Part shown: piece after piece, positions 1 through 64,000 of the stretch
How positions within the stretch are numbered: position 1 is the stretch's first letter
Layout: every line of letters starts with the position of its first letter
DNA from: Acanthamoeba lenticulata
Taxonomy: Eukaryota > Discosea > Longamoebia > Acanthamoebidae
Direction of reading: 5' to 3'
Length of the DNA stretch: 64,000 nucleotides
NCBI GenBank assembly: GCA_002179805.1
Contig: NAVB01000925.1
Coordinates: 35,740 to 99,739 of the forward strand
The notes under the pieces: generated by a model
What the model saw: the letters and a program-made list of their open reading frames with translations, nothing else
What the model was told of the DNA's origin: nothing
Database searches by the model: none
Program-made: the position numbers and the translations under genes

Positions 1-3000
1 CCTAACCAGGCAGCGCCTGTCGTGGTCACCATCCCCCCGCATGACGAGGATGACCAGGGCGAGGGGTTCATGCTCAAGAGCCTCGACTTTCGGGGGAGCC
101 AAAATGCGGGCGACGCAGCGCAAAAGGGAGTCACCGGGATGGAAGCGGATCACTTTGCCGACGATGCCTATGCCTTTGCGATGGCACTGGGCGAAGAGGA
201 AGAGAAGGCCAAGAGGGCGCAGGAGTCCTACCGGCCCGTCCCGCTTGGCCCATCATCATCGTCATCTTCATCACGGCCTGCTGCACAGCAGCCACCCTTC
301 GCCAACGGACGAGGGCGGCCTGCCGCCGCAGCGCCGCAGCAACGATCGACTGCTGCCGGCAATCGAGAAGCGCCAATCGTGCTGCTGGACGAGATGGACG
401 TTCCAACTAGCGGCGTCCCCACAAGTGGTGCCGTAGCTGCTGTCCCTGCCCCCGCGGTGGCGGCCACTGCTGCGGCGATCAAGCAGGAGAACAGCAATAG
501 CGAGAGCTACGATGACGACAGCGGATGGCTCTATGACGCCATCGTTGCCGAGTCCGATATCGACAAGTTTATTAGCAAAGCCGCCGCCGCGGGGAGCAGT
601 GAAAACGGCCACAACACGCGCGAGGACAGCAGGAAGCGGAAGCGGACCAGCAGCAATGCCACAGGAGGAAGCGAGCGAGAAGAGTCCGTGAGTTCGACGG
701 GCATTTTCTCATCGTCGCTCGTGATGGTGCCGCAGACCAATCCCGGCGCGTCGACGGACGCTTCGGAACCAGCCCAAGCGAGCAGCAGCAACAGCAAGGC
801 CCAACGGACCGAGTCCAGCGGCCCGCCGTTTGCAGCGGAGAACAGCGAGGTGGACGACCTCGTCATGATGCAGGCCCTTGACCAGGTCGAGCTCAGACTG
901 TCACAGCAGGCGCCTCAGGTGCCACAACAGGACGAGTTCTCGCTCTTCTCGGCCAGTTGCCGTATGGAACCGGGCGTTGTACCCTCATCGTCCTCGTGCG
1001 TCGCCGACGGTACTGGTGCCAAACTCCTCTGTCAAGAAGGCAAGGTAGTGGCCACTGACTCTGTCGATGTCCGCATGCGTTGGGCCCGCGCCCCTTTGTG
1101 CAGACGACATACTGAGCATCAACCCGCTGGCCACGGGCCTGAGTGTGCCCGAACACGCGGCCTCGTCCGCTTCATCGTCGTCCTCGTCATCCTCGTCCAA
1201 CGGCGCTCCAAAGCACGCCGCCGTGGCCGAGGCCGACAGGACCACCAGCAGCAAGGCGGCCAAGGAGGCATCCGCCGATGAATTGATCCGTATACAGCAG
1301 GAGAACAAGCAGCTCGCCCGCGAGAAGGCGAGAGCCGAGGAGGAGCGCGAGCGCATGGAGAAGGAGCTTGCGGCGATGCAGCGACGACTGCAGCAGGTCA
1401 AGGCCGAGCAGGAGGCCAACATCGAACACCTCAAGCGGAACGCCCAACATGTGCGTCCGCAACATAGCGACGCAGTCGCTCCCTTAAAGTCTTGGTGTTG
1501 ACGTGGTCTGGACTGGCGAGCAGGCGGCGGCCAATCAGGCGACGCTCGAGGAGCAGAACAGCAGCCTCAACCAGCGGCTGGTGCAGGACGGCCGGTCGCT
1601 CCAGCGGCAGATTCGGTCCCTCAACGAGCAGCTGGCCCTCAAGGTGCGCCGCTCTGGTGGCCAACTTTTGCATTTGATCTGACCAACTCACGGCCATGGC
1701 TCATGGGCAGGAGCGGGAGCTGGCCGGGGCCGAGGAGACCAGGCGGCGGCTCCTGAGTGAGCTCGAGGAGGAGCGCAAGCGCAAGCTGCAGCTGGCGACG
1801 CTGCCCACGACGCGTCGCACCGAGGAGGAGGATGAGCGCTCTGGCGTCAAGCCGCTGAGCAAGCGCGAGAAGCGCCTGTCGACTTCGCTGGCATCCCGCG
1901 AGGCCGAGTTTCAGTCTTCCGGCCTCACGCCGCTCGTTCGTCCGGTATGCCTCTTCCTTTTGTTCATAATTAAAGTTGACCTTAACTTGATTCAATTCTA
2001 TTGGTGGCAGTCGGAAGTGGCCGTCTTGCACCACCTGCTGGACGAGGACATGTCGGGCCATCTGCTTGCCCTCCTCGGCAGCCAGGCCGTCTCCCCGGCG
2101 GCGCTCGTTCCGTTGCCCTCTAGCGAGGCGGGAGCCTCCACGGACTCGTCCGCAGGCAGCGGTACACCACCCCACGCGTTCGGCCCTCACTCCGCGTTTA
2201 TTGGGCCATCCAATGGCTGACTGGCGCGCGGTGTGTCTCGCCGTGGACAGTGTTGCTCCTATTCCGGCATGCCTCGTCCCAGTCGCTCCGGGACTCGCAG
2301 ACCGAGACCGAGCGAAGCGAGATGCACGACAAGCGGCGCAAGCTGGCCGAGGAGCTCCGCGTGGCGATCGCCAAGGTGCTCTACGAGCAGGCCTCCCTCA
2401 CGGTCATGCTCCCCATCCTCTCCGACTTCATCGTCCTCGCCAAGAAGCGTTCTTCTTCCGGCGGGAGCTCGGCCTCGGCCGCCGCCCCGGCGCCCAAGTC
2501 CAGCGCTGGGCGCAGCGAACTGTCGTCTTCGTCCTCGGCAGCGGGCCTTGTGGCCGACGAGACAGAGGTCATGTCGCTGCTCTTCTCGGCGCTGGGCGTG
2601 CTTCACGTGCTGGTCGAGGGCTCCGAGCGGTGCCGCCGGGCCATCCTGTGGGACGAGAAGGACGAGATTGAGGACCGCGAGCGCCGCCAAGCCGAGCGCG
2701 CCCAGCTGCTGAGCGCCGCCGCTCGGGCGCCCTTGGCCCTGCCCACCACGACCACCACAACGACAACGCTCAAGGCGCCGATCAAGTTCGAAGGCTGCAA
2801 CGGCGCCGCTGAGGCCGACGCTGCGGCGGTGATGCCCCACGGGCGGCTGCGCAATCCGCGGATCCTCGTGCAGAGCGCGGGCGCGGGCAGAGGAGCCGAG
2901 GCCGACGCCAAGATGGACGTCGTCGAGGGCAAGGACAAGGACAAAGACAAGGGCAAGGAAAAAGAGACCGAGGCCGAGGAGACGAGCAGGCGGGGGGCAG

Positions 3001-4475
3001 CGAGCGCGCGATCGCTGGCGTCGCTGTTCCTCTTGGGCCGGAGCGACGGCGAGCTGGCCGACTCGACCGACGATCCGGACGGGACGGACCTGGAGGCCGA
3101 CGGGCAGCTGGACTTCTTCGCCCTGCTGGCCCAGCGCGACTCGACCGCCGCTGCGACGACGGCCGGCGAAGAGCGGTTTCAACTGCTGCCTCCCTACGTC
3201 GACGCCCTGCGCGGCCGGCAGGGCGCAGCGGCGGCCGGGACAAGGACGTCGACGTCGGCAACAACGACGACGAATCCTTCTGTGCAGCTGACGAAGACAA
3301 CCGCGCCGGCCCGAACGCTGGAAGCGGCCGCGGTGCGAAGCCGTTGCGCGCAGCAGGCCGTGCGCACGCCGAAGCTGCTGGCGCTGATTATCAATCGTGT
3401 GCTCAAGCGGAAGGAGATCCTGATGGACAAGCACGGGGAGATCATAAGCAAGGCCCTCCAGATCCTCAACGCCCTCGCCTGGCACTGCCCACCGCACCTC
3501 CTCCACAAGTTCGAGCCGCTGTTCATGTCCAACCTCATGTTCTCCTTCCTGGGCCGCACGAGCCCGCTTCCCATCAAGGAGCTCGCCGTCGACCTCCTTC
3601 TCCACCTCTTCAAGAGTACGTCGTCGTCATCTCTGCAGATTCACGTGGCCTTTACCTCACCATGCCCATTCGTGCGTGTGCAGTTCCGTCGTTTCTACCA
3701 ATGCTCAAGAAGACGGCCAACGGCGGCCTCACGCTGCTGGACCGGGCCGTCAAGTACCTGGGCTCTGAGCAGTACGACCTCGCCGAGGTCCGCCACCTCC
3801 TCTCCTCTGCCCCTTGCGCTTTATTGGCGGACTCGGGCTGAGCCTGGCCATTGTTTGTGGTGCAGATCCGGAGCCTGCGGGCCAAGGTCGTGCGGCTGGT
3901 GTCGCTCGTGGAGATGAAGTACAAGGACGCCAGCTTTGAGGTCCTCCACTCCAAGAAGGAAAAGGTAACAACCACGACTCCAGGTCGCCTTTCTGCGCTG
4001 CGATGCTCACACGCGTGCGCGCAAACCAAACGGCAGGCGACCAACTTGTTCGTGTCGTTGGGCGTGGCGCTGTGCGCCGAGGTCGAGACTCTGCAGGGCC
4101 TGCCGCACGCCGACCCTGGGGCTCGGAGCAGCGCCGGCCTCGTTCGCGAGATCGTGAACCTGCTCCTGCTCCTCCTCAACCACCTGGGCCCCGAGTCCGT
4201 CACTGCCCACGCCGCCTCGGCCCTGGTACGCCTCCTCCCTCTTCATCCTCGTCATCATCATCATCATCATTTCCTTGGGCCTTGGTCTGACGTGCGGCGG
4301 ACGTGGACAGCACTACTACCACCGCGCGACGAACCTGCTGGCCTCGCAGGCCGTGCATGGGCTCGTGATCGACCTGGCCTCGTCGGCGGACCACCTCCAC
4401 GCCTCCATCTTCCGACCCGCCTTGCCGACCACCGAGGACGACAACAACGACAAACACATGGACGTGGAGACATGA
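1..4475 (+). CDS. Coiled-coil and helical-repeat protein, possible ATRIP (5' end outside window)
   Basis: The reading frame is already open at base 1, so the gene starts upstream; the first in-frame ATG is at 70. At least eight exons join in phase; the first introns are 1045-1103 and from about 1450 to a CAG just before GCGGCC near 1530. Low-complexity Ser/Ala-rich N-terminal sequence leads to an acidic motif VDDLVMMQALDQVELRLSQQ near 850-910. A Glu/Arg/Gln-rich coiled coil runs across exons from about 1290 to 1900. The C-terminal half (about 2280-4475) is Leu-rich and helical, resembling HEAT/ARM repeats. ATRIP, the partner of the checkpoint kinase ATR, has this order: an acidic RPA-binding motif, a coiled coil, then helical repeats. 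I see no unique signature residue, so ATRIP is an inference. Other coiled-coil HEAT proteins remain possible. Confidence 0.5.
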
Positions 4476-4598
4476 CGATGGTGGATCGATTGCAAAAATA
4501 TGTTGCTTGGGGAGAAGAAGATGACAAAATGGGAGGTGTGTACATGATTGGTGGGATCACGTCTCAGAGGAGGAGTATCACTGTAGGAAGAAGTGGAG

Positions 4599-6658
4599 CT
4601 ACGGGCAACGAGCCACGTTGATCTGGCCGCCTCCTGCGCCGGTCAGCGTGGCGGCCACGACCGCACCCTGGACTTGCGCGTTCTCGAGCGTCACCGCAGC
4701 CTGAGGAGCGAGCAGCGTGCCTGCACAAGGAGAGTTGGTGAGGCATGACAAAGGCGATGAAGAAGACGATGACGATGATGGTGAGGTACCAGGGAATTCG
4801 AAATTCTGGATCGTCACGCTTTCGGCCGCGCAGATGTTCCACGTGAAGAGGCCAGCCGGCACGCCACCGGTGTCAAAGAAGAAGTTGGTGAAGCTGACCG
4901 TGCCGTTGCCAAGAACGTTGATGATGACGGAGCTGACCGACGAAGAAGCTCCGACAAGACGCATGAACCCAGCCCTGGCGAGCGTCGAGACCTCCACCGA
5001 AAACACCTGCCGCATGCTCAGCGTTAGCGATATGGTCGACCGAACTTCTCATGAGGTCAAGTCGTACCTCGGTCTGTCCCCCACTAGCGAGGAGCCGAAC
5101 ATCACCGAAGATGGTCGTGTCGGCCGGCCTCGCGTCAACTTGGCACAGCGAGGCGCTCACCGCGGTCAAGTTGGCCCCGACTGCCACAAAGTCAATCTCG
5201 TTGCCCACCTGCAACGTCACTCCGTCAACCAAACGAGGACAAGGCAGGCGGCACCTGAACAGGAGCACGTACCACGAGGCTGTTTCCTGCGCTGAAGGAC
5301 GGCAAGTTCAAGATGCTGCTTGTGTTGGACACCATCAGGTTTCCGCAGAAGAGTTGCCCGCTGAAGTCGACTGCTCCGGTCACCACCAAGGTGGACTGCT
5401 GACTGGCTTCCTCGGTGCAGGGTGTGTTTGCGAACACGCCGAAGCGACGAAGTCGTACGCCTCCGTTGGCCGCTGCCTTGGCCTCAAAGTCACCGTTGGC
5501 CATGTCGATCACCAACGCAGAGGCGTTGGACGCGCTGGCCGAGTTGCCCAGCACGAAGGCGCTGAATCCTTGGGCAGAGCCGAGCAGCGGCTGAGGGCAG
5601 ACTGACGTCGACGGCGAGGCCGAGGTGAGCGGCGACGGGCCAGGCGTGGACAGAATAGGGGAAACGGACGTGGAAGGCGAAGAGGTGGGGGACCGGGAAG
5701 TGGAAGGAGTGGCTGAAGGCGTCGTTGAGGGAGAAGGCGAAGGGGTAGAGGAAGGAGACGGAGAAGGAGACAAGGAAGACGAAGGCGAGGGTGAAGTGGA
5801 GGGGGAGACCGAAGGGGAAGAGGAAGGGGAGGGAGAAGGAGACAAAGAAGGAGAAGGGGAAGAAGATGGCGAAGGAGAAGCGGAAGCTGAAGCAGAGGGA
5901 GAAGAAGAAGGAGAAGGCGATGCAGAAGAGGACGTTGAAGGCGAGACGGACGGAGAGGAAGAGGGCGGCGTTGACGTGGAAGGTGAAGCAGATGGCGATA
6001 CAGAGGGCGAGGCCGAAGGAGAGAAGGAAGGAGCAGAGGACGAAGAAGGTGTCAGAGAAGGCGATGGAGAAGCAGAGGTAGAGGGAGTAGGGGAGGAGGA
6101 AGGGGATGGAGAAGTCGAGATGCTTGGGAGGGGGCTGGCGGAGAGAGAAGGAGTGGGCGATGCGGAAGCGGAGGGACTGGGGGAAGGAGATGAACTACCT
6201 GAGGGTGAAGTGGAAGGAACAACGGACACGGATGGCGACGAAGAAGGAGACGAAGATGGTGAAGTCGAAGCCGATGAAGATGGTGAAGGGCTTGCACTCC
6301 GAGATGGGATCATGCTCGACGGAGAGGGAGACACCTTCTTCGGACATGTTGGGGAAGGTGAAGCAGAGGGAGACTTGGGGCACGGAGCCGAAGGCGAGGG
6401 AGATGGCGACTTGGACTTCTCACCGCAGGGAGACGGACTCTGGCGATGCTTGTATTGAGAGTCATGGGAGTGGTACGACTGCCCCCAGTCTTCTCCATCG
6501 TCGTCGTATTCCTGACTGTCATAGGTCTGGTTGCTTTGGTCATCATCGCTCTCGTCGTAGTCGTCGTAACTGTCGGCGTCATCGTAGCCATGGCCGAAGC
6601 ACTGTTGGGCCACTAGTACGAGGATGAGGACGAAGACGGTAAGGAGACGCATTGTCAT
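4599..6658 (-). CDS. Secreted Ser/Pro-rich choice-of-anchor-A protein (Jonah-lectin-like)
   Basis: The protein starts [20 protein letters not shown], a clear signal peptide, then has an Asp/Tyr-rich acidic stretch and a long Ser-Pro linker (about 5640-6410). After the linker comes a choice-of-anchor-A (CAA) domain: [20 protein letters not shown], a LFTWNIC segment, then [20 protein letters not shown] and a GGGQIN-type end. Three short introns join in phase: about 47 bases near 5220-5265, one at 5030-5095 and one at 4720-4790. CAA domains form beta-helices and are mostly known from bacterial surface proteins. In Acanthamoeba they occur in the Jonah cyst-wall lectins, which bind cellulose. A cell-surface or cyst-wall role is inferred from the signal peptide, the linker and this family. 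No C-terminal membrane anchor is visible. Confidence 0.8.
5640..6410 (-). repeat. Ser-Pro dipeptide-rich coding repeat
   Basis: Irregular tandem repeats of Ser, Pro, Thr and Ala codons (SPSPSSS-type) form the linker between the acidic N-terminus and the CAA domain. On the plus strand they read as purine-rich GAAGG/GAGG tracts. Such a linker is usually extended and O-glycosylated. Confidence 0.85.
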
Positions 6659-7031
6659 GATTCAGCAGGTGTTAGCAAGGCTGCTCTGGTCGTGGTGGTT
6701 GTAGATGAATGTTGTTTGGTTGGCTATTAAAACAGAATAGCTCATATGTCCTGATAGTACTTTGTCCATTTGTCCTAGAGCGATTGGAAAAGTCATTATC
6801 ATTGCCTGTTGCCAATAGGCCGGAACTTTAAGTGGCCTCCGGAGATCATCCTTACAGCGCCAGTTCCACTGCAGCAGCACTAGGTCGAAATTTCCACATC
6901 GTCCAATCACCTTTACGCTCTAATATCTCGTTTCTTTGTTTTTCATCATGAATAGATAACCGTCTTTTCCTGTACATCGTGAGCTCCCCGAATGTGTGTT
7001 GTGATGTGGTTGGTCGTTCCCTCGTGGCCGC
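6659..7031. other. Intergenic region upstream of the CAA gene
   Basis: About 370 bases lie between the start of the CAA gene and the stop of the kinase gene, both on the minus strand. It is richer in A/T than its neighbours and holds no exon-like codon use. It should contain the CAA gene promoter and the kinase 3' end. I see no clear TATA box or other site. Confidence 0.5.
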
Positions 7032-10000
7032 TCACCAGATGGCGTTTTGCACCGAGGAGGTGGAGCGCCGTCGCTTGTCGCCTTGGGCGGCGGAAGAAGA
7101 AGAGGAGGAGGAGGTCCGGGTCGACGACGAGATGATGTGGGTCGGGGTCGGGGTCGTGGGGCGGGGCACGGCCGAGGTCGGGGCAAAGTAGTTGCTCACC
7201 ACCGACGCGGCGGAGGCCGCGGACGAGGACGAGGGCCCGCCCGCCGGGCCTCGCGGCAGCACGGGCGAGCCGCTCATGGGCGGGTGCGGCGAGTGGAGCT
7301 GCACCGAGGTCGTGGTGGTCTGCGACGACAGCGAGTACTGCAGGAGCTGCTGCGACTGCTGGATGAGCTGGCTCTGCTTCTGCTTCTCCAAAATCAACTG
7401 CGCCATCTCCATCTCCAGCTGCTGGCACCTGAGCAGCACAACCACGCGGAACGAGAAGGAATGTGAGAATGCATGGAATGCAAGGCTTGTGGCATCAGGA
7501 CTCACCTGGCCTTCCAGCTGAGAAGCTCGTTGATCACGCTCAAGATGGGCTGGTTGAGGTAGTGCTCGAGCTGGATGCCTCGCTCGTCCTGAAACTGGAT
7601 CAGGTGCGCCTGCTCCTCGTCGCGGGCCTCGCCCTCTGCGCCTCCGCGCTTGCCGCGGAAGGCCGGAATGCCGTTGGCGTTCTTCTTGTCTCCTCCTTCG
7701 CTCTCTCGCTTCTCCGTGGCAAACGAGACCTCTTTCTTGGCGCTGCGGAGCCCAAAGAAAAAAAAAAAGAAGACAACGATCAGCGTTACAACAGTGCACC
7801 TGAATATGAGGTTGGCAGGAAGGAGCACCTGTTGGGCGAGTTGTGGACGGGGCTGAGGTCCTCCACAACCCGGAACGTGTTATAGGGCAGGTTCACCCGG
7901 CTAAACGCCGAAGAGTTGCTCTCCTGCGGGTCACGCCTGGCGCTGCTGTTGATGTTGTTGTGAAGCGATTTATCGGTGGGTCCACCCGGTGGTCAGCAAC
8001 AACAACCATCAGCAAGGTCCCTAGTCATCAGCGCGGAAGGTGGCCGTACCCAGGCGCCTTCCGGGAGGCACGCCCGCGCCCTGATTCCGTCATCGAGCTG
8101 GTCATCCTCTATAAATCATCATGACGATGTCAGAGGTGATCCAAGTAAGTAAAGGTCAAGACAAGCTCATGAGTGTGTACATCTTCTTGCGGGCTCTCCA
8201 AGTCGTGACATGGCGGCGAGCGAGGCCCGGTCCCTTCGCCGTCATAGTCGTCGCGCCGCTCCCACGAATTGCGGATGATGGGGAAGGGCCCGGGCGCCGA
8301 CGTCGAGTAGGGCAACGTCCCGGCCTCGCCTTCGCTGATGCAGCGCTGGGCGGGCAGGATCGTTGTGGCGCCCGACAGAGGTGACAAGAGCGGCGGAGAC
8401 TCGCTGCAACTGCTCGACAGAGACGATGACGAGTCCGTCGAGGACATGAGCGAGGAGTCGTTCCCAAATTCGATGCCCTCGTCTGTGAAGGAGACAACAT
8501 GATCGGTCATCATCGTCGTTAGCTTACTCCTTTTGTGGTCCGTAAGAAGAAGGAAGAGGAGGAGGAGGTTTGACGAACCGGTGCCGGTGTAGGTGGTGTC
8601 GCCGTCCAGCTCGGTGATCAGCTCCTCGGTGATCGGGGCTGGTTGCTCTCGCTCCTTCATCTCCTTCTCCTTCTCCTTCTCCTTTTCCTTCTGCACGTTT
8701 GATCCGATGTTGAGTTCGTTGCGCACGTAGTGGACGATGTTGGAGATGAATTCCTTCGACATCCGCTTCCCCTGTTGGCCCACCAAAGAATGAATAAATG
8801 AATGCCGAAAGTGAAAATTCGAAAAAAATTCATCATAATTTCAATATTGTTAAAATAGTTTTCTAACAAAATACAAGAAAGGCGGAGGCGCGAACCTTGC
8901 CCTCGCTGAGCTGTCGAGAATGTCGCTTGACGGTGACGTCCTTGGGCTCTTCCGTTTGCGCGTCCGGTGTTGGGGGGTTGCTGGCCATGTCCTGTAACAC
9001 TTGCAGCTGCGTCTTTTGTTGTGTGCGGTTCTCTGCCTGCTGGAGATGTCCTCACCCACAAAAAGTGAGGTTCGACCTACGCCATTCTTGTTCATGATTG
9101 GTGTGTCGTACCATCTGTGCCGCCTTTTTCGTTCTTAGCCGCTGGTACTGCTGCAAAAGCCTCGTTATCACCTCTTCGCTCCGCCTGTAGCACGCGTGGT
9201 GATGATGAGGATGAAAGGACAAGCGTTGTCATGAAGCTCGTTGGTCCACGTACCTGCTGTCGTAGTTGTTGAAAAAGTCGTGTCGTAGCAGCTCTCGCGC
9301 AGATGGTCGCTTCGCCGGGTCCTTTTGCAGGCATTGGTTGATGAAGTCGATGAAGGCCGGAGACCACTTGGTCGGCTCGAGCACAGTGGGTGGTGGCCGG
9401 CTGGCCAATTGATGTGCAGCCTGCATAAAAAGGGTGAGCTTGGCTGATGTGTTGAAGGTTCAACGAAAGCAAGTCACCACCGTACCCGCAGGGGATCCTC
9501 CATCGCGTACGGCGGCTGGCCGTCGGCCATCTCGATCAAAGTGATGCCCAGCGCCCTAGAGAACAAGGGAAGTTGAGTGAGACACCACAGCGAGATGAGC
9601 ATTCGAGGGAGCAAGCATGGTACCAAATGTCTGCGGCTTCGTTGTAGGTGCCTCCGGCGTAGACCTCGGGCGCGAGCCACAGAGGCGAGGGCGTCAGGCC
9701 GTGGGCCTTGATCAGCGTTCGCGTCCATAGATAGGGCATCCCAAAGTCGGCTGGAGCGGGCCAACTCTAAACAAGTGAGTGTCTCATGTTGATCTCCAGG
9801 CACAAGCAGACATGCGTACCAAGCTTGGCATCGCCCAGCTCGTTCATGAGAACGTTGGAGCACTTGAGATTGCGGTGAACCTGTCACGCGCAGAAGGGCA
9901 CTTTAACCACTGGCCCGATGGGGTGAATGAATGCAAAAGAAGTGCGTACGATGCCCATCGTGTGCAGATAGGAGAGACCGTGGAGGACGGAGGTGATGAT

Positions 10001-11447
10001 CGACGTCAACTGGAGTTCCGAGAAGCGGATCCCATATTTTTGCATGGCCGTAAGACTTCCCATGGCGCAATACTCCATGATGATCTACCCCAGCGTAGAG
10101 ACGAATGACGTGCAAGGTTAGGTCGTCAAGTAAGAGACGGGAGATGAAAAGCGTCACTGTAACTTACCCACATGAAGTCGTCATTGTAGAAAGTCCCGTA
10201 GTAGCGCGCACAGTTGGGGTGGCGTGCGCGCTGTAGCAAAGAGATCTCATTGGCCACCTGGGCGCTGTTGGGTGCATGCCGCGCATGGGTTAAAAAAGAC
10301 AAATGACAGGCAAGTGGAACACAACGTACACGGATGTCGTCGAGATCTCGCCTTGGCCTTGCACATGAATGATTTTGGAGGCGACCTCGAATCCAGTTTC
10401 TTTAACCATCGCCTTGTGAACGACTGCTTGTGGGCTGTGTACGCTAAAGGAGTGAGAATTCTGCATTGTACTCATCCAGATGACAGATAGACCGGCTTAC
10501 CTATCGCCCAGCTTTCTGCGCAGGGTGAAGAGGTCGTTGGGGTCGCCATTCATGATCGAGTTGACGGAGTGTGCCGGGAAGACGCGCTTGTCTTCGCCCA
10601 CCCGATTGTGAAGCTGCTCCGGGAGAGAGAAGCGCCAGGTGTTCTTCTTCTCCCGAGATTTTTCTACTCACGCCATGGTTGCATGAGCTTTCAGACACCA
10701 AGACAAGAGGCAAGGTAGCAAGTCGTACGGAAAGTCAACGACGCGCGCTTGCTCGACATGCTTGTTCCGCTCTGAGAGGCAGAAAACACCCAGTCAGCAT
10801 AGCGTAGCAGACGAGACCTACAGGGAAGCGGGGAACAGTACCGCTGGAGAGACAATCTCGCGAACGTCTTTGAACTCAGACGATTTTCGCTGGCGCACAG
10901 CCTTGCGCTGTTGTGTAGGGCTGGTGCCAGCTCGCCCTCGATCAGGGGCCGGCATAGTGTTGCTGCTACCTTCTGTCCGACCCTTGCCTTTGAGTCGCGC
11001 CTTCGCAAACTTGGCCAGCAGGCTCCCTCCTATTCGTGGCGCTCTGCGGGTCGATTACGAGTTGAGATTTAGTTGAGGCGACGCAGTCATCCTGTGACGC
11101 TGAGCGGCACCTTTTCTCCTCTTCTTTGTCCTTCTCCTGCTCCGAGTTTGCTCGTGAAGTACCACCTGAGCTCGCCCGCCGTGTTGACCGCTGAGAGGAA
11201 CTCTGCGCACATAACGTTACTCGGATGATCAGTCTCTAAACTTCCTAAACTTCCAAGCAAAGCGCTGGTCTTTTTGGATTACCCTCGTCAGCCACCTCGA
11301 CTTTTCCTTCTCCTCGGACATTCTGGTTTGCTTACTGACTTACTTCCGGCTTCCTCCGTCAACAGGCCACCATAATCCCCAAACGCACTAAATCACCAGG
11401 GAAGGCGCTTACGCTCGTCCTCGCTCTAAGCGCTTGAACAGGTGCAT
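7032..11447 (-). CDS. STE20-like protein kinase, predicted pseudokinase
   Basis: More than a dozen short exons join in phase. The N-terminal part is basic and Ser-rich (11447 to about 10700). The kinase domain begins MNGDPNDLFTLRRKLGD near 10556 and ends with ARELLRHDFF near 9280. Its layout is that of STE20/GCK kinases. The beta3 Lys (EVASKII), alphaC Glu (VANEISLL), DFG (9740-9748) and APE (WLAPEVY) are present. The catalytic loop reads HRNLKCSNVL, so the HRD Asp is Asn (codon 9869-9871), and the glycine loop is LGDSPQAV instead of GxGxxG. The long C-terminal part is Ser-rich with Gln/Leu-rich helical stretches (for example ILEKQKQSQLIQQSQQLLQ) and ends STSSVQNAIW. I expect a scaffold or allosteric partner rather than an active enzyme. 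The start is uncertain: ATG 11447 and ATG 11321 are both in frame. Confidence 0.7.
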
Positions 11448-11558
11448 TTCGCGCGTGCCTTTCCTTTCCGGTGTCGTGCGAGCTTCTGCCTTTCTGAAGG
11501 AAAAAAAAATAAAAGGAACAAGCGCTGGCAAGGGTCACGATGAGGGCGAAGGATAGGG

Positions 11559-11588
11559 GGAGAGAGAGAAAGAGAGAGAGAGAGAGAG
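11559..11588. repeat. GA/CT microsatellite
   Basis: An almost pure GA run on the plus strand (CT on the minus) lies just upstream of the pseudokinase gene, in a possible 5' UTR, intron or promoter. It is a plain low-complexity tract next to a polypyrimidine-rich stretch. Confidence 0.9.
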
Positions 11589-11715
11589 GTGAAGTGCGGC
11601 CTATTCTGGCCTATTCTGGCCTTGCCTCCTCGTGACCCCTGCCAGTCCAAGAGAGGCAAGAAGGACCTTCCTGGAGTGCGCGTGGCAATTTAACTCGGGG
11701 TCACTCGAGTCGGAA

Positions 11716-12243
11716 ATGAAGAGCGTGATCGTCGTAACCAGATCCCAGCCATAACTGGCCAGACAAGATGAATATAATAAAGGCAACCACGACGAGGCAC
11801 GAGCAGAGTGCATCAATCCGGCCCACCTGACCACATGCCCAATCCAGGCGGTGCCCTTCCGCGGTGCCCCTCACTTCTCTCTCTTTGCCCCAGCTCACCT
11901 CATCCTACGACCTTCCTCCTCGCGAACCTGACACCGTGGCGCCTGAGCTCGACTACAAGGACATGATCCGCATCCTGAGCCGCCCAGAGGCCATCAACGG
12001 TCGCCAGTACGTCTTTTTCTCTTCTTCTCAAGACAACGACCTTCTTGCTCGATCTCGTGCGTGCAGCAGCTCATAGCTGCTGTGTGTCTCCTGTGGGACG
12101 CCTCCAAGTCGCCGTGGTTGACTACAGGACCAGCCGCGGTCCACCAGCTCTGGTACGACGATGTGGAGAGCCTCACCCTCAAGTGCGAGCTCGCCAAGTC
12201 TGCGCCTAGGCGCGGTACGCTCCGGCCTCAGAGTAAAAAGTAA
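11716..12243 (+). CDS. Hypothetical small protein, at least two clear exons
   Basis: I do not recognise this protein. Two segments have strongly coding, GC3-rich codon use. The first, at 11896-12010, contains YDLPPREPDTVAPELDYKDM. The second, at about 12070-12243, contains AAVCLLWDASKSPWLTTGPA and ends in a TAA at 12241. A short first exon from ATG 11716 (MKSVIV) can join the first segment in phase through an intron ending in a polypyrimidine-CAG at 11895. The junction between the two main exons is weak: the best frame-preserving donor is GTCTTT after the Tyr codon near 12010. The gene is transcribed away from the pseudokinase gene. The product would be about 100-110 residues, soluble, without a signal peptide. 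Confidence 0.35.
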
Positions 12244-12575
12244 ACAACAAAAACAAAAATGACCAAAAAACAAAACAACAATCGTGGGCATGTGGGACGC
12301 GATGCGCTGGATATTCCAACATGACGCAGGCGCAGCAGATGTGGAGCACCTTCCTCCACTGAGCCTTACCGACTAGGCCAAAAGGAATACTTACTTCCTC
12401 GGCTGCTTTTGCTAGGCCGAAAGGATTCTCCTGTTTGTAAACTCCTGCTGGCCTGAAAAAGGAAAGCTGCACTGCGATGTTTGCACAGGGGACGGACATT
12501 GAGGAAGAATTCTCCAAGCTGCAGCGTGGAGACCGGGCTTTTCCTGCCACTGTGCGAGCATTGAATCAAAACGAC
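12244..12575. other. Intergenic region upstream of the ATG27-like gene
   Basis: About 330 bases of mixed composition follow the unknown gene, beginning with an A-rich stretch (12241-12280). An in-frame ATG at 12477 lies upstream of the chosen start. Using it would bury the signal peptide behind 33 polar residues, so this part is more likely 5' UTR. No other gene is visible. Confidence 0.45.
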
Positions 12576-13597
12576 ATGCAGCAGCGGCGCATACTGGCCT
12601 TGCTGGTGTTGTTGGTGGCCTGTGTACTTGGCCGTGTAGCGGCGTTTTCAGTGTGCAGCTACACAGACGGCGCCACAGGCCAGTTCTACGACCTTACCCC
12701 CTTGGCAGAGGCCTTTTCAAAGAACCCAGCCCAGGCTCCGCCAGGTATGCCTCTTGCTTCTTGGTTCCTCCAACACGTGCCTGGGCAGGAGTTAAGCAGT
12801 CCGTCCTTTTATGTTGGACTGCACTAGACTCGATGGGCTACCTCTACTTCTTGTCACCCTGTAAGCCCACGGTGAACGAAAAATGCATACTCAGCGACAT
12901 GGGCATGTGCCAAGTGTCCGGAACCGGATCTCCTTATTCGCTGGGCACCTTCAGCGGTTCCAAGATCATGGCCTGTATGTCCAAGTTACTTTCTCATCTA
13001 GAGCCCAGCTAACCTCAAACATGCCCAGTGCCATCCGGCAGGGAAGGGGTGCGCGTGACCTACCCACTTGTCCTGGAGCGATCAGCCCAGGTGGACTACA
13101 TCTGCAACAAGAGCGCGGGCCAGGGTTCGCTCATTGGCGTCAAGATCCCTAGTGCTCCACCACCGCCGTACCAATTTGAGTTTGAGTGGGTCACCTCCTA
13201 CGCCTGCCCAGGCAAGTCCGGCGGAGGAGGGAACAGCAAGTCCAGTGCAGACATCGGCCTGGCTGGTGGGTGGATCTTTGTCATTTGGTATGCACCCACT
13301 TACCTTGCGTCAAGGACCGCACGCTCATCAACCACGACACAGTCTTGCAAGTGTGAGTGTTGTGTACTTGGGCGTTGGCGTGGCTGTGCAGAGATTCTAC
13401 TTCAAAAAGCAAGGCCTGGAGATGATACCCAACAGCTCCCTGTGGCTCAGCCTGCCCGGACTTGTGAAGGTAGGACGATCTACAGGACAACTGTGCAAAC
13501 ACTTTACATTGATAAGCTTTGCCTTGTGCAGGACGGCCACATTTTTGTTTACATGAAGGCTAAGGGGCTGGTGCGGAGGGACTACGAGGGAGTGTGA
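12576..13597 (+). CDS. ATG27 / cation-dependent mannose-6-phosphate-receptor-like membrane protein
   Basis: The chosen ATG gives a textbook signal peptide (MQQRRILALLVLLVACVLGR, then AAFSVCSYTDG). A luminal Cys-containing MRH/ATG27-type domain follows, with FYDLTPLAEAF at its start, then GYLYFLSPCKP, CQVSGTGSPYSLGTFSG and VRVTYPLVLE. A Gly/Ser-rich stretch leads to one transmembrane helix (about GLAGGWIFVICLASVSVVYL) and a short tail ending RRDYEGV. Introns follow PAQAPP, KIMAC and WIFVI, and a last one follows LPGLVK; phases agree. The family includes yeast Atg27, mannose-6-phosphate receptors and Dictyostelium relatives, which cycle between Golgi, endosomes and membranes. Sugar-binding residues cannot be judged by eye, so sorting receptor and ATG27 remain alternatives. 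Confidence 0.75.
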
Positions 13598-13708
13598 GAG
13601 TGCTTGAGTTATCTTGGCAACAAGGAAATCAACGATGATGACTGAGGCAAAACCAGGTTTTGCCAGCCTCTTGCTGATGGACCAATCGCACCTGAGTCCC
13701 GTCGTTCG

Positions 13709-13930
13709 TGCTCGAGGAATGTCACTTGAAATTGCATGTTGGAACAGCGCAACAGCCATGCACTCGGTGAGCTGCTGGATGACAAAGGTCGAGTAGAGCT
13801 CGAAGGGCAGGTGGACAAGCGTCCAGACGACCAGCACCACGAACGCGATTTCATTCTAGGGTCCGAGCCCCAGCCACAGGGTCGACACGCGCACAGCTGC
13901 TCGCACACGCGGCCTTGCCGCCCCCTGCAG
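13709..13930 (-). pseudogene. Relic of a STE24/ZMPSTE24 CAAX protease
   Basis: A minus-strand frame reads STLWLGLGP, then an in-frame TAG (13856-13858), then NEIAFVVLVVWTLVHLPFEL and YSTFVIQQ. This matches the second membrane helix region of STE24 proteases, where a GPE-x-EI motif, a hydrophobic helix and an LPxxLYxTFVIEE segment occur in this order. Codon use in the piece is typical of real exons here. The similarity stops after TFVIQQ, and no HExxH zinc motif is present nearby. The fragment lies between the 3' end of the ATG27-like gene and the SQS1 gene. A decayed or truncated duplicate is the simplest reading. The TAG could instead be the end of an intron (CCCTAG), in which case this is one exon of a gene I cannot complete. 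Confidence 0.4.
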
Positions 13931-14409
13931 TAGTGCCGCTTCCTTCAGCCTTAATCGCAAGTGAGGCCTCTGGCGAACCTGCCCTCAAGAGGCAGCGATC
14001 GGGCTGTCAACGATGTAATGCAAGCTCCCTTTTGCCATGGTACTTTTCTGCGGGCTCCAAGGTTAAAAAATGCTCAACGTTCTCCCTCTTGTTCCCTCTT
14101 GTTCTCAAACGTTGCATCATTTAGCATTTTTTGGTATACTTTTCTTTGCTCTTTTCCTTCACGCAAACCAGGAAATCTGGAGGAAAGAAAAAGGCGGGAA
14201 CTGCAGCGAAGGCAGTTGGTCTGCGAAGAGAGAAGAAGGAAGAAGGTGAGAAGACTTGTCAGAAAATCGAGGTGGTGGTTGGTCGGGAGGTCGCACACAA
14301 CACTTCCGCAACTTTTTGACGTTCGGAGACAGCGGCCACGCGCATCTGGTGTTCTGAAACTCATCTTTCCGCTCAGCGCATCGCACTACCTACACACTCA
14401 AGCGGCGCT
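13931..14409. other. Intergenic region upstream of the SQS1-like gene
   Basis: About 480 bases with patches of A/T-rich and purine-rich sequence (14080-14260). Short open frames occur on both strands but their codon use is not coding-like. It should hold the promoter and 5' UTR of the SQS1-like gene. I see no defined site. Confidence 0.45.
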
Positions 14410-17400
14410 ATGAAGAGGGGACACTTTGGCAAGAGCCCCAAGGGCAAGGGAAGCTATCATCATAAGCCCAGCGGCGACACAAAGCGCAGGAAGAGCGGAG
14501 GCAGAGGAGGACCGGGTGCATCGCCTGTGGGCGATGGTGTGCAGCCAAGGCGGAACCGCAGTCGATCGAGCGGCTTCCAAGAGTTTGGGAACTTCCTCTG
14601 GACCTTTGACGCCGCCACCAACCACTGGGTGGCTAAAGAGGCTGATCACGATGATGCCCCAGCCCCAGCCCCTGCTTCGTCATACGCAGTAGTAGACAGC
14701 CGAGGTAGCGGCCACTCCAAGGCCGCGCTCAAGGAGCTGAATGAGTTTGGCCGCGAGTTCGCGGCGCCCCACAAGGGCAAAAAGGGAAGAACCAACAGCA
14801 TCAACAACGGCCGTAAGCAAAAGGGCGGCAGCAAGGCCAAGCCTCACTTGATCGAAGATGAAGACAGCGAGGAGATTGATGCCGACTGCGCGTTCATCGG
14901 CTTCCGCAGTGACCGGACGTCGTCGGACAAGATGTCCCCCGCCAGCAGTGCAGGAGGAAGCTTCATGATGCGATTCGTCAAGGGCGAGACGATGCACGAT
15001 TCACGACGCGAGAAGACTATTGACGACGAGGATCCTGCCGACGGCGCGCCCGTCGTCAAGGCCGAGCTGAAGGTGGAGATCAAGGCTCAGACCCAGGTCG
15101 GAGTCGACGCCGAAGTCAAGATGCAGGTTCAGCAGCAGTCGGAAGCGGTCCCCGACGAGGAGCGCAGCCGCGCCCGGCCGACGCGGTGGCAAAGCGAGCC
15201 AGCCATGCCCAAGTTCGCGCCCATCGTGTCGCCCTCGCGCGCCTTGGGAGGTATGCCGGCCACGCCACAGCACCACCAGTCACCCTTCAGCGGACGCGGC
15301 CGAGGCCGCGGTGGCGCTATGGTCTCGCCGGGCAGCGGCGGTCGCGGCCGAGGTCGCGGCATGAGCCCCAACTCGCCCACGGCGCCAGTCGACTTCCACT
15401 GGGCCTATACGGACCCGACGGCCGCGCTCGAGGCCGAGGCCGACATCTCTGTCGCCGCCACCAACGGCAGCAACACAGAGGTCACGCTCATGGTCAAGCA
15501 AGAGCAGCCGCAGCACCACCACGCGGGCGATCATCCCGGGGTGAGCGTCGTCAGTCTCGTGGCCACCGTCGACGGTGGCTCTACGACAGCCACGATCAGC
15601 GCCTCTTCGTCGAACCCGACGAGCGCCATGAAGGCGACAAAGAAGAAGGAGAAGAAGTGGAAGGAGCGGCAACAGAAGAAGAACCGCCAGCGGAGCGGCA
15701 TCGAGCCCGTCGAGTCGGACGAGGCGCTCTTCACCACGCGTGACCTCATGCGGGCCCGCATGCGTGCCGCCGCTGTCGGCCTCCCGTCAGGTGCGCGCGC
15801 GCAGAGCTCAGAGGACGACGAGGTCAACGCCGAAGCCGACGAGGCCTTCCTCTTTGGCCGCGGAGGCCGCGAGACCCGCAAAGGTACGCGCCCAGCAGCC
15901 CAACACGGTTCCTCCTCGCGCCAGGCTCAAAAGGCTCACGCTCGCTTGGTTCGGGACTGGGGCGCACAGGCATGAAGAAGAAGCAGCAGAAGAAGCTGCT
16001 CAAGCAGCAGAAGAAGAACAGCAAGAAGAACAACAAGAAGGGAACGGTGTTTGCCATGGACGATGACGACAGCGAGGACGAGGATGAGCTGCTGCTCGAC
16101 GACGAGCTCGTCCGGGACTACCTCCTCAACACCGATCTCTCCGACCTGAACCTGAACGTGCGCGTCGACGCTTACTTCCCCCCTCTGCTCGCGCGTTTCC
16201 TCGTCGAGGGCCTCAGCTGACCCGCTGGCCTTGGTGTGGCCTCAATGCAGGAGGCGGAGATGGAGGAGCACCTCCTCCTTCACATTGTGTCGCAGCTCAA
16301 CGATTACCACCTTTCTGATCAGGATGAGGAGGAGGATGAAGACGATGACGATGACGAGGAGGAGGAGGACGAGGATGAGGACGACGGCGAGGAGGATGAG
16401 GGTGATGAAGACGCTGAAGATGATGACGACGACGACGAGGATGAGGATGATGATGACGAAGATGAGGATGATGATGAAGACGATGATGATGAAGAGGATG
16501 ACGATGAAGATGAGAGCGACGAAGATGTTTACGTCAGCCGCCGTCGGGCGCCACAGACTACCGCCCAGTCCAAGCGCAAGCCCACTCCGCTCGGCCTCCC
16601 GGCCTGGGATGAGACAGAGACCGGTACGGCCACACACGGCGCACCCTTCTTGGTTCCTTTTGACCGGGCTCACCACGACATCTCCGTCTTCCGCCTACGT
16701 GTACAGCTGTGGTCAGGGCCGCCGCCGAGAAGCAATTCGACGCGGTGCTCAGCGCAGACTTTATCTCGCTGCACACCGACCGGCCTCCAAGTACGCGCTT
16801 GCGCCCCCCAGTGGGTATGGGTGGATGATGGTGGTCATCGATCGTAATCATCATCGGTATGATGATGGTGATGATGAAGATGAGCCAGCCATGTTGTTGT
16901 TGTTGTTGGCGATGATCCAACAATGCCGCAGCCGGGGCGCATGTGGTCCTGCTTTCCCTTTAAAGGCCGCCTCTGATGACCTTGCCTCGTCCCACTCTGC
17001 CGGTAGTGGAGGAGGCAAGCGAGGAGGCGTGAGCGGCCGAAGCCCCGCGCGTGCGCGCCACAACAAACAAACCAATATATTAGCGGAGCACACATCTCAG
17101 AATGTGCAACGCCATGACCCCGCCCTTCGCGCACGCGCCAAGCACACGCGCATGTGCCGGCCGAGGCTGCCGTCCCGCCACGCCCAGGCCGCCTCCAATC
17201 CCTCACCCCGCACGCGCACGCACACACACAGGCTTCCAGCAGCGGCTGCGAGGCCCGGCCCGCGGAGGCAGCGCCAGCTGGTCGTCGTCGGCCCGCGACG
17301 AGGCGCGCCAGCGGCCGCCCAAGGGCTACTCCCCGGGCAAGCAGCACTATCAGCAGCAACAACAGCAGCAGCAGCGCCGGGGCCGCAGCAAGTCGGGCGG

Positions 17401-18445
17401 GCGCGGCAAGAAGGGCCGGTGGGCCAACGACGAGGACGAGTTTGACGAGGAGGCCATCACCGACGAGGAGGTGCGACTCGAGTCCATTCTCGTTCTCCTT
17501 TTGAGAGTCCCTCGTCGTTGGCTCACCTGCGTTTGTGGGAGCAGGAGCTGCCCTACATCGACCGGACACGGCTCAAGGGCAAGCCCCGCGCGCCGAACGG
17601 CATGATCACCGTCCACTCCATCAACGAGACCATCCGCAACTTCATCGCCAACGAGGACAAGGAATGGTGCGTGTGTGGTGATGAACCAACAAACAACCAT
17701 CAAAGCAGTCGATTGCGCTGCTGCTTGCTGCTGCTGGTCCTCAGCGCTAACGCAGCCAGCGCGGCGCAGGCTGGAGCTCCCGCCGATGAACAAGAAGCAG
17801 CGCGTGATGGTCCACCAACTCTCCGAGCTCTACCACCTCAAGAGCAAGAGCTATGGCTCTGGTACGTACACCAGCGTGCATCCTCACCCCCCTGAGGCGG
17901 TCGGCTTGGGCCTGCGCAGCTCACGCGTCGATCGCACAAACACGCAAACGCACAGGCCGGCTCCGCTTCCCGATGCTGGTCAAGACCATCTACACGTGCT
18001 ACCCGCAGCCAAACGAGCTGCTGACGTTCCTCAACCACGCGGCCAAGATCAAGGCCACCCAAGCGGCGCCGCCTAAGCCCAAGCTCACCAAGGAGGAGTC
18101 CAAGCGCCTGCGGAAGCTCAAGCACACGCGGAAGCACGAACGCGTGACCGGCACCGTCGTGTTGACCAAGCGCATGATGGACGGCCAGGTGGTGGGCGAG
18201 GGCGCCGACCCGCTGGGCCAGGAGACCATCGGCGCGCGTCTCCTGCAGTCCATGGGCTGGACCGGAGGCGGTCTCGTCGGTACGCGTCCACCTCTCCCTC
18301 AGCAAGGGGATGAAGGTGATGAGAAAGGAAGGGATGATGCTGATGCCATCCTCCGCCGCGCGGACACACAGGCACCAACGGAGAAGGCATTGCGGAACCG
18401 CTCGTGGCCATCGTCAAGAACAACCGCAAGGGCCTCGGCTTCTAA
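14410..18445 (+). CDS. SQS1/PFA1-like protein with R3H and G-patch domains
   Basis: The start MKRGHFGKSPKGKGSYHHKP opens a basic, low-complexity N-terminus with RGRGRG stretches (15290-15365). A DDELVRDYLLNTDLSDLNL segment follows near 16090-16160. A very acidic exon (16236-16600) has a near-uninterrupted Asp/Glu run. After a long intron come an Arg/Gly/Gln-rich segment and an R3H domain spread over exons (about 17590-18030; ITVHSINETIRNFIANEDKE, then RVMVHQLSELYHLKSKSYGS). The C-terminal G-patch (18200-18442) has GARLLQSMGWTGGGLVG and ends NNRKGLGF followed by TAA. R3H followed by a C-terminal G-patch is the SQS1 layout. In yeast, Sqs1 activates the helicase Prp43 in splicing and ribosome assembly. 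A nuclear RNA-helicase cofactor role is inferred from this. Confidence 0.75.
16317..16520 (+). repeat. GAT/GAG/GAC coding repeat (Asp/Glu tract)
   Basis: Irregular trinucleotide repeats encode about 65 residues that are almost all Asp or Glu inside the SQS1-like gene. The tract begins after NDYHLSDQ and ends before ESDEDVYVSRR. Confidence 0.9.
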
Positions 18446-18735
18446 CAACAAACAAGCCACTCTCCCCCTCTGGGGCGATGAGCTTGTTGTTGCGTGTAAA
18501 GAAGGACAAGAAGGAAACAAAAAAACACGACTCGCGTTGCGATCGCTGAATTCTGGTCCGTGGAGGGAGCGCCTGCTTTATCGCTTTCTTCCCTTGTCGT
18601 CCTCCTGAATTTCGTCTGGTGGTCGGTCGTCTCGTTGAAGGTGACAAGTAGAAGGAGCGAGAGGCCGCTGGCGTGCGCCCATCACTCTTTGCATGGTTCA
18701 CTAGGACGTGCTCACGCACATCGACACCAGGAGGA

Positions 18736-19822
18736 ATGGCCCATACGCTGTTGTGGCGCAACGTCAAATGCGTTGTGGTAGGGGACGGCAACGTTGGCAA
18801 GACCTGCATGCTCATCTCCTACACAACCAACGCCTTCCCTTGTATGTTCTCCTCTCTTTGCCAGCGATGGTGGGTGATTTTGTAGCTAACAGCTGCTGTG
18901 GTGATGCAGCGGTGTACATTCCAACTATATTCGACAACTACAGGTAAGAGTCTTTCACATTGTCCCTGCTCTACATATTGCTATTCAGCTGACACTTTAT
19001 GGCAGCGCCAACGTAATGGTGGATGGCCAAGTGGTCTACCTCGGGCTGTGGGACACCGCAGGCCAAGAAGAATACGATCGTCTCCGACCCCTTGTACACC
19101 TCTCCACATCACACACTTCCTTCCCCTCCATGACCCACTCGAGTGAGGCCTGCAGAGTTACCCCCAGACCGACGTGTTCTTGCTATGCTTCTCGATCGTG
19201 TCGCCACCAAGCTTTGAGGTGCTTCCACCCCCACCCACACCGGTCCCAAAGCTCCCAAGCCAACGACCAACGGCTCCTTTCACAGAACGTGCGCTCGAGG
19301 TGGAATCCCGAGGTCGTGCACCATTGTCCCGGCGTGCCACGGTTTGTCGTGGGTCTCAAGAAAGACCTCCGCTCGTACGTGCTGGCCTAGCACGCTGTGG
19401 AGATATCTATTTGCAGCCACGCGCTCAAGCTCTTGTTGTGTTTGTGCAGGGATGAAGAGGTGACGAAGCGATTAGCAGACAAGGGCCTGGAGCCCATCAC
19501 GCAAGCCGAGGGCGAGGCCCTGGCGAAGGAGATCGGTGCAGCAGGCTATTTCGAGTGCTCGGCCCTCACCCAGGAAGGACTCCAGGTTGATCCCTCCCCC
19601 TCCCCCTCCCCCAACTGCCCTTCCTGCCCATCGAACGATGGTGGCTTAAGCCGAACACCACCCCAGGACGTCTTCACCGAGGCCATTCGAGCAGTGCTCC
19701 ATCCACCCGGGCCGCAGCAGGTGGCACGCACCAAAAGCCGCCGGCGGACCATCGAAGACAAGCTGCGCAAGGCGGCTCGGAGGGTATCCCGCCGAGCGCA
19801 GAAGGCGTGCGTCTTGAGTTGA
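18736..19822 (+). CDS. Rho/Rac-family small GTPase
   Basis: The chain starts [20 protein letters not shown]. It has the P-loop GDGNVGKT, effector loop PTIFDNY, G3 [16 protein letters not shown]4-like VGLKKDL, G5-like CSAL, a polybasic tail and a C-terminal CVLS CAAX box. Six or seven exons join in phase; one intron falls between FP and [11 protein letters not shown]. The family cycles between GTP and GDP at membranes and controls actin and kinase targets; the CAAX box predicts prenylation. Two oddities are visible: Asn replaces the usual Ala in GDGAVGKT, and G4 reads LKKD where Rac/Rho have TKxD, so guanine specificity may be altered. The tail after the last helix is longer than in Rac (about 30 residues). 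Confidence 0.88.
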
Positions 19823-19881
19823 GCTCAGGACCTAGGGACAGAGCAATGCATAGAAAGCAGCTGGTTTTTATCGTACGGAAC

Positions 19882-24134
<4,253 letters not shown>

Positions 24135-24242
24135 ACCGCACGAATAGAGTTAACGATTTCGGGATCAAATTACAAACGATGCTGCACAGTTTGGCGCCAA
24201 AACCAAATTGTCGACAGCTTCCGCAAGAGAGGTGATCCGGCC

Positions 24243-25540
24243 CTAGGCGTACAGTGAAACGACGGAGTAGCGCTTGCGCTTCATGTTGAAAATGACGATG
24301 TCTTTCGTCTGTTGAAGCCCGTCGGTATCTTTCGACTTTTGTTGCGCGACCATGTCCTTCTGAAGCTTTTGTGGCGTGAGGTAAGTGGAAGATGTAGTTG
24401 GTGGCAGTGTCGAGAGGGTGACGATGTTCGACGTTGGCGGCGTAGGGGTGTAGATCGCGGATCGCCAGAGCGAGGAAGGCACGCGATGCAGCTTTGTCGA
24501 TGAGTAATAGTCGCCAAGCAGCTTGAAAAACGCGCCTTCATAGGTAACGAAGATGTGAGTGCGCTCGTTGGCTACTCGGGCTGCAAGAGGGAGGAGAATA
24601 CCTTCGCTCCGATGTCGCTCGGTGTAGGCGAGCAGCAAAACTGTGTTGAAGCCGCTAAGGGCGACTATAGTCTCAAGGAGTGGTGCGAATAATCTGAAGA
24701 TGCGCGATGCCGCTTCGTTAGAAGCAGCAAAGCAATGACGGCTGCTAAATGTTGGTACCGTTCATCGAACACAACCTCGGCAGCCACGATGTAGTCGTAG
24801 GTTTCCTTGACTTGGTCCAAGTTAACCCCCCTGGTAGAGCTCATGTCAACATCAAGTTCGACGCGATGAGAGGCAGGAAACTGATACCACTCCAGCTCTT
24901 GCACGACGAGATTCTCGTCCTCCTCCAGTTGGTTGAGTTGGAGGTTCTCGCGGATACGCGGCAGCATCACGGCCCTCTCCGTAATGACCACCTTTGTCTC
25001 GGCGCCAAAGTGCTTTTTCAGCGCCATCGAGGTCAACCCACAGCCCGCTCCCAGCTCCAGTATCTTGCGCTGCATCGATAGAAGGACGTCAACCACTTTT
25101 GAAAGCGCACATGAAGTGATTAGCAGAAGCCCACCTTGTGCATGTCTTTGTGGGTGAAGCTTCTCATTATGTAGTCACTCAAGTGTTTGCTGCCCGCCCA
25201 AACGTGCGACCCCATCGCCAGACCTACGCGGTACAAAAGTCGGCTAACGTTCACGGACAACGGAAAGAGGAGAAGCGACCAGGTACCAGCAGTTTCCTTG
25301 ATGACGACGCTAAGTGTCGAATTGAATTGAAACGTTTTCTGCGCACGGGCGGAAATCTTCTTGTAAGAGGTCGTCGGCCGGAGCAAAGTGTTAGTGACGT
25401 ACCATGTCATCTCGACTTGAGGTGCGCTTCATCCTCTCCAAGTAGAGAGATTTTAGTTGGAGGTTTACATCAGAAATCTGCACTGATGGATCCACCTCGC
25501 CAATCACCCGGTTTCTCAAGCCTTCACCATTGGTCTCCAT
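24243..25540 (-). CDS. METTL21-like lysine methyltransferase
   Basis: From METNGEGLRNRVIGEVDPSV the protein leads to a SAM-binding core: a GSHVWAGSKHLSDYI entry helix, motif I KILELGAGCGLTSMALKKHF, ITERAVMLPRIRENLQLNQL, and post-motif DYIVAAEVVFDER. An intron splits the Arg codon after VFDE, after which the chain continues LFAPLLETIVALSGFNTVLL and LAYTERH. This is the layout of METTL21/METTL22 seven-beta-strand enzymes that methylate Lys in chaperones and other proteins. The substrate cannot be told. The C-terminal 110 residues include a Thr/Pro-rich stretch not typical of the family. The 223 bases upstream are shared with the divergent sterol-isomerase gene. Confidence 0.8.
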
Positions 25541-25763
25541 TATGGTTCAATCTGTGATGCGCTTGGGGACAGTGGGGACATAAAATACAAGCCTACGGAC
25601 AACTGCCGACTGTGCGTTCTGCTGATTCCTGTTTCCTACGCGTGAAGTACTTTCCCAGCGTGTGCGTCTTTTGGGCTGGTTGAGTTTTTTAAAACGCTTT
25701 GAAACGCATTTCGGAAACAGGGTGTTGTTCTTCGGACCAGTCTTCGTAAGAAACTAATCTGCC
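25541..25763. promoter_or_regulatory. Shared divergent promoter region (METTL21-like / EBP-like)
   Basis: 223 bases separate two divergent start codons, so both promoters must lie here or in the 5' exons. The interval is A/T-richer than the flanks. No specific element is recognised. Confidence 0.4.
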
Positions 25764-26777
25764 ATGGATACACAAGGAGTGATTGACTTGACTTCAGTGC
25801 TCTACGACGTAGATCCAGTGGTGTGGGTGCCACTGGGCCTTTTGATCGTGGTGCTCACCGCTTCACTGCCCAAAGCACGCCGCTTGTCGCTGAGGGATTC
25901 CCTTGTGGCGTTTTGGTACCTCTTCAACGGCATCATCATTCATATTTTCCTTGATGGGTACGTACGTAGTTGTTACTTTGTTTGGTCATTTACACTGTCC
26001 TGCCCATCAGTGCACTGACTTGCTCTTCCTTTAGTTTGGTTGGTTTTGCCAGGCGCGTCCCCTTCCTTTACGCGCTCTATTGCACCCTTGACAAGTGCGT
26101 CGACCTTCTCTTTCTGCTCAGTTGGTTAAGGGGAGCAAATGCAAAGAGAGAGGGGGGGAGGGCACTGCACGCGAGCTGACATGAGGTCACGTAGGCGTTA
26201 CGAGAAGGCTGAGTCGGCGGTCATGATGATCTCCATCACTGAGCTGCTCATTATGGGACCGCTCTGCATCTTCCTCTACTATGGTTACCACCGCCAGAGG
26301 CCTTGGAGGGCTCCGCTGGAGATTGCGGTACTCCTTCCGCGCCAGAGCGTTGATGGTGCGCCTAGCCCGACCCGACACTCATGGTGTATGGTGCTCTGAC
26401 AGGTGTGCGCCATTCAAATCTTTGGCACCATCGTCTTCACGGGCTCTGAGATCTGGGAGGGCTTCCCCAACATTCCTACGGACTTCGAGATGACCTTTGA
26501 GCAGGACAAGGTATCCTTGGCTCCCTTTACAACATTTGGAGAAACGATAAGGATCTGACACTACACTGTGCCTCCACAGGTTATCTTCTTCTGGGTGTTC
26601 TTTGTGTTTGCCAACATTCTGTGGATCGTCCTTCCGCTCGCCCTACTGCTGTCGGCCTTCCAGGAGGTCACCGCTGCCGTGAGGCGGGCGACCCCTGTCA
26701 GCAGCAGCTCGAAGAAGACCGTCAAGACCGAGGCCAAGAAGTCCGCCAAGAAGGCCTCCTCGAAGAAGGCCGATTGA
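25764..26777 (+). CDS. EBP/EXPERA-family sterol isomerase-like membrane protein
   Basis: The protein opens MDTQGVIDLTSVLYDVDPVV and has four to five hydrophobic helices. Family marks are FWYLFNGIIIHIFLDG (human EBP has H-x3-E here), RRYEKAESAVMMISITELLI then MGPLCIFLYYG, CAIQIFGTIVFTGSEIWEGF and VIFFWVFFVFANILWIVLPL. The C-terminus is Lys-rich and ends KKASSKKAD, an ER-retrieval-like tail as in EBP. EBP moves the sterol double bond from delta-8 to delta-7 in the ER, and Acanthamoeba makes ergosterol-type sterols, so the role fits. Two acidic residues that matter in human EBP (E80, E122, from memory) appear as Asp and Ser here. A TMEM97-like role is therefore an alternative. Confidence 0.7.
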
Positions 26778-26861
26778 TCCTTTTGTGAGTCGACAGAAAA
26801 AACGTGTCGTTGCTCCTGCTCTTCGGCCAGGACAACTAGTTTGCCGGTTTCCCAAGAGAGA

Positions 26862-27551
26862 ATGGCGTCTTCCCCTTTGAAGAAGCAGTTCAACTACAGT
26901 TCGTCGGACCTGCCCTGTGCGGGTTGTCAGGAGTTCTTTGTGGAGACCGACGCTGTCGTGCCATGGGGCTCTAAAGAGAAACGGTGGCACCAACAGTGCT
27001 TTGGTTTGTTGTCCTCCTTTTCAAGCGGTGTTCCTGGCCTACAGCCTCATGTTGTGGTGTGCCCTTAGTATGCAAGGGTTGTGGAGCCACGTTTGAGCTC
27101 AAGCAGGGCAAGTGGACCCACCCATCCGGCATTGCAGAGTCGTCCTCAGGCTTTCCGCACTGTGGCGACTGCTACCACCGCCTCCTCGCTGTCTCCTGCG
27201 ATCGATGCAAGGAGGGCATCTCTGGTAGGGCTTCACCTTTCTTTTGCTTCATCGTGCTTGCCTCACAGCTTCTTACCTCGCGCTACACAGGCGGGTACGT
27301 GGACCTCTTCGGGCGCAAGTTCCACCAGGACTGCTTTTGCTGCGACGGCTGTGGCGAGAAGCTTACTAGTAGCTTTGTCAAGCGGCCTGCCGAGAAGAAG
27401 GCCCTCTGCAAGTACTTGGTTCTCCTCAACCCGCGCATTCTCTCTCCTTCTTGCTCATATTGTTCGTCCCGTCAGGAACTGCGTCGGCAAGCAAACGGCA
27501 GCTGGATTCATCATAGACCCTCGCACGGGGCAGAAGAAGTACGCCGCTTGA
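26862..27551 (+). CDS. Two-LIM-domain protein
   Basis: From MASSPLKKQFNYSSSDLPCA the chain holds two zinc-binding LIM domains. LIM1 starts CAGCQEFFVETDAVV and continues HQQCFVCKGC and CGDCYHRL. LIM2 starts CDRCKEGISGGYVDLFG and continues KFHQDCFCCDGC and CKNC. The Cys/His spacing (CxxC, HxxCxxC) is complete in both. The protein ends DPRTGQKKYAA. Four exons join in phase, with introns after QCF, GISG and ALCK. LIM-only proteins of this size in amoebae are mostly adaptors of actin and adhesion. No catalytic domain is present. Confidence 0.85.
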
Positions 27552-27612
27552 TTGATCGTCTATTGGCTTCAAACAAAAGAGGAAAAGCGATTACCTCCGT
27601 CCCATGAGGCTT

Positions 27613-30600
27613 TCACTGTGTGGGGGGCTGCTGCGGGATTGCGCTGGCGAGGAAAGACGACAAGGCGCTGCTCAACTGCTTCGTCTCGATGGCTTGGTCA
27701 CTCTCGAGTTGCGGTTCCTCCTCATGGTGAGCGTCGTCGTCGTCGTCATAGTCTTCCTCATCCTCGGGAGCCCCAGGAAACCCGCCCATCGGGTCGTATC
27801 CTCTGCTTGACAAAGCGGTGATCAGCCTCAAGCTGGAAGCAATAGAGACAAGAAAGGAGGGAGGAGTTGAAAGGACTTACCTCACATCTTGATACTTGAG
27901 GTGCTTGATGACGTACTCGACTTGATTCACCTTGAGCTGCGGCATCGTGAACCAACTTTGCTCTGCGCATACAAATGGATCAGCATTATCGTAATAAATA
28001 ATAATTGTAATTTAAAAACTTACCGACAGCGGGCACGGGGGCGTGGCTGATGTCGCGGACGTCCTGCTCGCAATCCTCGTAGCGGAGCAGGAACGGGAGG
28101 GCGGCCTGCTCGTCGGCGACGGCCTGCACGGTGGCGATGGTGGCCGGGACGCGGTCGAGAAGCGTGCGGGCCTTGGCCACCTTGGCCTCGAGCGCGTGCT
28201 GCTTCTGGGCGTGCACGCTCGTGATGGCCTGGTCCAGTTCCCGCTCCTTCTCATCGAGCAGCCGGCGGAGGCGCTCAAAGCCCTCACGGGCCTTCTTGCG
28301 CTTGCGCTCGACGTCCTGGGCCAATTGGCCCTCCTTGGTCTTCACCTCCTGCACAAACTGCTCCAGCTTGCCCCATTTGGCGTTCTGTCCATGATGGTTG
28401 TTGTCGTTGTGGTTGATGGTCAGCGCCAGCAATCCTCGCGTGGGGCAGGGGGCGGAGGGCAAATACCAGGTCCGTGAGGTCCGACTGGACGCGGGACTTC
28501 AGCTTGGACTGGGCGGTCTCCAAGGCCTCGTAGGTGTGGTTGGCGTGGCTCGAGCCGGCGCACAGGAGGCAGATGAGCTGCTGGTCGTCCATGCAGTAGA
28601 GGCACATCTCCTCCTTGTGCTCGTCGCACCAGCCCTCGCTGCCGCCCGGCGTCCGCTTGCGCTTCCGGTGGCGCTTAAGGGCCTGGAGGCCATGGTGGCC
28701 CTCGAGCGGCGACACCGCGTTACAGAGCACGCACGTCAGGCTCTGGCCCGCGGAGCCATAGCGAGAGCCGCCTCTGCGCCGGTGGAAACCACCGTAGCGA
28801 TAGCCGTCGTCCCGGTCGCTCGGCATGCCCGCCCTGTTGGGTTGCCGAGAACGTGAGTTCACGGGGGCTTCGAGACACATAATCATGAGCACGTACCGCT
28901 TCTCGGCGCACGAGTAGCAGTAGATGTGGGGCTGCTCGCAGGACGGGAGGACGATGTAGGTCTGCGGTGACTGCTTGCAGATAAGGCACACGATGGCTGG
29001 GTCGTAGCTCGCCTCCGAACCGGCATTCTCCTTGTCCTGCGCTACACCGGCTGCTCCACCGCCGCCGCCAGCCATGAGCTCCGCCAGGCTGGGCGGTTTG
29101 ACCGGGGCGTAGGGCGCTGGCGTTGGGGCAACGCTTGGCGTCGGTTGGCCACCTGTCGCGCGTGGATTATGGGTGCTATGAGCGTGCATGTGGGCGGGAC
29201 AAAAAGAAAGAAAAGACATATACCTCCTCCGGCCTTGTTGAGCTCGTTCTGGAGCTGCTGGGCCAGGTCCGCGTCTCCGTCGAGCTGGGCCTGAAGCTGC
29301 AGGGCGAGCAGATAGTCGGTGTCCACTTCGGCGGCCGGACCACCCGCAGCCGCACCTGGCAGTCCGCCAAACCAAGGCGACGATTGCTCACTCTGGGATC
29401 CCGCCTGCGCTGCTGCCATCGAGGGCTGCGGCGGCGCCCCAGTGCCGAAAAGTCCAACCGGCGCGGCACCGGCAGGCAAAGCTTCTAGGACGGCGGCTGA
29501 AGCAGCAGCGGCAGGACTGGGCGAGGATTCGATGTCCATCGCCGCCGGTGAGGCCTCAGGCGCGCTGCTTGTGTGGACAGGCGGCATGTTGCCGCTCTCG
29601 AAAGAGGCGGAGGGGGTGGTTGAAGTGGTGGTCGTGGGGACGGTTGACATCACCATCTTGTCCTCTTCTTCCTCTTCTCCCTCGGAATCTGAGCTCTCCG
29701 ACGAGTCTTCGTCCTCCTTGAGCGCATCGCGTTCCTTTTGCAGGCGGGCTTCCTCGCGCCGCTGAAGGACGGCCTGCTTGATCTTCTCAAGCCGCGACAC
29801 GAAGCTGCCGTACTTGAACATACCGCGCTGCTCTCCAAACGGGTCGCGCATTGTCTTTCCGTCCTTGTCGCGGCGCTTTTCGATCCAGCCCAGGTACTTG
29901 TCGTAGTTGCGCAGGAAGCTCTCCTCCATGATCTCCATAAAGACTGCAAGCCAATACACATCAGCAATCATGGTCGACGATGGCCATGAGCAGCAGCAAC
30001 AGGGACGTACCGGGCGTGGTGGGCTCCTCCATCATGCCGATGATGGCCACTCGCAGGGTCTCGTGCTCGATGCAGTCGTTGTAGTCGGTCACGTCGCGCG
30101 GATGCCGCTCGACCTCGTGGCCGGGCTCGTTGTGGTACGGCTTCTCGTTCATGAGGGACTGGACCGACATCAGCGTCGAAAAGATGGTTTGAATCTCAGT
30201 CCAGCCCGGGCCGCTCCACGTGCCCAGGATTGACAAGCACACCTTGCCGCCTGCGATGGGCGATCACAATCGCGATTAGCCTTCTGGCTGCGAGCTCGGA
30301 GGGGAGGAGGGAGAGGAGGCCAGTACAGGCGTAGAGGTTGGGATTGAAGCGAACGTTCCCGCCATCGGTCGTTTCCAAATGCACCTTGGGGGGCCGCCAC
30401 GGGTAGTCGTGAGGGAACCGCATTTCTGATTGGAGCACAACGTCGTCATTGCCATCAGATTCACCATAAAGGTGTAAAACAATCAAAACGCTCCACCATG
30501 ATGGCGTAGAGGGCGCACCAAAGTGGAAGAAGCCCCCCTCGTACGGCGTGCCCTCTGGCCCTATGATGAGGGCGCTGATGTGGGTGATGTCCTCTTGGTC

Positions 30601-31174
30601 GGGATGCACGTGGCTGGTGGTGGTCAAACAACTTAGGGACACAAAAATAGAGACGACACAGTAGGAAAAGGATCACGTACATGAATGGGTCCTTTGCGTT
30701 GACGGCCTCCCGTAGGTCCGCAATGAGACGCTTGATGGCCTCTTGCGAGGGCGGCACGGCCACCTCTGAGTGATCTGGCCTGTAGCTGCCCCCACCAAAT
30801 GGCGTGGGTGCAGGAACTGGTGGAAAACAAAATGGTGAGTACGCAAGGCAGCGGACTTCCCCAACAGAGCGAGCACATACAGTAGGTTGGAGCAGGCGCA
30901 GGGGGCGGTTGAGCGTTGAAGGCGTTTTGGATCTCCATGGCAATCTGAAGGTCAAGCTCCTCCTGCACAAGCTCGAACTCATAACTCAAGCTTAAACTTC
31001 ACCCGGGCGACAGCGTACCTGCTTCTTTTTTGTTTCGTCTTCGACAAAGGGCTCGCCTTGTTGTTCTTTCTCAGATTGCGACACCGCTGCTGCTGCGGCC
31101 TTTTCATTCGCGGCGATGTCCTCCTGCATGAGCTGCATGGCCAACTTAAACGACTCTTCCTCCATGGGGTCCAT
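27613..31174 (-). CDS. UBE2Z-like ubiquitin E2 fused to a RING/B-box/coiled-coil module
   Basis: The start [20 protein letters not shown] is followed by a 56-base intron and [15 protein letters not shown]; both resemble ubiquitin-interacting motifs. The E2 core is UBE2Z-like: [35 protein letters not shown], active-site Cys in [11 protein letters not shown] (codon 30237-30239), [17 protein letters not shown] and the UBE2Z-specific tail [18 protein letters not shown]. An acidic Ser-rich linker with [20 protein letters not shown] follows. The gene then crosses a phase-1 intron (about 29150-29222) into a RING-type finger ([26 protein letters not shown]), a B-box 2 ([20 protein letters not shown]), a coiled coil (28010-28385) and an acidic C-terminus. 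UBE2Z conjugates ubiquitin or FAT10; an RBCC module usually acts as E3. One chain could hold both activities. Confidence 0.8.
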
Positions 31175-31298
31175 TTTGTGTGGCCTTTGGTGTTGGACGA
31201 GGCAAAAAGGCACAACCTGCGACACAAGCACAGCATTTTCTCTTCACCCAAAAACCATCCATGAATAAATTCTTCGAATTTCTGAATTTTGTTTGTGG
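31175..31298. promoter_or_regulatory. Compact divergent promoter (E2-RBCC gene / HRQ1-like gene)
   Basis: Only 124 bases lie between the two divergent start codons chosen here. The interval includes an A/T-rich core around 31260-31290. If the starts are right, both genes share one promoter. Confidence 0.35.
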
Positions 31299-34200
31299 AT
31301 GAGAAGGGCGAAAGGAAGCCAGCAAGGAAGGCGATTTGCAGAGATCGGCTTTGCAGGGGCTGTACAAAGCTTTGCCGGACGGTATTCACGCGATGGTGCG
31401 TTCTTTGTGGCGATTTTTTATTTTCTTGTCTTTTATTTTGCTCATCTCAGCTCATGCAGGAGAGGGTAAGGTAGGCAAAGACACACCACCGAAGCGAAGA
31501 AAAGTTGGCGGGTACTTGTGTTCACCGCTTTTCCTTTTGCATGCACGAGCTCAGCGAGCATCCATGCAGGGACGCGTCAGGCACAACGTTGCCACAGGCC
31601 GCATTCGACACCAGTGTCGAGACAGCTCGCCTCAGCCGGCGCGCGGCACCTGACGCAGCCGAGCTGACAGCGTCCATGCCAGAGCCCTTCCGGGAGCACG
31701 CACTGGAGCTGCGTGAGCACCTGGTCCACTTCGCTGTCATCCCACCCAAGGAAGCCCAAAGCGTCCCGCTCGGCGAGGGTACACTCTCGTAAGCCACCTC
31801 ATCACTGAGTACCGTGCGTGAAGATGACGTTCGATTCTTGGTAGTGAAAGGCCTGCCCGATGCGCTGCGCTCGGGGCTGGCAGCTCTGGGCTTCTCGGCA
31901 GTGTACTCGCACCAACTGGAGACCAGGAACCGGATCCGCGAGGGACACGACGTCATCATCACCACGCCCACCTCCAGCGGCAAGAGCCTGTGCTTCAACC
32001 TGGGCATATTCGAGCACCTGCTGAACCACCGGGACCGCGCCTGTGCGCTGTACCTGTTTCCGCTCAACGCGTTGGCCAAGGACCAAGAGGATAAGCTGAA
32101 CCAGCTCAACGCCCGGCTGCCCTTGACCGAGCGGCTCAAGATCGTCTGCCTCACCGGCTCCACAGAGCTCTCGGAGCGCGTGCGCCTATTTGCCGATGGG
32201 CCGCCACACATCGTCGTCTCCAACCCCGACACGCTGCACTACCAGGTGACCGCCCCTTTGGCGATCCCCTGGAGGATGCGAACGTTCCCACTGACCATGC
32301 CAAGCGCTGATGGGCTCATCAGCTGCACCGAGGCAGGGACGGCAGCCGGGACTGGGAGCACTGGCGTGAGTTCTTGCGGCGGCTCCGTTTTTGCGTGCTC
32401 GATGAGGCCCACACCTACTCGGGCGTGCTCGGGTGCCATACGGCCAACCTCATACGACGGCACGTGCGCCATTCATCGCCAGAAGCAGTTGAAGCGTATG
32501 ATCTGCGCTGTGTTGACGCACGTTCATGGGGGTGGTGTTGCGCTCAACAGGCTCTACGCGCAGCTCGACTCGCTGGGTCGAGACTGCAGCGCCGATTCGC
32601 TGCAGTTTATCGTCGCGTCGGCCACTGTGGGCAACGCCACCCAAATGGCCAGCAAGCTCATCGCCCGCGAAGGCACATATGTCACACGCCACCTCGAAAC
32701 TCTTTTAAAGAGACACGGGCCCTGCTTGGAGCGTGCTCACAGTCCATTCGGGGCTACACAGGAGAGGCCCACCAGGCGCGGTTCCACTGGATCGCGGAGA
32801 GCGGAGCGCGCACGCCCGAGCGCGTGTTTCTCTGTCTCGCAGCACAGCAGCACCCGCAGGTCATGGCGGCCCGCATCATCTGCCTCTGGATCCAGGCCGG
32901 CTGGCGCTCTCTCGTGTGCGTCTCCTTTCCCAACAGCCGAGCGGCGACTCCCACACGTGAAGGCTCATCACGCTCGACTCTCTCGGCGTGCGCGCAGCTT
33001 CTGCAACAGCATCGCGCGGGCGACGTCGCTGCTGGCCTTCATCCAGGAGGACAAGCGCTTCGCGTCCTACGCCAACCAAGTGCGGGCCTATTACGCCTCC
33101 GTACCCACCCAGAAGAAGGTGCCCCGCCCGCGCCCAGTGGCCGCCCTGCTTGTTGGTCGAGCTGACCTCTTTCTTCCCCTTCCACCTCCTCGTGTCCAGC
33201 TGAGCATTCTGGAGAACCTCAAGACGGGGTTCATCCGCTGCGTCATCAGCACCAACGCGCTCGAGGCCGGCGTGGACATTCCCGAGCTGGACGCCGTGCT
33301 CCTCCTGGGTTCGCGCGGCAACGACGCTCTTGTTCGTTTCCTCCTCTTTGGCGTTCCTCATGCATCCTCCCGCGCACCACAGGATATCCGGGCAACAAGA
33401 TGAGCCTCTGGCAGCGCGTCGGGCGGGCCGGCCGCGGCCGCGCAGGCCTCGCCGTCTTCCTGCCGTCGGCCAACAGCGCCCTCGACCTCTACTTTGCCGA
33501 ACACCCCGAGGGTAGGGCTGCCTTTTTTCACCTTAGCCGTCCCTAAACGCCACAGCTTTGGGGTTCACGCTTCTCACTTCTCTGCCCCGTCGATGCGCTA
33601 CTCCACAGCGCTGCTGAGCCGGGACATGGAGCGTGTGGCGTTCAACAGCGACTACCCCACGATCCTGGGCAAGCACCTCTGGTGCGCTTGCGTCGAGTCC
33701 GGCATCGAGGTGCGTGCGGGATGAAGCTTGGTTTTCGAGGGAGGCCGGCCTGCGGCTGACAAGTGCTCCTCGACGATCGCTCGCAGGCCGATGAACGCAA
33801 GCTGCAGGAGCGCTTCGGACCGGCCGCGCCGCAGCTGCTCCAATTCCTCGTCCAGCGCGGCGACGTTGTTCGGCGGGACGCGTCTGTGTGTGGAACAACA
33901 GGTTTGCAGCTCCTGTTGTGTTCCTCTTGTCGGGATCTCACAACGACAACGATGTGGACAGGGGCAGGGCGCGCGATGTGGGTGGGACGGGGCTATCCGC
34001 ACCGGGACGTGAACCTGCGCGGTGGCGAGTCGTTCGCGGATGTGCGCGCCGTGTGGAACAAGAACAACGCCATCATCGAAACGCTTGGCGAGAAGCAAGG
34101 TGCATTTTCCTTTATTATTGTGAGTTATTTTGTTATTCTTTCACATATTTACAACATGTTTTGGTCGCACAGCGATCATGCGGCTGTTCCCGGGGGCCGT

Positions 34201-35850
34201 GTTTTTGGTGTCGTCGGATGACCGGACGGGGGCGGTGCAACGCTTCGACGTGCTCTCACTGGACCTGAGCCCCGAACGACGGGTGGCCATGCTCGCCACG
34301 AGCCGCCACCCGCCCGGGACCACGGTCACGCCGCTTCGGGACAACTGCGTCGCCATGACCCGCGAGTGGGGCCACAAGCGCTTCGGCCTCTTCTTCTCTG
34401 GCGAAGAAGAGACCGGCGGCAGCTTGACCCTGACCTACGGTGGCGATACCTCGCATTCTCGAGCACCCAAACAATGATAACGATGATGATGTTGATGGTG
34501 GAGCGCCGCGTGGGGTCCAGGTTGGTGTACGCTGACGAACGGCGTCTACGGGTGCGAGACGAGAAGCCCGCAGAGAAGCCGCAGCAACGAGGCCGGTCCC
34601 GCGGTCCCAGCGTTGGGGCGCACGCTCTACGATCAGGTGCCACGATGGGCCTCTGTAGTGGTGGTGATGATGATGATGATGACTTGTGTCGTTGACGCCT
34701 GTGCCACTGGATTGCAGAGATATGAAACTGCGCACGAGGCGCCGTGCTTGCGGTTCACGCTGGACGAGCCGGCCAAGGCTTACTTGCGTGACCGGCTGCG
34801 TTTGGTCGTCATGCCGGTCCTCAAGGAAACGGCAACCTCCTCGCCAGACCTTGCCGTAGCGCTCCCTTCTCTCCTCTTCCTCCCTCTCTCTCGGTCCGTT
34901 CTGCCGACGAAGAATCATATGACTCATGCGCGCGCATTGGCAGGAGCGCTTCCACAAATGCAAGAACGTTGATGGCGCCTACATCGCCCTCCACACGGTA
35001 GTTTGAGAGGGAGGAGGGGCAGTGGTGTCGGGGCTGATCGTTAACACAACGGCCCAACAGTTTATGCATCAGCTGATGGCGGTGGTGCCGCTCTTGCTCT
35101 TGTCGTCGCTCGACATCGAGGAGGGCACCCTTCACCCTCTCGACTGCGAAGGTGCAGTGCTTTCTTCTCCCTTTTTATTCCACTTCGCTCCTCACACACG
35201 TCATCCTTGGCCAGGGTATCTGGTTGATTCCTGCGACGGGGGCACGGGCGTGTGCGAGGAGCTCTTTGCCAAGTGCGCTCCTCGTCACCTTCCTCCTTCC
35301 TCCCCCCCCCTCCCCATTCGCCAACACTGGCCCGTGAGGGGTGGATCGCGTTCAGCTTCCTGGGGTTCGTGGCCAAGGCCAAGGAATTCAGGGGCTCGTG
35401 TCTGAGCTGCCAAGAGGCCGGCGTGTGGGGCTGTGCGACGTGCCTGTATCAGCACCACTGCCCCGTCTACAACGAGGTACGCGCTTATCTTCCTGCTGCT
35501 TTTCCCTCGCGACACGCCACCAAACGCATGTGGGGCGGCGTCAGGCGCTTGTGGCCGGGTTGGGCGAGGCGCTGTTCGAACTCGGCCCCGAACGAACCGA
35601 GCCAGAGCGCGGAAGCTGCACGTTGCTTCGTGAAGAGGTCGAAGCAAGCCGGTCAATTGGCGAGGAACAGGACGAGGAAGCGCTCTTCGCCCAATTCTTG
35701 GTCCCTGCTGGGACTGGCGCTGGTGGCCAAGCCGATGTTGTAGGCGAGCCCGACGAAGTCCAGCTGGAGGTGGCCGACGACTGGCTGGGGGTCACGACGC
35801 TGGACCTCGGGACAACAGTTGCCGACTCGGGAGACTTCACGCATCTTTAA
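31299..35850 (+). CDS. HRQ1/MrfA-like superfamily 2 DNA helicase with DUF1998/MZB domain
   Basis: An N-terminal exon from ATG 31299 joins in phase to PPKRRKV near 31490, a likely nuclear signal. An intron at 31779-31822 (44 bases) removes an in-frame TAA. The helicase core has YSHQLETRNRIREGHDVI, Walker A TTPTSSGKSLCFNL, SNPDTLHYQ, VLDEAHTYSGVLG, IVASATVGN, STNALEAGVDIPELDAVL and QRVGRAGRGRAGLAVFLPS. The C-terminal part holds the MZB/DUF1998 region: HTFMHQLMAVVPLLLL, DSCDGGTGVCEELFAK, and a Cys cluster CLSCQEAGVWGCATCLYQHH followed by C. This order defines the HRQ1/MrfA group, which repairs DNA crosslinks and bulky damage in yeast and bacteria. At least a dozen introns are present, and the 5' exon is tentative. 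Confidence 0.8.
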
Positions 35851-35933
35851 CCGGGCTCACCAACTTCCTGACATAGAATATATGGTTGTTACATGGTAAC
35901 CATGTCGCGATTACAGGTCACTTCACTGAACTT

Positions 35934-37270
35934 TTACGGGCAGCCATTGGCACGTGCCCACTGGAGCACTGCCCGGTGGCCTCCTTTGAAGGCTTTGACC
36001 ATTACTTCCATGTCCCACGGGCAGCCGTTGGCTCGCGCCCACTGGAGCACAGTCAAGTGGCCGCCCTGAGCTGCCGAGACGCAGGTTAGCCTGTCCCATG
36101 GGCAGCCGTTGGCTCGCGCCCACTGGAGCACCGCCAGATGCCCGCCCGAAGCCGCGTGGCTACAAGTGCTTGAGTCCCACGGGCAACCGTTGGCCCGCGC
36201 CCACTGAAGCACGTCTAAGTGGCCGTCCTGAGCTGCCGAGGCGCAGGTGAACCCGTCCCATGGGCAGCCGTTGGCTCGCGCCCACTGGAGCACCGCCAGG
36301 TGGCCGCGCAAGGCTGCGTATTGACAAGTCCACTCGTCCCACGGGCAGCCGTTAGCGCGGGCCCACTGGAGGACCTCCAGGTGGCCGCCCATGGCTGCGT
36401 ATTGACAAGTCCACTCGTCCCACGGGCAGCCGTTGGCGCGGGCCCACTGGAGTACGTCCAGGTGGCCTCGCCTAGCCGCCATAGTGCAGACATCTTCGTC
36501 CCATGGGCAACCGCCAGCACGCGCCCACTGAAGCACGGCCAAGTGGCCTCCTTTGGCTGCTTCGCTGCAGGTGTCCTTGTCCCACTGGCAGCCATTTGCG
36601 CGGGCCCACTGGAGCACATCCAAGTGGCCTCCTGAGGCCGCCATCGCAGAGGTGTCCTCGTACAACGGGCAGCCGTTGGCGTGTAGCCACTGGAGCACGG
36701 CCAGGTGGCCTCCTTTGGCTGCTTCGCTGCAGGTGTACCAGAACCACGGGCAGCCGTTGGCTTGAGCCCACTGGAGCACGGCCAGGTGGCCTCCTTTGGC
36801 TGCTTCGCTGCAGGTGTACCAGAACCACGGGCAGCCGTTGGCGTGTAGCCACTGGAGCACGGCCAGGTGGCCTCCTTTGGCTGCTTCGCTGCAGGTGTAC
36901 CAGAACCACGGGCAGCCGTTGGCGTGTAGCCACTGGAGCACGGCCAGGTGGCCTCCTTTGGCTGCTTCGCTGCAGGTGTACCAGAACCACGGGCAGCCGT
37001 TGGCTTGAGCCCACTGGAGCACCAGCCCTTCCCCGCCACCTGCTTGGTAAAGCGCTCACCGTTGAGAAGGGTGGCTCTTGCGAGACACACCGCCGTGTTG
37101 CAGAGGTGCCTTGGCATGGCGTCCCGCCACTTGCGGCACACGGCACGGCAAGGCGCGAGCGACAGAGGCTCCACATGGCGGAAGACGATTGCCACGAGCT
37201 CCACCATGAGGTCGTTTACATTGGTCGTGCTGCCGCCCTCCGAGTCAGTTCTTTCTTCCTCTTCTTCCAT
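35934..37270 (-). CDS. F-box protein with 27-residue ankyrin-type repeats
   Basis: MEEEEERTDSEGGSTTNVND leads into an F-box (LMVELVAIVFRHVEPLSLAP, then CRAVCRKWRDAM). About 13.5 repeats of 27 residues follow, each like VLQWARANGCPWDEWTCQYA then AMGGHLE. F-box and repeats lie in different frames. They can be joined near 37010-37090 by a short intron (donor GTGAGC at about 37056, or GTGTGT at 37090, with several acceptors) or by a one-base frameshift. F-box proteins recruit substrates to SCF ubiquitin ligases, and ankyrin repeats bind the target. Proteins of this form are common in Acanthamoeba and in the giant viruses that infect it. The gene ends NGCP then TAA. Confidence 0.7.
35940..37022 (-). 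repeat. 81-base tandem ankyrin-coding repeats
   Basis: About 13 tandem units of 81 bases code for 27 residues each. The unit is divergent in the 3' half of the gene. It is nearly identical at DNA level in the four N-terminal units (about 36700-37015), which alternate only LH/AQ in QWLHANG and QWAQANG. Confidence 0.92.
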
Positions 37271-37432
37271 CTTCAACTGATTATTGGAGCTTGGCCTTGC
37301 GGCGAGTAAGGGCAGGCGCAAGCAGTCGAGAAGTTTCGAGAGAAAGTTTTCCCAAGCAGGCGTTTTTCGGCCGCGGGACGAGAAAAAATAAATAACAAGC
37401 GCAACTTCACAATCACAAACCCGAGCAGATCA

Positions 37433-40400
37433 TCACGCTATGCTTCGGAAGACGTTGTCCACGACGCGACCCCACCGGCGCGCGAGCAGTGCGGCGAGCT
37501 TCCCGCGGGCCTCTTCGTCTCCTTCATCGGCTTGCTCAGCCAGAGAAAGCAGCTCGTCATCAGGCTCTGCGTCCTCCCCGCCCGGCAAGCTGCTCACCAG
37601 TTCGTCCAGCCTGCCGCCCGGACCCCACAAACGCACAAGAAGAAGAAGAAGAAGAATAAGCATGACTGCAGGGGACAGCACAAACACAAGAGCCTGTTCT
37701 AGGGACTGGGACGCCGACCTCTTCTGGGCGAGCGTGTCGCCGCCCTTGGCGGCCATTCTGTAGAGCTTCTTGGCCCGTTCGAGGTCCTGTATGAGGCCTC
37801 GCCCATCCCTGTACATGTCCGCCAGCGGGCGGTAGGCCTTCTCGTACTCGTAGGCCAAAGCCTGCTGATACCTGCACACACACACGTGCGGTTAAGTGCA
37901 CGCCAACAACAACGGGTTCAATCGGGGCAGAGAAGAGGGAAGGAGGGGGAGAGGAGGAAGGTACTTGAGGGCTGCTCGGAAGTCGTCGCGGGGCACGAGG
38001 ACGCCCTCGTCCCACAGGACGGCCTCGGCGTAGAGGGCGCCCACGTGGCCCTGCGCCGCCGCTCGTGTGAACCACTTGGACGCCTTCTTGCCGTTCTTCT
38101 CCACACCAATGCCCCGCACAAACATCTTTCCGACCTGAAAATCAAAAAGTACAATATTTAATTAATTAATATTAGGATCAAGCAAATGCGCTCGCGGGCG
38201 GGAGCGTACCCGATAGCACGCCGCCGCATCGCCCGCACGCGCGGCTCGTGAAAAATATTTGAACGCCTTTCGGTGGTCCCGCCCCACGGCGTTGCCCTCG
38301 TAATATCTGCCCCCCCCTCGAGCGTAAGTTTCTGATGGAAGAAGAAAGAACGAAAGAGAAAGAGAGAGAAAGCGACACGTACAAGAGACCAAGGCGGTAG
38401 ATAGAATCGACGCTACCGGCGTCTATCGCGGTTTTAAGCCACGAGATGCCCCGCTCGATGTCGCGCTCCATGCCGTCTCCGCTGATGAGGAAGTTGGCCA
38501 AGTCGTGCATGGCCTCCCGGTGGCCCTGGTCGGCCGCCCTCTGGCACCAGTAGGCCGCTGCCTTGGTGTCCGGCGGCACGAGCCGCGTGTAGGCCACGTT
38601 CAGGTAGTACTGCCCCAGCGCTGATCCTGCGCAGCCCCACGTGCGTGAGAAGACGCGTCTTGGGTATGTAAAGAATGTCAAGCACGCGGGCCGCTGGCTG
38701 CACGCATACCTTGTTCGGCCTTTTCGGTGAGGAAAGGGATGAGCTCAGCCGCGCTTTCGCTGATGATGTCGCTCATGGTGTCTGGGACATCGTCATAGCC
38801 CTTTTCCTCCGCTAGCAGCAGCCAACGCAAGGCCTCCCGCAGGTTTTTCTCCACGCCTTTGGTACACGCACACGACACTTGCCCGTTAGTCGTATGCAGG
38901 CGGCGCAAACAGGAGGCGGGAGCCAGAGTTCAGACGTGTACCGAGGGCGTTATTGTACATGACCCCGACGTTGAACGCGCACACGGCATCGCCCTGCTCG
39001 GCTCCCTTTTGAAACCTGTGGAGCGGACGACCGAGCGACAAGCCATCAGGCGCCGCACTCGGGAGGCCAGAGGCATGAGGAGGGGGCCAGGAGAGAGGCG
39101 CACCATTCGGCTGCGCGCGTGTAGTCGCGCTCGACTTCTTCGGTTCCGAAGAAGAAGGTTGTGCCCAGGTGGAACTGCGCCTTCAGGTTTCCGTGGTGTC
39201 CCGCCTGTACAGCCACATAAATCAGAGTGTTAAAGGTTAAGAAATTGTTATTTTAAACAATTAAATGATATAAAAATGATAAGATTAAAACAAAGTCTAG
39301 ACAGAGTAGCCGTACGGCGGCGAGGAGTCCAAGGGCTTTGGGCACGTCGGCCGGGATGCCGTCGCCCTTGAGGTACATGACGCCCAGGTTGGCCTGAGCC
39401 GGCACGTTTCCCATTTCGGCGGCTCGCGCGTACCAGTCGCGCGCCTTCTCCATGTCCTTGGGCGTGCCCTGTCCCACACCCACCACCGATGTCGCATAGG
39501 TTTCAGCAGCGGGCAAAAATGAGAGAAATGAGAGAATAGCGGAGTGCATTCTTACCTGACCACGTGCGTAGCAGCAGCCCAGGTTGCACTGCGCCTCACC
39601 GCTTCCCGCCTCGGCTGCCCGTGTGTACCTGCAAGTGGTCATCACGTCGCCGCCCATCAACACCACAAGGTACACAAACGCCAACAGAGGCAGAGTCGAA
39701 GGGGCAAGGTAGTGGCTACGCACCATTCAAAGGCCTTTTGTGGGTCCTGCTCAACGCCCCAGCCCTTGCTGTAGGCCTTGCCCACGGCGAACATGCCGTG
39801 CGGGTACCGTTGCTCGGCCGCTTTGCAGTACCAGTGAAAGGCCAAGTCGTAGTTGCGCGGCACTCCACACCCGTATCGGTAGCACCAGCCCACGTTATAC
39901 TGCACAAAAGAAACACAAAATGGAATATAAGTACATGAATTTTAATGATAGATAAAAATAGAAGGAGACCAAGGGACACCAATAATAGCGGAGTATTGTT
40001 TTAAAAAATACTTTTAAAACCAAAATCCTAAAAATAATAGAATAAATAATAAAAATAAGGTAGCGCTAGCAAACCTGGGCTGGGGCAAGGCCAGACTCGG
40101 CGGCCTTCATAAACCAGGCGAAGGCGGTCTGCGGGTTCTTCTCGGCGCCCTTGCCATGCTTGAGACAGACGCCGTAGCGGTAGGCGGCCTCCACATGACC
40201 CAACTCAGCCGCCCGCTTGTAGCAGTCATGCGCCTCCTGGAGGTTGCCGTCCTCGGCCTTTTCGCACGCCAGTCCGCGCTGGAACAGGACCTCGACCTCG
40301 GCCGTCGGGTCAGCCTCCGTACTCTCGGCCGACCGCGTCGGGTCAGTTGACTGCGCGTGCGCGACCACAGCAAGCGTGATTGAGCAACGCACACCAAGCA

Positions 40401-41302
40401 ATCGCGACAAAAGAGTAAATGGTGAGGTGTGATGCGTACGGTGGTGGTGGTGGTAGTGGGAGGTCCCGAGGGTGTCGTGGAGGTTGAGGCGGCAGCTGCA
40501 GTGGTGGTGGCACTCGTGACTGTCTCTTGGGACATGTCCGTCTGGGGCGAAGGCTGGGAACCCTCATTGTCGCTCAGCGGAGCAATGCCGCCGCTGCCGC
40601 TTTGGCTTGGCACCATGGTGGTGCCGGCAGCGAGGAAGCCCTGTGCCGGGCCGCCCGGCGTGGTCTGTGTGGCACATGGCGGCGCCTCGGAGCCAGCGTT
40701 GCCGCCCACAAGCTCGCGCAGCGACATCAGTGGGGCCGTGGCGGTGAAGAGCATGTGCCGATAGGGCCGGGGTGGCAGGTCCCCAACGGTGGCATTGGCG
40801 GCGTCCTCAACGGACATGTCGTTGTCATGGACTCGAAGCTGCTCCCGCAGCAGCCCGCTGCCTGCCGTCGTCTGCTCCTTCTCGCCTCGAGCCTCCTTGG
40901 GGTGGCGGAGCAGCGCCAGCCAGCCGTCTTCCAGCTCCGTCGCACTGACCCTAGTCCCGCATTCGGCGCACTCGAGCCGCGAGTCGCTTCCCCCTGGCCC
41001 GGTCATCAGTCCTCCTTCTGGATGCTCGGCAGCAGCCCCGCCAACAGACAAAATCGCTGCGATAGCCACGCATGTTAAATTTCGAGCGACATCGTTGCCT
41101 CGTGCCGAAAAAGAAAACTGAAAAGAGAAGCAAATTTGATGCAAATGGACGACAGTAATGTACCTTCGCATGTGTTTCCAGAAGATCGAAAGGCCGACCA
41201 GGCACAGCCCAGGCAGAAGTGGTGGGCGCACGGCAGTTGGAGGCCCTCGGTGGTCGGCTCGTGGCATCCGCCACAAACGGCCGCCTCCCGCGTCCTCTTC
41301 AT
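37433..41302 (-). CDS. RING-finger protein with Sel1 repeats
   Basis: The start MKRTREAAVCGGCHEPTTEG opens a C3HC4 RING (CGGC, LPCAHHFCLGC, then across an intron LECAECGTRV). A Ser/Thr-rich, low-complexity stretch with poly-Thr follows. About 11 Sel1-like repeats then fill the rest, for example DCYKRAAELGHVEAAYRYGV, AFHWYCKAAEQRYPHGMFAV, DWYARAAEMGNVPAQANLGV and KWFTRAAAQGHVGALYAEAV. The chain ends RRWGRVVDNVFRSIA. Introns fall mostly once per repeat, and several are A/T-rich. RING domains recruit E2 enzymes and Sel1 repeats form solenoids that hold partners, as in Sel1L/Hrd3 at the ER. Here RING and Sel1 share one chain and no signal peptide or membrane helix is seen, so a soluble E3 ligase is inferred. 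Confidence 0.8.
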
Positions 41303-41565
41303 AAATAAAAACTCTCTTTTTGCTTCACGAATTCGTACTGATAAGCTGTACAAGGCGGTGAGTCGTTCGCCCGCACCGCCACCTTCCTTGTCCTCCTTTT
41401 TGTGTATTTGCAGTTTTCACGTCGCGAGTTTCCTTTAAATCATTGTCATTTCTTTTCAGAGATTTCTGCGTGTTTTCTTCCAACTTCCTGTTTTAGAGAG
41501 CTGTCGGGGCAGCCAAGGGGAAAGCTGCGAGACCTCCCGCCTCTTCTTAAAAAGCACTGGCGAGA
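41303..41565. other. Intergenic region between SH2-kinase and RING-Sel1 genes
   Basis: About 260 bases between two genes on the minus strand. It should hold the RING-Sel1 promoter and the SH2-kinase 3' end. No gene or site is recognised. Confidence 0.45.
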
Positions 41566-44104
41566 TCAGCCTCGTAGCCACCTGAGTCTTGTTTGGAGTC
41601 CAGTCGGTCGATCCACGGGTGTGGGCACGGTCGGGCGAAGCTCTCTGGTCGCGTCGTTCGGTATTGGTCTTTTTGGGGTTCGAAAACAAACAGCAAACAT
41701 GGCTAAGTCAGAACAAGAACAGGAGCAGCTGGGACGGGAGGGGCGAGAGGGCTCGCGGCCCGTACCGATAATGTCGTTGATTGTAGGACCAGAGACAGCC
41801 CCGAGCACCAACTGGTCGCCCTTCGGCGCGACCTTGAGTTGCATGCGACCCTTCTCTCCCACAAAGGCCAGCACGTAGCAGCCTGATTTGCGTCACAACC
41901 TTCAATCAGCAGAGGGCAGAGCAAGAGAAACGTCGCGAGAGTGTAAACGGACCAGGCTCCGTGCTTAGGCGCACAAGGAACGTGCCCAGAGGCTGGTCTG
42001 CCAGCTTTTGGTTCGTCTCGTCCCGCGAGATGGCGCCATGGAACCACGGCTGCGTGCAGATGCTCTCCACCTGCCAATCCAGTCACGACTGTAAGCCATG
42101 AAAGGCGCGCGCGCGCGAGGAGGAACATGAGCACACACCTTATCAAGGAAGCTGGGCGCGCCTTCGGCCGGCTTGAGCGAGCCGAACCAAGACGTGAGCT
42201 CCGTCACCTTCTCCATCGAGACCAGCCCTCGCGTGGCCTCTGCATTTTTGGACGGTCGGTCAACTCGGCGGATGACGCCTGGGCGCGCACAGCAGACACC
42301 ACGTACCGAGCAGGGCCCCTACGATTTGCAGGCGCGGATCGTTCTCTGTGGTGCGCAAGTAGGCCGCGAGCCCCGCCTTGAACTTGGCCTCCGGACAGTA
42401 ATACTATTGGGGCCACAGTTGAAGGTCATCGTCCGTCAGTCTCCACATACAAGCAAACTTTTGAAAAAGCAAAGCACGTGAGGCTTGGCGTCACCTCAAG
42501 CGAGAAGACGGTGGACCACAGCTCGCGGGCGCCCTCGTCAGGGATGAGGAGACGATAAAGCTCGTCCACAATCTTCGGGAACGTGGGCCGTTTGCTCGGG
42601 TCGTCGTCCCAACACGCTGCGCGACATGCCGTGAGCCTCACGCACGTGCCGGACTCGGGCTGCTGGCGGGAGTAGGCATACCTTCCATGAGAGCTCGCAG
42701 CATGGCGGGGCACCCCGACGGGATGGAAGGCCGGGCACCCGAGCACACAGCGTCGCGGATCTCCTGCGCTGTCATCTCTTCACCGTAGGGCGACTCTCGC
42801 GTATAAAGTTCATAGAGCACTGGTGCAGGCGTCAGATGCCCTGAAAGTGTGCGGAGAAGCGGAGGAAGAGGTCACGTACCGATGGAGAAGGAGTAGACGT
42901 CGGTCTTCTCGTTGTATTCTTCCTCGCGAAAGACCTCCGGCGCGATCGTGTAGGGGGTGCCCTTGAGGCCGTAGTGACCCGAGGCCCCCGCCACGTGTTG
43001 CTTGACGTGGGTCAGCCCAAAGTCGCATATCTTCACGTTGTAGTTGTTGTCCACCAACACGTTCGAGCTCTAGCCGCCAGAAGAGTCGAACATGATTAAC
43101 CGTTTTGGTCTGCGTATTCTAGTTCAGGCTTGCGGTACCTTGAGGTCTCGGTGAATGAAGACCGGCTTTGTGTTGTGCAGCCTGTCGCGCCAACAACCCC
43201 TTAGTCAAAACCGCTCTCGGTACGGGAGAAGAAGGTCAAACCAGGTCATGGCGATAGCGATGTCGGTGGCTATCTTGATCCGCTGGAAGTAGCTGAGCTC
43301 CGCACTTCGGTCCTTGAGCAGGTGCTCGAGATCGCCACGGGGCATAAACTCAGTCACCAACTGTGACGCAATGCATTTGGACAGCGTCAGCTCACTCCAC
43401 CTTGCTTCTGCCTGCGCAGAGATCAACGCACCATGAGGTTGTCGCCGGTGGTAGAGGCGCCCATGAACTGCACCACTGTGTAGTGTGGTTGTAGCAAACA
43501 AACGAGTCAGATTTGTTTGCCGGCAGCTGCCTAGCTACATACCCTTGGGGTGACGCAGCTGCTTCATGATGGCAACCTCCTGCCTGAAGTTGGCCAACTC
43601 GGTCGGCGTCAGGTCGCTCGCGCTGGCCGCAATCAATACGCTCATGAGCCTCCTCAGCAAACAATAACCTCAGAGAAGGAGGTCTTGTGTTCATTACCTG
43701 TGATGCAGACGCTTAACCGCGACGTCTTCTTGGTGCAGCTTGCCCTTCAAGACGACACCTGCAACAGCAAGGGCGGGGAGTTGTCAAAGACAGACTCGGT
43801 TGGCATGACCACGTCCAAGTGCAACTACGTACCTTGGGCGCCCTGGCCGAGAGTGGACAGAATGGTGAGAGCCGAGAGGTCCACTTCACATGAGGCAAGC
43901 TCCTCCTCTGTGAAGATGTGCTCCTGCCCCGCACCCAACGGAAAAGCTGCCGCTTGAGTGATGATTTGGGCGCAAAGGCTAACGGGTTCCACTTACCGAG
44001 GGCAGCTTCGGCTCGTTAAGATTGAATAGATCGCCTGGGTGCACCACTTTAGTCTCTACCTGCTGCAGATTATCCCTCTTAAAATTTCGAATTGCGGCCA
44101 ACAT
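41566..44104 (-). CDS. SHK-type dual-domain kinase (TKL kinase plus C-terminal SH2)
   Basis: From MLAAIRNFKRDNLQQVETKV a short N-terminus reaches the kinase domain: LSALTILSTLGQGAQGVVLK, beta3 VAVKRL, VTEFMPRGDLEHLLKD, catalytic loop FIHRDLKSSNVLVD, DFG in KICDFGLTH, GTPYTIAPEVF and DVYSFSI. All catalytic residues are present. After an ELWSTVFSLE linker comes an SH2 domain (about 42070-41640): WFHGAISRDETNQKLADQPL, GTFLVRLS (FLVR Arg present) and YVLAFVGEKGRMQLKV. Kinase followed by SH2 is the SHK family of Dictyostelium, which act at the membrane downstream of phosphotyrosine. Kinase subdomain sequence is TKL-like rather than a true tyrosine kinase. The last exon may be shorter than drawn. 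Confidence 0.85.
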
Positions 44105-44196
44105 CTTCGCCGTCGTTCGTTTGTGTTGCGCTTGACCGAGGCGAACAAATGGACTTTTTAATTCACGAAAATTCAAAAATTCACCGTTTTGTCCCT

Positions 44197-45718
44197 TCAC
44201 TCCTTCTTCTTCACGGTAAAGAAGTTGTTGAGGGTGGCCATCCCTCGCTTGTCCACCTTTTCCAATCTGAAGCAACGAAGGAAACGTAAGATCCGTGCAG
44301 CACAACGCATGCATTCCTCGCGGTGAAAAGTACGTACTTTCTTTGCGCCAGCGACTTGGTGGGTGTCTTAGCAGCGGCAGGCTTGGCCGCGGCGCCCTCG
44401 TAGGAGTACTTGGCAAGGTCATCGGGCTCCCATCCACCTCCGAAGCTGGCCCTCTCTGCCGCTGTTTGTGTTATGACCAACCCTCCAATGCTTAGAAGGC
44501 GCGGCAGTGTTACCATAGACACGCACTTGGCGTACCTGATGGTCCGGTGTTGAGCGCTTGTACCGCCTTGGCGGTCTCGAGGACCAGCGGGAGGCTGTTT
44601 GACTGAGTGAGCACAACATGGAGGCAGCTGTAGCGCAAGGCAGGTGCGCACCCAAAGGACTCGCAGAGCTTGGCCTGCCAATCGGCCTTGATGTACTCAG
44701 CCACGAACCCAACCGCGATCTTGGTCAGGTCGGCTGGATACAGGCGCAATTAGGAAGATTGGTGCTAGTCAGATCTGGCTAACACTCACATAAAGGCTCT
44801 CACATAAAGGTACCTTCAGACAAGGGCGCTTGCTCGCGGAAGTTGGCCGCCCGAGCACCACCGCGCAGACTGTTTGCTAAGTCGGGAGTGGCGGCAAGGT
44901 GGCTCTTCAGTCGTTGCACCTTGGCTCGAAGCCACTGCACCACCTTCTTGTTGTCCAATCGGTAGTAGACTCGCCCAGCCCCGGCATCTGCATTCATGTC
45001 GGTAGCAGCCTAGTGAGTCCCCAGAAATTGAATGCATTCAGGGACACACCCCGTGCACCTTTGACGTCGCACACAAGGGCGCACGACAGCGCGGGCCACT
45101 CAAGAAATCGCGCGTAGCCAGGGTAGGCCTCATCTTCGGTGAGGATTTGGTCCATCTCACAGAAGTAACCCGCGCTCTCGGCGGTCTGAAGGTGATAAGG
45201 TGAGACCATAGGTTGTGTCCTGCCCATCCAGATCCAGCGGCAGAGGTACCTCTTTGCGATTCTTTTCCAACAAAGGGAGGAGAACGAAGAGGGGATCCAC
45301 CTCGGTGGCGATGAAGAGGCTGCCATCTGAACACAAAGTTAGCCACATACTGATCGAATTGGTGTTGTGCTAGCAGACCTTTGAGCACGTGATTGTCCTT
45401 GAACCAGCAGCGATAGCGTTCGGACACCTTTTGTATCTCCAGCACCTGCCCTGGCCGTATCATGTAGCGGGCATCCTCGCCTAATTCGGTGCGGTGTAAG
45501 CAGTGTGCCTGAAAACTGTGGCAGGCAAGAACAGTAACGGTAGGTAGGTACCCGTTCGTGGATGGGGCAGTGTCACGATTTTGAGATCTTTGTCTCCCGT
45601 TTCTGTGCAAGAAAACCTTGTTAAAGAAAAGAGCAATAAACGAGTTCACGTCGGCAGAAGCGGCATACGGTGGGGGAGCAGGAAGATGCGTTGGGTTTGT
45701 TCCATCATCTTATCGCGC
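44197..45718 (-). CDS. RNASEH2B: Ribonuclease H2 subunit B
   Basis: The first exon MMEQTQRIFLLPH joins through an intron to TGDKDLKIVTLPHPRTG, and then, through a second one, to EDARYMIRPGQVLEIQKVSE. RNASEH2B marks follow: RYRCWFKDNHV, GSLFIATEVDPLFVLLPLLE, the YYRLDNKKVVQWLRAKVQRL helix and VGFVAEYIKADWQAKL. The C-terminus is KVDKRGMATLNNFFTVKKKE, matching the PCNA-binding PIP box of the human protein (which has DTFF). Subunit B is a non-catalytic part of the trimer that removes ribonucleotides from DNA. The next gene upstream, SMUG1, ends only about 48 bases away. Confidence 0.88.
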
Positions 45719-45766
45719 CAAAAAACTATATTTCAACAACTTTTCTCTATTTCCTGCACCATGCAT

Positions 45767-46975
45767 TCACCCTTCCTGCTGGACTTGCTGTGTTCGGCGC
45801 CGTTTGCTTAACGGCAGCCCAGTAGAGGAGCTCTCACTGCGCTGACAGGAAGGTGACTTTGATGCAGCGCTCGCCCGACCCCTTTTGGCTGATCCTGTCG
45901 TCTCTTTCGTCCCCGGAGAGGCGTCATCCTCTGCAGCTGCAATTGGGACGTCCACGCCGTAGCTACGCAGGAGCTCATTGACCTTGTGGGCGCCATGAGC
46001 CCACACGAGGCGTGCCACCGGGCTCCGTGGGCTGAAATACAGCATAAGTTTGAGGCCAGATGAAGCCAGTGCCGGGAGGGCTGCATACCTAGGGTGAGGA
46101 ATCTTGCCCACGACAAGCCTCTGCAGCAAATCTTCGTCCTCTTCGGGTGTAGCTTCCCCCTCCTGCCACTGCCGTAGTGTGTAGCGCACACGCTCGTCGG
46201 CAAAGTTGCCGATTGTGACGATCCGTTGAGGTCGCATCATCAAGATGGCCTCGCGCAGATAGCGATCGCACACTTCGTAGAGCCTGGTGCGGTCGTCCTT
46301 ATGCAGTTTGTCAGGCGTGATGTTGGTACCGCTTGCCTCCAGGAACTGTATTGGGCAGTAGGGGTGGATGTAGAACTGCTCAAAGAAGGCCTCCGCTGAC
46401 GGGTAGGTGTTCATGGCCCAGTTGACGTAGATCCGCTTCCCGCTTACCTCCTCTCGCAGTGACGGCTGGCGCGCTGGAACGCGCTTCTTGCGGCTCTTGT
46501 TTTTCTTCTTCTGTTCGCCGTCATCGACCTCGGTGGGCGTGATGGGAACTGGCGAGAACCCAAAGATGGGTCGATAAGGGCAGGCGGCCTCTGGTGGCCG
46601 GATGGCGTCCGCCGGTAGATTTATCCCCATCCAGCTCTGGACGATCTTAGGTGCACCAAAAGGCACGCCTGAGGTTTAAAGGCGAGGAGGGGGGTTAAAA
46701 GATGGAAGGATTTAAACGACGAAGCGGCGCGTACCGCTTTGGGTCATGCCGTAGGGTCCGGGGTTCATGCTCACCAGCATCGTGGGTCGCGGCTCTGCAT
46801 CTGCTTCTTCGCCTGCCCCGGAGGAGGGGGCGCTACGGAAGAACTTATTGATGAAGGCTTCATGCCCAGCAAACGCGTAGTCCAGCGGATTGTAGACATA
46901 AGTTACTGGCGGAGCAAACGTCAATTTGCCTACTTCCTCTCCGAACCGCTTCATCATTCGCTTCAGATTAGCCAT
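45767..46975 (-). CDS. SMUG1: SMUG1-type uracil-DNA glycosylase
   Basis: From MANLKRMMKRFGEEVGKLTF the protein has YVYNPLDYAFAGHEAFINKF, then the SMUG1 signature MNPGPYGMTQSG continued after an intron as VPFG. IVTIGNFADERVRYTLR follows. The second catalytic motif HPSPRSP is rebuilt across a 57-base intron that splits the Ser codon (near 46030-46090). Both SMUG1 active-site elements, the Asn of MNPGP and the His of HPSPR, are therefore present. The enzyme cuts uracil and oxidised pyrimidines from DNA and starts base excision repair. An insert of Lys/Arg-rich sequence (KKKNKSRKKRVPARQPS) and a Ser-rich basic tail ending SKRRRTQQVQQEG are extra and suggest nuclear import. Confidence 0.9.
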
Positions 46976-47159
46976 CTTCGTGTGCCGAGTGGACAAGCGG
47001 AGGTGTGTTTGCTTTGACGGCCGCGGTCAAGGCAGGACTTCTGCGGAAAGTCCGTTCTTGCACTTTCCGCAGAGAGCTGGCACAGAAATACACCACACGC
47101 CTGGCGGCGACGACACTTTATGCAAAGCATCTTGTCTAGAACCACAAGAGCAGGAGCGC

Positions 47160-47644
47160 TCAAAACTTTTGCTTGCCGCTAACGATGTTGTACCAGAGCT
47201 GGAAATCCCCCATCTGGATTGAAACAATTCACAAATGAGGATAATCGCACTCTCATTCAGTGAGAGTAACATACCAATGAGTAGAACGGGTACTTGAAAG
47301 TGGCAGGCTTGTTCTTCTCGACAAAGAAGTGGCCAATCTTTAAAAAAAAAAAAAAGAAAAAAATGTGGAAGTCAGAAATTAATTCCAGTAGTACGCGAGA
47401 GGAGGAGAGGGTGTACCCAAGCGAAGCCATAGCCAACCACGAAGGGAACAAAGAGGTATTTGAAGAGACCCAAGAAACACAGAACGAGTAGAGAGATCAT
47501 GGCCAGTGTGGTGCCGATGAAGTGCAGACGACGATTGAGCCTGCTCGAGTGTTCCTGCATGTAGAACGGAAAGAATTCCGTGAAGCTCTTGAAGTCCTTG
47601 TCGGACGAGATAACCCCCTTCGGCCGTCGAGTGACTGCGCTCAT
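47160..47644 (-). CDS. Mpo1-like (DUF962) dioxygenase, membrane protein
   Basis: From MSAVTRRPKGVISSDKDFKS the protein has the family signature FTEFFPFYMQEHSSRLNRRL continuing HFIGTT, two hydrophobic helices, GYGFAW joined across an intron to IGHFFVEKNKPATFKYPFYS, and a last exon MGDFQLWYNIVSGKQKF. The His residues of QEHSSxLNRRLH and GHFFVEKNKPAT are the metal-binding type seen in yeast Mpo1, which degrades 2-hydroxylated long-chain bases at the ER. Three exons are present. Length (about 135 residues) is a little short for the family but no element seems lost. Confidence 0.85.
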
Positions 47645-47794
47645 GTTGTTGCTTGTTTTTTTGATTAAAGCTTAAGTAAGCGTTTTGCGGACAAGTTTAT
47701 GTGCGCTTTGCGGCACACCAATGGGCATTCGAATCGCTAGAGCAATAATCACCATATTGTTTCTTATACGACGGAGGCGAAGTGGACAACACGT

Positions 47795-47865
47795 GCTGGG
47801 ATAGTATAGTGGTAGTACATTGGTTTGTGGTACCAACAACCCGGGTTCAATTCCCGGTCCTGGCA
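47795..47865 (+). tRNA. tRNA-His (anticodon GTG)
   Basis: The 71-base cloverleaf starts GCTGGGA. It has D-arm GTAT/GTAC, anticodon stem TTGGT/ACCAA with loop TTGTGGT (anticodon GTG), and T-arm CCGGG-TTCAATT-CCCGG. The 3' acceptor strand is TCCTGGC with discriminator A. Box A-like GTATAGTGGTAGTAC and box B GGGTTCAATTCCC are internal. There is no intron and no encoded CCA. The acceptor stem has two adjacent wobble pairs (T3-G70, G4-T69). The extra G-1 of tRNA-His would be added after transcription, since the base before is T. Confidence 0.9.
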
Positions 47866-47867
47866 AC

Positions 47868-47872
47868 TTTTT
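47868..47872 (+). terminator. RNA polymerase III terminator
   Basis: A run of five T residues starts two bases after the tRNA-His discriminator base, as expected for pol III termination. Confidence 0.75.
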
Positions 47873-48266
47873 GCCGGTTTCTTCTCAGAGTGCTCTGGCC
47901 TCGTGGGTACGCACAAGTGTTCAGCTACAGGCCAACATGTGGGCACCACTTTGCTGTCATCTACAATCTCAACCTAAGTCTTCAATGTTTGCAGACTGGC
48001 CTTGGGCAAGGCAGGTAGCACTTGCTTAGTCAGCCTTGCTGCTTGGGCAGTGGGCATGGTGGCAATAATCTATTGAGCAACTATCAAAATTGTCATTGCA
48101 GGAGCATGTGGAGGTGTACAGTGTCACAAACACCCCTGTGTGATTTATCAATGTTGATCACAACAACAACTCATTCCTTGTGTTCACCCTTGAGCTCTAC
48201 AACCAACTTTTCTTTTGCTCAAGGCGCCTACAACTACAACTTCGCGTTGAGCGCTGGAATCACGGC
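47873..48266. other. Intergenic region downstream of tRNA-His
   Basis: About 390 bases between the tRNA and the 3' end of the PfkB gene. Composition is closer to even than in exons. No open frame with local codon use, no second tRNA and no clear repeat was found. Confidence 0.5.
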
Positions 48267-49708
48267 TCAGGCTGTCGAGGCTTTCACGTTGTGACTGGCG
48301 ACAAACTCCAGCAGCTCTGTTCGCTTTGGGTGCGGCGGGACCCCTTCACGTCCCACGGCCTGCCTCACGCGAGAAAGAAATACATCCTGAGCTTCCTCGC
48401 AATCAGAAGTGAGCGAGCAACGTTGACGTACCATCGCACCCGCGGCGGTGGCCACCACGAGAGACTGCGCAACGTCGTTGTTTTGCAGATATTGTGCCAA
48501 GAAGGCGCCCGAGAAGCAATCCCCAGCCCCCGTGGTGTCCCGGACTGCCAGGTGCAACGGTAAGCGCAGGTTCGACACAGAGCAGGGCAGAGCGGGTGGG
48601 CAAGTACTCGTCACGTCGAACGCGCTGTGCGTCCACACTTGCTGTCCGCGCTTGGCGATGGCGCCTCCCGGCCCCGTGGTGATGACCACCAAGAGCGCGT
48701 CGTTTCCTCGCGTCAGCTCCGTCAGCGCCTCCTCCACGCTGTCCTTCTTTGCGATCGCCATCGCTTCGGTCTCATTGGGCAAGAACAGGTCCATCTGGCG
48801 GGCAGTGCAGTGCAATGACGTGCGCATGCGTGAGCGCCACCGCTCGCGGTAGGCTGCGAGAGAGAAGAGCAATGACGAGCGTACCAGCTGGATGACGTCG
48901 CGGATGCCGTCCTCCCAGCGGTTGGCCGGATCAAAGCCGGTGTCGAGCGAGAGCGTGATGCCCCGATCCCGCAGCTCGCGGAGCAGGGCAACGAAGCCCT
49001 CCTGCAGGCCGCGCATCATAAAGTATCCACAAAAGTGCTGCGCGTCACCGAAGCAGGATCTCACGCGTGAGTAGCTTGCATGGCTCCACGCGTGCGGGTG
49101 GCCGAGCGTTACCACATGCGTGCAGTTGCGGAGGAGTGCAAGGTCGAGGTCGGCCAACGTGACGGCGGCGGTGGCGCCATAGGTGCTCACGAACGCCCGG
49201 TCGTGCTGGCCGCTGAGACACATGCACACTGCGGTCGGGGTGGTCTCCAACACGACCACGCCTGGTCGCCGTCGGCGCGAGCCCGGGCTCGTCAGCCGAG
49301 AAGGAAAAGGCGGAGGAAGGAAAGGAGAAGGGCGCACCGCGTGTGTCGACGGTCGCCTCGTTGGCAATGCTCACGAGGGTCTGGCCAAAGTGGTCCCGGC
49401 CCACGGCGCCAAAGAGCGCCACGCGCGGCGAACCACCCCCGGCATGTCCCTCGACTGGCTCAAATGCAGCCGACGTGCTCATCGCCGTGTTGAGAGCTGA
49501 CCCGCCGGCAACTGCATACAAACAACGAACCAACTTGAGATGTACGATCTTTCAATCGGCAAAGGGAGATGTGCGCACACAAGCCAATGCCCTTGCAAGG
49601 CGTGTCCTGGCCCCACTGGGGCATGGCCTCCACCCCTAGTGCGATGAGATCTACGAACAGGTCACCCACTACCCCCAGCCGCGGTCGTGGCGCACCTGCC
49701 GCTTCCAT
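48267..49708 (-). CDS. PfkB-family carbohydrate/nucleoside kinase
   Basis: The protein starts MEAAGAPRPRLGVVGDLFVD, the usual first strand of the family. It has AGGSALNTAMS (substrate loop), VALFGAVGRDHFGQTLVSIA, DTGFDPANRWEDG, LFLPNETEAMAIA, VVITTGPGGAIAKRG and the catalytic signature DTTGAGDCFSGAFLAQYLQN, where the last Asp is the base. These marks place it among ribokinase-like enzymes (ribokinase, adenosine kinase, fructokinase). The exact substrate cannot be read from sequence. Seven or more exons are present. The C-terminus ends SHNVKASTA. It follows the hybrid sensor kinase gene on the same strand, about 110 bases downstream of that gene's stop. Confidence 0.85.
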
Positions 49709-49818
49709 TCCAAGGAAAAACAAGCTTTTTCTTTCTCTTTTTTCATTTTCTTTTTTTTCTATAAATAATTCACAAAATTTAGGCAATAAATAATACCGCT
49801 TTGTTCATACAGCCACAC

Positions 49819-52800
49819 TCACGGGTCCGCCTTGTCGGGGGACGAGGTCCACTCGCGCAGGATGCGCAGGAGGTGCTCCCGCTTGATGGGCTTCGACAGG
49901 AAGGAGTCCATCCCGACGCCCAGGCACACCGCTCGGTCCTGCTCGGACACGCTGGCCGTGATGCCGATGATGGGCGTCCGCGCCGACGTCCCGGCCTCGA
50001 TCGTGCGGATGCGGCGCGTCGTCTCCAATCCGTCAAGCACCGGCATTTGCAAGTCCTGTTTTTGTTGGGAACAAGAAGGCTTTGGTCAGCTGGCAAGCAC
50101 AGAAAAGGCGTAGGCGAGGAAGGACATGACGTACCATGAGGATGGCGTCGAAGCGGTTCTTCTGGAAGGCCTGAAGAGCATACTCGCCGTTCTCGGCCGT
50201 TTGGTACTGGTAGCCGGCCTTGAACAGGATCTGCGAGAGCAGCTTCCGGTTCATGGCATTGTCCTCGACCACTAACACGAGCGGCGATGTCGATTCGCCC
50301 TTCTCATCGCCCCTAGCCTCGGCCGGCGTGGGCTGAGGAGTCTCGCCGTTCGCCGCGGCGGCGGCAGTCGTGGCGGCTGTCATCTCACGCGGCGTGTCGA
50401 CCGCCAAGAGCTCGGCCGACACATGGCCCTCGCGCGGCGTCTCCGGCAGAGCGCCCTCGGGGCCCGACGGCGCGCTGGCGTCGGCCGAAGGGTTCTCGGC
50501 GTCGCCGCCACTGCCAGCAGGCAGCTCGTCGTCCGATCGACGCAGCGGAATGGACGACACCACCGGCGCACGCAGGCCGTTATCAGGGCCGGCGCTGGAG
50601 GTGGTGGCCAGGCCAGACGGCTCGGTCCGTGCGCCGATAGCGCGGGACGGAAAGGTGAGGGCGTCGCCGCTGCTGACTCGCCGGCCCGAGAGGCGCGGGG
50701 GCACGCGGTTGGCGTCGAGGGCGAGCACGATCTCGTTGAGGTCTTCGAGCAGGCGCACCTGGCGCAGGGGCAGCCGCATGACGTGGATGCGGCGGTACAC
50801 GCGGATGAAGTTCTGCACGTCCTCGGTCTCCTTTTCGATCAGGCCGCTCAGGAGGATGAGAGGCAGCGTGATATGCTTCGACGTCAGGTAGGACACGGCC
50901 TTGCCCAGCGTGTCCGTGTCGAGCACGGCAAAGTCGAGCCGCGGCTGGTCATCGTCGCCGTAGTCGGCGGCCACTGCACTTCCATCGCCACGAGGCGGTT
51001 GGGCGTTCTTGGCTCGCGCCAGCGCGCTGAAGAACTCCTCCTGGTTCTCGGCCAGAATCACCTGCCCAAGCCACACACCATGTGAGCCCAACGCGGCCGC
51101 TACTGTGATGGTGATGAGGTTGCTATTGTGACGTACGGTGGTGCCGCAGCGGCTGAGGTGCATCTGGAGTATGAAGCGGTTGGTCTCGTTGGCGATGTAG
51201 AGCAGCACGTGCATGCTGGGAAGGCGGTTGGGCTGCGTCGCCGCCGTCGTCGAGACGGATCCCTCCTGCGTGGGGGTCGCGGTCGGATTGGCGACCTCGC
51301 CCAGCAACAGGCCGCCCGCAGTCTGAACCAGCTGCTCGCTCTCCTGCGGCACGCCCACGCGGGCGGTGAAGTGGAAAATGGAACCGCGTTGCGGGCGGCT
51401 CTCCGCCCAAATCTTTCCGTGGAACATCTTGCAGAGCCTCTTGCAGATCGAGAGTCCTGCAATGTTGAAGAATAATTAAAAGAAAATGTAAATTGAACCA
51501 ATAAAAGAAAATACATACCGAGGCCGGTGCCGCCATACTTGCGGGAGAGGGAGGTGTCGACCTGCGAGAAGGGCTTGAAGAGGACGTGGAAGTCCTCGGC
51601 CTTGATGCCGATACCGGTGTCGCGCACCTCAAAGTGGAGCATGAGGTAGTCTTCACTGTCCATCAGCGCGTCGGCGTCGCCGGCCTCCTTGCCCTTGTTC
51701 TTGCCCGTGCCGCGACCTCCGCCGCTGCCGCTCTCATCCTGCGTGGAGGAGCCGTCCTCGTCGAGGCTGCTGCCGCCGGTGAAGGTCGAGTCGTCCATGT
51801 CGGAGCTCGAGCGCTCGTGGTCCTCGCTGCTGGCGCTCACGTTGATGTCCTTGCTGGTGCTGTTGCTCCGCTCCTTGGTCAGGTAGAGGCCAGCGGTCGA
51901 CGACGACGAGGAAGACGAAGAGGCCGTCGAGGAGGACGAGGATGACGAGGTGGCGCCCGAGGAGGAAGGGGCGGTGGTGGTGAAGGCTGACACGACGATG
52001 ACGATCTCGCCCGAGTCGGTGAATTTGACCGAGTTGTTGAGGAGGTTAAGGAGGATCTGGCGAAGGCGCATGTCGTCGCCGATGACGTACTGCGGCAGGT
52101 TGGGGTCGACGATGTAGGCCAGGTTGAGGCCCTTGGTGGCGGCCTTGAACTCGACGAGCTTGAGCGAGGTCTCGAGGCACTCGGCCAACGAGAAGCGCTT
52201 CTCCTCGAGCTTGACCTTCATGGCCTTGAGCTTGGAGAGGTCGAGCACATCGTTGACCAGCTCCATGAGGGTCTCGGAGGAGGCCTTGATGTTGTCGACG
52301 TACTCCTTCTGCTCGGCGGTCATGCTGGTGTCCTCGAGGAGCGAGGTCATGCCAATGATGCCGTTGAGCGGCGTGCGGAGCTCGTGGCTGGCCACGGCGA
52401 GGAAGGAGTCCTTGAGGCGGTCAACCTCCTTGAGCTGGTTATTCTTGAGCTTGAGCTCCTTGTTGGTCTTCTTGAGACGCTCCACCAACATCGAGTTCTC
52501 GATCGAGATCATGAACTGCGACGTCAGGATCTGCAGCAGCCGCAGCCGGTCATCGGTGAAGATGCCCGTGTTGGCGTCGTTCTCAAAGTAGAGGATGCCG
52601 TAGTGCTTGTCCTTGAACGTGATCGGCGTGCACAGGATCGAGAACGGCCGCTTCTTCCTGATGTAGACGTCGTTGCTAAAGTTCTCGTCCTGCGTCGCGT
52701 CGCGCAGCAGCACCTTGGTCTTGGTCCGCCAGCAGTAGTTCAGCACCCGGTTGGGCACGTGCACGCTCTCGCCCTTGAACAGCACGTTGAGCACCTTGAC

Positions 52801-55800
52801 CACCACCTCGCCCAGCGGGCACTCGGCCTTGGCCTTGATGTACAGCTGCTTGGGCTTGCTCTCGTCCTCCGTCCCGCTGCTCTTCCCGCCTCCGCCTCCG
52901 CCGCCGCTGCCGTTTAACGATGTCGCGGCCGCGGCGGCGATCTCGAGCATGGAGCTCTCGTCACAGTACTCCTCGGTGAGGAGGAGCACGCCCTTGGTGG
53001 CGCACGTGTTGGACATGGTGAGGTCCATGAGCGACGTGAGCAGGTCGCTGTAGTTGAGCTTGGACGACAGCTGCTGTGAGGCCTCGATGACGGTGTCCAG
53101 GTCGAGCGCGCTGGAGATGATCTCTGTCGTCGAATACGGGCCCGGGCCGGGCGTCTGCGTGGTGGCGTCCGACGGGCGCCGGTAGGAGGCCGTCGCCTGC
53201 GTGATGGCCTTGGCCTTGGCCGAGGCGCCCCACTTGGAGTAGCAGTAGACGGCCTGCGAGAGGGCCTGGCCGGACCACTCCTCGAGCACCTGCCACGCCA
53301 GCTCCTTGGCCACGGCCGCGTCCTGAATGAACCCGTTGCGGAGGGCCAGCTCGTAGGCCTCGTCGTACTTGCGCAGCACTTGCAGCAGCGACGTGATCTC
53401 CTTGACCTCGTTCCTGATTCGCTCTTGCACCCGCGTCAACTCCGCCTGTAATCCCGCGCGCACATTAGTCCTCCTTCGTTCTTTTGTTCTTCGCTTTTCG
53501 TTCTTTCCACGAGCGTACCTCGACAAGAATGTACTGGTGAGAGTAGTTGCAGGGGGCGCTATCGGCGAACTTCTTGAGCATGGCCTGGTTCTTCTGCACG
53601 ATTCGGATGTAGTGCTCGTACTTCTCCTTCGTTAGGTTGTAGCTGTCGCCCTTCCGGCCCTCCCCGCTCTTACCGGAGCTCATCGACACGCGCTAAAACC
53701 ATTCATAAAAAGAGTGAGTTATTTCGTGGTACAGCCAAGAAACCGATCATGTACAGGTATGCGAAGGTAATACCTTCTCGTCGCGCTTGCTGAGGACTCG
53801 CTTCCACTTGTTGTCCTTGTCGATCTTCATCTTGTCCTGCCGCGAGATGAACAGGTTGGAGGCCTTGCAGATGGCCAGAATCGTCAACGAGTACACAAAG
53901 TAGAACTCTGAACAAGAACAAAGGTCAGTGAAGGCCCCTAACTCATCACAAGGCGAGGCAAGACGAAACAAGGGCGGTGTCGAGTACCGGGCGCTTCCTT
54001 GAAACTGAGGATGGCATCCAGCGCGCGGGCGGCCTTGTTGCCCAGTTGCAGAGCCTCAGCGTACTGGCCCATGATGTAGTAGTAGTGCATGCGGATCACG
54101 CAGTAGTTGCCTGAACTCGCCGTGATCGCCCGCACGTGTCTCTGGTGAGCCTCCAGACGCTAGCGTAGTAGCCACCAAAACGGCACAAGGGCAGGCGTAC
54201 TGTATTTGAGGGGCAGCTTGTCGTGGGTGACACCGCTCATGATGCGCTGCTCGTACTCCTCGTCCTCCTCCTGGACGGGCTTGTCCATGAGGAGCTTGAT
54301 GTGCCGTTCGATGGTCTCCATCATCACCAGCAGATCGCTCCAGTTGGCATCGCGCGCGAAGCTCATGTAGGGCTCTGCAGCCGCACACACACCCCCATTA
54401 TAATGGGCCGCTGCCTGGGCGGGGACGAGATGGGCGGTACCGATGGAGGAGAGGATCTTGGGGAGCGAGAGGCCCGAGCACCACTGGGAGGTGAGCAGGT
54501 GGTAGGCGCAGCCGGTGCCGTAGACCAGGTCGCCGGACTCGATGCATAGCTTGAAGCCCTTCTCCAGCCCCTCGAACACGGAGCGCAGCGGCTTCTTGAG
54601 CCACGCGCCGAACGCTGTGTCGTTGTCGGTCCACACAGAGTGTTCATGTGAGAGACCAACTCGGATGATGATCATGAGACTGTCGCCGAGAGCCAAGACG
54701 TACAGTAGAAGAGCTCGTGAACCTGTCCTCGGTCGGCAAGCTTCTTGCGCTGAGCGTACTTCTCGCAAAGGTCCAGGCCCAGCTTGCCCCACTCGTAGGC
54801 CTCCTCGAGGGCCTGACGATACATGCTGCACACGATCCAGGCGTACTGCGCGTACACGCCGGCCGTCGATGGATCGTGCCCCTGCTCGATGCTGACTTGG
54901 ATCTGCATTGTTAGGATCGCAATCGCGTCATGGGTCAGTCACGATGAGCCCAACGGGCAGGCTTGAGCTGACAAGGGAGCGAGGCCGTACAGCGGTGCAG
55001 AGAGCCAGGGGCAGGACATGGGGGTTGCCCACGAAGAAGAGGCCCACGCACATCTTGTTGATGACGATTTGAATGCCCTATGGAACGTTGATGACGGTGA
55101 GTCGCTCGCGTGAATCATGAGGGACATGAGGGCAAGGGAGAGGGAGGGACGAACTCGAGCGCGCGCGTCCGTGGCCTGCGGGAGATTGATCAAGTCGGCC
55201 ACCTTGCGGTCGCCCAGGAGGTGGTTGACCTTGGCCTGGGCCTCATCGACCATCTCGGGGCTCGGGTTGCGCTCGATGTTGAGGCCGAGGGTCGTCAGGC
55301 ACTCAAAGCCGTAGTGGACCAGGTCCTCGTAGCGCTCCAGGCAGATGTAGAACTGGTTGCGGTGCGTGTAGACCTCGATGATCTCCCAAATGTCGGTCGC
55401 CTTGGCGCAGAGCAGCTCGAACAGCTCCTGCGCCATGTCCACGTTCTTGCACAGGTACTCGCACTGCGCCCGCTCTGATGTGTTGTGGCCCATGGTGCGG
55501 TCAGCGGACGTCCGTACGAGCAGCAACAATGAGGATGATGATGATGATGATGAAGACAACATGGCATACCGAGGTGGAGCTGGAAGGTGAGCTTGTGGTG
55601 TTTTTCCCAGCAGTCCGTAGGGAGCATGGCGATGCCCTGCGCCGCGATGCGTCGGGCCATGTCGTAGGCTGGGCGGTGCAATGGAGACAAGACATGTGAG
55701 CGGATATTGACTGAAGGAGAGAGAAGGAGAGGGCAGTACCAAGGGTCTGCTTGCCCTTGATGGTGGCCTTGAGGTTGAGCTTGGCCAGGAGGATGCGCTG

Positions 55801-58688
55801 CTCGGCCGAGTCGATGAGCTCGGCGGCCTTGTTGAGGTGGTACACGACATCAAAGATGTCAAATCGATGCGCCTGCTGCTCTTTCTCTATGTGCGAGGGC
55901 GTTGCTGTCGCCGCCGTCGCTGGCGTGGACGTCGCCATCAAACTGTCACTATCCTGCCGACTCAGAATTTCCTCGCCGGCCTTGATCTTTTCCATGAGGA
56001 AGAGGCCGACGTTGAGGTGAGCCTGCTTGCGATGGGCCTTGTCGACGCACTCATACGCCGCCTGCTGCACGCGATCGTGCAGGAAGCTGTAGTCAAAGCC
56101 CTCGGCCCGCAGGATGAACCCTGCAACGCCACAGACGTCAGAAGAAGCGAGGCAGGGCCAGAGGACGAGCAGGACAAAGGGCGAACCTCCGTGAAGGGCA
56201 CGCCACAGGTTGTTCTCGGCGCTGTCGACGGAGCATTTGCTGTAGGCGGCCACGTCGCGCACGTCGAAGCGGTTGCCAAAGTAGGAGGCCACCTCGAGCA
56301 GCTTGAGGGTGGCACTCGGCAGGTTGCGCAGGTCCTGGGCCATGAACTCGACCACGTTGTCCGTGAAGCCGATGGCCTGGATCTTCTCCAGATCCCACTG
56401 CCATGCGCCTCGCGCGTAATCGAACCACTGCAGCGGGCCACCAGTGGTCCGTCAGTGGCTTGTCAGCCGAAGACGGGGGAGGCGCTCAAGAGGGGAAGCA
56501 ACGTACGATGAGCTCCGACTGGTAGAGCTTGGTGAGGAAGCTGATGGTGAAGAAGGGGTTGCCCTTGGTTTTGGTGTAGACCAGGCGCGAGAGGGCGTCG
56601 GTGAGGTCCAGGTCAGAGTAATGCAACACGTTGGCCACCATCTCATTGATGTCCTTGAGGCACAGCGGCTGGAGGCAGATGTGGTGGAGGGAGACGCTCT
56701 TCTCGCGCAGCCCGTTGACAAAGAGGTTGAGCGGGTGCGACGGACCGCTGACCTCGTTGTCCCGGTAGCCGCCCACCACCAGCAGCGACCCGCCCGTGGG
56801 CGACGATCGACACGCCTGGTCATGCGCATCAAAGACAAGGTCAGATAAGATAAGAACAAAGCAGTGGGTCACGAGGCGCCGTACCAGCTTCTCGAGCAGC
56901 TGGAAGGACGGGTGGTCGGCCCAGTGGAGGTCGTCCAAGAAGAGCACCAGCGGCCGGCCCGGGGTGAAGCTGCAGAAGACGTCGACGAGGCGGGTGAAGA
57001 GCTGATTGAAGAGGGTCTTCATCTCGGTCACGCCCAGGTCGACGTGCGGGGCCGAGGGCACGCCGACGAGCAGCTGCAGCACGGGGATCACGTTGACCAG
57101 GAGCTGGCCGTTGGTCCCGAGGGCCTCGAGGATGCGCTCCTTCTTGGAGGCCACGCTCTCCTCGTCCTCGGACAGGATCTGGTGGATCATGTCCGTGAAG
57201 GCGGCGGCGATGGCCGAGTAAGGCACGTCGCGCTTGTTGTAGTCGTACTTGCCCTGGATGAAGTAGGACTGGTCCTTGACCACCTTGAGCTGGTTGATGA
57301 GGGACGTTTTGCCCACGCCCGAGTAGCCGGCCACCAGGAGGACCTGGTTCTTGAGCTCCTTGGCGGTGACCTCGTAGACCTTGCGCACGAGCTGGATCTC
57401 GCGCTCGCGGCCATAGAGGCGCGGCGGGAAGGAGAAGACGTCCGACACGTCGTGCCGGCCCGGCACAAAGTCATTGCTCCCGGCCGAGGCAGCCGTGCGT
57501 TGCTGCTCGTTCTTGTGTTCCTCGATCCATCGCTTGCAGTGGAGCAGGTCGGCGTACAGGCCGCGACTGCTTTGATAGCGCATGTCCATCGACTTGGCCA
57601 TCATCTTGCTCACCACCAGCGACAAGCACATGGGAATGCTGCAGCCAACCAACCAAGCAACCAAGCAACACGTCAGGCTGTGCTCCAGCGCGAGGATGAC
57701 GCGCAGAGGAGAAGAGGCCACGCACCGAGCATCGGTCTCGTGGAGACGCGGCGTGGGCTTGGCCATATGAGCGTGGAGGAGGCGGATGGGCGTCTTCTCC
57801 TGGAAGGGAAGGCGTCCGGTGAGGAGCTGGAAGAAGGAGACGCCGAGCGAGTAAAAGTCACTGCGGTGGTCGATGCTCCTCGCGTCGGTTCGCACGGACA
57901 GCTCCGGCGGCAGATAGGGCAGGGATCCCAGCATCTGGAAGGGCACACTACTCTGGTTGGTGTCCTTGCTCCGGATCACCACCGAGGCGATTCCCATATC
58001 CGTAAGCTTCACCACGCCCGTTTCCTTGTTCCATATGATGTTGGCCGGCTGCAGACACCACACCAAAAAAAAAAAGATTAAGTGTATATCCTTTTGCATG
58101 ATGCTGCGTCCAGTGCCCAACGCAACGCAAGGCCACTCGCGTGTGCATTAATAATGAACTGGAAAACGGAAAACCCAACGGAAAAACCTTAACGCCTAAA
58201 AGGGAGAAAGAATTCGATCGATTCTGGAGAAGATGGGGAGTGTGGAGGCTTGAACGCACCTTGATGTCTTTGTGAACAATGGAATGGCTGTGAATTTGAC
58301 CTAGGGTGAGCACAAGGGAGATGGCCAGGTCGATAAAGTGGTCGAGGTGAGCAGCGAATGGCCCACTGCGGTCGAGATACTTTTGGAGATCCTCGCCACC
58401 AAAGTCCTCGATAACGAGAGCCTCGAAGTCTGGTTGTGAGATTCGATCGTATATCGCCACCACACCAGACACACCCTTGAGGCTTTCCACAATGTTGAAC
58501 TCGTGCTGGAAGTTGCTGAGATGTCGTGGCATCGGAAACGATAGATTCAACACTTTCAAGCGCACCGGTGTTCCATCTGTTTCTCGCACACATTTGTACA
58601 CCTCGGAGGTGGAGCCGACGTCGATCTCATCAGACACCAGGCGGTAGCCAGCCTCGGCCACATGCTTGGGGTTATCCATTTTCTTCAT
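49819..58688 (-). CDS. Giant hybrid sensor kinase: Ser/Thr kinase, ATPase, GAF, histidine kinase, two receivers
   Basis: From MKKMDNPKHVAEAGYRLVSD a Ser/Thr-kinase-like domain (58688 to about 57500) has IVHKDIKPANIIWN and TDMG in place of DFG. An AAA-type ATPase follows, with Walker A AGYSGVGKTSLI near 57310 and LVLFLDDLHWAD near 56930. A long helical, TPR-like region (about 56400-53300) leads to a GAF domain (about 53100-52480; ILCTPITFKDKHYGILYFEN). HisKA has SHELRTPLNG (phospho-His codon 52384-52386). HATPase has the N box LLNLLNNSVKF and RDTGIGIK. A degenerate receiver (about 51200-50690) and an intact receiver (VLVVEDNAMNRKLL, Asp codon 50053-50055, LSKPIK) close the chain. This layout is known from fungi and bacteria. 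It should run a phosphorelay through an HPt protein. Confidence 0.88.
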
Positions 58689-59115
58689 TCTTTAATCGCC
58701 TCCCCAGGCTCTCGAGAGAATAAAGGCCCTCTCGATTTTATGTGCCAGCCACTCCTCTCTATCTAGCGGTGGCACCCTCGTCCTCCTTGTCGCAAGCAAG
58801 ATGGTTCGCGCGTTCTCTCCTCTCTCTCCGCCCACGCGCGGTCGCCTTCACTTTTCTTCCCCGGTCCCTCACGGTGTGCTCGCTGGCTTGAGATCTCCCG
58901 TTGCTCCAAAAGTCTCTGTCATTTGATGCCACAGTTTTTCACGAGTTTGTTCACGCCGTCCACCCTCCCCATTGGCATGCTCCTTGCAGCTCCTCACATG
59001 GTGAACGGAAACAACCAGTGCCGGGCGACCCTTCCGAATTGACTCCGACGCCACCTGAACGGCCATTCAATGGGAAAAGCACTTTTTTGCGAATTACAAG
59101 AGCTCTTCGGCGGGT
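58689..59115. other. Intergenic region upstream of the hybrid kinase
   Basis: About 430 bases between the hybrid-kinase start and the protease stop. Short frames on both strands do not show coding-like codon use. It should carry the hybrid-kinase promoter. A CT-rich stretch (58780-58870) is the only visible bias. Confidence 0.45.
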
Positions 59116-62024
59116 TCACGCTTGGCTCATGTCTGGCTTCGGAGGCGCCACGACGACAGGCTCCGCTGTTGTAGACGCGGGGACCGGCTCCTCTTCGTCG
59201 ACGTCCTCGTCATCTGCAGGGATCGCTGGATTGACAAGAAGCGCTGTCGCGGCCTCAGTGCTGCTGCTGTTTCCGCGGAACCCGCCGGCACGCACCAGGC
59301 GCACAGATGACGACGATGATTGAGGGCTGACGTTGTCACTAAAGTCAATGAGGTCGTCATCTGTAACGTCCTCCGCTAAGAAGAGTGGCTCATAGTGGGG
59401 CATCCGCCGTCGTTTGTGCCGCCTTGCGCCGTACATGAACCCGACTGCACACCGACAAGCCCCGACCGTTAGTTACTTTACACGAGGACGCTGCAAGGCG
59501 GCCGCCGTACCGAACGAAGCGGTGAAGAGCAAGGTGAAGCCACCCAGCAAGCAGGCGATGGTCCACCACACCCACTCCTCGGCTGGCGGCTTGTCCCACT
59601 CAAAGGCCTGAGCCTTGGTGAAGCCGATCCGCTTATTGACCCTATCAAAGACCGTCACGCGGTCTGGCAGGGCGAAAGTCAGGGGCATAGATAGCGCCGG
59701 CCGATGAAAAAAAGAGGCGACATGGGGATGGAGGGCGGCACCGCGCATGAAAGTGTCACCCAAAATGGTAAGCGCGTTGTCGATGGGCGCGATTGCCAGC
59801 TCCACGCACAGCGAGCTGCGGAGCTGAGTGCGCAGGTACTGCTCCGGCATGAGGTCCACCTGGCAGCATGTTGCACGGCGGCGCTATCAGCCACACGTGT
59901 ACCTACACACACACCTGAAAAAGGCTGCCGAGACGTCCCAAGGAGGACCCGCACCTGAACGCCCGGGAACTTGAAGGAGATGTTGGGGTACAGGGCGTAG
60001 TTGTTGGTCATGTGCACGAACTGGGTGTAGTCGAAGCAGCTGTTGAATATGTTGTCCCCGCGGCGCGCATGCTCGCAGATGCCCAACACGCTGGACGCGC
60101 GACCACCGTGGCATTCGTGTTGAGAGGCAGATGGGGGTCAGCCATGCGCAAAGAAAGCGACAAAGAAAGAAGTAGAGAGCGTACTTGCAGTCGCCTGAGA
60201 GGAACCCCTCTTTGAGCGCTTCAAAGATGTTCCTCGGTAGGATGAGCAACGTCGTGCCGCTGGAAGATTGGGAGGACGAGGTGTGGCCGCAGGCAAATGC
60301 GGTAAGCCAAGGTTCCGTACATCGTTTACACGTGCAAGGAGGGACTTTCTCTACCTGTCCACGATGACTTGGCCCAGGTCTGCGGGGTCATAAGCGATAG
60401 GGACGCCCCCGACGTCGATTTCCTTCAGGTCGACGACGTAGTAGCTCTCCTGGATGATGGGCGTCCACTCCACGTTGCCGATGTGCGAACGACCTGATGA
60501 CCCACCCGCGACCGTGGTTAGGGTTTCGTCAGGAGGAGAAGCTGGTCGGCAAAGAAGCACGTGCCGGTGCCGCCAAGGACGAGCTTGGCCACGCCCTTGT
60601 TGATAATGGGAAGGTCCAAGGTGAACACGTCGGGCAAGGCGTAGGCCGTGACCAAGCTGTCCCACAGCGGAGGCACGCAATTGGGCAGGCACTACACAGC
60701 CAGTCGGGACGGCCAAACACAAAGAAAGATCATGGACCATGTCAGATTCTGACCGAGTACTGCCCTGACTAGTGGGCAGTAGGAAGGAGCAACGACGTAC
60801 GGCCAGGTCCGAGAAGTAGGAGAGGCCCAGGATGCCATCGACTTCTGTGGTGGCCGAGAAGGTGCCGGCCGCCTCGTGGATGGCCCCAAACATGCTGTCG
60901 AACGATTTGTTGCCAAAGGTCACTTTATCCTTCAATACGACGCCTGCACGGGAGGTCATTAAAGCAGCTCTTGAGTAAGATCGGCATCTTCAGGCATGTC
61001 AGGAGGAAAAAAAAAGAGAAAAGAATTGGCGGTTACCATTAATGTAGGACTTGTCTTGGTACTGCGAGTGGAATCCACATTCAAAGGTGTTGCCGTAGCA
61101 CCGCATGGCTGTACAGTGAAAGATGTCCGAGCACGAGAAACCCTCTGCCGTGGAGGAATTGTTCCGCACGTATCTGGCTCGCCACCCCGCCACCCACAGC
61201 CACCTCGCAGATCAGCCTCGACTGCGGCGCCTCGCCAACAAAAAGTCACGTTTGTACCGGTGCGTAGTACGAGCACAACCCGTACAGCCTTGCACGGGAA
61301 CAGCAAACTGTGAAGTTTTGAGCACAAAAGCACGGGCAGAGGGTCAGCTGCATGGATGCCATAAAAACGAACAAAACAACCAAATAAAGAAGTGCGTACC
61401 AGAGCGCTGCCGGTGTCCACCTGCAAAAGCAAAAACGCGGGGCAGGATCAGCCACATACAGAGCCGGTACAAACAACGTCGAGGGCTGTACCTGCACGTA
61501 GAAGTACTGAGGCGGGGTGCCGACCCCGACCGGCGCGTAGAACTCGGCGCTGTTATCGCACAAGGGCACGGTGTCGTTGTGCAGCTTGTAGCCGTCCAGC
61601 AGCGCCCGAAACTTGAACCGGCTGTGACAATCGAGTCCCATGTACGCTGAGGATGAAGTGTGTGTGTGTGTGGTAAGTTTTCTATCTTAAGCAAGGAAGA
61701 GAGAAGAGGAGAGGCGGCACTTTGAGCAATGGGCCCGGGGTGGACCAGAGGGGCGGGCTCCAAGGTTTGCCGCTCGAGCAGGCGTTTGGCAGCAGCAGGC
61801 GTGTAGGGATGAGGGTTTTGGGTGCTTCGCTTGGGCCTGTGCTCCAGCACCAGCTCTATCGGATCCTTCCGATTATTGTCATTAGCACTGTTCGCATCGA
61901 ACTCGTCCCACGCCGAAATCATTTCTGCTCTCGAGAGGAGGAGAACCATCACCACCACACCAAACAGGAACAAGCCTGTTGGCGGAGGCAAACGCGAAGG
62001 GGATGCAGGAGGCTTGCGCCCCAT
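59116..62024 (-). CDS. Membrane-anchored pepsin-type aspartic protease (family A1)
   Basis: The start MGRKPPASPSRLPPPTGLFL is followed by a hydrophobic signal/anchor (FGVVVMVLLLS) and a propeptide-like stretch. The catalytic halves carry the first active site in YAPVGVGTPPQYFYV continuing VDTGSALV across an intron, and the second in GQVIVD joined to SGTTLLILP. Between them are Cys-rich loops (GFSCSDIFHCTAMRCYGNTF) and the family element EVDGILGLSYFSDL. The C-terminal lobe has LTILGDTFMRG and FDRVNKRIGFTKA, then one transmembrane helix (EWVWWTIACLLGGFTLLFTA) and an acidic, Pro-rich cytosolic tail ending APPKPDMSQA. An anchored A1 protease recalls BACE or nepenthesin-like plant and ciliate enzymes. 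It likely acts at the cell surface, endosome or lysosome. Confidence 0.85.
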
Positions 62025-62154
62025 CTTCGCTCCCTCTTCTTTTTTTCTTTTGTCTTTGGCCGCAGCCAGCCCGGAAAAAATTAAATACGAAAATCGAAAT
62101 TGAACTCGATTTTTCCAATTTTTATTTCTTTTGTCTGACCTACCCCAGCTGTAC

Positions 62155-64000
62155 TCAGTTGTCTTCCCCTTCCTCCTCGCCTTCAGTGAGCTCCTTCTCC
62201 ATGATTTTGACTCGCCTGAGGACCTGCAGGGCCGCCTCGCGGTTGCCTCGCTTGGCAAGCATCTGGGCGATGCTCCGGTCCTCCTTGATCTTCTGCTCCA
62301 GCCGCTGGACGTAGACCTCCATGGTCAAGAGGCCCGTCTCCACCTGGATCTGCAGCATGTTGAGCTTGAGCTGGATCTGCTGCTTCCGGTCGAGCAGGTC
62401 CTCGTTCTTGGGCGACTGCTTGAGGGCTACGTCCGTGAGGCGCAGCTCCTCCTCAAGCACGTTGTTGCTGATCATGTTCTCCACACTATCAGGCTCATAT
62501 GTCTCGATGTTGAACGCTGGCGCAGCCGCTCGCTGGGGAGACGCTCCCGGCTTGGCAGGCGACGCAGCCTGAGCTGCGGTGGCCGGAGCCGCCTGAGAGG
62601 CCGCTTGTTGCTGGGTCGGGGACTGCGGGGCCGAGACAGCGACTGTGGGTCGGGTCGACTGTGGCGACGTCGTTGTTGTCGGGGGAGTTACCGGCAGTGA
62701 TGCAGGCACAGGGGCAGGCACGGGCACGGGCACAGGCGCGGGACCCGGAGCAGTGGGGTCGAGCACGAGGACCTTTTCTTCGCGTATACGGACATCCTTG
62801 CCCTGCAGCGGCGTACGGAGACGCAGGCATACTTCGAGCTTGCCTCCCGACGCTGTGGATAAGAAAACACCAACACAGCCGTTTAACACAGGCAGTAGCA
62901 ATCTTTGGGGAGGAAGGCGCGTACGTTTGCGGCTGGTAGGCTTCATGATGTCGATGACCTCCGTAACCTCACACTTGTTAATGAGGCCCTCAAGCGACAT
63001 TTCGCCCTTGCCCAGAAGAATGTCGCGCCCCAGCAACCGGCGATGGTAGAGCTCGAATGCGATAGGGCGCTTTCGCTCGCAGAACCGCAAGAACGACTTC
63101 TTCCGCTCTATTTCCACTTTGCTCACGAAATTGTACACTGGGTGGACCCACGCAACACCACTCAATCACCAACACCCACGATTGCTGAAGAAGAAGAAGA
63201 AGAAGAAGAAGAGCGAAACGTACCAGGATCGAGCAACCGAGACACAGAAGGGGACTTGAGGATCTGCGGCGCCTCGGCCTTGGGGTAGGGGAACGAGATG
63301 TAGACGTAGGACTCCACGGTGGGAATTTCTTTGGGCACAGGTAGATGCGCGCAGCGCACGACGCCTACCTCAAGCTCGTACTCACGCAGGTGCGTGAAGA
63401 CGAGCTCTTCTTGAATCTGCTTTACCTCGTAACGGTGCCTGGGCACGGGTTGACCAGACTCACGGGCAGCGATGATGACGCGCAAGTCCTCCATCATTTC
63501 CTTTTGGCGTCTGTACATGTCCACCGCCTTTTGCTTGTCCTCACGCAGGGGCGAATCTTTGAGCTTCTGCTCAGCATTATTGATAAATAAATCGTGAGAT
63601 CACGGCAGATGTTGCTGGATGAATCACTAAAAGTGCGAGGGTACCAACCTTGGCGTGCTCGTGGACAGCCTTAATCTGCGCTGTGAACTCGTTCTCAAGC
63701 TTGGCAAAGGCGGCTAGCCTCTGCTGCTCGACCTCGTCCAACCGTGGGACGATAACGACCAGCGGCTCCGGTGGTACCTTGGTCAAATCTGCGCTCGCGT
63801 ATGCCCACGCGACCAAGAGTGTAAGAGAACGTTTGAAGAGCAGTGTGCATTGCATACGCACCGATGGCCTTTCCCTGCTGCAGCAGTTGGCTCAGATCGT
63901 TGATGGTCTTGATCGCGGCGAGCGTCGCCTTGGCTTGGTTCGTGTCGCCCGCTTCCTTGTACTGAGCATAGGCCGACTTGTACTGCTCAAATCGTTGCTT
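62155..64000 (-). CDS. CC2D1/Lgd-like C2-domain protein (5' end outside window)
   Basis: The window ends inside a DM14-like helical repeat (QYKSAYAQYKEAGDTNQAKA). After it come LTKVPPEPLVVIVPRLDEVE and a linker of charged helices, then the C2 domain: PTVESYVYISFPYPKAEAPQ, VYNFVSKVEIERKKSFLRFC, ELYHRRLLGRDILLGKGEMS, CEVTEVIDIM and GGKLEVCLRLRTPLQG. The ESYVYxxFPYP and GGKLEVxLRxR segments are typical of CC2D1A/B and Drosophila Lgd, which bind ESCRT-III (CHMP4/Shrub) and control endosomal sorting. A Pro/Val/Ala-rich linker and a C-terminal coiled coil (FNIETYEPDSVENMI, then LKLNMLQIQVETGLLTMEVY) follow the C2 domain. The C-terminus is EGEEEGEDN. Confidence 0.85.

Follow-up and report, generated by a model that had tools for sequence, protein, structure and literature searches.

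A UBE2Z-type E2 and a RING/B-box/coiled-coil module encoded by one conserved gene: an apparently undescribed family of E2–E3 hybrids

Binding between an E2 and a RING is usually weak and common to many partners, and artificial RING–E2 fusions have been engineered for structural studies (e.g. PDB 8uqe). E2/E3 hybrids are a known class. BIRC6 and UBE2O each carry a class IV-type E2 inside a larger chain, as does the protein described here, but their layouts differ and are not known to include its RING, B-box and coiled coil. UBE2Z is a 354-residue E2 without E3 domains, whereas the chain described here carries both. TRIM/RBCC ligases have the RING, B-box and coiled coil in the same order as our protein, but at their N-terminus, whereas here the module follows the E2 and occupies aa 565–825 of 937. 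We found no description of a natural E2–RING/B-box fusion among the matches listed from the open-licence literature, and this layout, hereafter E2-RBCC, is apparently undescribed.

The DNA analysed (the window) is a 64,000-nt stretch of the Acanthamoeba lenticulata genome. On its minus strand, to which all features below belong unless stated otherwise, a 12-exon gene extends from the start ATG at 31174 to a TGA stop codon ending at 27613. Exons 1–6 (31174–31019, 30962–30881, 30816–30681, 30613–30519, 30425–30327 and 30250–30011) and exons 7–12 (29943–29224, 29152–28897, 28833–28467, 28384–28024, 27962–27881 and 27832–27613) are separated by 11 GT–AG introns, and once spliced the frame is open for 937 aa. 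The encoded protein contains, in order, an MIU-like motif, a UBE2Z-type E2 with its active-site Cys at position 194, a linker with two MIU-like motifs, a RING-type finger, a B-box and a TRIM-like coiled coil. A C-terminal element encoded by exon 11 (SWFTMPQL...LKY; 27881–27962) is partly conserved in alignments.

The E2 and E3 halves are linked by a 71-nt phase-1 intron (29153–29223; GTATAT...CGACAG). Exon 7 ends with GGA-GGA-G at 29224 and exon 8 begins with GT-GGC-CAA-CCG at 29152, and the phase-1 junction intron with its CGACAG border, as originally predicted, matches the gene model exactly. The E3 half begins with a VKPPxxxEL motif (VKPPSLAEL, aa 527–535; 29076–29102), in which Lys528 is invariant in 10 of 10 aligned rows; the motif lies before the RING and just upstream of an in-frame ATG at 29075. 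That ATG could in principle start a separate RBCC protein, with the E2 gene or transcript ending no later than the intron at 29223–29153. Such a division would also suit the third-position GC of the two halves (0.75 versus 0.85) and the fact that the window gene is known here from genomic sequence alone. We nevertheless regard it as scarcely credible, as the halves are 71 nt apart with matching splice sites and phase, and as the conserved motif lies upstream of the ATG.

A near-identical second copy of the gene, on contig C694 of the same genome, likewise argues against two genes, as it has the same structure and frame. This copy, which is a haplotype or a recent duplicate, keeps all 12 exons and 11 GT–AG pairs. 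Exons contain a single indel, of 3 nt, whereas most introns contain indels; the junction intron of the second copy (GTATGT...CGACAG) has a 1-nt indel. Across the whole gene, 29 changes are synonymous and 5 non-synonymous (dN/dS 0.049). Synonymous and non-synonymous changes number 8 and 0 in the E2 core, 8 and 0 in the linker, and 9 and 1 in the RING–B-box region, and aa 470–560, which span the junction, contain 4 and 0. The coiled coil and C-terminus, with 0 synonymous and 3 non-synonymous changes, go against this trend, although the changes are few.

Relatives were retrieved by a sequence search (17 matches) and a profile search (120 of 232 matches listed). Among the matches listed, nine database proteins (P0001–P0005 and P0018–P0021) have the E2-RBCC layout and are co-linear with the window protein across the junction. 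These nine and the window protein make up a ten-row alignment in which the relatives are 34–43% identical to the window protein. P0001, P0004, P0005 and P0021 come from EukProt under Trinity transcript names, and the sources of the other five are lgn or jgi. P0018, P0020 and P0021 start late, P0021 within the E2. The original prediction had proposed looking for proteins with UBC followed by RING and B-box, and these nine are the outcome among the matches listed. When an E3-half profile was run over 129 retrieved database proteins, the nine again proved to contain the whole half, and P0128 and P0129 part of it. A database search with a 9-row profile of the E3 half only, limited to candidates of 0.55–1.75 times the query length, found no complete stand-alone E3 half; it matched P0128, a 194-aa B-box/coiled-coil fragment, and P0129, a distant B-box protein. 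A regular expression for the joint RING/B-box spacing matched nine of the ten rows, missing P0002, in which the last spacing is shorter. Viral contigs were also scanned, and none of 65 pattern matches was confirmed as a relative.

As judged from the sequences, co-linearity in nine database homologues is more than chance. The one-gene reading of the original prediction is supported by the co-linear relatives, among which four are transcript ORFs, by the second copy and by the conserved motif ahead of ATG 29075, and we reject the two-gene model on these grounds. As distant relatives keep the layout, we conclude that the fusion is real and represents an apparently undescribed family of E2–E3 hybrids: the gene encodes one conserved polypeptide with an intact E2, intact zinc ligands and constraint across the junction.

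The E2 lies at aa ~100–345 (exons 3–7; 29717–30757) and matches Pfam UQ_con above the cut-off (E 4.3e-27). Its best PDB match is UBE2Z (5a4p; E 4.5e-73, aa 106–343), and the alignment includes the C-terminal extension with DPFGEQRG. The UBE2Z-like E2 with an active-site Cys and the C-terminal tail of that family, as first described from the DNA alone, is borne out. The catalytic residue of human UBE2Z is given as Cys188 (PMC4705383); the aligned residue is Cys194 (codon at 30237–30239). Loop-LB Trp195 and loop-LD Phe301 of UBE2Z correspond to Trp201 and Phe305, and all three positions are invariant in 10 of 10 rows, as is the Asn-Pro-Asn motif at residues 184–186. BIRC6 and UBE2O, the next PDB matches, score 116 and 82 bits compared to 250 bits for UBE2Z, which rules out either as the nearest relative of this E2. 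The same genome contains a second UBE2Z-like E2 gene (C191:58998–59195 and C907:2162–2359), with 52% identity over the active-site exon. From translation, the exons downstream in that gene appear to encode a second UBC-like domain.

The RING-type C3HC4 finger (aa 565–632; 28722–28988, interrupted by the intron at 28896–28834) has eight ligands, C565, C568, C581, H585, C588, C591, C629 and C632, none of which varies across the ten rows. In the window protein, 37 residues separate ligands 6 and 7. The match to Pfam zf-C3HC4_3 (E 0.015) scores 15.5 bits, below the 27-bit cut-off, and with E allowed up to 1 the profile detects the finger in 4 of the 10 members. Directly behind the last ligand, six members have Lys or Arg, the window protein has Asn and three have Ser or Gln, such that four of ten members, the window copy included, lack a basic linchpin. 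In contrast, the B-box (aa 664–694; 28536–28628; PF00643, E 9.3e-8) scores 32.5 bits against a cut-off of 24.1 and is found in all ten members at E up to 1. Ligands C664, H667, C675, C683, C686, H691 and H694 are invariant in 10 of 10, while at the one remaining position, which follows C675, the window protein has Asp and members vary, some having residues unable to bind zinc. The coiled coil (aa ~700–825, exons 9–10; 28061–28520) resembles those of TRIM proteins. TRIM72 is the best match of the B-box and coiled coil, at E 6.3e-10 with the single sequence and E 4e-16 with a nine-row profile, which also matches TRIM28, TRIM5 and TRIM25; TRIM_CC detects 3 of the 10 members at E up to 1. Thus, of the RING, B-box and coiled coil originally assigned to this half, the B-box and TRIM-like coiled coil stand, whereas the RING has its eight ligands but is weak by Pfam, in which it differs from TRIM ligases.

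The likeliest function, in which we place moderate confidence from sequence comparison, is that of a single-chain E2–E3 ubiquitin ligase; it is plausible that one chain both charges and transfers ubiquitin. As the finger falls below the Pfam cut-off and the window copy lacks the basic linchpin, RING catalysis, in cis or between the chains of a dimer, is put forward here as a proposal. The E2 surface bears on this point. Residue 166 is Trp in 10 of 10 E2-RBCC members, compared to Ile or Leu in 9 of 10 animal rows and Val in P0022. Its loop corresponds to the one that carries the RING-contacting Phe62 in UBE2D and contacts RINGs in other E2s, and the uniform change would fit a fixed partner. The family also differs from UBE2Z in a Ser-Pro-Ala loop, where Pro is kept in 9 of 10 animal rows and replaced by Glu, Gln or Ser in 10 of 10 E2-RBCC members. 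This Pro is likewise absent from 4 of 6 RING–PUB rows, 6 of 10 U-box rows, P0006, P0009 and P0022 (proteins with other layouts are described below), so its loss is peculiar neither to the E2-RBCC family nor to one group. Loss of Pro from a loop used by RINGs could also mean that RING binding was lost. In that case the finger might be structural only, with the E2 acting without an E3, like UBE2O, and the B-box and coiled coil serving as dimeriser and substrate receptor. The atypical, sub-threshold RING, the four members without a basic linchpin and the position of UBE2O and BIRC6 as the next E2 relatives in PDB would agree with this explanation. We consider it unlikely, although it deserves serious attention, as none of the eight RING ligands varies among the ten members and the Trp166 loop is uniformly changed.

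Two further proteins share the Trp and the following Gln-Thr with the family. P0032 has a VKPP-like stretch followed by a terminal RING-like cluster, although Pfam detects its E2 only, and it may be a shortened E2-RBCC member. P0027, a UBE2Z-type E2 with the family's Trp and loop, has a weak KIX-like domain N-terminal of the E2; it ends in low-complexity sequence, which may be a retained intron.

Among the matches listed, UBE2Z-type E2s are also joined to RING and PUB, to a Ufd2 core and U-box, and to RINGv (P0009). These other fusion proteins include P0010, P0040, P0023–P0025 and P0009, and P0024 has two UBC domains. The RING–PUB (P0010) and Ufd2 core–U-box (P0024) groups resemble E2-RBCC in that a single chain contains both a UBE2Z-type E2 and an E3 domain, but the E3 domain and the order differ, and they lie on separate branches. 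A tree was built from 47 E2 domains chosen from the retrieved database proteins; 22 of its 44 inner branches are open, and its bootstrap had not converged. Six RING–PUB rows and seven U-box rows each form one side of a branch, with support of 100/99 and 100/100. For the ten RBCC rows one change is needed, at a weak support of 76/83, and ungrouped rows may lie inside. Given strong support for the RING–PUB and U-box branches and weak support for RBCC, separate origins of the three layouts are likely, but not proven.

The genome also encodes a UBA6-like E1 (C389 and C1018), which scores 516 bits to UBA6 versus 472 to UBA1 in PDB. One piece of it scores 135 versus 126 bits. A UBA1-like gene taken as control (C756) gives 452 bits to UBA1 and 310 to UBA6; the two queries span different regions of the E1. 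This E1 is probably the expected partner of the UBE2Z-type E2. UBA6 is described as recognising a poly-Ala stretch within the N-terminal extension of UBE2Z (PMC10897158). Five consecutive Ala occur in this extension of the window protein, but as most relatives lack such a run, the likeness to UBE2Z in this respect is weak. Ubiquitin and FAT10 are both reported to be handled by UBE2Z with UBA6 (PMC4705383, PMC10897158), and the single chain might by analogy carry some ubiquitin-like protein in place of ubiquitin, just as FAT10 is carried by UBE2Z in mammals. As human UBE2Z takes ubiquitin too, we regard this as quite improbable.

The linker contains two helical motifs (aa 479–503; 29243–29317) identified by motif counts, and a third lies in exon 1 (aa 7–18); their relation to MIU is one of resemblance only. 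The MIU motif is described as having a conserved Leu-Gln pair (PMC5824887). A strict pattern, D..[hydrophobic]A..LQ.[EQ], gave 31 matches in the ten members with overlaps counted, whereas 500 residue shuffles averaged 0.226 matches and never exceeded 4. A broader MIU-like form occurs in nine of ten members (none in P0021), versus 19 of 116 other database proteins compared.

The single-chain ligase reading draws on the nine co-linear relatives, the invariant E2 Cys and zinc ligands, the constraint seen between the two copies, Trp166, the MIU-like motifs, the UBA6-like E1, the TRIM-type B-box and coiled coil, and the joining of other UBE2Z-type E2s to accepted E3 domains. For such a ligase we infer the following sequence of events. 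An E1, probably the UBA6-like one, would load ubiquitin onto Cys194, and the resulting E2–ubiquitin thioester would be activated by a RING, either that of its own chain or that of the other chain in a coiled-coil dimer. The MIU-like helices may hold ubiquitin or the growing chain, and the B-box, coiled coil and C-terminal element may provide dimerisation and substrate choice.

An AlphaFold2 model of the relative P0001, made with nine rows, has a mean pLDDT of 53.9 and a pTM of 0.35. Its best Foldseek match is UBE2Z 5a4p (E 4.0e-21, target TM 0.84). Within the E2, pLDDT is mostly 70–92, but 42–53 at residues 201–240, which include the active site; residues 367–517 are disordered. The B-box scores 67–74, the coiled coil mostly 66–75, the first half of the RING 61–70, and the RING loop with the last ligand pair 29–43, such that the model around the RING (29–70) is too weak to judge an E2–RING contact.

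More tentatively, and with somewhat more doubt than belief, we suggest that these proteins are widespread protist single-chain E2–RING ligases in which the E3-docking face of the E2 and the built-in TRIM-like RING have evolved together, one of several separate UBE2Z-type E2–E3 fusions (RBCC, RING–PUB, U-box and RINGv). If so, the UBA6–UBE2Z arm of ubiquitin conjugation would have been turned repeatedly into a private E2–E3 conveyor in one polypeptide. A natural E2–RING–B-box–coiled-coil chain would represent a pair fixed by evolution, in which cooperating E1, E2 and RING surfaces can be tested, and it joins a TRIM-type B-box and coiled coil to a UBE2Z-type E2 in an organism whose genome also encodes a UBA6-like E1.

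The same genome contains at least 48 B-box matches, with both copies of each region counted, and as B-box genes are numerous the source of the E3 half may lie within it. The gene is flanked on the other strand by a DEAD-box helicase frame (31793–33403, plus strand; E 6.7e-18) and a LIM-domain frame (26975–27607, plus strand; E 3.2e-5), both ordinary neighbours.
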